Positions 1 to 64,000 of a DNA stretch of 64,000 bases are shown piece after piece. The notes under the pieces are model-generated. The model saw nothing but the letters and a program-made list of their open reading frames with translations, did no database searches and had not been told where the DNA came from. Origin of the DNA: Kappaphycus alvarezii (taxonomy: Eukaryota; Rhodophyta; Florideophyceae; Gigartinales; Solieriaceae); assembly GCA_002205965.3 (NCBI GenBank), contig NADL03000554.1, positions 186,001 to 250,000 on the forward strand. Direction: 5' to 3'. The first letter of the stretch is position 1; the number at the start of each line of letters is the position of its first letter. Both the position numbers and the translations under genes were made by a program.

Positions 1-2459
1 CAGGGGGCCCTCACTAAGGCTGTCGCCGCACTCTGCTCTACCACCTCACCGGCACCGGCTACTCTCCAGAACAAATCCCTCCTTGCTTCCCTGCATCCCT
101 CTCCAAGTGTCCCGGTTACCCCAACTCCGCGCCACTTGCTGCCCCCCGCCTTTGTCTTTACGGAGGCCGAGGTTCGCCGTCAGCTCGCCTTCCTACCACA
201 CCACAGCTCTCCGGGCCCTGACGGCCTCCGCCCATCCGTCTTCAAATCCCTCTCCCATGCACCAGGCGGTGATACCGCAGATCGCTCCGCCCTGTCTCAG
301 CTCACAATCTTTGTGAACTCTGCCGTGGACGGCCGACTCCCAACTGAGCTCCGTCATCTCTTCGCCGGGGCTACCCTACTCGGCATCCCAAAGGCCCGCG
401 GCGACAGTCTCCGCCCCATCGCCATGGGTACGGTTCTTCGACGCTTCATCTGCCGCCTCGTCGTTCGGCGCTTGTCTACACAACCCACCGTCGTCTCTTA
501 TTTCCTTCCTCACCAGCTCGCCGTCGGAGTCCGCCACGGAACAGAAGCCATCATTCATGCGACACGGCTTTTCTCCACCCGCCCTGACAGCGCCAGCTTC
601 GCCTCCTTCAAATTGACGCGTCAAACGCGTTCAACAAAATCGAGCGCCACAACATTCTGCTCGAGACGGCCAAGCATATCCCCGACCTCGCCCGGTTTGT
701 GCACTACTTGTATGGAGGTGATTCCACGCTCATGTTCGGTTCACACATCCTGCACAGTCGCACAGGCACCCACCAGGGAGATCCGCTCGGAAGCATCCTG
801 TTTGCCCTTGGCATCCATCCATTGGTCAGCCAGCTCTCATCACGCTTTCCCGCCATACGCCTAAACGCTTGGTTCGCCGACGACGGTACCGTCATCGTCC
901 CTGTCAACCTCGCTTCTGAGGTTCTCCGCTTCATCTCAGACCGTGGAAAGCCACTCGGGTTCTCTATCAACATGACGAAAACAACGCTATGGCGTCCTGG
1001 CCCGGATCCCCTCCCCGCGTCCCTTCGGTGTGCCATACCCTGCACGATACGTTCCGACAATTTCGTGACAGTCCTCGGATCCCCAATCGGCACCCCTCAA
1101 AGCTGCCAGTCTTTTCTTGCCTCCCGCGTACATGCCATTTCCGAGGTTTGGTCGCGCATCTCCGGATTGAATGACCCTCAACTGGGCTACCAACTACTGC
1201 GACACTGTGCCAGTTCCTGCCGCCTGATCTATGTTCTTCGCTGCACCCCGCCGCATCTCACTCTTTCCGGAGCTCAAACCTTTGACTCTGGAATGCGAAG
1301 GGTGTTCGAAGACATGCACCGTCGTCTCCCAGACAGTGCCTGGCTCACCGCCCAGCTTCCACTACGTATGGGAGGGCTCGGACTTCCCCTAACGAAACCA
1401 TCGCAGAGGCATGCTACGCTGGCTCTGTTCTCTCCTGCTACCCACTTCTTCGCCTCCTCCTCGGTGATTGCTTCGACGTCTCGCCCTTGATCTCAACGCC
1501 TCTCGCCTCTATCCGGGCCAAATACAGCCTCCCCGACAGTTTCTCCCCCCCGCCGTCCTTGCTGGCCTCGCGCCTCTTCTTCCCCGGCCTGTCTGACTTC
1601 CAGACAACTGCTACTGCTGAGATCACAAAGGCGCTTCGCGCCAGACTTCTCTCTTCCGTCGACCTCTCCTCCTCCGAAGGCTCCCGGCTACTCCGCCGCC
1701 TAGCTTCCGTCGCTTCTTCCCACGCCTCCCGTCCCTTTCACAACCTCCCGCAGAGCCATCTCGGTACCCGGGCCGCTCCTGAAGTATGGCGAACCATGGT
1801 TTGCCTCCGTCTTGGTGTCCCCATCTTCTCTGGCACACAACCCTGCACCTATTTCGCCCGCCCACTTCCGCACTGTCCCCACCCTGGATTCCTACGGACA
1901 CCATGCCTCTGTCTGTCCCTGCGCCGACGGCTCCATTCGGCGCCACAATTTTGTTCGCGACCGCCTCATTTCCGAGGTATCACGCTTATCAATTGGGATT
2001 CGCCCTGTCCGGGAATGGACCTTCCCGCAAGACTTGCCCCGACCCTCCAACTCCCGCCGCCGCCTCGACATCTACATCGATGATGTCCAGTTCTCTCCCG
2101 TCCCGCAGGGCTACGACGTCACTGTCATCAGCCCCCACTCCGCTCCATACGCCCAACAGCGGATTCACACGCCCCTCGCTGCCCTTACTGCATCTGAGCG
2201 CGCGAAATCTCTCCGCTATGGCCACCTCTGCGCCGAACTACGTATCGACTTCCACCCGATGGCTTTCGATATATACGGGTCTGCCGGTCCCGGTGCCGAA
2301 CGAGGTCTGTCCAGAATTGCTGAGTACATCGCACTACGTAAAGGCAGTAGCCCTGCCTTCGAGCGCGATCGCTTGTTCACGATTATCAGTTCGCTCGTAC
2401 AACAACGAACTTCTGTCGCGATCAACCGACGACTACTCGACCGTTCCTGGCTCGGATAG
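1..2459 (+). pseudogene. NLR-1: non-LTR retrotransposon reverse transcriptase/endonuclease ORF, 5' end outside window
   Basis: Decayed ORF of a non-LTR retrotransposon that would reverse-transcribe its own RNA at a nicked target. Readable frames in order: 136-600 (linker and start of the RT fingers), about 600-1390 and 1812-2459. RT motif A reads IDASNAFNKIE near 613. Motif B is THQGDPLGSILF near 767. Motif C is the catalytic FADDG near 875. An MGGLGLP motif follows near 1369. The C-terminal part has a Cys/His cluster, RRHN (near 1940), then RLDIYIDD and YDVTVISP, the order expected of a restriction-like endonuclease. Frame changes near 605 and 1390, and others between 1490 and 1812, show it is not functional as read. 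RT and endonuclease identity are firm; the exact clade is not. Confidence 0.85.
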
Positions 2460-2531
2460 ATTTTTCCCCTTTTGAGGGCCGCTAGCCCCCCCTTTTCTGC
2501 TTGGTAAAGTCTTCTTCTTCTTCTTCTTCTA
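2460..2531 (+). repeat. NLR-1 3' end with (TTC)n tail
   Basis: Directly after the NLR-1 stop lies a short T- and C-rich 3' untranslated stretch ending in a TTC microsatellite at about 2508-2530. Simple-repeat tails are common at the 3' ends of non-LTR elements, so this is taken as the insertion's 3' boundary. A target duplication cannot be checked because the 5' end lies outside the window. Confidence 0.5.
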
Positions 2532-3697
2532 GTATTCACCAGTACTGCACTTCTGGTATCATTGATTCGCTCGATCCAATGTTTAAAAAGTCTGAAATAT
2601 CGTGCGGGGGTGGCGGTCCAGTATAACTCGAATGACGAATACACAGTGGAGTAGTCCAGCTGTACGACACCAACCTGTTGGCGCAACCGGCAAACAGGGC
2701 TAGTCAATGGCAGGTGTCTCAAGAGAAAGGGAGAAGCGAGCTCCCTGTGACTCTTTGTGCAAGTGTGTATGGGCTATCGTTGTGTGCCGGGGTCGCGTGG
2801 CTCGAAGAGAGCAAGAATTGACGTCAAATTTCAGTACCCATTCCGTTTGCATACACAGCATCATACATGTCAAAATCGTGCGACAGGATTGTAATTGTGA
2901 ACACGGCATTTTGAAAGAAAACAAAATCCCATACCGTCATCCACAACTCATGGAACTTTAATTGATGATCAAGCAGTTGTGAAGCTCAGGCAAAGGATGA
3001 TTCCGGGATTGTCTTTTGTTTGCCGCCTTTCGATCAAATTTAGTTTCACTGACCGTTGTCGTTTTGTAAATGGGCTGCAAAACGTTGGGAAGCAGCAGAG
3101 GTGGAGCAGTTGCCAAATGTACAATTAGAGTGGTGGTAGAGTATTGTAGGATTGAATGAGAAAGTAGTGTTGTGAATTGCAGCGGACGTGGAGTTGAGGT
3201 ATCGAGAGGGGTTGATGTGGATGGAGGGTGTGGTGGAAATTCGGGGAGGCGGTGGGGCTGCTGAGGTGGTTGTGTATGTGGCGGGAAGGGGAGATGGGAG
3301 GAGATTGCGGCAGTAATCCCAATGGTTGGATGTGAATCGCAGGAGAGAAAGTCGACTGTCTTGTGAGTATCTAAGGAGTAATGTACAGTATTGTACAGTA
3401 CGGTAAATGTGGTGGAGAATTGACTGCATTGCAAAAAGAAGGATTGTACAGCAGAGTACAAGTAAAGCTGAGCTATGATTGGCTGCCCACTCCAGTGCTA
3501 CGTGTTATCCCAGACCCATTCAATCCTTATCCTAATACCTCGCCCTATTTTCACAAAACCCTCCAAACATCCATCTACATATGTACATATCCATACATCC
3601 ATTCATACGGTTTTCAAATCCCCCCCACCGTTGCAACCAACCAACATTCAGCCATCCTCTCCTCTCCCATCCCCACCCCTCACCTCTCCCGGAAACA
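2532..3697. other. No supported gene; upstream region of the Cys-rich gene
   Basis: Short frames on both strands here have no recognisable domain and look like chance. An ATTGGCTG (inverted CCAAT box) lies at about 3479-3486, some 215 bases before the start codon of the next gene. TGTACAGTA words recur near 3382-3398. Nothing else can be assigned. Confidence 0.4.
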
Positions 3698-5369
3698 ATG
3701 ACCCCCCAATCCCACCTCCTCCTCCTCCTCCTCCTCTCACCTCCCTCCTCCTCCTTCTCCCCACCATTTCCCACCCCTCCCCCCTCCCCCTAACCCTAGA
3801 CCCCTGCACCCCCGAGAACCCCTGCGCCCCCTCCCCCTTGGCCCCGCCTCTGCGTCATACTCGACGATCCCACCTCCCTCTCCTGTCCCCCCACCTCCCA
3901 AACAAAATGCCAATGCGCCACAACCTTCGATCCCACCTGCAACACCACCTCCCAATGTCAAGCCGGCGAAATATGCGTTTACCCGTTTCCTCGACGCCTT
4001 CACCTTCTGCGCCTCCCGTCGCTACGTCACCCGCAACCCGCAACTCTTCCTACGAGATGAGCCGCCCCCGCCGGATGGACTCACCGGTGATTCATGTACC
4101 TCTGCTTTGCAATGTCGTGGAGATAGGGTGTGTTTGCGTAGTGTGGTCGATGTGGGAGGGTTCTGTCGGGGTGTTGGGGATGATTGTATATGTGTGCAGG
4201 CTGTCAATCCGTTGCGTTGCGCAGTCCCTTGGGAGTGCCCGTTGGGGGAGACTTGTGTCTTTGGGGGGATGCGTGATTTTGACGATGCGGGCGATAGTAG
4301 CACGTCTGCGGGGTTTTGTGTCTCTATGCGTGTCGTTGATGGTGACGACTTGGTCGATGTTTTTGACTTTTATGGTATTGTGGAGGACCGCTTGGTGGAT
4401 GGTAGTGGCTTGAGTTATGAACCTTGTCAACGGGGGAATCAGTGTAAGACGGGCACTACTTGTATGGTTGACCGTTTTGGGGGGGGACCAATTGCCCCTC
4501 CAGGGGTTGTCGCTGTTTTCCAGACGTCGATCAAACATGTGTCGATGATTTCTTGTGTGATGACGGCGAAACCTGCGCCGCGTTGAATGCCCAGTTTCAG
4601 TTTGGCATATGTGTGTCCAGTGCCGTGGTGGACGCCGTGCAACCTGCGTTGCAACCGTTGTCGCCCCTGCCAGACGGCGAGCCTGCCCTCGCCCTGGCTG
4701 GCTTGACCGGCGATCGTTGTTTGTTTGATTCGGATTGTCAGGGGGGCGCAGGTGTGAGGAGGATTCGGAATTGGTGGTCATGTGTCCGACGTGGGGTGTT
4801 GCTTTTTTTTCCGCCGTCGACGATCGATATTACGTGTATGGATGATGATGATGCGTGCAGGGGGAGGGCTGCTTTGCGGGCCTCGAAATCCCGATCTGTT
4901 TGAGTATTTCCGCAGGTGATGGGAGCCCGTTTTTTACAAGGGTCATGCCGCAGCCTTCCGCTGCACCTGTTGGTGTTGGGCGAGGGCTCGAACCAAGTAT
5001 GGAACCGACCCAGGAACTGACAAAGTACCCGATACAAAGACAAATCAGGAAACGCGTGTTGGGACCATGGACTGAGCAGATGATGGACACGTTGACGACT
5101 ATCAGGGCGGATCTCAAAATGGAGTTGGGAACGGGAGTACTAGCAGGGCCACCAAAGTTGGGAACACCCTGGATGATGAGGAGAATACCCAAATCGGGGA
5201 CTGCAAATGCCTAAACCCGCATGGTGGCCCATGCGATAGACGCGAAGAAGTACATTCCCGCAAGGTTGATTGCAGTTCTAGTGGACGTGGGGAGCCAGCA
5301 GACGAGAGAAATGTGCAGAGCATCGGGAATCTGCGGGGCAAGGGGGCGTGTGGCGGCATGGGAGGGTAG
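3698..5369 (+). pseudogene. Cysteine-rich, probably secreted repeat protein, frameshifted
   Basis: The ATG at 3698 has a good eukaryotic context (AAACAATGA) and opens a leucine run (MTPQSHLLLLLLL) that resembles a signal peptide. Downstream, cysteine modules of the form C-x5-C-x2-G-x2-C recur but jump between frames: QCQAGEIC near 3955, SCTSALQCRGDRVC near 4094, ECPLGETC near 4232, PCQRGNQCKTGTTC near 4423, DDGETC near 4560, RCLFDSDC near 4715, and a last DCKC and GGPC cluster near 5205-5230. This spacing suggests a disulphide-rich extracellular protein. I do not recognise the family. The regular modules argue that one gene runs through the region. The frame jumps could be decay, small introns or sequence errors. 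The last in-frame stop is at 5367-5369. Confidence 0.5.
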
Positions 5370-5777
5370 CGCAATGCGCACGGGGAATCAGCATGCGGAA
5401 TTTACGGGATTGCCAGGCACAGAAGATGTGGGTCAACAGTCTGAGGTGCCAGGCGTGAGAGGAGAGTGGTGAGGAGAATAAGATCGATGTTTACAGTAAT
5501 TTATTACCAGACAGTTGGTATGGCATTATGGCCACGCTTTCTCTGCTGATCCACGTGGAGCTTACGACAGAGCAGTACATTAAAAATGGGCCATCGTGAT
5601 TAATGTCCTATTGGCCTTGTCGACTTTGGCTCTGAAATGGCCAATAGTTATGACGCAAGAGTAGAAAGTCATAACTAGTGCGTTGATTTTGCGTTTTCCG
5701 CAAACACACAAGACTCTAGGATTCATCAGACAAATACCAACCACTGCAGCATATTACGTACCAACCTGTGCGCTTTT
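5370..5777. other. No gene seen
   Basis: Transition from GC-rich to AT-richer sequence. No frame with recognisable protein content and no repeat shared with the rest of the window. Confidence 0.4.
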
Positions 5778-5896
5778 CGCTGTAAACCAACCCCATTTAC
5801 CACGAGTTACTCGGTAGATATGTTTGTGGAGGATTCCGAGATGACTGGACTACCTCCACAAACCACAACCAGGTGAATGGGGGCTGGTTTACAGCG
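5778..5896. mobile_element. Foldback/MITE-like element, 119 bp
   Basis: The ends are inverted copies: CGCTGTAAACCAACCCC on the left and its near-complement, ending in GGTTTACAGCG, on the right. An inner inverted pair (GTTTGTGGAGG and CCTCCACAAAC) makes the whole element a hairpin. No coding capacity. The terminal GTAAACCAACCCCATTTAC word recurs at other insertions in the window. Confidence 0.7.
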
Positions 5897-6761
5897 AATC
5901 TTTCAATAACAGACGGCCAAAAGACATACGCATAAATCTGTTTCCTTCATCTGTTCTCACCAGCTCATTGTACAGAAGGTGAGGGGTTCATTAATCTAGA
6001 AACATCGAGTAGACGCTGCAGCAGATCTTCAAGGCCCTCCACGTATTGACTGATTGATCCGATACAAGTGTTACCCAAAATCGGAAGCCAAAGGATTGGG
6101 TGTTTTTACTCTTGGAAGATATATTCGATCTATCTTAAAGTTTTCCGCAGAACTACAGTCTTTGGACACTTGGGTTTCTGATCGTCAAACACCACTCCTC
6201 TTACCACTTCCTGTAGGCCTATTTAGAGGTGAGTACCTTTCGTACGGGCAATGGCAATTGCTTTGATCAAGCAACCATAAATAAATGCTCACTCACGTGA
6301 CTACTGGTCGTCGCGTAATTTGCTTCACATCATGTATTTAATATGAAATTCAAATTAACAACTCGAAATGGGTTCTAGCCAATCCATACATCTCAATAAA
6401 GAAACCCCATTTTTCTTTTCATTAATTAGTTACTAGTTTCAACACTGAAATCAATTTCTGAGCGCCCCCTAATTCATTCTCTAGACTAGACCTGTTGAAA
6501 CACATACAAGTTAAGAGCTTCTGCAGTTTTACAAGGCATGGCATGAATTATTCTTCGTAACCTTCATGTTTAAACTCCGGGAAAAAATTCGGAAGAAAAT
6601 GAACTTTAACACGAGCGACTGGGGAAAGGGACTGGGAAATACTGTAATGAAGGTGGTGGCATACTCGTCAACTACCTCCGGACGAAATTAAAATTGTCTT
6701 TCGAAAAGTAATCAACCCCTTCCTTTTCTATGCTCCACGCCAGTATGAATATTTGCGGTTT
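5897..6761. other. No gene; one non-LTR 3' fragment
   Basis: About 6085-6180 resembles the reverse complement of the NLR-3-like family's 3' untranslated repeat (TTACTCTTGGAAGATATATT and GTTTTCCGCAGAACTAC). The rest is AT-rich and featureless to my reading. Confidence 0.45.
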
Positions 6762-6938
6762 GGATGAATGTGGGGCTCTGACGGCTGCAGAGAAGAACAC
6801 TGTTTTGTTTGTCTCTTAGACAAGCACTGTTTTGTTTGAAAAACAGTGTTCTTCTCTGTTTTGTTTGTCTCTTAGACAAGCACTGTTTTGTTTGAAAAAC
6901 AGTGTTCTTCTCTGCAGCCGTCAGAGCCCCACGTTCAT
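6762..6938. mobile_element. Foldback element with tandem core, 177 bp
   Basis: Left arm 6762-6807 (GTGGGGCTCTGACGGCTGCA then GAGAAGAACACTGTTTT) is repeated as a near-perfect inverted copy at 6894-6938. The core holds two head-to-tail copies of a unit of about 56 bp containing TTTGTCTCTTAGACAAGC, which is itself palindromic. It looks like a foldback transposable element or a rearranged palindrome. No protein is coded. Confidence 0.7.
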
Positions 6939-7019
6939 CTGAGACTGCATGAGACTGAGCCATCGTGAGCTGGTTATGGTGTACATACAGTATTTGGCTC
7001 TTTTACATAGCAGTTGTTC

Positions 7020-7345
7020 CCTGTCATACGGTATTACATATCCTGCGCCTCCATCGTATCCTGGCCTTGTGATAACTTTGAAACGAAACACAGAAGATAC
7101 GAGTCCTTCATCGCGTCTTCCGCCAGAAGTAGGCTGGTCCCCGTCCCCATCTCTACCCTCGGAGGATGGCACACGGACGCCCACGCGTTGCTAACCGACG
7201 TTGCACGCGACGTCGCTACGAGGGCAAGGGAGACCTACGCAAAGGTCAAACAAGTCTTAACACAGCGTCATGCTGCAGCGGCAGCGATGTTCAGTGCGGC
7301 GTGCCTGTTGGCTGGCCTCCAGCCAGTCTCCAGCGTTTCGACGGC
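7020..7345 (+). pseudogene. C-terminal fragment of an NLR-3-like non-LTR element
   Basis: Encodes the conserved end of the NLR-3-like ORF: RLVPVPISTLGGWHTDAHAL, then VTDVAR-type and QRHAAAAAMFSAACLLAGL words matching 36400-36636. Upstream RT and endonuclease parts are missing, as in a 5'-truncated insertion. Confidence 0.7.
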
Positions 7346-7499
7346 TTCCCGCCAATCCGTACACATTGTAAGCATTTACCCACATTAACATCCCTCAGGG
7401 AACAGCTGACCTCATTTTTCATGGATTAAAAACACCCGCAATTTCCCCCATTTCAAGCATTGTATAAAGAAACCACGGCCCGAAGTAGGGGAGAGAAAT

Positions 7500-7650
7500 T
7501 GAGGTGCTTTATTAATGAGGGATGCAGGACGGCTGTTTTCCGAAGACTAGGGGACAGGTCTGTGAATTGAAGAGTCTGGAAATGGGGCCAAGTCATGAGG
7601 TGCTAGCTCATAGGGCTGGTGTGAGGCCAGCCGGAAGGCATGCTGCGTTG
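7500..7650 (-). pseudogene. Short NLR-3-like C-terminal fragment
   Basis: On the minus strand the sequence reads SNAACLPAGLTPA followed by a stop and divergent 3' sequence, matching the last residues of the NLR-3-like ORF. Only the extreme 3' end of the element survives. Confidence 0.5.
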
Positions 7651-7914
7651 GACGAGACCGTATATTTTCTGCTACATATTTTCAGAAAAGGATTAGTAAG
7701 AGGAACCATCGGCCGCAAGCCTTTACGTGCATGTTTGTAGCTATTTGCAAAGCAAGAATTCAAACCCTAATGATAGAAAATCGCTAAGCTCGGAGAGAGG
7801 CACCCCGATACGTTCTTCTGAATCAACAAGGTGGCACGATCGGTCGGCATCCGAGCCTTAGACTGATGTTCAAGCGGAATTCACCGTGTGTTTGTCTGCT
7901 TTGAGACACTGACG

Positions 7915-8248
7915 CCTGTTTCCGGGAAGGGGAACGTTTGGGTGTTTTACTCTTGGAAGATATATCCGATCTATCCCATGGTTTTCCAGACAACCACAAT
8001 CGACTCAAAAAGGGTATACCGACACAGTAATGGGGAAGGAACTACGCTCCCTAAAATGCTACCTTCAGGCTAGCCATCAAGCAGGCCGCATTGGACATGA
8101 CGGCTGCTGCAGCGTGCCTTTGCATCAAAACCCCCCGAACCTTTCCGTACGTCTCCAGTGCCCTCACAGCCACGTTCCTTGCCACGTCATTTAGCACTGC
8201 ACATGCATCCGGGTGCCAACCTCCAAGAGTGGAGATTGGCACAGGCAC
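7915..8248 (-). pseudogene. NLR-3-like 3' fragment: ORF end plus 3' UTR
   Basis: The minus frame 8248-8051 reads PVPISTLGGWHPDACAVLN through QRHAAAAVMSNAACL to its stop. It is followed by a 3' untranslated repeat that ends near 7927 in a C-run on the minus strand. The same 3' unit is found at 9838-10045 and 41190-41390 and, more divergent, at 38235-38400. A 5'-truncated non-LTR insertion fits. Confidence 0.7.
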
Positions 8249-8357
8249 GAGCCTACCTCTGGTGGAGGTCGCGTTTCCGGGAATGCAGGGGGCATTCTAT
8301 ACTATATCTAAATACTAGTAACGAGCAGGAGAGGACGCGCTCACAATACTGTTGCAA

Positions 8358-8520
8358 GGGGGAAATGGGGGCTAATTTACTGTGGTAGATATGTGGGTTG
8401 GTACCCAGTAAATTTGTACCGGAGCGTAGATATCGTATCATGGTCAAGCCAATTGTGAAACTGTACAATGCGTCGAAAACTGTAGATGGCACTCCAATCT
8501 ACCAGAAGGTGGAAGGGAGG
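8358..8520. mobile_element. Short non-autonomous insertion (about 163 bp) with long target duplication, copy 1
   Basis: Flanked by CAATACTGTTGCAAG on the left (8343-8357) and CAATACTGTTTGCAAG on the right (8521-8536). A second, divergent copy of the body lies at 38828-38994 in different flanking DNA with its own duplication. Both begin with the AAATGGGGG-TTAATTTACTG type of end and finish in GGTGGAAGGGAGG. No coding capacity. The 11-16 bp duplications favour a SINE-like, LINE-mobilised element, but I see no clear tRNA-type promoter boxes. Confidence 0.7.
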
Positions 8521-8559
8521 CAATACTGTTTGCAAGACTCAAGGGTGTGGGCCATTCTC

Positions 8560-8850
8560 CTTCAATGACACGCCCCAATAACGTTCATCTCAAAAGCCGC
8601 CTGCTTGGTAACTGCGCTACTAGCTACTGTTCAGTTGACAGGTCCCGACCAATCCCACTGCCAATATCCACTCTTCTAGTGTGCCACCTCGACCCATTTA
8701 CCGTGACAGACGTGGCCAGACATGTTGCCATGGGAGCCATCGAGGCCTTCGCGGGGGGTACGATCCGTACTCATGCAAAGACACGCTGCGACGACAGTTT
8801 CGTCCAACGCACCATGTCCTACGGCTGGTCTTTTACAGCCTTGTGAGATA
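8560..8850 (+). pseudogene. NLR-3-like C-terminal fragment
   Basis: Reads RPIPLPISTLLVCHLDP, VTDVARHVAMGAIEAF, then in another frame LMQRHAATTVSSNAPC, matching the end of the NLR-3-like ORF with at least one frame change. An older copy than those at 7915 and 9838. Confidence 0.55.
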
Positions 8851-9011
8851 GTTTGCCTGACTCTGTCACCTTTTCAGGTCCTCCAATACACAGACCTACC
8901 CTACTCCTGTCTCGGCAAACAGCCGTCCTACATCTTAAATCAATAAAGCGCCCCAATGGTGCTTCTTCGCGCCACCGGCGGTAAATCAACTCCATTTACC
9001 CCCATGATATG

Positions 9012-9280
9012 ACCGGGGGAAAGTTTTAAGTGTCATTATTGTTGGAAGTTATGTTCGATCTATAATAAGTTTTCCAGACGACCACAATCGATTCAATGTA
9101 CATGATATGAAGCACACTTTGGCAAAAAATCTTTACATTTTCGACAAGATGACTCCCTATCCGCAGGGGGGGGGTCTTTGCGGGAGTGGAAACAAGCTCA
9201 CAGAAGCGTGGTTTTCTGGAAAACTTCAGCATAGATCGAATTTATCTTCCAAGGATAAAGAAACCCAGAACTTCCCCTTA
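9012..9280. mobile_element. Foldback made of two inverted 3' UTR units
   Basis: Two inverted copies, about 75 bp each, of the NLR-3-like 3' unit face each other: 9012-9090 and 9195-9280. They share TTGGAAG, TTCGATCTAT, AAGTTTTCCAGA and ACCAC words. About 100 bp of unrelated sequence with a G-run lies between them. Confidence 0.5.
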
Positions 9281-9579
9281 GAAGCGTCGAGTGCAGTAGT
9301 AAATGCACGCCATGACATTTTTCATACTTTAGCTTTTCTACATTTTTCTCTCAGCCGTTTTCCAAACAAAAAGCTGAGGAAAAAATGTCAAAAGAGAACT
9401 TATGCCATTCGAACTTCGTATATATTTCGCACATAAAATTCGAATGGTCCCAAATGAAGCAGTTTCCAAATTCCTAACTCTATTTGATTTGCTCGTTAGG
9501 AATTCAGTGGTACCATATTGAGTATGAGCACACAGATGTTCTACATGTTTTTATTAAACCTATGTATCCCCATCACTCT

Positions 9580-9617
9580 GGAACATGAAGGTGGCTCTTA
9601 GGGCACCTTCATGTTCC
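9580..9617. repeat. Perfect 14-bp stem hairpin
   Basis: GGAACATGAAGGTG at 9580-9593 pairs with CACCTTCATGTTCC at 9604-9617 across a 10-base loop. The function is unknown. The surrounding 9281-9837 has no recognisable gene. Confidence 0.6.
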
Positions 9618-9837
9618 AACTGAGCCCTGCCAACCAGAATGCCGTATCGAGACTACTAGATCGGCAACGAACGACGAGGGGCACACCTAGCAGCCCGAGC
9701 AGGCCAAATTGCAATTCCAGCGGATTCCGAAGATGAACTAGCCGTGGTTTCCCTTCAACGTCTTGCTGCTATCAAGATAGAAATCCGAAGTATCTCATCG
9801 CGAAAAAAATGATCTCAGCATCCAGTTTCAATTTAAA

Positions 9838-10045
9838 CACTCTTAGCAACATGAAATGCTACAGCCGGTACAGACTCCTCAAACCACTGGCTGTCCTGAA
9901 GGTAGCATTTTAGGGAGCGTAGTTCCTTCCCCATTACTGTGTCGGTATACCCGTTTTTATTCGATTGTTGTTGTCTGGAAAACCATGGGATAGATCGGAT
10001 ATACCTTCCAAGAGTAAAAAACCCAAACCTTTCCCTTGCGGGGCT
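9838..10045 (+). repeat. NLR-3-like 3' unit, plus orientation
   Basis: Carries the last codons (CTGAAGGTAGCATTTTAG) and the 3' untranslated unit in the orientation opposite to 7915-8100. It ends at AAAAACCCAAACCTTTCCC. It abuts the transposase remnant that follows. Confidence 0.65.
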
Positions 10046-10109
10046 CCTTTCATAGTACCTTTGCCTAAGGACGACATTTACAAAGAGGAGTCGATATTTT
10101 TGTGATGAC

Positions 10110-10714
10110 GTGACACCATGTTGTGTCATCCTAAGGAGACCTTCTACACATATGCGTCTAGTTTACATTGAAGATGAGTTTGGAATATTCAGCTCTTGGT
10201 TGAGTGAAGTATTTTGGAAAACAAGTGAGGGATTATTATCAAGCTATGCCCTTCTTTTAGAGTTCCGACCTTTGCCGTTGGTCAATCGTGCAGTAATGTG
10301 TGCTTACGCTTTGAAAATGCTGGATGAACTTTTGATAGCTGCGTTGGATTCATTGATTGAGCACAGATGTGCATGAAGAATCTGGCGAGTCATGAAAGCT
10401 TCCAACGCAGATTCTACTCTGGTCACAAGAGAATGCCCTGTTTAGTGTACGAAGCAGTATCAACTCCAGAAGGATTGATGTTCCCTGCCTATGGTCCAGT
10501 CAAGGAAAGACGTCATGACCTGAAATTACTACGGCTGTCAGGGCTGGAAGATGTTCTTGTGGCATGCATTAATTTAAACGGGCGTCAATTTTACATCTAT
10601 GGAGATCTTGCATACATTGTAAGGCCGTATCTGCAGATATTGTTACACAACCAGGTGCTAAAGCTGCTCAAAATAAATTTAATTCTGTATAAGCGCTCTT
10701 CACGTCGCTATTGA
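10110..10714 (+). pseudogene. DDE transposase of PF13359 (Harbinger/PIF-like) type, broken
   Basis: Two overlapping frames. The first (10110-10376) matches the N-terminal helical part of such transposases. The second (10367-10714) has RFYSGHKRMPCLVYEAV, the EGLMFPAYGPVKERRHD segment (catalytic Asp in RRHD) and FYIYGDLAYIVRPYLQ (YGD-AY motif), all hallmarks of DDE_Tnp_4 proteins that cut and paste DNA transposons. A frame change near 10370 falls just where the first catalytic Asp region would be. I see no inverted repeats that bound it. Family assignment rests on motif recall, not a search. Confidence 0.65.
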
Positions 10715-11239
10715 ATGGAGATACAAGGACTTAATGCAATAGTGGTCCCAAAATGATTACGCACGGTGCATGAAAGTTCGCTACGTGCCAGTTTCTCTGA
10801 TGTAAAAAGCATTATAAGTATATCAGGGGCCAATTTAACTACAAGCAGAATTAATGATCCTTTTGAACTCATTAAAAACAATTGGGGTATATAAACGACT
10901 GATTTCAATCCGAAGTCAAAGAATGTATTATCCGAGTGTATGTGCCATTTTGCATTCGCGTTGACTAGGCCATATGAAACAGACAGGAATAACCAATAAA
11001 AGGATTTTCCGAGCATTCCCGAGGAGGTCTGACATAAACATCTCGTAGTGCTGATCCAGATTGTAAAAAGGCAGACTTGACATAAACTTTTGATAAATTC
11101 CATTTAAGAATTGTAGCAATCGATAAGAGAATTATATTTGCCAGCAGAGAACAGGATTCCGAATCAGTTCTTAAATTATTTTTCTCCTTACCCTCAATTT
11201 CCATGCGGAGCAATTCGAGCATTGTAGTAATATTTTACA
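10715..11239. other. AT-rich, no gene supported
   Basis: Overlapping minus-strand frames exist, but their composition is that of AT-rich noise and no motif is visible. Confidence 0.35.
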
Positions 11240-11790
11240 TCATCCAAAATTTTTATTTTGCAGAAAATGTGACTGGATATTACATTTGAGGCAGGTGGAA
11301 TTTTGAAACATGAATTTTTGAACAGGTACTGACAAAATTATTTTCTTCCGTATTGCATGCATTTGAAATAATATGAGATGGAAGTCTAGATGCTTGATGA
11401 AGTAAAAATTCTTTACATTCAAACCTTTTGTAATAAAAACTCAGATCTTTTTGTTCATATGATTTCAATTCCGTTCCAGGTAACAACTCGATTCCATGTG
11501 CATCAATTCCACCATTTTCATCAATAGGGATATGAATTAATTTTTCAGGGTGTAGGAAGTTAGGTTCGGATTCCATCGGAACATGTTCAAGGGATAATAT
11601 TTTCAGATTCTGATAAATTTCCATCGCTTTCTGATTCATTATATTTTTCGACTGCAGCTTTCATATTTTGGTTAAATTTACCATCATCAGAATGATCGTC
11701 AAAATTGTTTTCGCGCACGTTCTTCACTTCTTTAATATTTGTTTCATCAGAATTATCTTCCACAGAGTATTCAATAAACTGATTCAATAA
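11240..11790 (-). pseudogene. Unidentified coding-like sequence downstream of the integrase remnant
   Basis: Two minus frames, 11787-11587 (acidic, Asn/Asp/Glu-rich) and 11639-11280, nearly abut and read in the same direction as the integrase at 12921-12083. They may be the continuation of that retroelement's polyprotein after the integrase. No reverse transcriptase motif is visible. I do not recognise them. Confidence 0.3.
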
Positions 11791-12082
11791 ATCATTTGCC
11801 TTTTAGATTTGGCATGTTAGTTCATTAGATGAAACGGAATGTCGGACATCTTCATTTTCCGCATGTATAAATTTTCTATTGGATCCAGTTACTGTGACAA
11901 TAACAGATTTTTTGTCGAATTTCAATACTGGTTTGGGCGATGAGCAAAATCATCTTTTCTGATTTGGTAGATGAGTAAAGCATTCCACAATATCGCCAAC
12001 ATTAATTGGAATATCGGTCACAGACTTTGATTTTAGAAAAGATCTAAAATCCTTTTGGCTAATAGCTCATTATAAGCTTCTC

Positions 12083-12921
12083 TTAAATCATTTGGTAAAC
12101 TTCGAGGACCAGAATTACCAATGGGTCAAGAGTGACCAGTGGAAAGCTCGTATGAAGAAACGACATTATTTCCATATAAATCATTCGATATTTGCAACAT
12201 TCGAGCATAAGAACCGTATTACTTGCAGAAGAATCGGATATTTTTAAACGGATATAAATGTATCTCAATATTTTATGTTTTGACTCTATAGATTTTTTTC
12301 GTTGCGGCGGGAACCGATAGAACAAAATGAAATTCCTATTTCCTCAAGGTAGATCCTGACAATATCATTGTCAAACGCCTGATCTCCCATTAAATTGTTA
12401 GGGTCCCAAAATGGTGTTAACGAGCGAGTCTCAATACAATTAATGCAATTTTTCATCTTTAAGGAGGGCACTATTGAACCAGTTGAATACCTAGTAACTG
12501 AGTCTATAATGTGAAAAATATCCAAGTTTTCCACAAAAAAGTGAGCTACACAAACCAATTCATTAAATCCGCGAGACATAGAGCTAAAGATACTGCACGA
12601 GGATGAGATGGTTTTTTGTGACATCGCAAAATTTGCAGGAGGCAAATATGCTTGATAAATATTTTTGCATTCATTGTCCCATATAAAATTTCTTTGGAAC
12701 AATAGTTTTATATCATCATAATTTGAGTGACTACATACATGTTTGTGAACCCTGTCCGTCATATGAATAATATTTGATTTTCTTGCGATATTTCTTCCAG
12801 TAACCCATTGCGATGATCCACTGATTATTAGATGCCTTATTTTAACCTGATTTTTATGTCTGAAACAGCTGGTAAAAATATTGAAACCGATCATTTTCTT
12901 TTTTACCTTGAGTGTCTCCAC
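12083..12921 (-). pseudogene. DDE integrase remnant of an LTR-type retroelement
   Basis: The minus frame 12921-12286 and its continuation 12325-12083 carry an integrase core. Seen in order: an HFF...FHIIDSVTRYSTGSIV strand region, then FWDPNNLMGDQAFDND (second catalytic Asp in MGDQAF), then RRNEKN and, after a frame change near 12300, IESKHKILRYIYIRL (Glu in ESKH). The position expected for the first catalytic Asp reads VAHFF, an Ala, so it should be inactive even if the frame were whole. The enzyme would join element DNA to the host. A protease-like remnant lies just upstream on the same strand. Confidence 0.6.
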
Positions 12922-12929
12922 TTCCGTAT

Positions 12930-13090
12930 TGCCAGAAGGGCGTGTCCTTAATACAATCAGGAAGTTATCCAGAATTCCATTCCATTCCGATAAAATAAAT
13001 TTTGAAAGTGCTCACAATTCAACAATCCTCATTCCACTATACGGTCCTCCATTATCAAGGAACGGACCTGGGTAAAACTCATTTGATGGA
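12930..13090 (-). pseudogene. Aspartic protease remnant upstream of the integrase
   Basis: On the minus strand about 13085-13020 reads PGPFLDNGGPYSGMRIVEL, close to the retropepsin pattern LDSGAPYS. The active-site DSG is altered to DNG. Its place just before the integrase gives a protease-integrase order. Short and broken, so low confidence. Confidence 0.4.
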
Positions 13091-13466
13091 GAATCAAGCA
13101 CCGTTTTACCCTATGAAATGTTACAGAACCGTAATCATTTTTGTGTTTGATATTTTCTGCATTTCTACTTTAGATGATGAACCTTTATGATAATTTTTAC
13201 TCCCTTGCATTATCTTTTCATAGGCCAATGACCAATTCTCCACATCGGTCAAAAGTTGCTTTTCCTTGAGGCAGCAAAGTCTTCAGCGGATAATATTTGC
13301 TTATCTTCTTATTGAAAGTTTTTCTTTTCTCCATATGTAATATTTGATTGACTTGAGGAAGATATTTTTAAAATTCCATACATTTTATTTGAATTTTTGG
13401 TTGTCATGCACGAATAATATGTGTTATTTCTGAATATTGATCAATTCTATGATATACGGACCAGTC
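13091..13466. other. AT-rich, no gene seen
   Basis: No recognisable frame or repeat. It may be further decayed sequence of the minus-strand retroelement. Confidence 0.35.
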
Positions 13467-14021
13467 TGATGTGCGCAAATTTCGCGCACGAAAAAAAATC
13501 TAGATGAGGACCATAATTGTATACAGTATCGGATTTGGGAAGATATTTTTACAGTTTTGAATTTGCAAGATATATTTTAATTTGGGTGAGTGTGGCAAAT
13601 TCATCGGTTGATTTTTCATTTTAGACACGCTGTCATAGTAGATGTCAGTACAGTTACAGGTGTGGGTGATACTACAAGTAGCTCTGAAAGTCTATATAAT
13701 GGCAACATCAATTCCCACCCCTGGCCGATGGGGCTGGCATGGGTATGGCACCTAGATATTTACCTTGAGGAAATTTCTCCTAATAGTCTATCTGATTCAC
13801 ACGATTCCCGTGAATTCATTTTATGGTTATTAAGTTGTGTTTGAGAACTTTGTGGTAGCCAAAAGTCTATATAAGCCGAGTAAACTGCTTTATTTAGTGG
13901 AGTGAAGCAAGTTGGCAGACAACTTCAAGCCCAGTACCAGATAGTTAGGAAGTGAGAGTGAACTTCAGACCCAAGAAGAATTATTTTACGCTAGTCACTA
14001 AGCACAGGTGGCAGACCCAGC
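13467..14021 (+). mobile_element. Partial Ty3 LTR, short-U3 type
   Basis: Begins TGATGTGCGCAAATTTCGC and runs parallel to the 3' LTRs at 26805 and 62685, through AAAGTCTATATAAGCCGAG and the AAGTTGGCAGACAACTT hairpin. It stops in GGTGGCAGACCC where the U5 should continue. It is cut off by an inverted LTR fragment. Confidence 0.75.
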
Positions 14022-14228
14022 GATTGGAGGAGGAGGTAAGCTAAAAGGGAAAAGGGACTTGATTCGGGGTCGATTCAGAGGGTTAAATACAGTATAAAAA
14101 TATCTAGATAAATGGAAGTAAATTTGGAATGACGGTGGGAGAGTTAGGGCGGATCTGTAGGTTGCTGGATTACAAGAAGGGAGGACCATTTCCTGTATTA
14201 AATTAGGGAGGACCATTTTTGTATTACA
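14022..14228 (-). mobile_element. 5' end of a coding-U3-type LTR, inverted
   Basis: Reverse complement of the start of the 5' LTR at 19280: TGTAATACAAAAATGGTCC at 14228-14210, continuing to the TTAGCTTACCTCCTCCTCC region at 14022. A GGAGGACCATTT segment is duplicated in tandem at the start. Truncated against the previous LTR piece. Confidence 0.7.
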
Positions 14229-14375
14229 GTACGCTTTTGCCTATCTACCGGAATTTTCAGTCCCAATGCAGAGCGAAGTTCTTCATTGCGCAGTAGAACT
14301 GCACTCGCATTTGTACCTGTAATGCAAAAATTTCGAAGAACTAACCAATCTGCGCATGGGTTAGATGACTTAAAA
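14229..14375. repeat. Dispersed repeat of about 140 bp, copy 1
   Basis: GTACGCTTTTGCCTATCTAC to CTAACCAATCTGCGCATGGG recurs at about 42648-42783, also directly beside an LTR end. Origin unknown. It may be a fragment of a longer element that is a frequent neighbour or target of this Ty3 family. Confidence 0.6.
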
Positions 14376-15398
14376 AACATAGGCGTTTGGCACAATAGAG
14401 GTTTAAACGGCTCTTAATCTGACTTAAATGAATGCGTTGGTCATTCTCTCTAGTGAAAAGGATTTTTGGCCCACTGCTGTGCTATTCTATTGTTGTGACA
14501 ATCGAAGTGTTAAGTAATTTGCCCATGATAGGAGCATGAGTGTAAAGAAACCGATGTAGTTTGCAAAACGTTTCGGTTCCGCGCTTTCGAATGACAACTG
14601 CTGTCACTTTCTTCACCTCCACTCAGTCATACTTCGCGGGTATGGGTTTTGCTGCCTATAAATGCATCAGATCCCAGTTGCTGTTCGGTTGAAATGAAAA
14701 AAGCAGCCGGCCGCTATATAGAGCAACATATAGGTCTCCCTCTCAAGTCTCTTCCCCCGGTGTATCCAGATTCGCCGCTGCTCTGTTTCGCTTCTTCACT
14801 GATGACACATGCACAGATATTCCCACTCCGTCGCCTCGTAATCCGTTTCCCATCGCCGTTGTCTTATCCTTAGCCCCGTACCCCTGAAAACCTCGTGACT
14901 TCCGGGGTTTCCGCTAAACCATGCGGAAAGCGTTAAAAAAAATTACCAACAGATTGGTGGCGACGAATAATGTACTCGGCGGCCAATGTTGAGTCTGATC
15001 GCGCTGAGCATTCCAAGATACCCACCTTCACTTCCCTGTCCAGTAAAAGAGCATGCGAGAAGTATTGCGCAAATGAATCGAATGCGATGGAGCGCAGGGG
15101 TACTTTACCCAAGGCACGCATCACCAAAAAATCTTCTTAAAAATAAAGCCTGACGTCTGCCTGAACAGCATGACCGAATGAAACCGAAATATGTCGTCCA
15201 ACGTAACGGGCTCTTCCTCACTCTGACGTAAAAGATTGCTTCTATTAATCTATTTTCTCAATTGTCTCAACAAACTTTTATTGAACAGGATTTCAAAACC
15301 ACAACTGCTATGCACAATGCTATTCACAGCACATTCGGTTATAAGTTTTCCCACTGCGTTTTGCGGAGCAATATTGCCCTGTTCCCCACAACGATGTT
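14376..15398. other. No gene supported
   Basis: Short frames on both strands without recognisable domains. No repeat matched elsewhere in the window. Confidence 0.35.
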
Positions 15399-15920
15399 CT
15401 AAAATTCATCCTCCTCATAACTTATCGACAATCCTCTTGCAATGGCTTCCGAACTGCGGAGGTATCCAGCTGATTCACTCCCCGCGGCACCAGTCTTAGC
15501 AACACCGCTTTCCCTTCCACCTCTCGCCCTGGAACCACCTTGCCCTCTTTCCGCGACTACTTGCACGACCACCACGCCAACTCCGCCCACGCCGCGAACC
15601 CCTTCCATGCCGCGAGCCTCGCTCCACATTCTCCTGAATTGAGTCCAAATCAACATGGGCATGCGTATCTTTAGACTATGAGATGGGCAAGAGTGTGCTT
15701 TTTGCCCCGTGAAACCCCCACAGGAGGTGTCTGGAACGACAGAAGGAAAGAAGTGGCATGATGCAGAACGTAGACAGAATAGGGGGGAAAGAGAATATGA
15801 ATGGTGAGGGTTAGTAATGGGCTTCGGACGATGAGACTGAAACTGTCGCATCTCGGCGAAGGGTTCCTCGATTTGGGATTTTGAAATCGAGGTGCTGCAC
15901 GAAACCATGCCTCGTATCAA
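15399..15920 (-). CDS. Unidentified open frame, 173 codons, doubtful
   Basis: An uninterrupted minus frame with a Gly/Val/Ala-rich centre opposite a Pro/Thr-rich plus frame (15442-15642). GC-rich composition on both strands makes long chance frames likely. No domain, signal peptide or conserved neighbour supports either strand. Confidence 0.15.
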   Translation of the reverse strand: MIRGMVSCSTSISKSQIEEPFAEMRQFQSHRPKPITNPHHSYSLSPLFCLRSASCHFFPSVVPDTSCGGFTGQKAHSCPSHSLKIRMPMLIWTQFRRMWSEARGMEGVRGVGGVGVVVVQVVAERGQGGSRARGGRESGVAKTGAAGSESAGYLRSSEAIARGLSISYEEDEF

Positions 15921-16116
15921 GCCAGTGACTTTAATTATAAAGGCGGCGCAGAAATGTCTTCATTCTGGGTCAAATTGGCCTCCAGAGCAGCCTTTCAGAT
16001 AAGTTTACTCAATACAAGCCATGTAACGGCACTATGCCATTTTTAAGTTGTCGTTAGTATACTGATCAAAAAATCATTAAGAATATTGATTTAATGAAAA
16101 TTTTGGATATTATTTG

Positions 16117-16182
16117 GCACGCTGCGCTGGCTGAGCTGGCATGCTGCGCTGGCTGAGCTTGCATGCTGAGCTGGCTGCGCTG
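16117..16182. repeat. Three 22-bp tandem repeats
   Basis: Units such as GGCATGCTGCGCTGGCTGAG repeat three times with one or two changes each. Small minisatellite with no attached gene. Confidence 0.7.
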
Positions 16183-16284
16183 TCACTGCACTTACAATTT
16201 ATTTTCAATTATTTTAGAGGGGGCTCTGCGCCGTACTGTAGCGGTGCCAATAGGGCACATAGGTACTGTATTGGTGCTACGAAT

Positions 16285-16932
16285 TGTGAGGGTTGAAAAA
16301 TCATATAAGGAGCCGGAAAATATGGATCAGGTGATCCCGACTCTGCAACCAGATGGGGCCGTTCTCAGTGGTCTAGATATTCCCAGGAGGCAAGGAAAAT
16401 TCCAAGCCGTTCGCGGATATTTGTGTGGACTGCCTGGGTGGAATGGATATTTTGGGGGAATTGTTTGGCTATGATCTAGACGACTAAGATATTTAGGAAG
16501 GAATCTAGATATTTATCCTGATGGTGTGTGCTGTTAACCTTTCTCGTTCACACGATTTCAATTGATGCATTTATGGTTCTTAGTATGTTTCTTTGAGACT
16601 TTAGGGTAGCCGAAAGTCTATATAAGCTGAGTAAACTGCTTCCTCCTTGAGAGTCAAGCAAGTTGGCAGACAACTTCAAGCCCAGTCACAAATAGTTAGG
16701 AAGTTGAGAGTCAACTTCAGAGCCAAGAAGAATTTATTTTACGCTAGTTACTAAGCATAGGTGGTAGACCCTGCCCCTTCCATACTTGCTTGTAGTCCAT
16801 TCAAACTGTCTTCCCTATCCACTCCTTTCTGTTCGTTCAACTATACCACGGTAGCACTTTGTCGCTAGCAACACCTCCTTCTTGGGTAATTGGTTCTGAG
16901 GATCTCTTCCCCTGCTGATTTATCCCTATTAA
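16285..16932 (+). mobile_element. LTR remnant with the end of the LTR-encoded ORF
   Basis: From about 16310 it reads EPENMDQVIPTLQPDGAVL and GLDIPRRQGK, the C-terminal part of the acidic LTR protein. It continues into the TATA region (AGTCTATATAAGCTGAG), the paired hairpins and the U5, ending at CTGATTTATCCCTATTA near 16932. The first part of the LTR is missing. Confidence 0.7.
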
Positions 16933-16984
16933 ATTATGCTACACTGTAAATGTCAATGTCATCCCTATGGCGTCTTCTTGACCT

Positions 16985-17095
16985 AAATCTCATCATTGTG
17001 CGGATACTTGATATCATTGATTCATTTGCAAAATTTATGTGTATTTTTTTATCTATTTTGCTGCTTATTGTATGCTTCCGCTGCAAGAGAAAAAT
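16985..17095. repeat. Old dispersed repeat, copy 1
   Basis: CTCATCATTGTGCGGATACT, TTCATTTGCAAAAT and the T-rich stretch after it recur at about 38120-38225 with moderate divergence. Unknown element. The rest of 16933-17394 has no gene. Confidence 0.5.
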
Positions 17096-17394
17096 TTCAG
17101 TTGCGGCCAACATCTTTATTTAACACGAACATTCCGAGTCCTTATTTGGGTAGCTTTAGAAGGTAATTCTTGGTTATTCTAATATATGGAAGATTTGATC
17201 GATTTTTCACATGGGTGCGTTGTGCTGTCGATATAGAGGGATCTGGTAAAGAAACTGGAATTTATCTCCTCAAATCGGAATTTATTCATACAAAATAGTT
17301 AAAGATATAAATAAAAAACCATTTCAGTTAAGAAACTACTGAAATTCCTGAAAGAGGACTTTAACCACCAGTGAATAGAAAATAAAAAATTTAA

Positions 17395-17780
17395 AATATC
17401 GTGTGATATAGGTGATAGAGTATCCACCTTATGAATAGCGTTAGCAATTGCTAATGCACCATTTTCAAACTAAAAATCTGTGTCTGAAATTCTCTTACAA
17501 ATATCAAGAGCTCGTCCAAATAATTGAGATTGTAAGAAAAGACCTTGTACTGCCTTAGGAACCTTATTAGAATTTCATACTGGTAATAAACCATGGACAG
17601 ATTTCCATTTGTGAACAGCATCAAAATGTTTTTCTTGAGATATTTTAGCATCCGTCCAAGGATCCGTGCGAATATCCCATGAAACATGAAACTTTCGGAC
17701 TTGAAGGAAGTTCGGGGCGATCTGGGCCCATAACTGCCAAATAATTGGGATAGGAAGATCCAAAAAATAAATAGTTTCAA
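17395..17780 (-). pseudogene. Possible retroelement gag-like remnant
   Basis: Minus frames read WAQIAPNFLQVRKFHVSWDI, KHFDAVHKWKSVHGLLPV, then in a shifted frame a Leu-rich segment with RALDICKRISDTDF. The style (short helices, WKS...LLPV, repeated Leu) resembles Gag capsid segments, but no zinc knuckle is present. Identification is weak. Confidence 0.25.
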
Positions 17781-17799
17781 CTTGAATAAATAAATAAAT

Positions 17800-17990
17800 G
17801 GGGGAAATTTGGGGTGTTTTAATGCATGAAAAATATGGTCAGCTGTTCCCTGAGGGATGTCGTGATGGTAAAGGCTTACAATGTAAAGAAATGGCAGGAA
17901 GACGTCAAAACGCTAGAAAACTGACGGAGGCCGGCCAACAGGCACGCTGCGTTGGACATTACTGCTGCTGCGGCTCTAAATAAATGCCAC
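17800..17990 (-). repeat. Old NLR-3-like 3' fragment
   Basis: The minus strand carries AAAVMSNAACLLAGL-type codons followed by a diverged 3' unit (TTTTCATGCATTAAAACACC). It is a decayed, 5'-truncated copy. Confidence 0.5.
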
Positions 17991-18459
17991 AATTGGACAT
18001 AGAATGAATGATGAATAGAATACCAAATTTAATGATTGCTGATCGAGGGAATATTTAGATGGCCGAGGATATAAAAAATTATTTCTAACAACTTAGGACT
18101 ACTTATACTGACCCCCACTATAAATAATGAAATAAAGGGTCTATTTTTCTCTCTTATACTCCACACCAGGGTGGACCTACTACAAAAACCAGGTAAGCCG
18201 TAATATAATTTTTGTAGACATGATTCAGGCTCAGCAATAATTATTGCAGTTTTCAGGTAAGCACTCATCCAGATAATATTTGGTTGGAAGTATAAATGCA
18301 ATACTTATAGCCTGTATAATATAAAAATCCAACTGTAGGACAAAAATTATTTCACGCTGAATTCAGCATAAAACAGGGCTACTTTAAAATATATAAAATT
18401 ATTCCTTGATGAATCACAATAAATATAAATTGGGCCTCAATAAAAAATATTGCTCCACA
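17991..18459. other. AT-rich, no gene seen
   Basis: Short minus-strand frames with no motif. No repeat recognised. Confidence 0.35.
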
Positions 18460-19279
18460 ATTCAGCATCACTGTGGGACACCGGAAAGAGATTAAAATAT
18501 TTGTCAATTTCACAGCCCTCACTGCACTCTTGTTTGACCTTCGGGTAGATGCACTGCACAGATTATGGTGGGCTGTCGGCCGCGAAACTTTGCATTTCGC
18601 AAAGAAAGATACAGAACCCTTAGTTGGTTCAATAGACGAGAGGATTCCAATTGCGGCGGAGTTGATCGTGGCACGCAATTATGTACCCATCGTCATGGTA
18701 CAAGAGCTGGAGCAGCATACGGCCCATTTATTCTTCTTCCTTGTCCTGGGAACTTTGGAGTTCTTGGATCTTGAGCATAACAGGGTGCAGAACCAAGTCG
18801 AAGAGAGGCCGCCGCTGTTGTCTCCCTATTGCGTCCCTTGATTGCTTCTGATGGTATGGAGACCAGTCCACAGGAAAGCTGGCTCGAGGGCATAGTAGTA
18901 CGAGACCCACGGTGATAATTCCGAGAGAGGATCCTGTTAGCTTCCAAGGAAGCATCACGACAGCACAGATTAAACTCATTTTCAGTTCTACTTCCAGCAT
19001 GTCATATGCGGAATACCCGTCGAACGCCGTGCACAACTGTGTCGGTTCCAGCTCAAGTGGCTATCCCCATTGAAGGGGCTGAAGGTACTCGACTGCCTTC
19101 GGGGCAGCCCGCTTCATGAGGTAGCTGCATGCCGATCTACGTAGCGTCCCACCCACAGCGATTGGCCGGGGTGTGTTGTCATTTTAGCAAACGGCGTAAA
19201 GGACGCACCGGCTATCCACATAGCCAGATCTGCCGGAGCTCTACCTGCGGCAAGTAAATTCACCTCCCTTGTGAATGCG
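18460..19279 (-). pseudogene. NLR-4 non-LTR element, 3' portion (RT domain)
   Basis: On the minus strand, from the Ty3-A insertion point, it reads TREVNLLAAGRAPADLAMWI then AGASFTPFAK, aligning with VNVLAAGKAPPALAPWIAG of NLR-3. Later come LFDLVLHPVMLKIQ and YHDDGYIIA (motif C region), matching YHDDGYIVA of NLR-3. Several frame changes are present. The element's upstream part resumes at 27522, beyond the inserted LTR retrotransposon. GCATT is duplicated on both sides of the insertion, so the two halves were once continuous. Confidence 0.8.
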
Positions 19280-19678
19280 TGTAATACAAAAAAATGGTCC
19301 TCCCCTCGTGTAATCCAGCAACCTACAACGATCCCGCCCCTAACTTCTCCCACCGTCATTCCAAATTTACTTCCATTTTATCTAGATTTTTATACTGTAT
19401 TTAACCCTCTGAATCGACCCCGAATCAAGTCCCTTTTCCCTTTTAGCTTACCTCCTCCTCCAAATTCGCCTTTTTTTGAGAAGAAGGGCGCAAATGCACT
19501 ACTGCAAAATCCCTTGCAGATTTATTTTACCTATTCCTAATCTATAGAACCTGCCCCGGGAGCCTATTTAAACCCCTTTATTCTAAGTTCCAAATGCCCC
19601 GATCATTTTACTCATCACCCCTCTCCCCCACACACCCAAACACCCTACATTGCCTCCTGTTCCCCAACGTCTATCACA

Positions 19679-20289
19679 ATGACAACCTTCGCCCCTCTGT
19701 CCCTATTTCCAAAAACCGCCCTTCCGTTCCATCAATGGCCTTCGTCTCGCCGCCTACGGGCCAACCGATGCCGACGACTACATCCGGCGGCAAACAAAGA
19801 AGCAAATCATCGAGTTCGTCGCCGCCTCTTCATAGAAGAAGAAGCGAGGGAGGTAAGTCCGGGAGAGGCTGAGAAGGTCGAGGAGGAGAGCGGGGAGTCC
19901 TTCGAGGAATGGTTAGCCCCTGAGCTAGTGTACGAGGCTCAGGAGAGATGAGGAGGAGAGAGAGGAGGATGAGGAGGAGATGAGGAGGAGGAAGGAGGAG
20001 AGGAGGAGGAGGAGGAGGAGGAAGAGGAGGAGGAGAGGAGGAGGAGAGAGAGGAGGATGAGGAGAGGAACAGGGGGCATGGAAAGTGTTGGACTGGTGGG
20101 GCCTGGAATAGAGAGTATGGATCAAGTTGTGCCCACGATGGAACCGGATGGAGATATCTTTAGTAGTCTAGATATCTCCCAGGGGGAAATAGAGAGTTGT
20201 GAGCCATTCGCAGATATTTGTGGGACTGCTTGGACAGCATGGATATTTTAGAGGAGTTGTTTGGATCTGATTTAGAGAATGGGAAATAA
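19679..20289 (+). pseudogene. LTR-encoded acidic protein (Ty3-A copy), frameshifted
   Basis: The U3 codes, in pieces of different frames, a protein also seen in other LTRs. Segments: DNLRPSVPISK near 19680, YGPTDADDYIRRQTKKQ near 19755, an acidic stretch ending FEEWLAPELVYEAQE near 19900-19945, a Glu-rich run from GAGGAG repeats, then ESVGLVGPGIESMDQVVPT near 20080 and LDISQ near 20170. It contains no recognisable enzyme motif. Alternative frames are shadows. Function unknown: acidic and charged, with a short Cys-containing tail. Expression would have to start upstream of the LTR TATA box, or from the 3' LTR of a read-through transcript. Confidence 0.6.
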
Positions 20290-20417
20290 GAGGACCAAAT
20301 TAATTGTTAGTTTCTTAAGTATCTTTTGCTTAGAGTATATTGTCCACACAAAGTATTTTTATGCATTTCTTGGTATCTTCTGTAGTTTTGTTCGGACTTT
20401 AGGGGTAGCCAAAAGTC

Positions 20418-20425
20418 TATATAAG
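20418..20425 (+). promoter_or_regulatory. LTR TATA box
   Basis: TATATAAG within AAAAGTCTATATAAGC, conserved at the same place in the LTRs at 13467, 16285, 27209 and 63093. In the Ty3-C 5' LTR (56303) it is changed to TACATAAG. It fixes the likely transcription start at about 20450. Confidence 0.7.
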
Positions 20426-20459
20426 CTGAGTAAACTGCTTCCTCATGGAGAGGTCAAGC

Positions 20460-20517
20460 AAGTTGGCAGACAACTTCAAGCCAAGTCCCGAGTAGTAGGA
20501 AGTTGAGAGTCAACTTC
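20460..20517 (+). ncRNA. Two adjacent stem-loops at the predicted 5' end of the Ty3 RNA
   Basis: AAGTTG-GCAGA-CAACTT (20460-20476) and GAAGTTG-AGAGT-CAACTTC (20499-20517) share the same stem sequence. Both recur in most LTRs of the family. They lie about 35-90 bases after the TATA box, so in the R or leader region. A role in packaging, dimerisation or strand transfer is only inference. Confidence 0.5.
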
Positions 20518-20731
20518 AGACCCAAGAAAACTTTTTCTTACGCTAGTCGCAGAGCGTCAGTGGTAGACCCTGCCCCTTTTATACTTGCTTGTAGCTTCTC
20601 AACTCTCTTCTATATACACTCCCTTTTGTTCGTTCAACAATACCACGGTAGCACTTTTGTCGCTCGCAACACCTCCTTCTCAGGGTAATTGGTTCTGAGG
20701 ATCTCTTCCCCCGCCGATTTACCCCTATCAT

Positions 20732-20750
20732 TTGGTACTCTTGTGGAGGG
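20732..20750 (+). promoter_or_regulatory. Primer-binding site of Ty3-A
   Basis: TTGGTACTCTTGTGGAGGG directly follows the 5' LTR. TGG matches the CCA end of a tRNA, and the next bases would pair with an acceptor stem ending AAGAGTA-CCA. It is repeated after the Ty3-C 5' LTR at 56619. It is not the common initiator-Met type (TGGTATCAGAGC). Confidence 0.6.
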
Positions 20751-20818
20751 GGTTGCACCCGAGGTATTCGAGTTGAGCAGTAGTAAGGAACACTTCGGGG
20801 GATTTCTTTTCGGTAATC

Positions 20819-22489
20819 ATGGATCTCAATGCTGCTCGTATAACGTTCACAGGGGGCAAGACTGAAGACGTTGAGGAGTTTCTTTACACATATGTCAACG
20901 TTGTGATGCGAGAGAAGGGCGATGAAGAGAAGGCCGCAAGTATCTTCGCCTATCTTCATGGTGACGCAAAGCACAAATATAAGTCCAAGTTTATCGACGG
21001 GTGGTCTCTTAACGGGAATGGGCGTAACTTCGGTGAGGTATGTGAGTGGCTTGTGAAAGAGTATGCTAAGGAGGTAGAACCAGATGAGATGATTCGTACC
21101 GCCATAGAGGCCCGGCTCAACTTCGACGATTTGTTAAGCTCATTGGTGTACTTGTGTGATCTTTATGAAAAGCTGGGTTCAACGCCCAAGCCAAGTACGG
21201 AATGCTGCGTAAGGCGGCTATGGGGATAGCGCTCTCCGAATTTCCTCCTCATCAAGGGCCCTCACACTTTGATGAACTGAAGGGTACCATAGTAGAATTT
21301 GTCAAAAATTCGGAGACGTTTCAGTCACTGAGTGAGGTACCGAGGGAAACCCGCACATCGATGTCTATCGTACATCCTGAAAAGAATTATCAAAGGCCGG
21401 CTACTAGTGCAGCGGCATTAGAATCTGTCAGGAGCGATGTCAAAAACTTGGAAGAAAGGTTGGAAACCCGATTCGATAATCGACTTGACATGATAACCTC
21501 GCAGTTGGAAAGCCTTACTCTTACCATTAAGAAGAACCAGTCTGGGGCCCCTAAGGCCGCAGAAGTCTGTTCTTACTGTCACAAGCCTGGACACTTTGCA
21601 AACAGGTGTCCTGATAATCCACATAGAAACACTCGTTGTGCAAAGTGCGGTCGATATGGGCATCATGAAAGTAACTGCTGGTCTAAAGACAACAGAAGAG
21701 CAAATTTATCGGAAGCAAGGAGTGAGTCAGGGACCAGAGGTGAAAATCTTACAAAATAGAAGGGATCAAAGGTTGACGGATGCCGGTAACGTATCCATCG
21801 CTGAAGAGATTAGTCAAGTCAATGTGACAAAAAGGGATGGGGAAGGGAACATTTTATCGAAGAAACCTAGGCTAGAGTATGGAATGCTGGAGCATATCCC
21901 AGCACCTGTACCTCCTCGAACCAAGAGGTCTGATCAAGTTGTTCCAGGAGTGGGAGTCACTCCGGCCAAGAAGACGAAAAAGAGTAAGAAAGTTAAGAGT
22001 ATCTCTAAGGACGTACTAGAGTATGTGAAGAGGTACAATTTGGTGGCTGAGCTTGCATCGGCCCCAACTGGGATAACGTTTGGTCAACTTTTGAGGGGCG
22101 ACGCAGAGGATGCGAGAAAAGAACTCAAAAAAATTATCAGGTCTAATAAGTCCGCTAAGGGTAAGAAACTGTTTCTTCAATCGGCCTCGACAGCACCAAG
22201 ACGTCTTAAGCTGGTACCAGTCAAAGTATTGGGTATGAAAACCCAAGCTCTCTTCGATTCGGGTGCTGTTCCAAACCTCATTTCAGAAACTTTGGTGACA
22301 GATCTAGGTCTCGAAATTACTCCAACGACTCGAAAAATAACTGTAGCGGATGGAACCGTCTCAAAATGCATGGGCACTGTTGACAAGGTTTCCGTGTTCT
22401 TTGGGGACTCTAAAGTTGATGTAGACTTTCTTGTCATGCCGGATCTCCCTTTCGATGCAATCATTGGCTGCCCACAATGGAAAGACTAG
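20819..22489 (+). pseudogene. gag: Ty3-A gag and protease, frameshifted
   Basis: Gag opens at ATG 20819 (MDLNAARITFTGGKTEDVEE) and continues through a capsid-like helical region. A frame change near 21180 leads to 21202-21759. There a nucleocapsid part has two CCHC knuckles (CSYCHKPGHFANRC near 21568 and CAKCGRYGHHESNC near 21640). A further shift near 21740 leads to a Lys-rich linker and the aspartic protease, with LFDSGAVPNLIS (DSG catalytic) near 22252 and FDAIIGCP near 22453. Gag packages the RNA and protease matures Gag-Pol. A matching region is at 56706-58384. Near-identity starts only after about 21100; before that the two differ by many substitutions. Confidence 0.85.
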
Positions 22490-22769
22490 GACATGCATTG
22501 ACTTGGGCAACCAAATGGTTTCAGTTAATATTGACGGCAGAACCGTGAAGATGCCCCTGGATTTCGACAAAAGCACGCATCCTGAAGATTTAAAAGAAAC
22601 GGACAGTGAAGATTTCACTTCTAGCTATGACAGCGAAGATTCGGAACCAACTAACACTTTCGGAAGTGGAAAAGGGTACCCTCGGGGGTAATGAACATGG
22701 CATGGGACGATTATGATTCGGGTTTGAAACAGATGACGACTGGAATTCTAGGATAAGTTTGAAACCCGA

Positions 22770-25700
22770 ATGTGTTTTTTTTGCGATGATATCGAATCAA
22801 AGGACAGAATTCGGAGCATGAAAGAAGATTACCTTTGCAAAGAAAATAAGAATACGTCGAATTCCATATATGAAGATGTGAGCACGACGGAAGAGGTCCT
22901 TCAAAATATTGAGGTTGAGGATCAAGAAGAAAAAGGGCGCCAAATGGCAGAAATCCAAGGAAAAGTGCAGCACCTTCCCGCCCCCGCCTCACTGAAAATA
23001 TCCGACATGTTAACATCTTCCGAAGTAATTGCATGGAGCGTTTCAGATTTAAGACAAGCAAGTGTACCGGTTACTCACTCGTTCGAACTTACCGACACTC
23101 AACCGATTTACCACAAGCCTAGACGTCAACCGCCAAAATATGACCAATTTATCTCAGAAAATGTTACAAGTATGCTGAAAAATGATATTATTCGACCAGT
23201 TTCATCCCCATGGTCGTTTCCAGTTGTGGTCGCACCAAAGAAGGATGGAAAGCTGCGTTTTTGCGTCGATTACCGACAACTGAACCAGAGAATGATACCC
23301 GATCGATTTCCGATTCCGAACATGGAGGAGATCCTCGAGGACCTGAAGGACGGGAGATATTTCACCTCAATTGACCTTTACACTGGCTATTGGCAGATTC
23401 CATTGGATGAAAAATGTAAGGAAAAAACAACCTTTACCAGCAAAGCCGGTACGTTCAGGTTCGAAGTGATGCCTTTTGGTCTCATGAATGCACCAGCTAC
23501 ATTCCAAAGAATGATGAACGAGGTTTTGAAAGGACTTCCATTCGCAAGAGTCTATATCGATGATGTCGTCATATTCTCAGAAACATTGGATCAGCACATC
23601 TCGCACGTCAAGACAGTTGTGGAGAGGATATCGGAGTATAGCTTGAAAATTAAGTTGAGCAAATGCTTCTTTGCGAAAACTTCTATCCAATTACTCGGTC
23701 ATATCGTCGACCAAGAGGGAATTAGAGTGGATCCAGAGAAAACGAAAAAAATAAAGTTGGCACCAAGGCCCGCTTCAAAGACGGAGGTCCGAAGCTTCTT
23801 AGGACTGGCCTCATATTACAGAAGATTTATCAAAGATTTCGCCAAGACTGCAGCACCGTTACATGCCAGCACTACGAAGAACGGAAAATTTTACTGGAAC
23901 AAGGAAATGGAAACTGCATTTCAGGAGCTTAAAGATAAGCTATGTGTCCCCCCAGTTCTCATGTACCCAGATTTCAAGAGACCATTCGTTGTGGAGACAG
24001 ATGCCTCAGAACGGTCTTTGGGTGCCGTTTTGTCCCAAAAAGATGAAAACGGAAGACTACACCCTGTTCAATTCGCAAGCCGAACTCTGAATGATGCGGA
24101 AAAGAGATACTCAGTCTGCGAGAAAGAAGCGCTAGCTGTCGTCTTCGCGCTGAAAAAGTTTCGCGTATACCTTTTATCACTCGAGAAATTTGTCTTGATA
24201 ACTGATCACCAGGCACTTAAAACAGCATTCCAAAAGAAGGATGTACATCACCGCTTGGCCCGATGGCTCGACATTTTCGCAGAATATCGGTTTGAAATTG
24301 TGTATAGACCCGGACGCAATAATCAGCCTGCCGATTACCTATCCCGCTTGAGGGACGCACTGATTCCAAATGAAAAAGCTTCGGAGGACATCGTCGGAGT
24401 CGCCGAGTTGCAGTTGCCGAACGATAACGAGTACGAAGCTAATATTCACGGACTGATCAAATTCCTCGATGGACTAGAAATGAGAAAGGTTGATCTTGAA
24501 CACCGAAATTGGGTACGCAGGAATCAAAAGGCTTTTACATTGTGGAATGGGAAACTCTTCCGGCACACTAAAGCCGGTCCCCGACTAGTGGCCCCTTTGA
24601 AAGAAAGAATGAAGATCTTGAGGACTTTCCATGATGAGCTAGGGCATTGGGATCTCGAAACAACCAAAAAATTCGTAACTGAGAGATTCTGGTGGCCCGG
24701 TATCCATAAGGACGTCTATAATTTCGTGAAAAGCTGCGACAACTGCCAAAAATTCACTCCAATACGGAAGTATAAGACAACTCTAAGTTTTCCAGTTTCC
24801 GGTCTCTTTGAAACCTTCTCAATTGACTTCGCGGGCCCGTTCAAGGAAACTTCTTCCGGAAACAAATATCTCCTTATAGGGGTGGAACATCTTACTGGAT
24901 GGCCAATAGCAGTTGCATCGAGGAGGCAAATGCTGAGGTGGTACTGAGATTCATCGAAAAAGAAATAATTGAACCGTTTGGTCTTCCAAAAAGGATCATC
25001 TCGGATAACGCCCTTTGTTTTACTGCAACTTCACTGCTTCGTTTTTTGGAAGAGAAAGGGATTCAGCTGAAGACCGTTCTCGCATACGCTCCTATGTCCA
25101 ACGGGAAAGCGGAGAGGATGGTTGGAACCATCAAACGAGCAATATCGAAAACTATGTTGGAGAATGAAATCCAGTGGGAAGATGCCTTACCAAAAGTGTT
25201 ATACGGCTACCGTCGAAGAAGAGGAAGAAATGGACGCTCACCATTCGAGCTAATGTACGGAAGGGCTCCTAGAATGTTACAGAGAGACATGGAAACAAAT
25301 ATTATCGATGAAGAGAGTAGGGAAGTTGAACTACTGGCCACCGAAGGCTGGAGATCACACCGCGCGCTAACACAGACAAGAAATAAGGATGCAGAACCTG
25401 CAGTCAGAACCTTTTCAGTTGGCTCTAAAGTACTTGTAGTACATGGAAAAGCAATGCAGCAGGCTGTGAAGTGGCCGGCCTTCCAAACCAAGTACTCGAA
25501 CCCTTGCATCGTCACGGAGGAAAGACACCCGCACTATCAGCTCTGTTCAAGCTCAGGGAAGAGATCAAGGAGGGCCATCCATGCACGTCGTCTGGTCCCT
25601 TACCATCAGAGGCCTGAAGAATTCCTTCTCACACAGGACTATGCGCAACCACGGGGCATACTCATCTTTAACTATAGAATGATTCCTATGGGAGGAAAAA

Positions 25701-26146
25701 GGGCCTGGGAATGGATCATCTCGGTTACGCGGGACTACTACGAACTCCACGTAATCATCCATTTCTACATTAATATATGCCTATGTTTTCGTACGTTGAA
25801 CGGACCATTGCTACCTGAAGAAGATTTCCGACTATTAATAAGAGTTCTATTTTCATTCCAAAACGGAAGGTTCACGGAAGCAGGTCCAGAGTTTGTGGAG
25901 GTAATATATCATTACTCTATAGGAAGATATGGAATGGTAGCTGCTGGAGACTTGTCGCAAACGTATCTGAATATTATCCGTCCAATTTACGTATTTCTCA
26001 AGAACAACCAAGACGTGCGACTGAGAGGTTACGCCTTACCCCCGGATATGGAATACAGCTGGTCCCGTATCCTCTATGGGAACCTTACGTTTCTCCGCCA
26101 CAAATTGGGAACGTTGGAGGCGGCGAGGATCCTCCTGAAGCAGTGA
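22770..26146 (+). pseudogene. pol: Ty3-A pol: reverse transcriptase, RNase H, integrase
   Basis: Frame 22770-24947 carries an acidic linker, then the RT: LRFCVDYRQLN, TSIDLYTGYWQIPL, FEVMPFGLMNAPATFQ and the catalytic YIDDVVIF near 23554. RNase H follows with ETDASERSLGAVL (near 23995), CEKEALAVV and TDHQALKTAF. Integrase begins with the HHCC zinc-binding part (HDELGHW near 24630, CDNCQ near 24740). A frame change near 24915 moves to 24899-26146, which has the second and third catalytic residues: IISDNALCF near 24999 and MSNGKAERMV near 25096; the first Asp is in SIDFAGPF near 24822. A chromodomain is not evident. No stop separates the integrase C-terminus from ORF3. Confidence 0.92.
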
Positions 26147-26772
26147 TGATGACCAGAGGAGGACCTTCAGGAGACAACAACCCGCCCAGAAGAGGTTCCG
26201 GTCGTCCCCCGAGAGGACCTCGTGCAGGTCCCAGTACGTCAGGAGCTGGTCGCGGCCATTCATCGGGACCGTCCACCACAACTTCATCTCTAGCTCTCCT
26301 TCACAACCATGCACAGCATACAGTCGGAAGAAGAAGATTATCTTTTTGGCTGCGCAATATCTCCGAGGATGCGAACGATGCGCAGGTCATTTCTTATTTC
26401 ATGATAAGCATCTGTTTATGTTTTAGGGCGCTACATGGACCGCACTTATCTTACGAAGATTCGTTCTTGATGATGCGCGTCTTCTTTTCTTATCGCATCC
26501 ATTCCTCCGGCATCTTCCAGAAGAGTTTGCATATCACATATTTTTTCACTCTTGGAAGATTCGGAAGAGTCACGGAAGAAGAATGTATTCAACCCCACCT
26601 CGATGTTATCAAACCAATATATGAGGCTATGCTACAAAGTGAGGTACCAGTAATGCGAACCTACTTTTTAGAGCATCATATTGGTAATCAGTTGCATCCG
26701 TACCCGTTTGAGAGACCATACATTTTATCAATAAGACAGCGAACACTAACGGAAGCAGAAGAAGAGCAGTGA
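25678..26772 (+). pseudogene. Ty3-A ORF3: protein with a duplicated unknown domain
   Basis: Begins MIPMGGKRAWEW, in frame with the end of integrase, so it is either a Pol extension or a separate ORF. Domain A (about 25740-26080) and domain B (about 26330-26720) align with each other: ICLCFR-L-GP-L then ED, RV-FS, PEF, YH, GR-G-V, Q-L--I-PIY and PYP. A Gly/Pro/Ser/Arg-rich linker joins them. No signal peptide, membrane segment or fusion motif is seen, which argues against an envelope protein, the usual content of this position. A frame change near 26050 separates the two halves here; Ty3-C has the intact junction. All three copies in the window keep both domains. Function unknown. Confidence 0.75.
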
Positions 26773-26789
26773 CGAGTCGGGACGTTCGT

Positions 26790-26804
26790 CTTGAGCGGAG
26801 GGCG
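26790..26804 (+). promoter_or_regulatory. Polypurine tract of Ty3-A
   Basis: CTTGAGCGGAGGGCG lies immediately before the 3' LTR. The equivalent GAGCGAGAGGGCG and GAGCGGGAGGGCG precede the other two 3' LTRs. It would prime plus-strand synthesis. Confidence 0.55.
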
Positions 26805-27521
26805 TGATGTGCGCAAATTCGCACACAAAAAATCTAGATGAGGACCATGATTGTATACAGTATCGGAATTGGGAAGATATTTTTACAGTTTTTGAATTTG
26901 CAAGATATTTTTAATTTGGGTGAGTGTGGCAAATTCATCGGTTGATTTTTTCATTTTAGGACACGCTGTCATAGTAGATGTCAGTACAGTTCCAGGTTGT
27001 GGGTGATACTACAAGTAGCTCTGAAAGGTCTATATAATGGCCACATCAATTCCCACCCCTGGCCGATGGGTGGCTGGCATGGGTATGGCACCTAGATATT
27101 TACCTTGAGGAAATATCTTCTAATAGTCTCTCTGGTTCACACGATTACCGTGAATAATTTTATGGTTATTAGTATGTTTGTTTGAGACTTTTGGGGTAGC
27201 CAAAAGTCTATATAAGCCGAGTAAACTGCTTCCTTTAGTGGAGGTGAAGCAAGTTGGCAGACAACTTCAAGCCAAGTCCCGAGTAGTAGGAAGTTGAGAG
27301 TCAACTTCAGACCCAAGAAAACTTTTTCTTACGCTAGTCGCAGAGCGTCGGTGGTAGACCCTGCCCCTTTTATACTTGCTTGTAGCTTTCTCAACTCTCT
27401 TCTATATACACTCCCTTTTGTTCGTTCAACAATACCACGGTAGCACTTTTGTCGCTCGCAACACCTCCTTCTCAGGTAATCGGTTCTGAGGATCTCTTCC
27501 CCCGCCGATTTACCGCTATCA
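26805..27521 (+). mobile_element. Ty3-A 3' LTR, 717 bp, short-U3 type
   Basis: TGATGTGCGC to TTTACCGCTATCA. In place of the acidic-protein ORF it has about 150 bp with an extra TATA-like TATATAATGG (27031). The usual TATATAAG is at 27209. It closely matches the Ty3-C 3' LTR (62685-63407). Confidence 0.88.
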
Positions 27522-28835
27522 AATGCCTCTAAGAATCCAGCCTGTCCAAATGAGGATGGGGCTCGTAAAAGTTCAGCCAGATGGGATGGTGTAAGGGCAG
27601 GACCGACATCGGAAAATCCAGGTTTGGAACCTCTGACATCTCTAAGGACGCCCTCTTCAGTGAAGTTGCGGAACGGTTTGTTGGTTTGTCCCGGAATATC
27701 CTTCGCTCCGTTTGGAGGCGGTGTCTGCGAATGTTTGTCGAGCTGGATGACGCCAGGGGTTGGTGGAGGACGACTAGCTAACCTACAGCTCGGGCAGCCT
27801 TGCCAAATGCCCCGTCCATGGCCAGTCTTGTGGCCCGTATGATGTTCAACTGTTGCTGGTCGCTGGCAGTTGAGGCTGGCTAGAATCAGTAGACCGTTGG
27901 GTGGCTGCTTCCGCACAGTTCTTGGAACTGCCATTGGTTTCATAGTGCTATATGCCCTCTCATTTTGTCTGTAAGAGACTTTTGTGGGTTCTCGGATGGG
28001 TCGTAGTCGGAGTGGGACAGGAGAGTGTCGCGAGCATGACAGCGGGGACAGGAATAGTTTGGTGAAAGCGTGCGAAGCGCCCGGACCTCAAACTTGGCAA
28101 GCATGGACAGCGTCGTTCATAACCTGTGCAAATGTTTCGGACAAGCAGACGCGAAACTTAGTGGGTATATGCGCCATGATGGGGGTGTAAGTAGTGCAAA
28201 TTTGTGCCATCGAGGGTAGCGCCTGAACGGGGAGTTCCGGGGGTTGGGGGTATCCGACTGAATTCCAAGGCTATGCGGGGATTCAGGGTTGGTGCCGGTG
28301 GAGCGGGACGTCTTGGAGTTGGACAGCTGCGGCTGTATGTTCCTCGGAAGTCATCGGGGGAAGATCCGGGCGCGGCGCACTAGGCGTGGTGTGCTGTTGT
28401 GGCACTACCTGCAAGAATTGGGTCTCGTGGAGATCTTTGTAGAGTATGGGTGCTGCATGCACTGAACATTTGGGGCACCGGGAGTAGCAATACGTGTAGA
28501 GACCGGTATACATCGGACCCAAAACCTTGGAGCGGACGTATTGGTTGTGGCAGCCGCAGTATCAGTAGCCGATTTTCGCTAGTCCCCCATTTGGAGTCGC
28601 GTATTCGTGGCGCTTTGGCTTCCCGAGATTTGAGTTTTCGGCGTGGGCGGGGCGTGGATGAGGCAGAAGCTGTGCCACTGGTCGGACCCTTGGTTTTTGC
28701 TGCGGGTAGACGGGACAGCTCCCGGAGAGGGGTAGCGGCCTTCTCGACTCCGGGCCTGCTATGGGGCGGAAGGAGAACCATTTGGAGCCGTCCTCGTGGG
28801 CTGAGATGTGTTCTACTAGGTTAGCAGAAACTGAT
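27522..28835 (-). pseudogene. NLR-4 non-LTR element, 5' portion
   Basis: Minus-strand continuation of 19279-18460. From its upstream end: KWFSFRPIAGPESRRPLP near 28790, CHNQYVRSKVLGP and YSRCPKCSVHAAP (a Cys/His finger, 28440-28560), a long Pro-rich linker, a second Cys/His set (HHTGHKTGHGRGIWQGCPSC near 27790), and EEGVLRDVRGSKPGFSDVG running to GQAGFLEAF at the insertion point. The same order is seen in NLR-3 (33154-34520). It is an ORF-like region with frame changes. The N-terminal fingers would bind nucleic acid in an active element. Confidence 0.7.
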
Positions 28836-28935
28836 TTTTCGCAATTACAAGCTGCGGTCATAGTGACAGCATGTACCACCCCGCTGGACGTTTTAAAACA
28901 GCGCATCCAAGCGGTTAGGTCCTATTACCAAACTT
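28790..28935 (+). pseudogene. Fragment resembling a mitochondrial carrier protein
   Basis: The plus frame reads QLQAAVIVTACTTPLDVLKQ RIQ. PLDVLK fits the P-x-D-x-x-K signature of mitochondrial carriers, and the hydrophobic, Thr-rich approach is typical of the helix before it. Only about 45 codons fit. The rest of the roughly 300-residue carrier is absent within reach. It overlaps the outer edge of NLR-4. It could be a captured exon, a broken host gene or chance. Confidence 0.35.
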
Positions 28936-29411
28936 ATTATAGTACTGCATGCCAACCCTCGGGACCGCGGTCCTGTACGCAATTATGCACCTCAGACCTC
29001 CCATTTTCAACGCTGTAATTGTCACTAGGGTCATTCTCTTAGAAAGTGACCGTTTTGGAATTTGAGCTCGCACGAGATCCTTAGGGTACCGATCGGCGCT
29101 TCGTTATTGCGATTTTCGAATCGAAGATGATGGAAGAGCGGAACAAGTTTTGCTTTCCACGCCGACTACCGAGGAGAAAGTAGCAGCTTGTCACCAGGCG
29201 TGGCGTAGAAGTTGGTGGGAACCCGGCGAGTCAGTGGTAAAGGTGATTCGTGATATGTAATTAACTCACTTCGCATATTCCAACATCAGACACCGAGATC
29301 AGACACCTGTCTGATGTCGCCGACGCAGCACGGAGTTATCTGTCAGCTAAAGTGTTTTAATCAGACAAGCCGATGCGCTATCCGCACTGGGCCCTGTGGC
29401 CGTACAAGTAG
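28936..29411. other. No gene seen
   Basis: A small inverted word pair around GACACCGAGATCAGACACC at 29289-29310 is the only structure noted. No coding or repeat match. Confidence 0.35.
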
Positions 29412-29750
29412 TCATCGGAGTATGGATTCGCAGGGAGAATGGTAGAATGTCAGTAGTAAACAGTATCTGTGCGTACAGTATCGTGATCGAGAGAGGAGGA
29501 GAGACTTTATTGGACTAGATAAGAGCGAGATGGCAGACCGAGGGATCTCTTCCAAGTGGCGGTCCTGGGAAAGGGTAAGCAGGTCGGAGATAAGTCCAAA
29601 AGAATCAATTACAGATGCTGCGTATGCAGCCTCGGTAATGTCTGAAGTTTGCAGGAGACCTAGACCGCCCATTGAGAAGGGGAGAGAGGCTTGGAGCCAG
29701 GCTCGCTCTGGACAGGGCAGCTGCAATTGGTGGAACGCTTCCCTCTGCTT
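29412..29750 (-). pseudogene. NLR-2, inverted 5' segment
   Basis: The minus strand reads RAWLQASLPFSMGGLGLLQT then ITEAAYAASVIDSFGLI, matching the MGGLGLP region of NLR-1 that lies just C-terminal of the RT. It is directly followed, in the opposite orientation, by the C-terminal half of the same kind of element at 29751-30704. Confidence 0.7.
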
Positions 29751-30704
29751 CTGATCGAAGCTAGCGGCGAGAACCGCAGATTGAGTGGAGCCACCCGCAG
29801 CTGTCTTCGTCGCTTACAGCTACGGCTCTTTTCGAGCGTTGTTCATCGCCGGTCCCCGGCGAAAGGCTCCAGTCTGCGATCATGAACTCATGCTATCGAA
29901 GTCCGATAGCTTGTTCTCGTCCGCGGCAGCCCACGACCGAGCACGGCTCCTCTCCTTGCGCACATCCTCCGCATCGACTGTTTTCTCTTCGCTTCCTCAC
30001 CCCCACCGCGGTACGTACATGTCCTCTTCCGCCTGGAAAGTCGCTCTGGCTCTACGTCTCGGCATCGCGCTATTCCCTGGATCTACTCGCTGGCCAATCT
30101 GCTCCCGCCGCTCGGCCGACATCACACCCGCCTTCGATCGAAGTGGTCAACACGCGTTGACCTGCAAATACGGAGACGGAACGACTCGTCGTCATGAAAT
30201 CCTCCGCATCGTTCTTGCCCGCTATTGCAAGGAAGTTGGGACCGTCGCCCTCGTCGAACATCCGCTCCTCCACCTGGTTCCCGACTCATCTGGGCATTCG
30301 GAGTCCCCCGTGCTACGAATGGACATTTACATACCCGCTGCATACGGGCTTCACAGTACCGATATAGCCGTCGACGTTACTGTTGCCCACCCCTCCGCAC
30401 GCCGCCACATTTCGCCAAGTACGGTTACTGCCGGCGCCGCCGCGACACTCGCAGAGCGCGAGAAACATCGTCATTACGGCACTTACTGTAACCGAAACGA
30501 TATCCTCCTCTCCCCCGTCGGATTGATATCTATGGCGCCTTGGGCGACGACGGTAAGGCTTTTTTCCGCCGCCTTGCTTCCTTCGCTGCTTCCCGTCGCG
30601 GTTCCTCCCCTCAACAGGAGCTCCGCGACTTCGTTACCCGTTTTGCATTTAGTCTCCAAATAATGCAGGCGCGACAAGTTTCTACCCGCCGCCCGCATCC
30701 GTAG
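29751..30704 (+). pseudogene. NLR-2, C-terminal part with restriction-like endonuclease
   Basis: The plus frame has AWKVALALRLGIALFPG, HALTCKYGDGTTRRHE (Cys/His then RRH) near 30150, then RMDIYIPAAYG and IAVDVTVAHPS near 30315-30390. These are the endonuclease signature RRH...D...DVTV, as in NLR-1. A frame change near 30520 leads to the true C-terminus LRDFVTRFAFSLQIM, stopping at 30702-30704. The enzyme would nick the target for reverse transcription. The RT domain itself is absent; the adjacent inverted piece explains the truncation. Confidence 0.75.
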
Positions 30705-30775
30705 TTAATTTATGAATACCCTCCGCACGCCTCTGTGCGACATTGTACGACAAATAAAGATCTACCACCACCATT
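30705..30775 (+). repeat. NLR-2 3' UTR and end
   Basis: Short 3' untranslated stretch with AATAAAGATCTACCACCACC at its end, including an AATAAA polyadenylation word. The same sequence occurs inverted at 32967-33153. Confidence 0.6.
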
Positions 30776-31225
30776 GGACTATTGCGAAGCATGTGAGCAA
30801 TACAATATGAAGAAACATCACGATGTAACTTCGGGCAATCATGGGTTTCTAGTGATTGAGAGAGAACCCAGATTCATTGCCGAAACATAGCTCTTCCTTT
30901 GTTCCTGGAAAGGTATTTCCACATATCCATCTTTATTTTCAAGATCTCAACATGCTTTTATGTTTTGATATTAAGAAAAGTTTAGCATGACCTTGAGTTG
31001 CCCCTAGGAACTGAATTTCTGAACTGACCCAGAATTGCCCAAGATATAGTCTGCTTCTGCTCTTCTCTGATCTGAAAGCATTCCCCATCGGTGTGCAAGG
31101 CAGCCCCCGTTGCACGCATTTCTTATTTATCAATTTTTTCCATATAGATTCTAACGCTGTTGTTGGCGGTGAATTTATGACAAATTTGGTTTACACAAGA
31201 AAATTAAATGTCCTTTACCTTTGTA

Positions 31226-31310
31226 TATAGGTCCTGCCAATGGTTTCAGTACAAGTACAAAGGACTCCCAACCTTTCCATTACTCACAGTAAACCAACTC
31301 AATTTACCCC
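31226..31310 (-). mobile_element. 85-bp insertion at the 3' end of RING gene A
   Basis: Flanked by CTTTGTA at 31219-31225 and 31311-31317. Copy B has the empty site, a single CTTTGTA near 37029. The insert runs from TATAGGTCCTGCC to CAATTTACCCC. Its end supplies a new final glycine codon and the stop codon for the RING gene. A second copy of the insert is at 36664-36748. Confidence 0.8.
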
Positions 31311-31945
31311 CTTTGTAAACAAAGTTCTAATCCAAACAGTCCCTCAAGATATGAAATGGTTCCACTCATCAAATCCATTTGACTTTCCTTGAGTTCCCAG
31401 AATCTCGAACTCAGCTCTGGCAACCTTGGATACAAGGTTTCGGTGTCCGGTGACATAAGAACGTCTTTTAGGGCCATTAGATGGTAAAAAAGCACCCCAT
31501 GACAGATGAGTGCGTTGCTAAGAGCTTGAGAAAATGTTAGCTCTTCATTAAATATCGTTCTTACGAAATCAGTCGTGGGATGAAAGCCATTTCCTATATT
31601 TATAATAGCATTCCCATCCAAATTTCTGCGACAAAGCGGACATGAAGCTCTTAAATTTTGATTTTCGTCATAACAGAGAAGATCAAGAATACAGTGGAGA
31701 TGGAAGCAGTGTTCACACGGTGTCTTGATGGTGTTTGGGCCACTTAATGGTTCTAAGCATATAGCGCAATCTTCTACATTACTGCAAACATCTCCTCCAG
31801 GTTCGGTGTCGTTGAGTTCATTTTGGATGAGACTCAGTCTGCTCATAAAACGTAACATGTCCTCTTCGCAATTTTCGCATAAAGTCCGGAGGTTCCCGAG
31901 GCTGTCGGAGCTCAATTCATTTGCGTCAAGATAAAGGCCGGGCAT
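31304..31945 (-). CDS. RING-H2 finger protein A (probable E3 ubiquitin ligase)
   Basis: Intact 213-residue frame. The RING-H2 finger is complete: C60-x2-C63-x13-C77-x-H79-x2-H82-x2-C85-x16-C102-x2-C105, with CAICLEPL opening and CPLCRRN closing. It should bind two zinc ions and recruit an E2 ubiquitin-conjugating enzyme. An N-terminal Cys pair (TLCENCEE) and a C-terminal helical half (residues 110-213) have no known domain. No membrane segment is seen. The start is supported by the same ATG in copy B and a TATA box about 125 bases upstream. The last residue and stop come from an inserted 85-bp element. Confidence 0.85.
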   Translation of the reverse strand: MPGLYLDANELSSDSLGNLRTLCENCEEDMLRFMSRLSLIQNELNDTEPGGDVCSNVEDCAICLEPLSGPNTIKTPCEHCFHLHCILDLLCYDENQNLRASCPLCRRNLDGNAIINIGNGFHPTTDFVRTIFNEELTFSQALSNALICHGVLFYHLMALKDVLMSPDTETLYPRLPELSSRFWELKESQMDLMSGTISYLEGLFGLELCLQRG

Positions 31946-32069
31946 TAGTACTTTCCTTTGTATGGGTAGCAGGGAATGTTGTTAATTAGCAATAGCAGAT
32001 GAGGTTGGGGGTTCAACGATCTAGTTGGTTGTGTAGTGCGATTCATTTCCCAATTACCCTTTGCTGTTG

Positions 32070-32077
32070 CTTTTATA
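32070..32077 (-). promoter_or_regulatory. TATA box of RING gene A
   Basis: TATAAAAG on the minus strand, about 125 bases before the ATG, conserved in copy B at 37791-37798 together with the flanking GGTAATT word. Confidence 0.6.
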
Positions 32078-32225
32078 CCGAAAAGGACTCATCTTGTGAT
32101 ACTGATTTCTTGATCTTATCACACTCTGTTTTGATTCTCTGTATTTAATATGGTGAGTGAACTTCTAAAGTATAAAAATATTGACAAGAATTGCGGCTTC
32201 CGAAAAAATCCGTTCTCTTATTCCT

Positions 32226-32966
32226 TATAAGTGATAAATATATTCCTCTTATAAGAGATAAACGTGCTCCGATAACGTCATGAAGAAAATCATTCGGCAT
32301 AGAAACAGTACTTTGTTGTAGTTGTGGGATTTTGACTTCTGAGCCTTTATCACTAGAGTTCCTCCCCATCCCCTCCAACCCCCTTTCATCCGCGCGCGAG
32401 CACACGTGCGCGGAGCGCTCCCCCTCTTGCGCATTGGGAGTAGAGCCCGCAACCGGCTCGACCCTTTCACTCAACTTCCAACAATTAGAGAATTCTCTTC
32501 CCGCACGCCACGTTCATCTGGGGTACGTATCACAATACTCTCACCTTCGTTTTACTTCTTTTCGCGTCATTCACAGTCTCGTTGATCTCCACGCCCGGCG
32601 CTCCCCCTGCTTCTCGTTGCCAAGGCGATCGATTGGAACATCGACATCCCGACCGCGCTTTCTTCATCGCACCGCCCATCGGCTATCCACAGGCTCCCGT
32701 GTCCTCCGCTGACGAGGACAAAATTTCAAAATTCTGAACGGTCAATTTCCGCAGCACAGCATTGATTGCATTGCTGTATCAACTGACAGTGAAGCACGGG
32801 TGACAATTACAGTTTTGAACAAGGAGGTCTGAAGTGCATACCGACCGTACAGGACAGGAAGTCCCAAGGATTGGCACACTGTACAGTACAGTACTGTTCC
32901 CTATTGCCATTATGCCCCCGGTGCCCCCGCCAACGGAAGAACAACCAATCAACCCCTGGAACAACC
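32226..32966. other. No gene supported
   Basis: Composition switches to GC-rich at about 32340-32720, where frames on both strands are open without recognisable domains. It may be a fragment of a GC-rich non-LTR element or an untranslated region. GTACAGTACAGTACTGT at 32881-32896 is a small palindromic run. Confidence 0.35.
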
Positions 32967-33153
32967 ACAAATGGTGGTAGATCTTTATTTGTCGTACAAT
33001 GTCGCACAGAGGCGTGCGGAGGGTATTCATAAATTAACTACGGATGCGGGCGGCGGGTAGAAACTTGTCGCGCCTGCATTATTTGGAGACTAAATGCAAA
33101 ACGGGTAACGAAGTCGCGAGCTCCTGTTGAGGGGAGGAACCGCGACGGGAATG
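32967..33153 (-). repeat. 5'-truncated NLR-2 insertion
   Basis: Near-identical inverted copy of 30593-30775: the last residues (VTRFAFSLQIMQARQ), stop, 3' UTR and CCACC end. It abuts the start of NLR-3 at 33154. With 30593-30775 it forms a long inverted repeat about 2.2 kb apart. Confidence 0.75.
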
Positions 33154-33802
33154 GAACATGTACCCCACCTAGAGCACAGGCCGGTCGAGCGAAACAATGG
33201 CAATTGGTTTTCAGAGCGCACGATAGCAGGCCCCACCTCAACAAGGCCACTACCACATCCAGAGGTTTGTCCACTCTGCCAACCCCAAAAACACGAATGT
33301 AAACAGCCGCCAACCTGCTGGCATATCCTAGTAACACGCACCGCGTCGGATCCAAGCATGGGCAGCCAAAACTGACACCAGCACAGTAAGCTCAAGAGGT
33401 GCATCGCACAAGTGGGCTATTGGTACTGTGCTTACCACAACCAGTACATCGGCTCCAAGGTTTCCGGGCCAAGGGAAAACGGCCTCTTCGAGTTTTCATA
33501 CTCGAAATGCCCAAAATACACAGTCAACACGGCACCAAAGCAGTACAGGCCACTGGACAACACACAACTCCGCAGCCTCGTGACAACTACAGTACCCTCC
33601 CCGGTACCTGGTTCAGACGAGCTAGCTCCGCCAGCACCAAATAGGGTTTCCGCAGACCGCATTCCCCAACATTTCTAGCCCTGAGGCACCTCTGACAACT
33701 GCCACAAACACCAGGCCTACACCTCGACCTACACCAGACAATCCCGCGCCTCAGTGGCCTGCCGCAGAAATCCAAAAACCATCAAGCAACCACACGCAAC
33801 CG
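33154..33802 (+). pseudogene. NLR-3, N-terminal zinc-finger region
   Basis: Reads NWFSERTIAGPTSTRPLPHP, then CAYHNQYIGSKVSGP and SYSKCPKYTVNTAP in 33412-33540. These match NLR-4's first finger region. Pro/Thr-rich linker follows. In several frames. The fingers presumably bind DNA or RNA in an active element. Confidence 0.55.
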
Positions 33803-36636
33803 TTGCCCCGAGCTGATCAGGTTTTCACAACCCACATACCGGTGATTTGTCACATCCCGACACGGTTCCGGCCTGCCCTCAGTGAACACCTCTCAAAAGC
33901 TCTACAAGAAGCTGCACATGCGTGTGACGCGGGACAGGACGGCACGCTGGATGCACTAAGCAAAGTCTTTCTCTTCCCTTCAGTGATGCTCTGTAACACA
34001 ACGGGTTGGCAACTCCCAAACGGCGATGATGACGCAAGCGCTCACACCAATGCAGAAATATTCAGGGAACGGATCAGACTATGGAACGCGGGACAATACG
34101 ATACCCTCTGGCAAGCAGCGCTTGCCCAGTGCACCTACAGGGCCTCGAAAAAGCTGTCACAGTCAGAACAAAAGCAGGCGAACATCAGACGTGCGTTGAG
34201 CCTTGCCAGAGGGGGCGCTTACGGAAAGGCGGCGCAAGCACTAAACTCAATCGGCGTCCTCCGCAACACAAGCCGTATCTGACGCACTCCGTGGAAAACA
34301 CCCACAGGTAACCCCGGTAGCCCACGTGCCCAAGTTCGTTCCGCCTGCCTCCATCCCCCCGCCTACCAAAATCACCGCGAAGAGGTCCTTCGTGCAGTCC
34401 GCTCGTTCAAACCTGGCTCCGCTCCGGGCGGCTCCGGCCTTCGCCCCTCCCACCTCGATGAGTTGCTACGCGCTCCGTCTTCCTCTTCTCGTGGAGGAAT
34501 GCTGCATTCGCTTACCGAACTCGTCAATGTCCTAGCAGCCGGAAAAGCGCCACCCGCTCTGGCTCCGTGGATCGCGGGGGCACCACTTACCCCGCTTGCT
34601 AAAGCGGACATGACGCCCCGTCCCATCGCCGTCGGCGAGACACCGAGACGTTTGGTGAGTAGCTGCCTCATGTCGCAATCCTTTACAAAGGCGGCGAGCT
34701 ACTTACAACCAATCCAAGTTGGCATTGCGACGAGGGCCGGGGCCGATACCATTGTGCACGCCGTCCGACGAATGGTTAATACAGTTGGCAAGTCATCAGA
34801 TTTTGCGCTGCTTTCAGTGGATCTTAAAAATGCTTTCAATCTTTGCAGTCGATCTGCTTTTCTCGAAGCGGTTCAAACGCATTTTCCACAACTGCTGCGC
34901 TGGGTAATGTATTGTTACAACGATCCAGCACATTTGTGGACGGGTTTCGACACACTACGTAGTGTGACCGGTGTCCAGCAAGGCGACCCGCTCAGCGGCT
35001 TGCTCTTCGACATGGTTCTCCATAGGCTAACCTTGAGGATACAAGACATGCTGACGTTGTCGAACGGCGACAAAGAGGTCCAAGAGATATTCCTACAGCT
35101 GTGGTATCATGATGACGGCTACATAGTGGCCAAACATGCCTCTCTGTTGAAAGCTATCGCAATTCTGTCCTCTCCCGAGGCAAAGCGCCTCGGTCTACAC
35201 TTGGCACTTCCCAAGTGCAAAATATGGAGGCCCACGGCTCCAGACGAGGTCGTCACAGCCGCGTACCCCCCGGAGATCCAACAAGTCTACAGCGAGGGAA
35301 CTGCGGTCCTGAATGCGCCTATCGGCTCAAATGATTTCATGAGGCACTACTTCACCAACCACGTGCTCTCTCTGGAACCCTTTAAGCAGACCGTCACGGA
35401 ACTTCAGGATACACAGGTTTCCTTCCAGATTTTAAGAAACTGCTTAGGGGTATGTAAGTTGGGCTATCTCCCTCGGGTCGTGCCACCATCGTGCACCATC
35501 GAAGGAGCCACCTATTTCGACAAGCCGATGGAACAGTCGATAAGGACTTTGGCAGGAGGCGTCCTTGATAGCACAGTCTTTCGGGAGCTGCAACTCCCGC
35601 TCAAACAAATTGAGGAGAAAAAGTCTACATTAGGAATCGGCCTTACATCAGCCAAAGACATCGTCGCAGCCGCCTTCCTCGCATCTAGCTCACATACAAA
35701 CAAGCTAGGTGAGCGATGCCTGCCGTCTGCAGTGAGCGACTTGGCAACTTACGAGGAGGCCAAGATGGCATCCACTCAATGGAATTCATCTTGCCGCCCG
35801 GTCGACAGGCTCCCATTCAGACGATTTTGTTCCAACCCTCCATCGCAAAAGACACTGACTGACGCAGCCCATGCTGCAATATATGAAGAGCTTCCGGTGG
35901 GTAGTTGCCGTACACAGGCCTTCAGGGCCTCAATGAGTCTCCCAGGTGCCAAGTAATGGGTCCATTGCCCTCCTACAACAGGCTTGAATACCGCAATAGG
36001 CACACGACATTTCTTGGTGTGGTTCAAATACTATTGCCAAGCCCCGCTCTTCGAGCCAGGGAGACCTTGTCAAAGAGTCGGATGCACGGAAACCGTGGAC
36101 GTCCACGGCGACCACTTGATCCACTGCAGGTACGGAGCGCAACGGGTCGTCCGCCACGATGACCAAGTCACCCTACTAAGTAACGACCTGAGCCTAGGCG
36201 CAAGGCATCCTGCTGTCGAGCGCCGGTCGCACGGGGAACACAAAACAAGGCCGGACATCAGGGCGACGGGCGCCACCGGCGGTACCGATTACTTCGATGT
36301 GGCCTTCGTGAACCCACTGGCCCCTTCTCACCTCAGAATGAGAACCTTCGACCCCTTACCAGCTTGAACGCAGCCCATGCGGACAAGCTACGAAAATACC
36401 AGGGATTCTTAGCCAGCTTACCTGGAAGGAACAGACTCGTGCCCGTTCCTATCTCCACACTTGGATGGTGGTATCCCGAAGCGTTCCGCCACATCACGGA
36501 GGTAGCCCGAGCGGTCGCCAACCAAGCCCTGGACCAATACTCCAGGGTGAGGACAATTCTCCTCCAAAGACACGCGGCGTTGATGGTCACCTCCAACGCA
36601 GCTTGCTTGTCAACCGGTCTACCAGCTACTTTCTAG
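33803..36636 (+). pseudogene. NLR-3: non-LTR reverse transcriptase with restriction-like endonuclease
   Basis: Best-preserved non-LTR ORF here. 33803-34282 encodes the pre-RT region (AALAQCTYRASKKLSQSEQK, GKAAQALNSIGV). 34463-35956 is the RT: motif A FALLSVDLKNAFN near 34800, motif B QQGDPLSGLLFDMVLH near 34975, motif C YHDDGYIVA near 35104, then LGLHLALPKCKIW. In-frame stop TAA at 35954-35956 separates it from the endonuclease part: a Cys/His cluster (CQRVGC...HGDHLIHC), RHDDQV, RPDIRATGATGG and DYFDVAFVNPL near 36230-36315. A frame change near 36358 leads to the C-terminal tail ending at 36636 (QRHAALMVTSNAACL). One stop and two frame shifts disable it. This tail is what recurs across the window. 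Confidence 0.87.
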
Positions 36637-36749
36637 TTGGTACACACGCTCAAGCACTTGCAATATAGGTCCTGCCAATGGTTTCATTACAAGTACAGAG
36701 GACTCCCAACCTTTCCATTTCTCACAGTAAACCAACCCAATTCCCCCCT
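36637..36749. repeat. NLR-3 3' end and second copy of the 85-bp repeat
   Basis: After the NLR-3 stop, the 85-bp repeat (TATAGGTCCTGCCAATGG to CAATTCCCCCC) lies at about 36664-36748. It then joins the duplicated segment that carries RING gene B. In copy A the same repeat sits inside the gene's 3' end, so the two insertions are independent. Confidence 0.6.
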
Positions 36750-37024
36750 TTTATGCTTTGAAATTAAGAAAAGTTTAGCATGGCCTTGAGTTGCCCCTAG
36801 GAACTGAATTTCTGAACTGACCCAGTATTGCCTAAGGTACAATCTGCTGCTACTCTTCTCTGGTTTGAAAGCAGCGAGGATCTGAAAGCATCCCTCACTG
36901 TAATGCAAGGTAGCTCCCATTGCACACATTTATTACGAGTCAATTTTTTTCCGTATAGATTCTAACGTTGTTGTTGGTAGTGGATTTATGATAAATCTGG
37001 ATTAGGCAAGAACATTACATACCC

Positions 37025-37663
37025 TTACCTTTGTAAACAGAGTTCTAATCCAAATAGTCTCTCAAGATATGAAGTGGTTCCCTTCATCATATCCACTTGA
37101 CTTTCCTTGAGTTCCCAGAATCTCGAACTCAGCTCGGACAACCTTGGATACAAGCTTTCGTCGTCCGGTGACATAAGAATGTCTTTTAAGACCATTAGAT
37201 GGTAAAAAAGCACCCCATGACAGATGATTGCGTTGCGAACAGCTTGAGAAAGTGTTAGTTCGTCAGTAAATATAGTTCTTAAGAAATCAGCCGTTAGATG
37301 AAAGCCATTTCCTATATTTATAATAGCAATCTTATCCAAATTTCTGCGACAAAGCGGACAGGAAGCTCCTAAACTCTGATTCTCGTCATAGCAGAGAAGT
37401 TCAAGAATGCAGTGAAGGTGGAAGCAATGGTCACACGGTGTCCTGATGGTGTTTGGGCCACTTAATGGTTCTAGGCATATAGCGCAATCTTCGACATTAC
37501 TGCAAACATCTCCTTCAGGTTCGAGGTGCTTGAGATCATTTTGAATGAGACTGAGTGCGCTCATAAAATGAAACATGTCCTCTTCGCAATTTCCGCATAA
37601 AGTGCGGAGGTTCCCGAGGCTGGCGGAGCTGAATTCATTTGGGTCATGATAAGGGGCGGACAT
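37025..37663 (-). CDS. RING-H2 finger protein B (probable E3 ubiquitin ligase)
   Basis: Intact 212-residue frame, paralogue of RING A at clearly over two thirds identity by eye, with all eight zinc ligands at the same positions (C60 to C105). Differences cluster in the N-terminal 50 residues and scattered C-terminal positions; the C-terminal LFGLELCLQR is kept. The gene ends at its own TAA and shows the pre-insertion arrangement of the site that was altered in copy A. Two intact frames amid decayed neighbours suggest purifying selection. Substrate and cellular location are unknown. Confidence 0.87.
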   Translation of the reverse strand: MSAPYHDPNEFSSASLGNLRTLCGNCEEDMFHFMSALSLIQNDLKHLEPEGDVCSNVEDCAICLEPLSGPNTIRTPCDHCFHLHCILELLCYDENQSLGASCPLCRRNLDKIAIINIGNGFHLTADFLRTIFTDELTLSQAVRNAIICHGVLFYHLMVLKDILMSPDDESLYPRLSELSSRFWELKESQVDMMKGTTSYLERLFGLELCLQR

Positions 37664-37790
37664 TATTAATTTCCTTTGTATGGGTTGCAGGGAATGTTGG
37701 TAATTAGCAATAGCAGATGAGTTTGAGGGGGTTCAACGATCTTTTTGGTTGTCTAGTGCCATTCATTTTCTAATTACCCTTTTACTGTTG

Positions 37791-37798
37791 CTTTTATA
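37791..37798 (-). promoter_or_regulatory. TATA box of RING gene B
   Basis: TATAAAAG on the minus strand, about 130 bases before the ATG, at the same place as in copy A. Confidence 0.6.
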
Positions 37799-38119
37799 CC
37801 GAAAAGGAGTCATCTTGTGATTACTGAGTTCTTGATCTTATCACACTATATTTTGATTCTCGGTACGTAATATGTTGAGTGAACTTTTAAAATATCAAAA
37901 ATCGACAAGAATTGCGGCGTCGGAAAGAATTCGGTGTCTCTTGTTCGTCAAAGAAAAAAATCTAAGATCTTTCAAAACTCAAAAGCTCTTGAGAAACGAG
38001 TTAAAAAATCAAAAAACATCGCTGTCTTCCAACTTTTACTTCTAGTGTCCGGCTGAACTAGTCTATACTATGCTACGACATAACTTTAAAGTTTCCTCCC
38101 TTTCCCGTTTTTTTGGCCT

Positions 38120-38225
38120 TTATCTCATTATTCTGCGGATACTCGATAGCAATCATTCATTTGCAAAATCTATGTGCAGTTTTTTTCCTTTATTCTGCTT
38201 ATTTTCGGTTTTCTGCTCTCGTAGT
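38120..38225. repeat. Old dispersed repeat, copy 2
   Basis: Partner of 16985-17095: TCTCATTATTCTGCGGATAC, TTCATTTGCAAAATCTATGT and a T-run. It lies immediately before a non-LTR 3' unit. Confidence 0.5.
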
Positions 38226-38234
38226 TTACGATCC

Positions 38235-38400
38235 CTCTGAAAGGGGGAACGTTTGGGTGTTTTACTCTCGGAAGATATATCCGACCTATCCCATGATTTT
38301 CCAGACAACCATAATCGACCCAAAAAGGGTATACCGACACAATAGTGGGGAAGAAACTCTGAAAGAGAACGATTTTCGCTGCATTTAATATCTTCCTTTG
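38235..38400 (-). repeat. NLR-3-like 3' unit
   Basis: GGGGGAACGTTTGGGTGTTT, TCTCGGAAGATATATCCGAC and GGGTATACCGACACAATAG match the unit at 7927-8045. It lacks the coding end. Confidence 0.65.
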
Positions 38401-38499
38401 ACTAGACCATTCTGGGTCTTTCAATTGCCAAATTCAAAAAGGTGGTCCTAGTAAAGAATTTGTAATGACCTTCCCTTCGCGTTTTTTGGAGCTAGCCGA

Positions 38500-38733
38500 G
38501 GGATGGCCTTCATCGTACAAGGCTGGACATGTTGCCCTGATCAGGGCAATATGAAGCACTGGAGCCAGGGATTTCTTCGATGTCACTTTTGTAACCCCAG
38601 TCGCGCCATCCAACAGGAGAGTCGCACCTTTAAGCCGCCCTTATCGCTCAACGCGGCAAAGGCTGCAAAGTATAGAAGATATAAATCTATTATCGCGACC
38701 GCTGCCCGAAACCGGCTCATGCCTATTGTTTAG
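38500..38733 (+). pseudogene. NLR-3-like C-terminal fragment
   Basis: Reads MAFIVQGWT, then in another frame FDVTFVTPVAPSNRR, then LSLNAAKAAKYRRYKSIIAT and AARNRLMPI, corresponding to the endonuclease end and tail of the family. Frame changes and a stop break it. Confidence 0.6.
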
Positions 38734-38827
38734 AATTTTATACATCTACAGTGACATCGTCAACATTTCATGGCTATGCAAAATGCATCATTTCATGCTT
38801 GAACTCTAATTAGCTCACTGTCGTGCT

Positions 38828-38994
38828 GTAAATGGGGGTTAATTTACTGCGGTAGATACGTGGGTTGGTATCCAGTAAATTTGTACCGAAGCGTAGATAT
38901 CGTATCATTGTCAAGCCAATTGCGAAACCGTACGATGCGTCGAAAGTTGTGAATGGCACTCCAATCTACCAGAAGGTGGAAGGGAGGCCGTGCT
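38828..38994. mobile_element. Short non-autonomous insertion (167 bp) with 11-bp target duplication, copy 2
   Basis: ACTGTCGTGCT directly flanks it (38817-38827 and 38995-39005). Body from GTAAATGGGGGTTAATTTAC to GGTGGAAGGGAGG, matching 8358-8520. Different flanks and different duplications prove two separate insertions. Confidence 0.8.
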
Positions 38995-39368
38995 ACTGTC
39001 GTGCTTAATTCAAGATTTTAATCAATTCGAAACTTGTTCTCTATTCTTCGAATTTTTATCGGAATTATCTCTTACTCTGATTGAACAAGGAAGCCGGTAT
39101 CAAGTTGAAGTTCATAGGCTGTATAAGTGTGCGTCATTTCTCGAGTTCAAAAATAAAGAAGCAACCAACAACCTTTATTAACCTTGCTTGTCAAAGCACC
39201 GCGATCGTTCGCACTGACGTGTATTCGTCCCCAACCAGCGTATATTCGCGATTTCTCCTTTAGTTCCTTCATTCTGTTACATCTACTGGAGAGTCCATTT
39301 CTACTCCCCGACATTTTCAACACTTGCAAGTTTATGGAAAAGGTTACCAATCTTCTTTTAATGCAAAC

Positions 39369-39577
39369 ATGAGTACTTCATCTTCGGCTACGAAGAAGGA
39401 TATGGAATTTTCGGATCAAGAGAAGGGTCGCATTGAAAAGGAACAAAGCCGCATCCCACGTGGAATCAGGAATATCGATCGAGTCTACGAACATTTGGAA
39501 GCATCACTGGAACTACCCAAGGATCAAATTCTGGATTCTTTGCAAAATGAGTTGACACCGGACGTTATGTTACAGAA
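39369..39577 (+). pseudogene. Unidentified short ORF cut by an LTR remnant
   Basis: ATG 39369 opens MSTSSSATKKDMEFSDQEKG and continues, Lys/Glu-rich, to ELTPDVMLQ. The frame then enters the reverse complement of LTR sequence near 39577. It resembles the start of a small soluble protein or a Gag, but I do not recognise it. Confidence 0.3.
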
Positions 39578-40588
39578 GGTACCAGGAAATGCATTAAAAC
39601 AGTTTGTGTTGATGACATACTCTAAAAAAAGATACTTAAGAAAATAAAAATCAATAGGGCCCTCTTATTTCCCATTCTCCAAGTCAAATCCAAAAAACTC
39701 CTCCAAAAATACCCATGCTGCCAAGCAGTCCCTACAAATATCTGCGAACGGCCCATAGCTCTCTCTCCCCTCCTGGGAGATATCTAAACTACTAAAGATA
39801 TATACATCCGGCTCCAGCGTCGGCACCACTTGTTCCATACTCTCCAGTTCAGGCCCCACCAGTCCAACACTATCCATGCCCCCTGTTCCCTCATCCACCT
39901 CGTCCTCGTCCTTGTCCTCATCCTCCTCCTCTTTCTATTCCTCCTCTTCCTCCTCTTCCTCCTCTTTGGCCTCCGCATCCTCCTCACCCTCCCCGTCATT
40001 AATCTCGTAGACCATTTCAGGGAGCTACCCACTCCTCGAAGGTCTCTCCAGCTCCATCTTCGATGTCCCACTCCCGCCCCTTTCCTACCTCCTCCGCCTC
40101 ATCCTCAATAAAAAGGCGACACACGAATTCGATAACCTTCTTTTTGGTTTGCCTGCGCAGGTAGTCCTCGCGGTCAGTAGGTCCGAAAGGGATTAGGGGA
40201 ATGGAGTCTAGGGGGCGGGGATGGCGATTTTTGGAAATGACTTTTGAGGGGAACAGATTATTTACTTGGGTATTCTTTGTGGAATGGGAGGCAATGGAGG
40301 GTGTTTTGGGTGTGTGTTGGGAAAGGGGTGATGAGAAAAATGATCGGGGACGTTTAAAACTTGGAATGAAGGGGGTTTAATAGGCCCCGGGGCAGGTTCT
40401 GTAGATTAGGAATAGGTAAAATAAATCTGTAAGGGATTTTGTAGTAGTGCATTTGCGCCCTTTTTCTCAAAAAGCGAATTTGGAGGAGGAAAAAAGCAAA
40501 AAGGGAGAAATATCTTGATTCGGGATCGATTCAGAGGGTTAGATATAGTATAAAAATATCTAGATAAAATGGAAGTAAATTTGGAGAG
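39578..40588 (-). mobile_element. Coding-U3-type LTR remnant
   Basis: Minus-strand relative of 19380-20395. It lacks the first 100 or so bases and everything from the TATA box on. It retains the AACCTGCCCCGGGG region and the complete course of the acidic-protein ORF. Confidence 0.8.
39664..40190 (-). pseudogene. LTR-encoded acidic protein, best-preserved subfamily-A copy
   Basis: On the minus strand: FGPTDREDYLRRQTKKKVIE (near 40190-40130), FVCRLFIEDEAEEVGKG, GETFEEWVAPE, then a Glu run, DEDKDEDEVDEGTGGMDSVG, LVGPELESMEQVVPTLEPD, FSSLDISQEGRESYG, CRDCLAAWVFLEEFFG and FDLENGK ending at a TAA near 39676. Only one single-base frame change (near 40020) and one TAG in the Glu run (near 39935) interrupt it. 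No known domain. The acidic low-complexity middle lies between two more conserved ends. Confidence 0.6.
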
Positions 40589-41189
40589 GACCGCGGTGAT
40601 GATAAGCAAGGCTCTGGGAGGACGAGGAAGGACCGGAACTATAAGCAAATTTGGACAAGGAGAGGTAGTACAGTAAACTAAAGTTCTGTAGATGACGGCG
40701 ACAAAAAATCGTTCCTATCAGCACGCGCCTAACATACTTTTCAAACGTCTTGAAAGACTTATTTGAGTCGAGTAAGGTTCTTTGTTCATAGATGTGAAAC
40801 GCAATAAAGGAGTTCAGCACTACACTTTCAAGGTTTAAAACGACCAGGTTCTGCTCCCACTTTAAATGAAACGTGGAAGACCGTAGCATTGCCATTTATT
40901 GCGTTTCCCCATCTTGTTGGTTTTTTGCTGTATACTGTACGGGGAGAATTTTTGGGTTACTTTAATGCATGGAAGATGTGTTCGGTTATATCCACGAGGC
41001 TAATAAGTTATGCGGGATAGGTCCTCGCTGACGGTGGATCGTGATTCAAAAGATTTAAACAAGTAAAGAACTCCATTTCAGAACATGCCGATTAGTAACT
41101 TTCTAAAACGAGAGCCGAGACTCCACCAAACTTCGGAAAGAGCCTTAGACCAAGGCATGGATCTCATAGGGCTCTTCATGGGCCTATTG
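40589..41189. other. No gene; one faint 3' unit
   Basis: About 40945-40995 (TTTTTGGGTTACTTTAATGC then ATGGAAGATGTGTTCGG) faintly resembles the non-LTR 3' unit. The rest has no recognisable content. Confidence 0.35.
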
Positions 41190-41392
41190 CAGCAAGGGGG
41201 GGGCGTTTGGGTGCTTTACTCTTGGAAAATATATCCGATCTATCCCATGGTTTTCCAGACAACCACAATCGACTAAAAAAGGGGATATCGACACAGTAAT
41301 GGGGAAGGAACTACGCTTCCTAAAATGCTACCTTCAGGCCAGCCATCAAGCAGGCCGCATTGAACATGACCGCTGCTGAAGCAAAGGAGGGG
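41190..41392 (-). repeat. NLR-3-like 3' fragment with coding end
   Basis: The minus strand has the last codons (SAAVMFNAACLMAGLKVAF then stop) and the whole 3' unit, ending in an unusually long C-run opposite 41197-41204. A close relative of 7915-8110. Confidence 0.7.
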
Positions 41393-41587
41393 GGCGTTGA
41401 GTGAAGAACATTTTGGGATTCACTGATAGTTTGTTGTTTAAAGCGAATTAAAACTATGTAGAGGATACCAGTCTCAGAGGCCGCGAGGAATGATTTGGTT
41501 CTTTCATTTTTGAAAAGTGCGGTTCGGCTATCCCCCGGTGTATGCTATACATACTCAGGATAATGGGTAATGTGATTCATGTGCCTA

Positions 41588-42213
41588 AATAGCTGGCTCA
41601 AAGCCTGTCAGCAGGCATGATGCATTGGACATCACTGCTGCTGCCGCATGGCTCTGCGTTAGAACCGCTCGAACCGTCCTGCATGTCTCCATTGCCCTAA
41701 CAGCCACGTTCCGCGCCACGTCGGTTAGCACTGCGTAGGCGTCTGGGTGCGAGCCCCTGAGGGTGGATATAGGGATGGACATGAGTCTGATCCACGCGGA
41801 GATCACGATAAAAGATTCATATCTTACATGCTTTGCAGCCTTTGCCGCGTTGAGGGATGTAAGCGGGTTGAAGGTGCGCACTCTTCTGTTGAATGGTGCG
41901 AGTGGGTTGACAAAAGTGACATCGAAAAAATCCGTGCCACCAGTGCTTCCCATTGGCCTGATGTCTGGCCTTGTACGATGAAGGCCATCCCTAGGCTCGG
42001 TGGCTGGTTGTAGAGCAGCTTACTGCAGGTCCTGGGCAAGCAAGCGAACTTGGTGGTCACGTCTTCGAATTCTGTGGCCTCCGTGACCACAGTGCAGGAG
42101 ATGATCCCCGAAGCAGTCAAGTGTTTCCGGACAGTTTCCCCTCGGTCACGGTGTGTCCGAGCGAAAAGTGAGGCCACAATGTAGATGGCAATTCGAAGAG
42201 ACATGACAATCAA
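41588..42213 (-). pseudogene. NLR-3-like endonuclease and C-terminal fragment
   Basis: Minus frames: 42213-41960 with a decayed Cys/His and RHD region and MAFIVQGQT. Then 41953-41585 has STGGTDFFDVTFVNPLAP (endonuclease Asp region), RTFNPLTSLNAAKAAKHVRY, PISTLRGSHPDAYAVLTDVA and a stop at 41585. It is the longest 5'-truncated copy of this family besides NLR-3. Confidence 0.7.
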
Positions 42214-42647
42214 CTGAGGCAGGATTTATCCCATGCGCTCTGTAGAAATTTACCTTTGAAACTTTTCATCTCTTATGCAAGAAATCAAGTCGGGTGACAG
42301 TTGTGCAAGCGATTGGCCGAGAATTGATAGCTCACAGCAGTGCGCGCTTTTTGATCTCGCTTATTGTTGGTATATACGAGGTGCCATCCATATCGGGTAT
42401 TTTGTCGTCAACTAATGACTTTTTTTCGAGAATATCCACCAACAGTAGAGCTGTGCCGTCTGGTGAGAGCAACAGGTACGGTACGTCATGCATAGACAAC
42501 ATTCTTGTCTCAACAAATCCCCCACACGTCCCTATTCTGTGCACAGCTTACCGTACTACTGTCTCATTCGCGCTAATACGCTTCATGGACTCCGTGGATA
42601 CTTTAAGGCTAAACCACAAATTAAAAAGTACTTTAAAACACTGGCCA
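42214..42647. other. No gene supported
   Basis: A 70-codon minus frame (42544-42332) has no recognisable domain. Confidence 0.3.
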
Positions 42648-42785
42648 AAGGTACGCTTTTGTCTTTCTACCGTAATTCACAGTTCCAATGCAGAGCAAAG
42701 TTCTTCATTGTGCAGTAGAAATGCACCCGCATTTGTACCTGCAATGCAAAAATTTCGAAGGACTAACCAATCTGCACATGGGTTT
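42648..42785. repeat. Dispersed repeat of about 140 bp, copy 2
   Basis: GGTACGCTTTTGTCTTTCTA to CCAATCTGCACATGGG, partner of 14229-14375. It directly abuts the 3' LTR of Ty3-B. Confidence 0.6.
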
Positions 42786-44097
42786 TTATAAGGTAAAATC
42801 GTTGGAAAAAGAGATGCTCAGAACCAACTACCCCAAGAAGGAGGTATTTCGAGCGACAAAATTGCTACCGTGGTATAGTTGAACGAACAAAAAGGTATGT
42901 TTACGGAAGAGAGTTGAGAGGGCTACAAGCAAGTATGAAAGGGGCAGGGTCTACCACTGATGCACTGATGCTCTGGGACCAGCTTAGGAAGAATGTTGCT
43001 TTGGTTTGAAGTTGACTCCCAACTCTTTACTACTCGGAGCTTGGCGTGAAGTTGTCTGCCAACTTGCTTGACCTCCACAAGAGGAAGCAGTTTACTCAGC
43101 TTCTATAGAATTTTCGGCTAACCCTAAAGTCTCATAGAAACATAATAAGAACCATAAAATACACCAAATTGAATCGTGTGAACGACAACGACTAACAGCA
43201 GATACTATCAGCATAGGTATCTAGATTCTTTCCTTAATATCTAACTCCTCTATATGAGAGCCAAACAGTTCTCCCAAAATATCCATCCCATCCAGGCAGT
43301 CCACACAAATATACGCGAACGGCTTAGAATTTTCCATTGCCTCCTGCGAAATATCTAGATCACTGAGGACGCCCCCATCCGGTTCCAGATTCGGGACCAC
43401 CTGGTCCATATTTTCTGGCTCCTTCCCTACTAATCCAGCACTTTCCATGTATCCCTCCCCTCATCCTCCTCTTCACTCCTCTCTTCACATTCGTCAGAAG
43501 AATCAGAGATGACAATTAATCCCTCACTCTCCCCTTCATTCTCCATGGGAGCCCCCTACCGTTATACAATAGTGGCTCCCACGGATTTACGCAGTCGTCG
43601 TCCTCTTCTTCCTCCTCTTCCTCCTCTTCCTTGTTTGCATCTTCAGCCTGCTCGAAGCAGTTACGGCGGACCCACTCCCGAACGCGTTCCCGGTCCAACC
43701 TTCTACAGTAATCATCGTAGTCAGTTGGACCATTTTCCATTAGGGCCAAAGCGTTGAGTGGACGGCGTCCTCGGGATGACTTGGTGATGGTGAGGGAAGG
43801 GCGGAGGTTGGTCATGTTAAGGGCCAAAAGAAGGAGTGAGCTGATGGGGTAGTTGATGGCGGGGGTTGCCTCAACGACGTCGATTTCGAACTTTAAGTAC
43901 TGCGACATCTTCGAAAAGTAAGACGACCTTGGACATGTACAGTAAAGGCACCTATTAATGATACAGGGTCTTAAAATAAAAAATCAATCCATGATTTTGC
44001 GACACCCATTAAAATTACAAGTATCTTCCGAATTCCGATACTGTACACAATTTTGGTTCTCTTCTAGATTTTTTCGTGTGCGAATTAGCGCACATCA
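42786..44097 (-). mobile_element. Ty3-B 3' LTR, about 1312 bp, coding-U3 subfamily 2
   Basis: Reads on the minus strand from TGATGTGCGCTAATTCGC (44097) to a decayed end near 42786. Its first 200 bases and its R-U5 parallel the short-U3 LTRs, but its middle codes the acidic protein. Very similar to the solo LTR at 50693-52032. Confidence 0.85.
43221..43908 (-). pseudogene. LTR-encoded acidic protein, subfamily 2 (Ty3-B 3' LTR)
   Basis: First part 43908-43516: MSQYLKFEIDVVEATPAINY, MTNLRPSLTITKSSRGRRPL, NGPTDYDDYCRRLDRERVRE, WVRRNCFEQAED, then a run of Glu and VNPWEPLLYNG. An acidic frame follows (NEGESEGLIVISDSSDECEE), and a second part 43448-43221: MESAGLVGKEPENMDQVVPN, LEPDGGVLSDLDISQEA, FAYICVDCLDGMDIL and FGSHIEELD. 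Two frame changes or short introns would join them. GPTD-DDY-RR and MDQVVP-LEPDG are shared with subfamily A at 39664-40190 despite poor DNA similarity. Confidence 0.6.
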
Positions 44098-44214
44098 CGC
44101 CCTCCCGCTCAAGACGATCGTCCCGGCTCATCTTTATTGTACTTCTTCTGTTTCTGTTAGTGTTCGCTGTTTTATTGCTAAAATTTAAGATCTTTCGAAC
44201 GGGTACGGATGCAA

Positions 44215-45230
44215 CTAATTACCAATGTGATGCTCTAAAAAGTAAGTTTGCATTACTGGTACCTCGTTCTGTAGCATAACCTCATATATTGGTTTGATAA
44301 CATCGAGGTGGGATTGAATACATTCTTCTTCCGTGACTCTTCCGAATCTTCCAAGAGTGAAAAAACATATATGATATGCAAACTCTTCTGGAAGATGCCG
44401 GAGGAATGGATGCCGATAAGAAAAGAAGAAACGAATCATCAAGAAGGAATCTTCGTAAGATAAGTGCGGTCCATGTAGCCCCCGAAAACATAAACAGATG
44501 ATTATCCTGAAATAAGAAATGACCTGCGCATCGTTCGCGTCCTTGGAAATATTGCGCATGCAAAAAGATAATCTTCTTCTACCAACAGTATGCTGTGCAT
44601 GGCTGTGAAGGAGAGCTAGAGACGAAGTTTTGGTGGGCTGTTCCGATGAATGGCCGCGACCAGTTCCTGAAGTACTGGGACCTTCACGAGGTCTTCTTGG
44701 GGGACAACCAGAACCTCTTCTGGGCGGGTTGTTGTCTCCCGGAGGTCCTCCTCGGGTCATCATCACTGGTTCGGGAGGATCTTCGCCTCCCTCCACGTTC
44801 CCAATTTGTGGCGGGGAAACATAAGGTTCCCATATGGGATATGGGACCAGTCGGTATTTCATATCAGGGGGTAAGCGTAACCTCTCAATCGCACATCTTG
44901 GTTATTCTTGAGAAATACGTAAATTAGACGGACAATATTCAGATACGTTTGCGACAAGTCTCTGATGGCTACCATTCCATACCTTCCTATAGAGTAATGA
45001 TAGATTACTTCCACAAACTCTGGACCTGCTTCGGTGAACCTTCGGTTTTGGAATGAAAATAGGACTCTTATTAATAGTCGGAAATCTTCTTGAGGTAACA
45101 ATGTTCCGTTCAATGTACGAAAACGTAGGCATATATTAATATAGAAATGGATGAATACGTGTAGTTCGTAGTAGTCCCGCGTAATCGAGATGATCCATTC
45201 CCAGGTACTTTTTACTCCCATGGGAATCAT
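44215..45230 (-). pseudogene. Ty3-B ORF3, duplicated-domain protein
   Basis: Domain A (45230-44859) opens MIPMGVKSTWEWIISITRDY and keeps EDFRLLIRVLFSFQN, PEFVEVIYHYSIGRYGMVA and LIYVFLKNNQDVRLRGYA. Domain B (44862-44215, including the linker GGEDPPEPVMMTRGG) keeps CLCFRGLHGPHLSYEDS, PEEFAYHICFFTLGRFGRV and VIKPIYEVMLQ. As in Ty3-A, the integrase frame runs into it without a stop (FNYRMIPMG). Substitutions against Ty3-A are mostly conservative. A stop near 44218 and a frame change between the halves interrupt it. Confidence 0.7.
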
Positions 45231-45249
45231 TCTATAGTTAAAGATGAAA

Positions 45250-48030
45250 ATGCCCCGTGGTTGCGCATGGTCCTGTGTGAGAAGGAATTCTTCAGGCCTC
45301 TGATGTTAAGGGGCCGGACGACGTGCATGGATGGCCCTCCTGATCTCTTCCCTGGCTTGAACAGAGCTTATAGTGCGGGTGTCTTTCCTCCGTGACAATG
45401 CAAGGGTTGAGTACTTTCTTTGGAAGGCCAGCCACTTCACAGCTGCATTGCTTTTCCACGTACTACACGTACTCTAGAGCCGACTGAAAAAGTTTGGACT
45501 GGAGGCTTTGCATCCTTATTTTCAGCGCGCGGTGTGATCTCCAGCCTTCGGTGACCAGTAGTTCGACTTCTACTCTCTTCATCGGTAATATTTGTTTCCA
45601 TGTCTCTCTGTAACATTCTAGGAGCTCTCCTGTACATTACCGAACAGTGACCGTCCACTTCTTCCTCTTCTTCGACGATAGCCGTGTAACACTTTTGGTA
45701 AGGCATCTTCCCACTGGATTTCATGCTCCGACATAGTTTTCGATATTGCTCGTTTGATAGTTCCAACAATCCTCTCCGCTTTCCCGTTTGACATAGGAGC
45801 GTATGCGAGAACTGTCTTTAGCTGAATCTCTTTTCTTCCAAGAAACGAAGCAGTGAAGTTGCGGTAAAACAAAGGGTTTATCCAGATGATCCTTTTTGGA
45901 AGACCAAACGGTTCAATTATTTCTTTTTCGATGATTCTCGACCAACTCAGCATTGGTCTCTCAACTGCAACTGCTATCGGCCATCCAGTAAGATGTTCCA
46001 CCCCTATAAGGAGATATTTGTTTCCGGAAGAGGTTTCTTTGAATGGGCCGGCAAAGTCAATTGAAAAGGTTTCAAAGAGACTGGAAACTGGAAAGCTAGA
46101 GTTGTCTTGTACTTTCGTATCGGAGTGAACTTTTGACAGTTGTCGCAGCTTTTCACGAAATTATAGACGTTTTATGGATATTGAACCACCAGAATCTCTC
46201 AGTTACGAATTTTTTGGTGTTTCGAGATCCCATGCCCTAGCTCATCATGGAAAGTCCTCAAGATCTTCATTCTTTCTTTCAAAGGAGCCACTAGTCGAGG
46301 ACCGGCTTTTGTGTGTCGGAAGAGTTTCCCATTCCACAATGTAAAAGCCTTTTGGTTCCCGCGTACCCAATTTCTGTGTTCCAGATCAACCCTTCTCATT
46401 TCTTGTCCATCAAAGGAATTTAATTAGTCCGTGAAGTTTACCTTCGTACTCGATATTGTTCTGCACTTGCACCTCGCAACTCCGAAGATGTCCCGGAAGC
46501 TTTTTCATTTGGACTCAGTGGATCCCTCAAGCGGGATAGGTAATCGGCAGGCTGATTATTGCGTCCGGGCCTCTACACAATTTCAAACCGATATTCTGCG
46601 AAAATGTCGAGCCATCGGGCCAAGAGGTGATGCACATCTTTCTTTTGGAATGCTTTCTTAAGTGCCTTGTGATCAGTTATCACGAAAAACTTCTCGAGTG
46701 GTAAAAGGTAAACGCGAGACAGTGCGAAGACAACATCGAGCGCTTTTTTTTCGCAGACTGAGTATCTCCTTTCCGCATCATTCAGAGTGCGACTTGCGAA
46801 TTGAAAGAGTGTAGTCTTCCGTTTTCATCTTTTTGGACAAAACGGCACCAAAGACCGTTCTGAAGCATAATGTCTCCACAACAAAGGGTCTCTTGAAATC
46901 TGGATACATGAGCACTGGGGGGACACATAGCTTATCTTTAAGCTCCTCAAATGCAGTTTTCATTTCATTGTTTCAGTAAAATTTTCCGTTCTTCGTAGTG
47001 CTGGCATGTAACGGTGCTGCAGTTTTGGCGAAATAATTGATAAATCTTCTGTAATGTGCGGCTAGTCCTAAGAAGTTTTGAACCTCCCTCTTTGAGGCGG
47101 GCCTTGGTGCCCACTTGATTTTTTTCGTTTTCTCTGGATCCACTTAAATTCCCTCTTGGTCGACGATATGACAGAGGAATGGATAGAAGTTTTGGCAAAG
47201 AAGCATTTGCTCAACTTAATTTTCAGGCTGTATGCCGCTATCCTCTCCACTACTGTCTTGACATCCGATATGTGCTGATCCAAGGTTTTTGAGAATATTA
47301 CCACATCATCGATATAAACTCTTGCAGATGGTAGTCCTTTCAAAACTTCGTTCATTATCCTTTGGAATGTAGCTGGTACATTCATGAGACCAATAGGCAT
47401 CACTTCGAAGCTGAAGGTACCGCGTTTTCTTTTAAAAGTTGTTTTTTCTTTACATTTTTCATCCAATGGAATCTGCCAATAGCCAGGGTAGAGGTCAATT
47501 GTGAATTATCTCCCACCCTTCAAGTCCTTGAGAATTTCCTCCACATTTGGAATCGGAAATCGATCGGGTATCATTTTCTGGTTCAGTTGTCGGTAATTGA
47601 CGCAAAAGCGAATTTTTCTATCCCTTTTTGGTGCTATCACAACTGATAATGACCATGGGGATGAAACTGGCCGAATAATATCATTTTCCAGCATACTTGT
47701 AACATTTTCTGAGATAAATTGGTCATATTTCGGCGGTTGAAGTCTAGGCCTGTGGTAAATTGGTTGAGTATCGGTAAGTCCAAATGAGTTAGTGACTGGT
47801 ACACTTGCTTGTCTTAGATCTGAAACGCTCCATGCAATGACTTCCGAAGATGTTAATATGCCGGATATTTGCGTTGAGGCGAGAGCGGGAAGGTGCTGTA
47901 CACTTTTTCTTGAATTTCTGCCATCTCGCCCTGGTCTTCTTCTTGATCCTCACCCTCCGAATTTTGAAGTACCTCTTCCGGCGTGCTCACACCTTCAGAT
48001 ATGGAATTCGATATATTATTGTTTTCCTTG
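45250..48030 (-). pseudogene. pol: Ty3-B pol, decayed
   Basis: Broken minus frames retain RT (IRFCVNYRQLNQKMIPDRFP at 47694-47506; FEVMPIGLMNVPATFQ and VYIDDVVIF at 47466-47068), RNase H traces (46963-46778), the integrase zinc part (TFHDELGHG near 46230) and core (GLPKRI, MSNGKAERIV at 46001-45618; DITDEESR at 45769-45437). Frame changes are frequent and the catalytic SDN of integrase is damaged (IIWINPL). Confidence 0.8.
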
Positions 48031-48381
48031 CAATTGTAAATTTCTTTCATGCTCCGAATTCCGTCCCTTGATTCGATATTATCGCAAAAAGAAACACATT
48101 CAAGTGTAAAACCTATCCTAGAATTCTAGTCTTCATCTGTTTCAAACCTAGAATCATAACCATCCCATGCCATGTTCATTATCCCCTGAGCGTACCCTTT
48201 TTCACTTCCGAAAGTGTAGTTGATTCGGAATCCTCTCTGTCATAGCTAGAAGTGAAATCGTCACTGTACGTTTCTCTTAAATCTTCCGGATGTGTGCTTT
48301 TGTCGAAATCAAGGGGTATCTTCACGGTTCTACCTTCAATATTAACTGAAACGATTTGGTTGCCCAATTAATTCCATATAC

Positions 48382-48975
48382 CTAGTCTTTCCATGGTAGG
48401 GCAGCCAAAGATTGCATCGAAATGGAGATTCGGCATAACAAGAAATCTACATCAACTTTAGAGTCCCCAAAGAACACGGAAACCTTGTCAACAAGGCCCA
48501 TGCATTTTAAGACGGTTCCATCCCCCACAGTTATTCTTCGAGTAGTTTGAATGATTTCAAGACCTAGATCTGTCACCAAAATTTCTGAAATAAGGTTTGG
48601 AACAGCGCCCGAATCGAAAACAGCTTGGGTTTTCATTCGCAGTACTTTGACTGGTACCAGCTTAAGACGTCTTGGTGCTGTCGAAGCCGATTGAAAAAAC
48701 AGTTTCTTACCCTTAGCGGACTTATTAGACCTGATAACTTTTTTGCGTTCTTTTCTCGCATCCTCTGCATCGCCCTCAAAAGATGACCAAACGTTATCCC
48801 GTTGGGGCTGATGCAAGCTCAGCCACCAAATTGTACCTCTTCACATACTCTAGTACGTCCTTAGAGATACTCTTAACTTTCTTACTCTTTTTCGTCCTCT
48901 TGGCCGGAGTGACTCCCACTCCTGGAACAACTTGATCAGACCTCTTGGTTCGAAGAGGTACAGGTGCTGGGACAG
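48382..48975 (-). pseudogene. Ty3-B gag end and protease
   Basis: The minus strand has SVPAPVPLRTKRSDQVVPG and a Lys-rich linker (49003-48794), then the protease with VFDSGAVPNLISEILVTD (48816-48382). The DSG is intact, but the frame is broken at the join. Sequence beyond 48975 no longer matches the element. Confidence 0.75.
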
Positions 48976-50334
48976 ACAGATACAAAAGAGCAAGATCTAT
49001 CACTAGACAAGCGGGAAGAGATCAGCGGAGCAAGAAAAATACAACGTTCTGTTAAAAAAAGAAAGAGCGGAGAACCTTGGTATGTCCGAGGAAGCTATCG
49101 ATCATTCTGGGTTGTGAAACGGAATATTTAGTAATTATATTGGGGATAGAGATGTTTTAATCGAATGTTTTGTGTTTTATCTCACGATCAAAGATTGTGG
49201 GTAGAATATCTATGTACATATAATGCGTGTAGTCTTTTTTTCCACTAGATTCTCTTTAATGAATTTCGTGATATCCAGTACTTTGTTAAGTCTTTAGTGG
49301 GATTTAAAAAATTCAAATTAGCTGACCAAAATGCTCAATCTATGATAGGGCAGGCAAGTCGGGAGAAAACTTCAAGTGTATGCCTAAGTAGTCTGGAAGT
49401 TGAAAGTCAACTTTTGGGCTAGATATAATTTATTTTACGCTAGTCTCTGGGCATAAATGCTAGACTATGCCCCTTCAATACTTATATCTAGCCCTTATCG
49501 CCTCGGACCCTCCACTGCTTCGTGTTAAAAAAAACTATAGTTTGGTATCATTTTTTCCGCTTGCATTATCTCCGCTCTGGGATAATTGTTTCTATGAATG
49601 GCATCCCCGGAGTATTACTTCTATGAAGTGCAATTTTTTTTGGTCATCTGATTTTGTTAATGGTTATTTTCATCAATGGAAGTCAAGTAGCACATTTGGT
49701 GCCTTCTTTTAATTGGTATAAATGTCCCAATATTTGGACAATACATAATGGATCATGTTTGATCGGAAGTCCATGTGACTTCTAACCGTCGAGAAACGTA
49801 TTATAACCTAACCCATTGTAAACTCCGCAAGTACCTACTTAGTATTAAAGGTCAAAATATGATTTTTTATATATCTAACTACCTTCTACTTTCTGGCAGA
49901 GTAGGGTGTTATCTTCGCCTCTGCAACAACCAAAAAACATGCAAAATACCTAAAAAGTTAAAGAGATATCAGCCAGCATATCATTTACTGTGAATAAGCC
50001 TCCATTATTTCCCTTTACTAAATCAAGATTGCTTCAGATCTGGATTTTTGAAAAATACACGGTCTAAGTGCAGTGCAGTTTGAAATCTTGTCGGATGATT
50101 GGCCTCCGGCAGCATCGAATACACGGCAGCTGAATCAAATATATTAAGACCGTAGTAAATAAAACGATTATTGGTTAGTTCCTTGCTCAACTGATTTCTG
50201 AATAATGAATGGTGGTGTGTCTTACCATTGCTCATACCATCGAGATAATCAGCGATTTTTACAGTGGTTGAGTGACTTCACAGTAAGGAAGCAGAAAATA
50301 TCGCTGGACTTCTACCATGAGAAACTTGAAAATA
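48976..50334. other. No gene; old LTR piece inside
   Basis: AT-rich. About 49350-49500 on the plus strand is a diverged R-U5 fragment of the same LTR superfamily (GAAGTTGAAAGTCAACTT, TAATTTATTTTACGCTAGTC, CCCCTTCAATACTTATATCT). The remaining frames show no domain. Confidence 0.5.
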
Positions 50335-50590
50335 GGGGAAAATTTTCAGTGTTTTAGACTTAGAAGATACATTTAAGCTACCTTAAAGTTTTATTGAGAA
50401 CCAAAATTGAACGAAAATGTCGTTAATAAACAGTTCTTGGGGAGTAAGTAAGCTCTCTAAAATGCCACTTGAAAGCCAACTATCAAGCATAACATTTGAC
50501 ATTATGTCTGATACAGAATGCGTTTGCATCGAAACTATCCGAGCCGCTTGTAGAGTTGCCACTGCCGCGAGGTCCATGTTACAATAATGG
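50335..50590 (-). pseudogene. Ancient NLR-3-like 3' fragment
   Basis: The minus strand carries a diverged tail (QTHSVSDIMSNVMLDSWL) and a diverged 3' unit (TAAAACTTTAAGGTAGCTTA). Far older than the copies at 7915 or 41190. Confidence 0.45.
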
Positions 50591-50692
50591 AACAGCCATG
50601 TTATGAACTACTTTCTTGTGTACAATACTCTAAATTGCTCAAGTTCTCTCTTGAGTTGAACTTTGGACCAATTATACAGAATGTGGCCGATC

Positions 50693-52032
50693 TGATAGGG
50701 TTAAATTTTCGGAAGAAAAGATACTCAGAACCAACTACCCCAAGAAGGAGGTATTTCGAGCGACAAAATTGCTACCGTGGTATAGTTGAACGAACAAAAA
50801 GGTATGTTTACGGAAGAGAGTTGAGAGGGCTACAAGCAAGTATGAAAGGGGCAGGGTCTACCACTGATGCACTGATGCTCTGGGACCAGCTTAGGAAGAA
50901 TGTTGCTTTGGTTTGAAGTTGACTCCCAACTCTTTACTACTCGGAGCTTGGCGTGAAGTTGTCTGCCAACTTGCTTGACCTCCACAAGAGGAAGCAGTTT
51001 ACTCAGCTTCTATAGAATTTTCGGCTAACCCTAAAGTCTCATAGAAACATAATAAGAACCATAAAATACACCAAATTGAATCGTGTGAACGACAACGACT
51101 AACAGCAGATACTATCAGCATAGGTATCTAGATTCTTTCCTTAATATCTAACTCCTCTATATGAGAGCCAAAACAGTTCTCCAAAATATCCATCCCATCC
51201 AGGCAGTCCACACAAATATACGCGAACGGCTTAGAATTCTCCATTGCCTCCTGCGAAATATCTAGATCACTGAGGACGCCCCCATCCGGTTCCAGATTCG
51301 GGACCACCTGGTCCATATTTTCTGGCTCCTTCCCTACTAATCCAGCACTTTCCATGTATCCCTCCCCTCATCCTCCTCTTCACTCCTCTCTTCACATTCG
51401 TCAGAAGAATCAGAGAGATGACAATTAATCCCTCACTCTCCCTTCATTCTCCATGGGAGCCCCCTACCGTTATACAATAGTGGCTCCCACGGATTTACGC
51501 AGTCGTCCTCTTCTTCCTCCTCTTCCTCCTCTTCCTTGTTTGCATCTTCAGCCTGCTCGAAGCAGTTACGGCGGACCCACTCCCGAACGCGTTCCCGGTC
51601 CAACCTTCTACAGTAATCATCGTGGTCAGTTGGACCATTTGCAATCAGGGCCAAAGCGTTGAGCGGACGACGGCCTCGGGATGAATTGGTGATGGTGAGG
51701 GAAGGGCGGAGGTTGGTCATGTTAGGGGACAAAAGAAGGGGTGGGCTGATGGGGTAGTTGATGGCGGGGGGTTGCCTCCACGACGTCGATTTCGAACTTT
51801 AAATACTGCGACGTCTTCGAAAAGTAGGACGACCTTGGACATGTACAGTAACGGCATCTATTAATGGCACAGGGTCTTAAAATAAAAAAATCACCCCATG
51901 CCTTTGCGACACTCATCAAATTGAAAATATCTTCCAATTCAGAAGCTGTAAAAATATCTTCCAAATTCTGATACTATATACAATTTTGGTGCTCTTCTAG
52001 ATTTCTTTTCGTGTGTTAATTTGCGCACATCA
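50693..52032 (-). mobile_element. Solo LTR, 1340 bp, coding-U3 subfamily 2
   Basis: Minus-strand LTR from TGATGTGCGCAAATTAACAC (52032) to AACCCTATCA (50693). CGATC on the left (50688-50692) and CGATT on the right (52033-52037) fit a 5-bp target duplication with one change. No internal region is attached, so recombination between two LTRs has removed it. Confidence 0.85.
51128..51795 (-). pseudogene. LTR-encoded acidic protein in the solo LTR
   Basis: 51732-51433 has MTNLRPSLTITNSSRGRRPL, NGPTDHDDYCRRLDRERVRE, WVRRNCFEQAEDANKE and the Glu run. 51355-51128 has MESAGLVGKEPENMDQVVPN to the C-terminal CVDCLDGMDI. It differs from the Ty3-B copy by few substitutions and a handful of single-base or short indels, one of which breaks the start region (51780). 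Confidence 0.6.
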
Positions 52033-52816
52033 CGATTTTCTTCAGAAAATCGATAATTTGATGTCTAATCAGCTTTACTTCATGTTTTATATTTTATTCT
52101 CAATCCAAACGCCACTGGCTTTTCAATTGTGCTTAAATATGCTTTGGTTGGTGGAAACGCACCTTTTTTCGTAATATAACCCTACAATCAGTTTTAAATT
52201 GAGATAGTAGGACTCCCAAACTTCTAGTTTATCGCAAAAAGCTAAACAAAGTGTATTGGAGAATCTAAATGCAATGAATTTTTGAATTAAAAGCTCAGGA
52301 AAAGAGCTAAATCGAAGTCTCTTACCAAGAGTTTCTCATGCAGAGAATTAGATGCAGTCTCAGAAATTTTCCCTCTGACTATAGGAGCAGGAATAGGACT
52401 ACAAAATCGCAGGGAGAACTAGAGAAGATCAATTGGATACCGTATCCATAATTTCATTATCTAGTTCGATGGAGGATGAGTCCGGGTGGTTAGCTCATTG
52501 TGACAGATAAGCTGGCTGATCTTGAGTCAAAATTTTAGGCAGTGTGTATTTTTTTGAAAGCTTGTGGTTGGCTCTGATGCCAATTAAATCATCAAGCAAG
52601 CAGTGGGGAGCAAATTAGGAAAACATACCGAGTTGGAGGCTACTGCCAATTTGGGAAGTCGAAATGAAAGAATACCTTGTGATTTTAAAGTGACATTTTG
52701 GGAGCTTAGTTTGTTCTCTATTTCTGTGTCGAAATACCCTATTGAGTCGATTTCAGATACCTAAAAATTTCGGAATAGTACGAATATATATTACAAGAGC
52801 AAGGTGATGGGGGTAA
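52033..52816. other. AT-rich, no gene seen
   Basis: No recognisable frame or repeat. Confidence 0.35.
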
Positions 52817-53385
52817 ATTGATAGCGGATGATATTTTGAGAACTAACTATTCCATGACTGAGGTGTTGCAAGCGATATGGGCGCTTTCCAAGAATGGTTG
52901 TGGGAAACGTAAAAGATGAATAATGACATCGGTAAGGGGCTACAAGTAAGTATAGAAGGGATGATGTATGTTACTTTTACTCAGGGACTAGTGTAAAAGA
53001 CATGCTTTTGAGGGCATAAGTTGACTTCTAACTTCTGAACTAATTACGTTGCACTTGAAAATGTCTCCAACTTGCTTGCCGTTTCCAAGAGGAAGCAATT
53101 TGCGCAACTTATACATACGTGGCTAAAAGTAAAGTATTCAACAAAATAAGTACCATGAAACGCATCAAAAGAATCGTGGGGAAGAGAAAGTCTGACAGTA
53201 GAAACTATCAGGTTAAATATTTGGATCTTTCCCCCAAAATCATCATCCTCAAGATCAGAGCTAAATAATTCCTCCAAAGAATCCGTAATAGGAGAGAAGA
53301 GGGCGGAGCCATCAGAAGAGTACTCCTTAAGAAGAACAAAGCAACGATGCTCCGTTTCGCATTCTAATTCCAAATAATCTTTTTT
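52817..53385 (-). mobile_element. Ancient LTR remnant
   Basis: The minus strand still shows the U3 end, GCAAGTTGGAGACATTTTCA, GAAGTTAGAAGTCAACTT, TTTTACACTAGTCCCTGAG, ATCCCTTCTATACTTACTTG and TATCAATTTACC, all in LTR order. The frame 53373-53044 at its upstream end reads SLEELFSSDLEDDDFGGK, comparable to the end of the LTR-encoded protein (DILGELFGSHIEELD). Confidence 0.6.
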
Positions 53386-53829
53386 CTTATATTGATTCCT
53401 TCAACTAGGGGTCTTCTGGCATTCAGCCATTTTGTTGGAACTTCTGTTGGGAACATATTTACTGGACTCAGAGTCTGACTAATTTCCTTGGTTTAATGAA
53501 CCGGAATCAGTAAATTTAGTTTTCGACAAGTTGCTTGTTCTACAAGCAGGAAATATCTATTGGTCAACATCGAATTAGTATTTAGATTTGAATGCGGGAC
53601 AGTATCACCTGGTGAGATTCCTCTGGTCTTAAGAGTTCTAAACGGCTGCATAAGACCAATATCAGTAATCGCACTACTAGCTAGATCAGGATTACTCAGT
53701 AAGGGCTCATCTCCAGAGGAGAGCGCGTCACTTCCTTACAAGACGTCATTTCTATCTATACTGACGATATTCTTTGCTCTTTTTAGACCTAAAAACCTCT
53801 GCGCATCCTCTAAAACGTTAAATAATAAG
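53386..53829. other. No gene supported
   Basis: A 102-codon plus frame (53560-53868) and its complement show no domain. Confidence 0.3.
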
Positions 53830-55500
53830 TTAATGCTCTGCTCTCCGCCGAGTCCTGGATCCATCTGAGACCTCCTTTTCTCTGTAGTCACAGACATCAT
53901 CGTCTAAATTCTCATCGTTCTCTGAGCCATTTTTACATGTACGAGGGTTGTGCGTAATCAATGCAACCAGAAGGTCAGTTTCTGCTTGAGACGATTCAAA
54001 TAAATTTGATCTCGTGCCACTCAAAACGGACCCTCTGAGAATCATGAATTCTCAATCAACAGCTTCTAAGCATCTTTTGGTCAAATTAAAACAATCATAA
54101 GATTCCCCAACTAGATCGCAAGATCTCTGAGTTGCGATAGCAGCCAATCCTGTCGTTATAGTCCACGCGATTGAGTTCAATATCTTTCTATCCTTTGGAC
54201 AAAAAGTATCCAGTACTTCTACGCTTGTAACTTTTTTATGTTCTTCAACCTTCACATTACTCACGGTAGGTCCAAACACGACTTTCGAAATGCATGCCTA
54301 CCATTTTCGAAGTGAAACGAATAATCTTTGATTAATGCAACGAAAATAACGATAAAATGTTGTCTGGTAGATTCTAAAACCAGTAGTGGGTTTGTCAGGC
54401 GCATTAGCAAGCATTGAATACTTCAAGACGTTCTGTGGAAACAAGTTTTTTCTGTTTTTGGGGACCTGTGGGGATTGCGTGACAACTGCGTATGGGTAGG
54501 AAAACACATCAAAAGAGAAGTCTCGAAATTCGTTAGCCCAAAAATGGTGATAGCCATATTCACGGAGTAAAAAGCAGACACGAACAACAACAAGAAATCT
54601 CTCAAAAAACTCTGCCAAGGCCTCCTTCTCTTTCCTTGTGATGAATTATTTATAGTTACGATCAGATGTGTGTGCGACACATCAAGGAGGCTCTGTTAAA
54701 GTAATATAATACTGCTGCAAGCCATTCAAATCCTACCTTTCGATACCCTTATAGGAATTCTTCACACATTTTACGCTAAGCGTAACAAAGAGAGTCGTTT
54801 GAGACCTGACAGAGGTATGCTAAATATTTGGTTAAGTGAATGTTCCGTACTCGTCATTCGAATCTTGGCAACGTAGCTCACACTCACCTTCCTATTCGCC
54901 TGATAAAATTAAAATCGACGCTTTCTGTGTTTGGGAGTCTTTGCAAACACTCTTAACGTCAATTTTAGCAGGACAGACTGACGGTTCCGTGCTACAATTT
55001 TTTAAGCATTCACAGATTTATGTCCGCTATGCTCACGTATTTCGCTGAGAGCATAGTCAATGCGACGATTCGGACCCAGAATAAACAGCTCTTTGAACTT
55101 CTTTTCTTTGCTCTGAAACACGATGATGTTATTTAATTTGTATCCCTCTACATATTTCTCCATAATTGAATTGCAAAGGTATTATAATGGGGTTGATGCA
55201 TCTCTTGCGACTATTCTTTTCCAATGCCACAAAAAGACATGATTTTTTCGGAACGAAAAAGGTCCTCTTTGCATCTTGAACTCCGTCCTTGACCAATCGT
55301 TCTACCTTTGTCTTCTTAAAACAAATTTTGAATTCGTGATCACCTCGCCTCCCAAATTCAGTTCCGATATTTTATCACGCAGATTTTTATGGCGCCCCCG
55401 AATTCATGCAAATCCAAGGCCGCAATATCGCCATTTTGTTTAGACCAAGACCATGATGGTTATCAAAGACATGCCCCTATTTAAAGTGCTATAGCATTGT
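53830..55500 (-). pseudogene. Unidentified minus-strand coding-like tract
   Basis: Successive minus frames (55500-55080 in pieces, 54618-54298, 54279-54052, 54045-53830) read in one direction and adjoin with few stops. The segment 54279-54052 (CPKDRKILNSIAWTITTGLA then AIATQRSCDLVGE) vaguely recalls the segment before RNase H in copia-like elements. The 54618-54298 segment is aromatic-rich. No motif is decisive. It is most likely a decayed retroelement or an old gene. Confidence 0.25.
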
Positions 55501-55584
55501 CGCTGAAGCATCACTCCTACAACCAAATATTCGATAAGCTGATTACCCTTTCTGTCACCATCCGCAAACACGCTCACCCCTTTT

Positions 55585-56618
55585 CCAGAAATATGACGCC
55601 AAATCGCCCCTCTGTCCCTATCTCCAGAAAACCGTCCTTGTAGTCCCATCAATGGCCTCTGTCTCGCCGCCTACGGGCCAACCGATGCCGAGAGTGCATC
55701 CGGCGGCAAACTAAGAAGAAATCATCGCGTTCGTTCGCCGCCTCTTCATAGAGGAAGAGGCGAGGAAGTCAAGTGAGGATGAGACTGAGAAAGTCGAGGA
55801 GGAGTGCGGGGAGTCCTTCGAGGAATGATTAGCCCCTGAGCTAGTGTACGAGACTCAGGAGAAGGATGGGGAGGAGAGGAGGCTGAGGAGGCTGAAGAGA
55901 AGGAAGAGGAGGAAGAGGAGGAAGAGGACAAGGACGAGGACGAGGTGTATGAGGGAACAGGGGAATAGAAAGTGTTGGACTGGTGGGGCCTGGACTGGAG
56001 ACCATGGAACAAGTGGTCCCGACGTTGGAACCGGATGGAGATATCTTTAGCAGTTTAGATATCTCTCAGGAGGGAATAGAGAGCTATGAGCCGTTAGCAG
56101 ATATTTGTGGGAACTGCTCGGGCAGCATGGATATTTTTGGAGGAGTTTTTTGGATCTGATTCGGAGAATGGGAAATAAGAGGACCTCATTGATTGTTATT
56201 TTCTTCAGTATTTTTTTAGAGTATATCATCAACACAAACTGTTTCAATGCATTTCCTGGTACCTTCTGTAGTTTTCTTCGGACTTTAGGGGTAGCCAAAA
56301 GTCTACATAAGCTGAGTAAACTGCTTCCTCATGGAGAAGTCAAGCAAGTTGGCGGACAACTTCGAGCCCAGTCCCAAATAGTTAGGAAGTTGAGAGTCAA
56401 CTTCAGACCCAAGAAGAGTTTATTTTACGCTAGTCACTAAGCATCAGTGGTAGACCCTGCCCCTTCCATACTTGTTTGTAGCCCATTCAACTCTCTTCCA
56501 TATACAATCCTTTTTATTCGTTCAACTATACCATCGTAGCACTTTTGTCGCTTGCAACACCTCCTTCTTGGGGTAATTGGTTCTGAGGATCTCTTTCCCT
56601 GCCGATTTATCCCTATCG
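55585..56618 (+). mobile_element. Ty3-C 5' LTR, coding-U3 type, left end truncated
   Basis: Similar to 19680-20730, with acidic-ORF pieces (GLRL, AAYGPTDAES, FEE, LAPELVYETQEKDGEE, Glu run, LDWWGL region), TATA changed to TACATAAG, paired hairpins, and U5 ending CCCTATCG. The first 400 bases of the LTR are absent or unrecognisable. Confidence 0.7.
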
Positions 56619-56637
56619 TTTGGTACTCTTGTGGAGA
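56619..56637 (+). promoter_or_regulatory. Primer-binding site of Ty3-C
   Basis: TTTGGTACTCTTGTGGAGA follows the LTR end, matching Ty3-A over the first 18 bases. Confidence 0.6.
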
Positions 56638-56705
56638 GGGTTGCACCCGAGGTAATCGAGTTGTGAAGTATTAAGTCCGCTTGCAGTTTGATATTTTTTG
56701 CAGCA

Positions 56706-58384
56706 ATGGATCGTAATGCTGCTCGTATATTGTTCACAGGGAGCAAGAATGAAGACGTTGAAGAGTTTCTTTACACATATGTTAATGATTAATGCGAGAA
56801 AAGAGCGATGAGGAGAAGGCCGCAAGTATCTTCGCCTATCTTTCTCGTGACGCAAAAGGCAAATACAAAGCTAAGTTTATTGACGGGTGGTCCCTTAATG
56901 GGAGTGGGCGCAACTTCGGTGAGGTATGTGAGTGGCTTGTGAGAATATGCTAAGGAGATAGAACCAGATGAGATGATTGTACCGCCATAGAGGCCCGGCT
57001 CAACTTCGACGATTTGTTAAGCTCATTGGTATACTTGTGTGATCTCTATGAAAAGGCCGGGTTCAACGCCCAAGCCAAGTACGAATGCTGCGTAAGGCGG
57101 GATGGGGATAAGCGGCTCTCCGATTTCCTCCTCATCAAGGGCCCTCACACTTTTGATGAACTGAAGGGTACCATAGTAGAATTTGTCAAAAATTCGGAGA
57201 CGTTTCAGTCACTGAGTGAGGTACCGAGGGAAACCCGCACATCGATGTCTATCGTACATCCTGAAAAGAATTATCAAAGGCCGGCTACTAGTGCAGCGGC
57301 ATTAGAATCTGTCAGGAGCGATGTCAAAAACTTGGAAGAAAGGTTGGAAACCCGATTCGATAATCGACTTGACATGATAACCTCGCAGTTGGAAAGCCTT
57401 ACTCTTACCATTAAGAAGAACCAGTCTGGGGCCCCTAAGGCCGCAGAAGTCTGTTCTTACTGTCACAAGCCTGGACACTTTGCAAACAGGTGTCCTGATA
57501 ATCCACATAGAAACACTCGTTGTGCAAAGTGCGGTCGATATGGGCATCATGAAAGTAACTGCTGGTCTAAAGACAACAGAAGAGCAAATTTATCGGAAGC
57601 AAGGAGTGAGTCAGGACCAGAGGTGAAAATCTTACAAAATAGAAGGGATCAAAGGTTGACGGATGCCGGTAACGTATCCATCGCTGAAGAGATTAGTCAA
57701 GTCAATGTGACAAAAAGGGATGGGGAAGGGAACATTTTATCGAAGAAACCTAGGCTAGAGTATGGAATGCTGGAGCATATCCCAGCACCTGTACCTCCTC
57801 GAACCAAGAGGTCTGATCAAGTTGTTCCAGGAGTGGGAGTCACTCCGGCCAAGAAGACGAAAAAGAGTAAGAAAGTTAAGAGTATCTCTAAGGACGTACT
57901 AGAGTATGTGAAGAGGTACAATTTGGTGGCTGAGCTTGCATCGGCCCCAACTGGGATAACGTTTGGTCAACTTTTGAGGGGCGACGCAGAGGATGCGAGA
58001 AAAGAACTCAAAAAAATTATCAGGTCTAATAAGTCCGCTAAGGGTAAGAAACTGTTTCTTCAATCGGCCTCGACAGCACCAAGACGTCTTAAGCTGGTAC
58101 CAGTCAAAGTATTGGGTATGAAAACCCAAGCTCTCTTCGATTCGGGTGCTGTTCCAAACCTCATTTCAGAAACTTTGGTGACAGATCTAGGTCTCGAAAT
58201 TACTCCAACGACTCGAAAAATAACTGTAGCGGATGGAACCGTCTCAAAATGCATGGGCACTGTTGACAAGGTTTCCGTGTTCTTTGGGGACTCTAAAGTT
58301 GATGTAGACTTTCTTGTCATGCCGGATCTCCCTTTCGATGCAATCATTGGCTGCCCCACAATGGAAAGACTAGGAATGCATTGA
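56706..58384 (+). pseudogene. gag: Ty3-C gag and protease
   Basis: ATG 56706 (MDRNAARILFTGSKNEDVEE) starts a gag whose first 270 bases have frame changes and many differences from Ty3-A. From 57014 the frame is open for 456 codons: capsid end, two CCHC knuckles (CSYCHKPGHFANRC near 57452, CAKCGRYGHHESNC near 57524), Lys-rich linker and protease with LFDSGAVPNLIS. It ends GCPTMERLGMH at 58384 by a one-base difference from the frame needed to continue into pol. This is the best gag-protease frame in the window. Confidence 0.88.
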
Positions 58385-58385
58385 C

Positions 58386-61300
58386 TTGGGCAACCAAATG
58401 GTTTCAGTTAATATTGACGGCAGAACCGTGAAGATGCCCCTGGATTTCGACAAAAGCACGCATCCTGAAGATTTAAAAGAAACGGACAGTGAAGATTTCA
58501 CTTCTAGCTATGACAGCGAAGATTCGGAACCAACTAACACTTTCGGAAGTGGAAAAGGGTACCCTCGGGGGTAATGAACATGGCATGGGACGATTATGAT
58601 TCCGGGTTTGAAACAGATGACGACTGGATTCTAGGATAAGTTTGAAACCCGAATGTGTTTCTTTTTGCGATGATATCGAATCAAAGGACAGAATTCGGAG
58701 CATGAAAGAAGATTACCTTTGCAAAGAAAATAAGAATACGTCGAATTCCATATATGAAGATGTGAGCACGACGGAAGAGGTCCTTCAAAATATTGAGGTT
58801 GAGGATCAAGAAGAAAAAGGGCGCCAAATGGCAGAAATCCAAGGAAAAGTGCAGCACCTTCCCGCCCCCGCCTCACTGAAAATATCCGACATGTTAACAT
58901 CTTCCGAAGTAATTGCATGGAGCGTTTCAGATTTAAGACAAGCAAGTGTACCGGTTACTCACTTTCGAACTTACCGACACTCAACCGATTTACCACAAGC
59001 CTAGACGTCAACCGCCAAAATATGACCAATTTATCTCAGAAAATGTTACAAGTATGCTGAAAAATGATATTATTCGACCAGTTTCATCCCCATGGTCGTT
59101 TCCAGTTGTGGTCGCACCAAAGAAGGATGGAAAGCTGCGTTTTTGCGTCGATTACCGACAACTGAACCAGAGAATGATACCCGATCGATTTCCGATTCCG
59201 AACATGGAGGAGATCCTCGAGGACCTGAAGGACGGGAGATATTTCACCTCAATTGACCTTTACACTGGCTATTGGCAGATTCCATTGGATGAAAAATGTA
59301 AGGAAAAAACAACCTTTACCAGCAAAGCCGGTACGTTCAGGTTCGAAGTGATGCCTTTTGGTCTCATGAATGCACCAGCTACATTCCAAAGAATGATGAA
59401 CGAGGTTTTGAAAGGACTTCCATTCGCAAGAGTCTATATCGATGATGTCGTCATATTCTCAGAAACATTGGATCAGCACATCTCGCACGTCAAGACAGTT
59501 GTGGAGAGGATATCGGAGTATAGCTTGAAAATTAAGTTGAGCAAATGCTTCTTTGCGAAAACTTCTATCCAATTACTCGGTCATATCGTCGACCAAGAGG
59601 GAATTAGAGTGGATCCAGAGAAAACGAAAAAAATAAAGTTGGCACCAAGGCCCGCTTCAAAGACGGAGGTCCGAAGCTTCTTAGGACTGGCCTCATATTA
59701 CAGAAGATTTATCAAAGATTTCGCCAAGACTGCAGCACCGTTACATGCCAGCACTACGAAGAACGGAAAATTTTACTGGAACAAGGAAATGGAAACTGCA
59801 TTTCAGGAGCTTAAAGATAAGCTATGTGTCCCCCCAGTTCTCATGTACCCAGATTTCAAGAGACCATTCGTTGTGGAGACAGATGCCTCAGAACGGTCTT
59901 TGGGTGCCGTTTTGTCCCAAAAAGATGAAAACGGAAGACTACACCCTGTTCAATTCGCAAGCCGAACTCTGAATGATGCGGAAAAGATACTCAGTCTGCG
60001 AGAAAGAAGCGCTAGCTGTCGTCTTCGCGCTGAAAAAGTTTCGCGTATACCTTTTATCACTCGAGAAATTTGTCTTGATAACTGATCACCAGGCACTTAA
60101 AACAGCATTCCAAAAGAAGGATGTACATCACCGCTTGGCCCGATGGCTCGACATTTTCGCAGAATATCGGTTTGAAATTGTGTATAGACCCGGACGCAAT
60201 AATCAGCCTGCCGATTACCTATCCCGCTTGAGGGACGCACTGATTCCAAATGAAAAAGCTTCGGAGGACATCGTCGGAGTCGCCGAGTTGCAGTTGCCGA
60301 ACGATAACGAGTACGAAGCTAATATTCACGGACTGATCAAATTCCTCGATGGACTAGAAATGAGAAAGGTTGATCTTGAACACCGAAATTGGGTACGCAG
60401 GAATCAAAAGGCTTTTACATTGTGGAATGGGAAACTTTCCGGCACACTAAAGCCGGTCCCCGACTAGTGGCCCCTTTGAAAGAAAGAATGAAGATCTTGA
60501 GGACTTTCCATGATGAGCTAGGGCATTGGGATCTCGAAACAACCAAAAAATTCGTAACTGAGAGATTCTGGTGGCCCGGTATCCATAAGGACGTCTATAA
60601 TTCGTGAAAAGCTGCGACAACTGCCAAAAATTCACTCCAATACGGAAGTATAAGACAACTCTAAGTTTTCCAGTTTCCGGTCTCTTTGAAACCTTCTCAA
60701 TTGACTTCGCGGGCCCGTTCAAGGAAACTTCTTCCGGAAACAAATATCTCCTTATAGGGGTGGAACATCTTACTGGATGGCCAATAGCAGTTGCAGTCGA
60801 GGAGGCAAATGCTGAGGTGGTACTGAGATTCATCGAAAAAAAAAATTGAACCGTTTGGTCTTCCAAAAAGGATCATCTCGGATAACGCCCTTTGTTTTAC
60901 TGCAACTTCACTGCTTCGTTTTTTGGAAGAGAAAGGGATTCAGCTGAAGACCGTTCTCGCATACGCTCCTATGTCCAACGGGAAAGCGGAGAGGATGGTT
61001 GGAACCATCAAACGAGCAATATCGAAAACTATGTTGGAGAATGAAATCCAGTGGGAAGATGCCTTACCAAAAGTGTTATACGGCTACGTCGAAGAAGAGG
61101 AAGAAATGGACGCTCACCATTCGAGCTAATGTACGGAAGGGCTCCTAGAATGTTACAGAGAGACATGGAAACAAATATTATCGATGAAGAGAGTAGGGAA
61201 GTTGAACTACTGGCCACCGAAGGCTGGAGATCACACCGCGCGCTAACACAGACAAGAAATAAGGATGCAGAACCTGCAGTCAGAACCTTTTCAGTTGGCT

Positions 61301-61557
61301 CTAAAGTACTTGTAAGTACGTGGAAAAGCAATGCAGCAGGCTGTAAAGTGGCCGGCCTTCCAAACCAAGTACTCGAACCCTTGCATCGTCACGGAGGAAA
61401 GACACCCGCACTATCAGCTCTGTTAAGCTCAGGGAAGAGATCAAGGAGGGCTATCCATGCACGTCGTCTGGTCCCTTATCATCAGAGGCCTGAAGAATTC
61501 CTTCTCACACAGGACTATGCGCAACCACGGGGCATACTCATCTTTAACTATAAATGA
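58386..61557 (+). pseudogene. pol: Ty3-C pol: reverse transcriptase, RNase H, integrase
   Basis: Frames 58642-59004, 58946-60085, 59973-60467, 60389-60607, 60604-60849, 60923-61129 and 61051-61557 carry the same domains as Ty3-A, including YIDDVVIF near 59440, the RNase H TDASERS near 59883, HDELGHW near 60511 and MSNGKAERMV near 60972. Each break corresponds to an indel of one to four bases relative to Ty3-A while neighbouring bases are identical. It is inactive as read, though the pattern also fits consensus errors in the assembly. Confidence 0.9.
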
Positions 61558-62651
61558 TTCCTATGGGAGGAAAAGGGCCTGGGAATGGATCATCTCGGTT
61601 ACGCGGGGACTACTACGAACTCCACGTAATCATCCATTTCTACATTAATATATGCCTATGTTTTCGTACGTTGAACGGACCATTGCTACCTGAAGAAGAT
61701 TTCAGACTATTAATAAGAGTTCTATTTTCATTCCAAAACGGAAGGTTCACGGAAGCAGGACCAGAGTTTGTGGAGGTAATATATCATTACTCTGTAGGAA
61801 GATATGGAATGGTAGCTGCTGGAGACTTGTCGCAAACGTATCTGAATATTATCCGTCCAATTTACGTATTTCTCAAGAACAACCAAGATGTGCGACTGAG
61901 AGGTTACGCCTTACCCCCGGATATGGAATACAGGCTGGTCCCGTATCCTCTATGGGAACCTTACGTTTCTCCGCCACAAATTGGGAACGTTGGAGGCGGC
62001 GAGGATCCTCCCGAAGCAGTGATGATGACCAGAGGAGGACCATCAGGAGACAACAACCCGCCCAGAAGAGGTTCCGGTCGTCCCCGAGAGGACCTCGTGC
62101 AGGTCCCAGTACGTCAGGAGCTGGTCGCGGCCATTCATCGGGACCGTCCACCACAACTTCATCTATAGCACTGCTTCACAACCATGCACAGCATACAGTC
62201 GGAAGAAGAAGATTATCTTTTTGGCTGCGCAATATCTCCGAGGATGCGAACGATGCGCTGGTCATTTCTTATTTCATGATAAGCATCTGTTTATGTTTTA
62301 GGGCGCTACATGGACCGCACTTATCTTACGAAGATTCGTTCTTGATGATGCGCGTCTTCTTTTCTTATCTGCATCCATTCCTCCGGCATCTTCCAGAAGA
62401 GTTTGCATATCACATATATTTTTTCACTCTTGGAAGATTCGGAAGAGTCACGGAAGAAGAATGTATTCAAACCCCACCTCGATGTTATCAAACCAATATA
62501 TGAAGCTATGCTACAAAGTGAGGTACCAGTAATGCGAACCTACTTTTTAGAGCATCATATTGGTAATCAGTTGCATCCGTACCCGTTTGAGAGACCATAC
62601 ATTTTATCAATAAGACAGCGAACACTAACGGAAGCAGAAGAAGAGCAGTGA
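61554..62651 (+). pseudogene. Ty3-C ORF3, duplicated-domain protein
   Basis: MIPMGGKGPGN starts here, after a one-base change that ends the integrase frame at 61557 with FNYK. Domain A lies at 61620-61960 and runs in frame into the linker (WEPYVSPPQIGNVGGGEDPP), the junction broken in Ty3-A. Domain B lies at 62215-62600, ending PYPFERPYILSIRQ. The C-terminal TEAEEEQ stop is at 62649-62651. A frame change occurs in the linker near 62085 and another near 62470. Confidence 0.72.
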
Positions 62652-62684
62652 CGAGTCGGGACGTTCGTCTTGAGCGAGAGGGCG

Positions 62685-63407
62685 TGATGTGCGCAAATTC
62701 GCCCACGAAAAAAAATCTAGATGAGGACCATGATTGTATACAGTATCGGAATTGGGAAGATATTTTTACAGTTTTTGAATTTGCAAGATATTTTTAATTT
62801 GGGTGAGTGTGGCAAATTCGTCGGTTGATTTTTTCATTTTAGGACACGCTGTCATAGTAGATGTCAGTACAGTTCCAGGTTGTGGGTGATACTACAAGTA
62901 GCTCTAAAAGGTCTATATAATGGCCACATCAATTCCCACCCCTGGCCGATGGGTGGCTGGCATGGGTATGGCACCTAGATATTTACCTTGAGGAAATATC
63001 TTCTAATAGTCTCTCTGGTTCACACGTTACCATGAATACATTTTATGGTTATTAGTATGTTTGTTTGAGACTTTTTGGGGTAGCCAAAAGTCTATATAAG
63101 CCGAGTAAACTGCTTCCTTTAGTGGAGGTGAAGCAAGTTGGCAGACAACTTCAAGCCAAGTCCCGAGTAGTAGGAAGTTGAGAGTCAACTTCAGACCCAA
63201 GAAAACTTTTTCCTAAGCTGGTCGCAGAGCGTCGGTGGTAGACCCTGCCCCTTTTTATACTTGCTTGTAGCTTTCTCAACTCTCTTATATAATACACTCC
63301 CTTTTGTTCGTTCAACAATACCACGGTAGCACTTTTGTCGCTCGCAACACCTCCTTCTCAGGGTAATTGGTTCTGAGGATCTCTTCCCCGCCGATTTACC
63401 CCTATCA
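62685..63407 (+). mobile_element. Ty3-C 3' LTR, 723 bp, short-U3 type
   Basis: TGATGTGCGCAAATTCGCCC to GATTTACCCCTATCA, with TATATAAG at 63093 and the paired hairpins. It is almost the same as the Ty3-A 3' LTR and unlike its own 5' LTR. Confidence 0.88.
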
Positions 63408-64000
63408 GGAGGCAGCGGGACGGTTTGTTTTCGGCGCCATATAGTGTGTTGTGACGAGGGCTGGCCCCAAAACCGACGAAGAAAGGGACCAAAGTGCGGG
63501 ACTGCACATGCAGGCGCGAGATCGCTCGGGTAGTCGGGAGATCACAGACACGAAATAGTATTACCCAGGGGAGGAAATATTTAAAAAACAAAAAGAAAAA
63601 GCAACGAAAACGGGAAGGGTAAACGCGTTTCGCGAGAAGGAACCCGCGAGCGCTGGTGCGAGACGCACGCGGTTGCGGTCAGTGCGACGGAGACGACAAG
63701 AGGGAAGGAGGATAGTGGCGACACAGTTGTGCAACAATATCTGAGAGTTCAGGAGGAGGTTTTGTGTAATGACAGTAAAATACCTGAGAATGTTGCGACG
63801 GCTAACATTTTCATATCTCGAGAGGCCTCGACGTACTCTTTGAAAGGTACGGGGTACCCAGTGGACCTTGAATCTCAGTCACTTCATGTGCTTAGGTGAT
63901 CTCTCACAATCTCCTCATAAGTGATTGCCGTCGATTCAACTTCTGGTGTCGGGCTGGACTGTTTTGTACGGATGGAGAGAGAAAGGCGAGGCTTACTGGA
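63408..64000. other. No gene supported
   Basis: GC-rich at about 63600-63700 with CG-dense words, perhaps a promoter or untranslated region of a gene beyond the window. No open frame with recognisable content. Confidence 0.3.

Follow-up and report, generated by a model that had tools for sequence, protein, structure and literature searches.

Results

Ty3/gypsy elements and their LTRs

The locus under study is a broken open reading frame (ORF) for an acidic protein, lying inside a truncated LTR, and it is one of several related ORFs found in the LTRs of a Ty3/gypsy family (Table 1). The window, by which we mean the whole stretch of 64,000 nucleotides analyzed (C550:186001-250000; here C### denotes a contig of the 336 Mb, 884-contig assembly and L### a genome locus that was probed or fetched), contains three long Ty3/gypsy elements, A, B and C, and A and C are 96.3% identical along 7.9 kb. 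Pfam searches of element A placed protease families at 21497-22486 and RT, RNase H and H2C2 domains at 22752-24944, giving the order protease, RT-RNase H, integrase, as in Ty3/gypsy; the match to the integrase core (rve; E 2e-5, 25.2 bits) falls under the Pfam cut-off of 32.6. The LTR pair, PBS and polypurine tract (PPT) expected of Ty3/gypsy are also present, and no clear target-site duplication was found at element B or at the element on C172 described below. Searches with pol returned relatives of ∼52% identity in database contigs, with named organisms at lower scores, and a scan with a pol alignment gave four distant loci in genome contigs and no match in viral ones. Two other parts of the window, 588-1490 and 34283-35956, encode reverse transcriptases whose RVT_1 Pfam matches are weaker than that of A, perhaps from non-LTR elements.

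The 5′ LTR of B (∼1340 bp) consists of ∼190 bp of U3, an ORF module of ∼714 bp and a remaining ∼430 bp with a TATATAA-like box, R and U5, and the 3′ LTR of the same element is 94% identical to it over 1345 aligned bases. The 717-bp 3′ LTRs of A and C have both ends in common with the 5′ LTR of B and carry an unrelated ∼110 bp where the ORF module sits elsewhere. The segment with the TATATAA box is present in 8 LTRs of the window with no more than 3 mismatches. The 5′ boundary of the 5′ LTR of A was placed by homology common with 14024-14200. At 53200-53373 lies what is left of an LTR of a third and more distant type (∼65% identity to the LTR of A) with a frame containing DSLEELFSSDLEDD, which resembles the ORF tail.

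Table 1. Elements, LTRs, ORF copies and promoter-like boxes in the window.
Feature	Position	Strand	Basis or remark
Partial solo LTR, ORF-less type	13467..14021	+	
Partial LTR, C-terminal part of ORF alone	16307..16929	+	
C-terminal part of ORF alone	near 16310-16470		
Element A	∼19.3-27.5 kb	+	Self-comparison
5′ LTR of A, type 2 (TGTAATAC...CTATCA), ORF-bearing	19282..20730	+	Self-comparison, boundary reading
TATTTAAA box, putative ORF promoter, 5′ LTR of A	19565..19572	+	114 bp before ORF start
Acidic-protein ORF, 5′ LTR of A	19679..20289	+	Broken
TATATAA box and next bases, presumed genomic-RNA promoter	20416..20442	+	
pol of A: RT, RNase H, integrase zinc-binding domain, integrase core	22752..26143	+	Pfam
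3′ LTR of A, ORF-less type	26805..27521	+	Self-comparison
Truncated ORF-bearing LTR	∼39571-40596	-	
Acidic-protein ORF, truncated LTR (locus under study)	39665..40190	-	Broken
Element B	52.0-42.8 kb	-	Self-comparison
3′ LTR of B, ORF-bearing	42788..44097	-	Similarity to 5′ LTR
Acidic-protein ORF, 3′ LTR of B	43221..43815	-	Frameshifted
5′ LTR of B	50692..52032	-	Starts TGATGTGCGC, ends CTATCA
Acidic-protein ORF, 5′ LTR of B	51128..51720	-	Frameshifted
TATTTAAA box, 5′ LTR of B	51798..51805	-	85 bp upstream of ATG
Faint ORF-tail relative	∼53200-53373	-	
TATTTAAA box, element C	55478..55485	+	115 bp upstream of ATG
Acidic-protein ORF, 5′ LTR of C	55593..56178	+	Broken
Element C	∼55.6-63.4 kb	+	Self-comparison
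3′ LTR of C, ORF-less type	62685..63407	+	Self-comparison

All five longer ORF copies of the window are broken by stops or frameshifts. A first-pass annotation of this DNA had reported related protein segments in U3, all of which were found again; the motifs that it described as common to both LTR subfamilies are real, and the N-terminal half is barely alignable as DNA between the two LTR types and alignable as protein. Its description of an acidic protein encoded within the LTRs applies to the ORF-bearing LTRs and does not extend to all, as the ORF is missing from the 3′ LTRs of A and C and from the partial solo LTR at 13467, where the unrelated ∼110 bp likewise stand in place of the ORF.

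The ORF lies inside the LTR elsewhere in the genome

We probed 58 genome loci (L007-L064, among which seven places came twice) for the ends of the LTR. The 28 loci L007-L034 had been found with the LTR itself, so that both ends are necessarily present; among the 30 loci found with the protein (L035-L064), both LTR ends surrounded the ORF at 28, L047 being without the LTR start and L053 without the LTR end, and the ends at L055 and L061 were weak or partial. The end of pol and the PPT stood directly before the LTR at nine loci (L010, L013, L014, L026, L031, L033, L034, L044 and L051), and the start of the internal region directly after it at two (L017 and L028). Within the LTR the ORF lies wholly in U3, after the LTR start and ending before the TATATAA box.

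On C172, two ORF-bearing LTRs lie 7.6 kb apart; over an alignment of 1537 they show a single mismatch and 13 gap columns. The first LTR is followed by the PBS region. The second is preceded by GGGGGGG and terminates in CTAT, lacking the CA, and the 352 bases ahead of it gave no match to a pol-end probe. In this pair, as in that of C519, the ORF is present in both LTRs and partly frameshifted, on C172 within the acidic tract of both copies. From the LTR ends around the ORF at the genome loci and the C172 pair, we conclude that the ORF is truly inside the LTR, young elements included, and its position means that it can be carried by both ends of an element and by solo LTRs.

Open frames are frequent among the best-scoring copies, which are not a random sample. 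A full-length C-type query gave 208 matches (best 150 of 10545 candidates scored), and 67 of the 91 query-spanning ones among the matches listed (starting no later than residue 6 and ending no earlier than 184; query copy included) have no stop. An A-type C-terminal query gave 150 matches (best 150 of 5927 candidates), 135 without a stop, query included, and a B-type N-terminal query gave 172 (best 150 of 7438 candidates scored). The refuting condition named in the first-pass annotation, that most full-length copies genome-wide lack an open frame, did not apply to these best-scoring copies; on the other side stand two very young elements, C172 and C385, with the ORF frameshifted in both LTRs of the former and in the two LTRs fetched from the latter. 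Open frames also occur in pairs 7.5 kb apart on C849 (4734/12238), C651 (3309/10849) and C687 (1458476/1465994), and the spacing suggests that each pair is one element.

Of 12 A-type places fetched for long frames, 11 have an ORF from the expected ATG, L069 being the exception, and at L074 the frame runs on without a stop to the end of the fetched piece. Together with L038, L039 and L061, we obtained 13 complete ORFs of 182-220 aa in four N-terminal lineages: two Y, seven C-type, one S39-type and three B-type. In the same assembly, C556:83039-84736 (L086) holds a bacterial-type RNA polymerase beta gene, perhaps from an endosymbiont or a contaminating contig. The assembly has full-length RNA polymerase beta-subunit matches and, on C585, C680, C814 and C474, others that are broken or divergent. 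When RPB2 was compared with solved structures, chains of fission and budding yeast scored slightly higher than mammalian chains (1299 and 1272 versus 1265 bits), which hints weakly at a fungal host.

Purifying selection acts between lineages

Pairwise dN/dS was estimated for 10 of the 13 complete ORFs over the non-repeat N and C blocks, with Y represented by L067/L068, the C-type by L070, L073, L075 and L078, and the S39-type by L076. Past selection had been proposed from protein conservation exceeding DNA conservation, and the N block supports it: among these three lineages dN/dS is 0.08-0.20 at a dS of 1.6-2.4, and values near 1 were not seen. The C-block ratios among the same lineages (0.12-1.54) come from too few differences to judge. 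Against lineage B, dS of the N block is saturated (dN 0.44-0.61), and the C block points the same way as the N block, with dN/dS of 0.11-0.24 for complete ORFs and of 0.17-0.31 for the window copies of subfamily B, including the partial copy at 16k, against A, C and the 39k copy, stop codons left out. Within lineages the picture is that of dead copies, most ratios falling at 0.45-1.2, with combined dN/dS of 0.45-0.74 in lineage B and of 0.85-6.1, from few changes, in the C-type; among 48 B-type copies (3 the same) the variation is nearly neutral, with almost no selection.

Codon shuffles gave a sense-frame excess in six N-block pairs (z 5.8-7.3) and in three C-block pairs against B (z 3.4-4.0), and in each case 0 of 2000 shuffles reached the observed value; the other two sense frames reached z of at most 1.7 in between-lineage pairs, and the within-lineage pair L038/L039 showed no sense-frame excess. 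Guiding the alignment by protein gives the sense frame a slight advantage from the outset, and a DNA-guided test agrees with the shuffles: when the window copies were aligned as DNA only, the sense frame exceeded substitution shuffles in six pairs of B against A, C or the 39k copy, at 0 of 2000 for each pair in the N block and at p 0 to 0.01 in the C block. Neither of the remaining sense frames did so, and pairs inside one subfamily were mostly without an excess. Codon-position counts between B and the others gave a weaker signal, third positions showing an excess in the N block (p 0.013-0.17) and none of significance in the C block.

The sense frame is the only one that is both open and strongly conserved. 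One antisense frame echoes it in the N block (z 2.8-4.7, reached by 0 to 8 of 2000 shuffles) because the two have the wobble position in common; an antisense gene was rejected, since this frame has stops in all four N-block pairs. Long antisense frames probably reflect the GAG/GAA repeats. We likewise rejected the open frame as a by-product of those repeats, given the conservation in the non-repeat N and C blocks. The comparisons show purifying selection between lineages, and we regard the LTR ORF as almost certainly a real selected gene.

A recurrent box precedes the ORF

The leaders before the ORF are of three types (A/Y/S39-type, C-type and B-type) with 44-50% global identity across types, and every type has TATTTAAA 84-117 bp before the ATG and upstream of the TATA box of the element itself. 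TATTTAAA, or TACTTAAA, which the 3′ LTR of B reads in its place, occurs at the expected position in 23 of 26 copies, those within one leader type not being independent; the exact form is absent from L076, which reads TATTTACA, and from L047 and L012. The window as a whole contains 4 occurrences of TATTTAAA (3.56 expected), 3 of the 4 before these ORFs. In the C172 LTR the box is at 345, the ATG at 459 and TATATAA at 1223, an order that puts the putative genomic-RNA promoter downstream of the ORF. In the four leaders inspected, A stands at -3 of the ATG. Recurrence of the box upstream of the TATA box of the element suggests a separate transcription unit; from this pattern the ORF probably has its own promoter, with TATTTAAA as the box that would be used for transcription.

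Mosaic LTRs and an ORF-less LTR type

The Y, C-type and S39-type ORFs have nearly identical C-terminal halves (4-7 differences per 210 nt against the C-type, 3 between Y and the S39-type) and far diverged N-terminal halves. Identity climbs from the acidic-repeat tract onward, and earlier between Y and the S39-type. The two ends of a single element may also differ: on C519 the N half is S39-type in the 5′ LTR but C-type, lacking its ATG, in the 3′ LTR, with the downstream part the same, and in A and C an ORF-bearing 5′ LTR is paired with an ORF-less 3′ LTR. On C277 and C385, LTR matches come in threes at a spacing of 7.5-7.7 kb, which suggests tandem arrays with common LTRs. Both the mixed-LTR elements and the tandem arrays would be accounted for if cDNA recombined with resident LTRs.

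A search with the ORF-less LTR gave 40 of 40 scored matches at 97-100% identity, query included (best 40 of 2481 candidates), and some of these LTRs are paired at ∼6.8 kb (C41, C746 and C539). Such identity indicates recent spread, and the ORF-less LTRs appear to be a young expansion without the LTR gene. Their success argues against a strict requirement for the gene in cis, and it is also expected if the gene is dispensable.

The encoded protein is an acidic orphan

The protein is encoded without introns, contains 28-40% D+E, and has a basic helix (DDYxRRQTKKKIIEFVRRLF) and a conserved acidic-hydrophobic tail (LDISQ...PFADICxDCLxxMDILxELFGSDLE). By raw composition in five copies, the best 40-residue window of the last 75 residues has 7-9 W/F/Y/L and a net charge of -7 to -12. 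Two AlphaFold models, of low confidence (mean pLDDT 49.1 and 52.5), each show one N-terminal helix (33-53; 32-60) and a short helix in the tail, and the protein is predicted to be disordered. In the alignment of complete ORFs, VIVISDSSDEDEE, which we take to be SIM-like, is found only in lineage B, in the middle of the protein.

No convincing relatives of the ORF were found in protein searches with the B N-terminal half and the C-terminal part, or in IMG/VR and GTDB contigs, and comparison with solved structures and Pfam gave only composition-type matches. Two Pfam searches returned no match above the cut-off, no DNA-binding domain or known activator was recognised by Pfam, and the superantigen family was absent among Pfam matches up to E 0.1. 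Weak Pfam matches to acidic proteins of the nucleus, BUD22 among them (best E 0.0016), are probably effects of composition. The LTR-encoded protein is an orphan.

Discussion

The LTR-encoded acidic ORF noted in the first-pass annotation holds up and is a stronger observation than first reported; new here are complete copies, a probable promoter of its own, the mosaic make-up of the N-terminal halves and an LTR type that thrives without the ORF. In the arrangement that we propose, the U3 of this family would hold a complete small gene upstream of the TATATAA promoter, R and U5 of the element, in the order TATTTAAA promoter, short leader (of inferred length), ATG and intronless ORF. We infer that the ORF is transcribed and that its product is nuclear, where it may act in trans on LTR transcription as an accessory regulator. 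A putative promoter upstream, a conserved tail and the spread of ORF-less LTRs fit a trans-acting regulator common to the family, and we put the probability of such a role at roughly 0.5. That the regulator is specifically an activator, with the acidic-hydrophobic tail serving as the activation motif, is a tentative suggestion that we hold with less confidence. More speculative still is the full picture in which each LTR of the family is a self-contained regulator gene, solo LTRs are mobile activator genes equipped with a promoter, lineages exchange promoter and N-terminal half by recombination in the acidic-repeat tract, and elements with ORF-less LTRs draw on the activator in trans.

Among the other functions considered, an accessory protein for a post-transcriptional step (genomic RNA export, assembly or nuclear entry) would suit a small product whose helix is basic and whose tail is acidic. 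Rev serves RNA export in lentiviruses. A closer case is CERV, which is needed for export of Cer1 gRNA (PMC10309623); however, that report has CERV made from a spliced mRNA with a 3′ ORF position, whereas the LTR gene sits in U3 with a putative TATA box of its own, and no structured oligomerisation domain is predicted here, albeit from poor models. We consider this role unlikely. Much the same standing belongs to an anti-silencing role, in which the protein would be an acidic decoy that binds chromatin or SUMO and so shields LTRs from host silencing: ORF-less LTRs could profit from it in trans and VIVISDSSDEDEE might bind SUMO if our SIM-like reading is right, but that motif is confined to lineage B and the BUD22-type matches are probably compositional.

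Two further explanations were weighed. If a host gene family had donated the ORF on several occasions, dN/dS could be low with no selection inside the element, and the N-terminal halves and leaders do differ like separate genes, against a nearly identical C-terminal half in three lineages; yet both LTR ends accompany 28 of the 30 protein-found loci, and one end the other two (best-scoring matches), and we hold this origin to be very improbable. Nor do we favor a relic, or a coding sequence captured a single time, that is carried passively in the LTR without present function. It would account for the broken state of every window copy, the neutral-looking variation within lineages, the thriving ORF-less LTRs and the frameshifts in some very young copies, but it is contradicted by the low between-lineage N-block dN/dS, by complete copies in four lineages and by the retained promoter box, and we rate it as scarcely credible.

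LTRs are regarded as control DNA without coding capacity, and a solo LTR as either an inert scar or a stray promoter. With a selected gene in its Ty3/gypsy LTR, this family would mean that a solo LTR can be a gene, and it offers a case in which to test whether trans-acting regulators are made by retrotransposons and exploited by LTR variants that do not code. In the literature searched (best-ranked matches, with subscription journals thinly covered) we found no LTR-encoded protein of a Ty3/gypsy element. The nearest arrangement is that of MMTV sag, a membrane glycoprotein of an animal betaretrovirus with its whole ORF in the LTR, as here, and hence in both LTRs; the protein described here is, in contrast, an orphan acidic protein of a Ty3/gypsy element with no Pfam match to the superantigen family, so that the sag arrangement would be paralleled in another kind of element, probably outside animals. 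Foamy-virus Tas/Bel-1, which begins outside the LTR, is an activator with an acidic region, a DNA-binding domain and a second promoter. It resembles the present ORF as an accessory gene that overlaps the LTR, with a second promoter (putative here) and an early-gene logic, and its acidic region may have a counterpart in the acidic-hydrophobic tail; a DNA-binding domain was not recognised in the protein described here.

The orientation of brtn in the Botrytis element BcGypsy1 is antisense. It is an additional ORF of this fungal element (PMC8365987), and a Gypsy element with an extra ORF is what the two cases have in common. In plants, the additional ORFs that LTR retrotransposons carry are conserved, possibly regulatory and sometimes equipped with their own promoter, and they lie most often between pol and the 3′ LTR (PMC7264820), whereas the ORF reported here is inside the LTR. 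CERV, the accessory nuclear protein of the LTR retrotransposon Cer1, differs in a similar way, being spliced and in a 3′ ORF position (PMC10309623), while the acidic protein of this family is encoded by the LTR itself.
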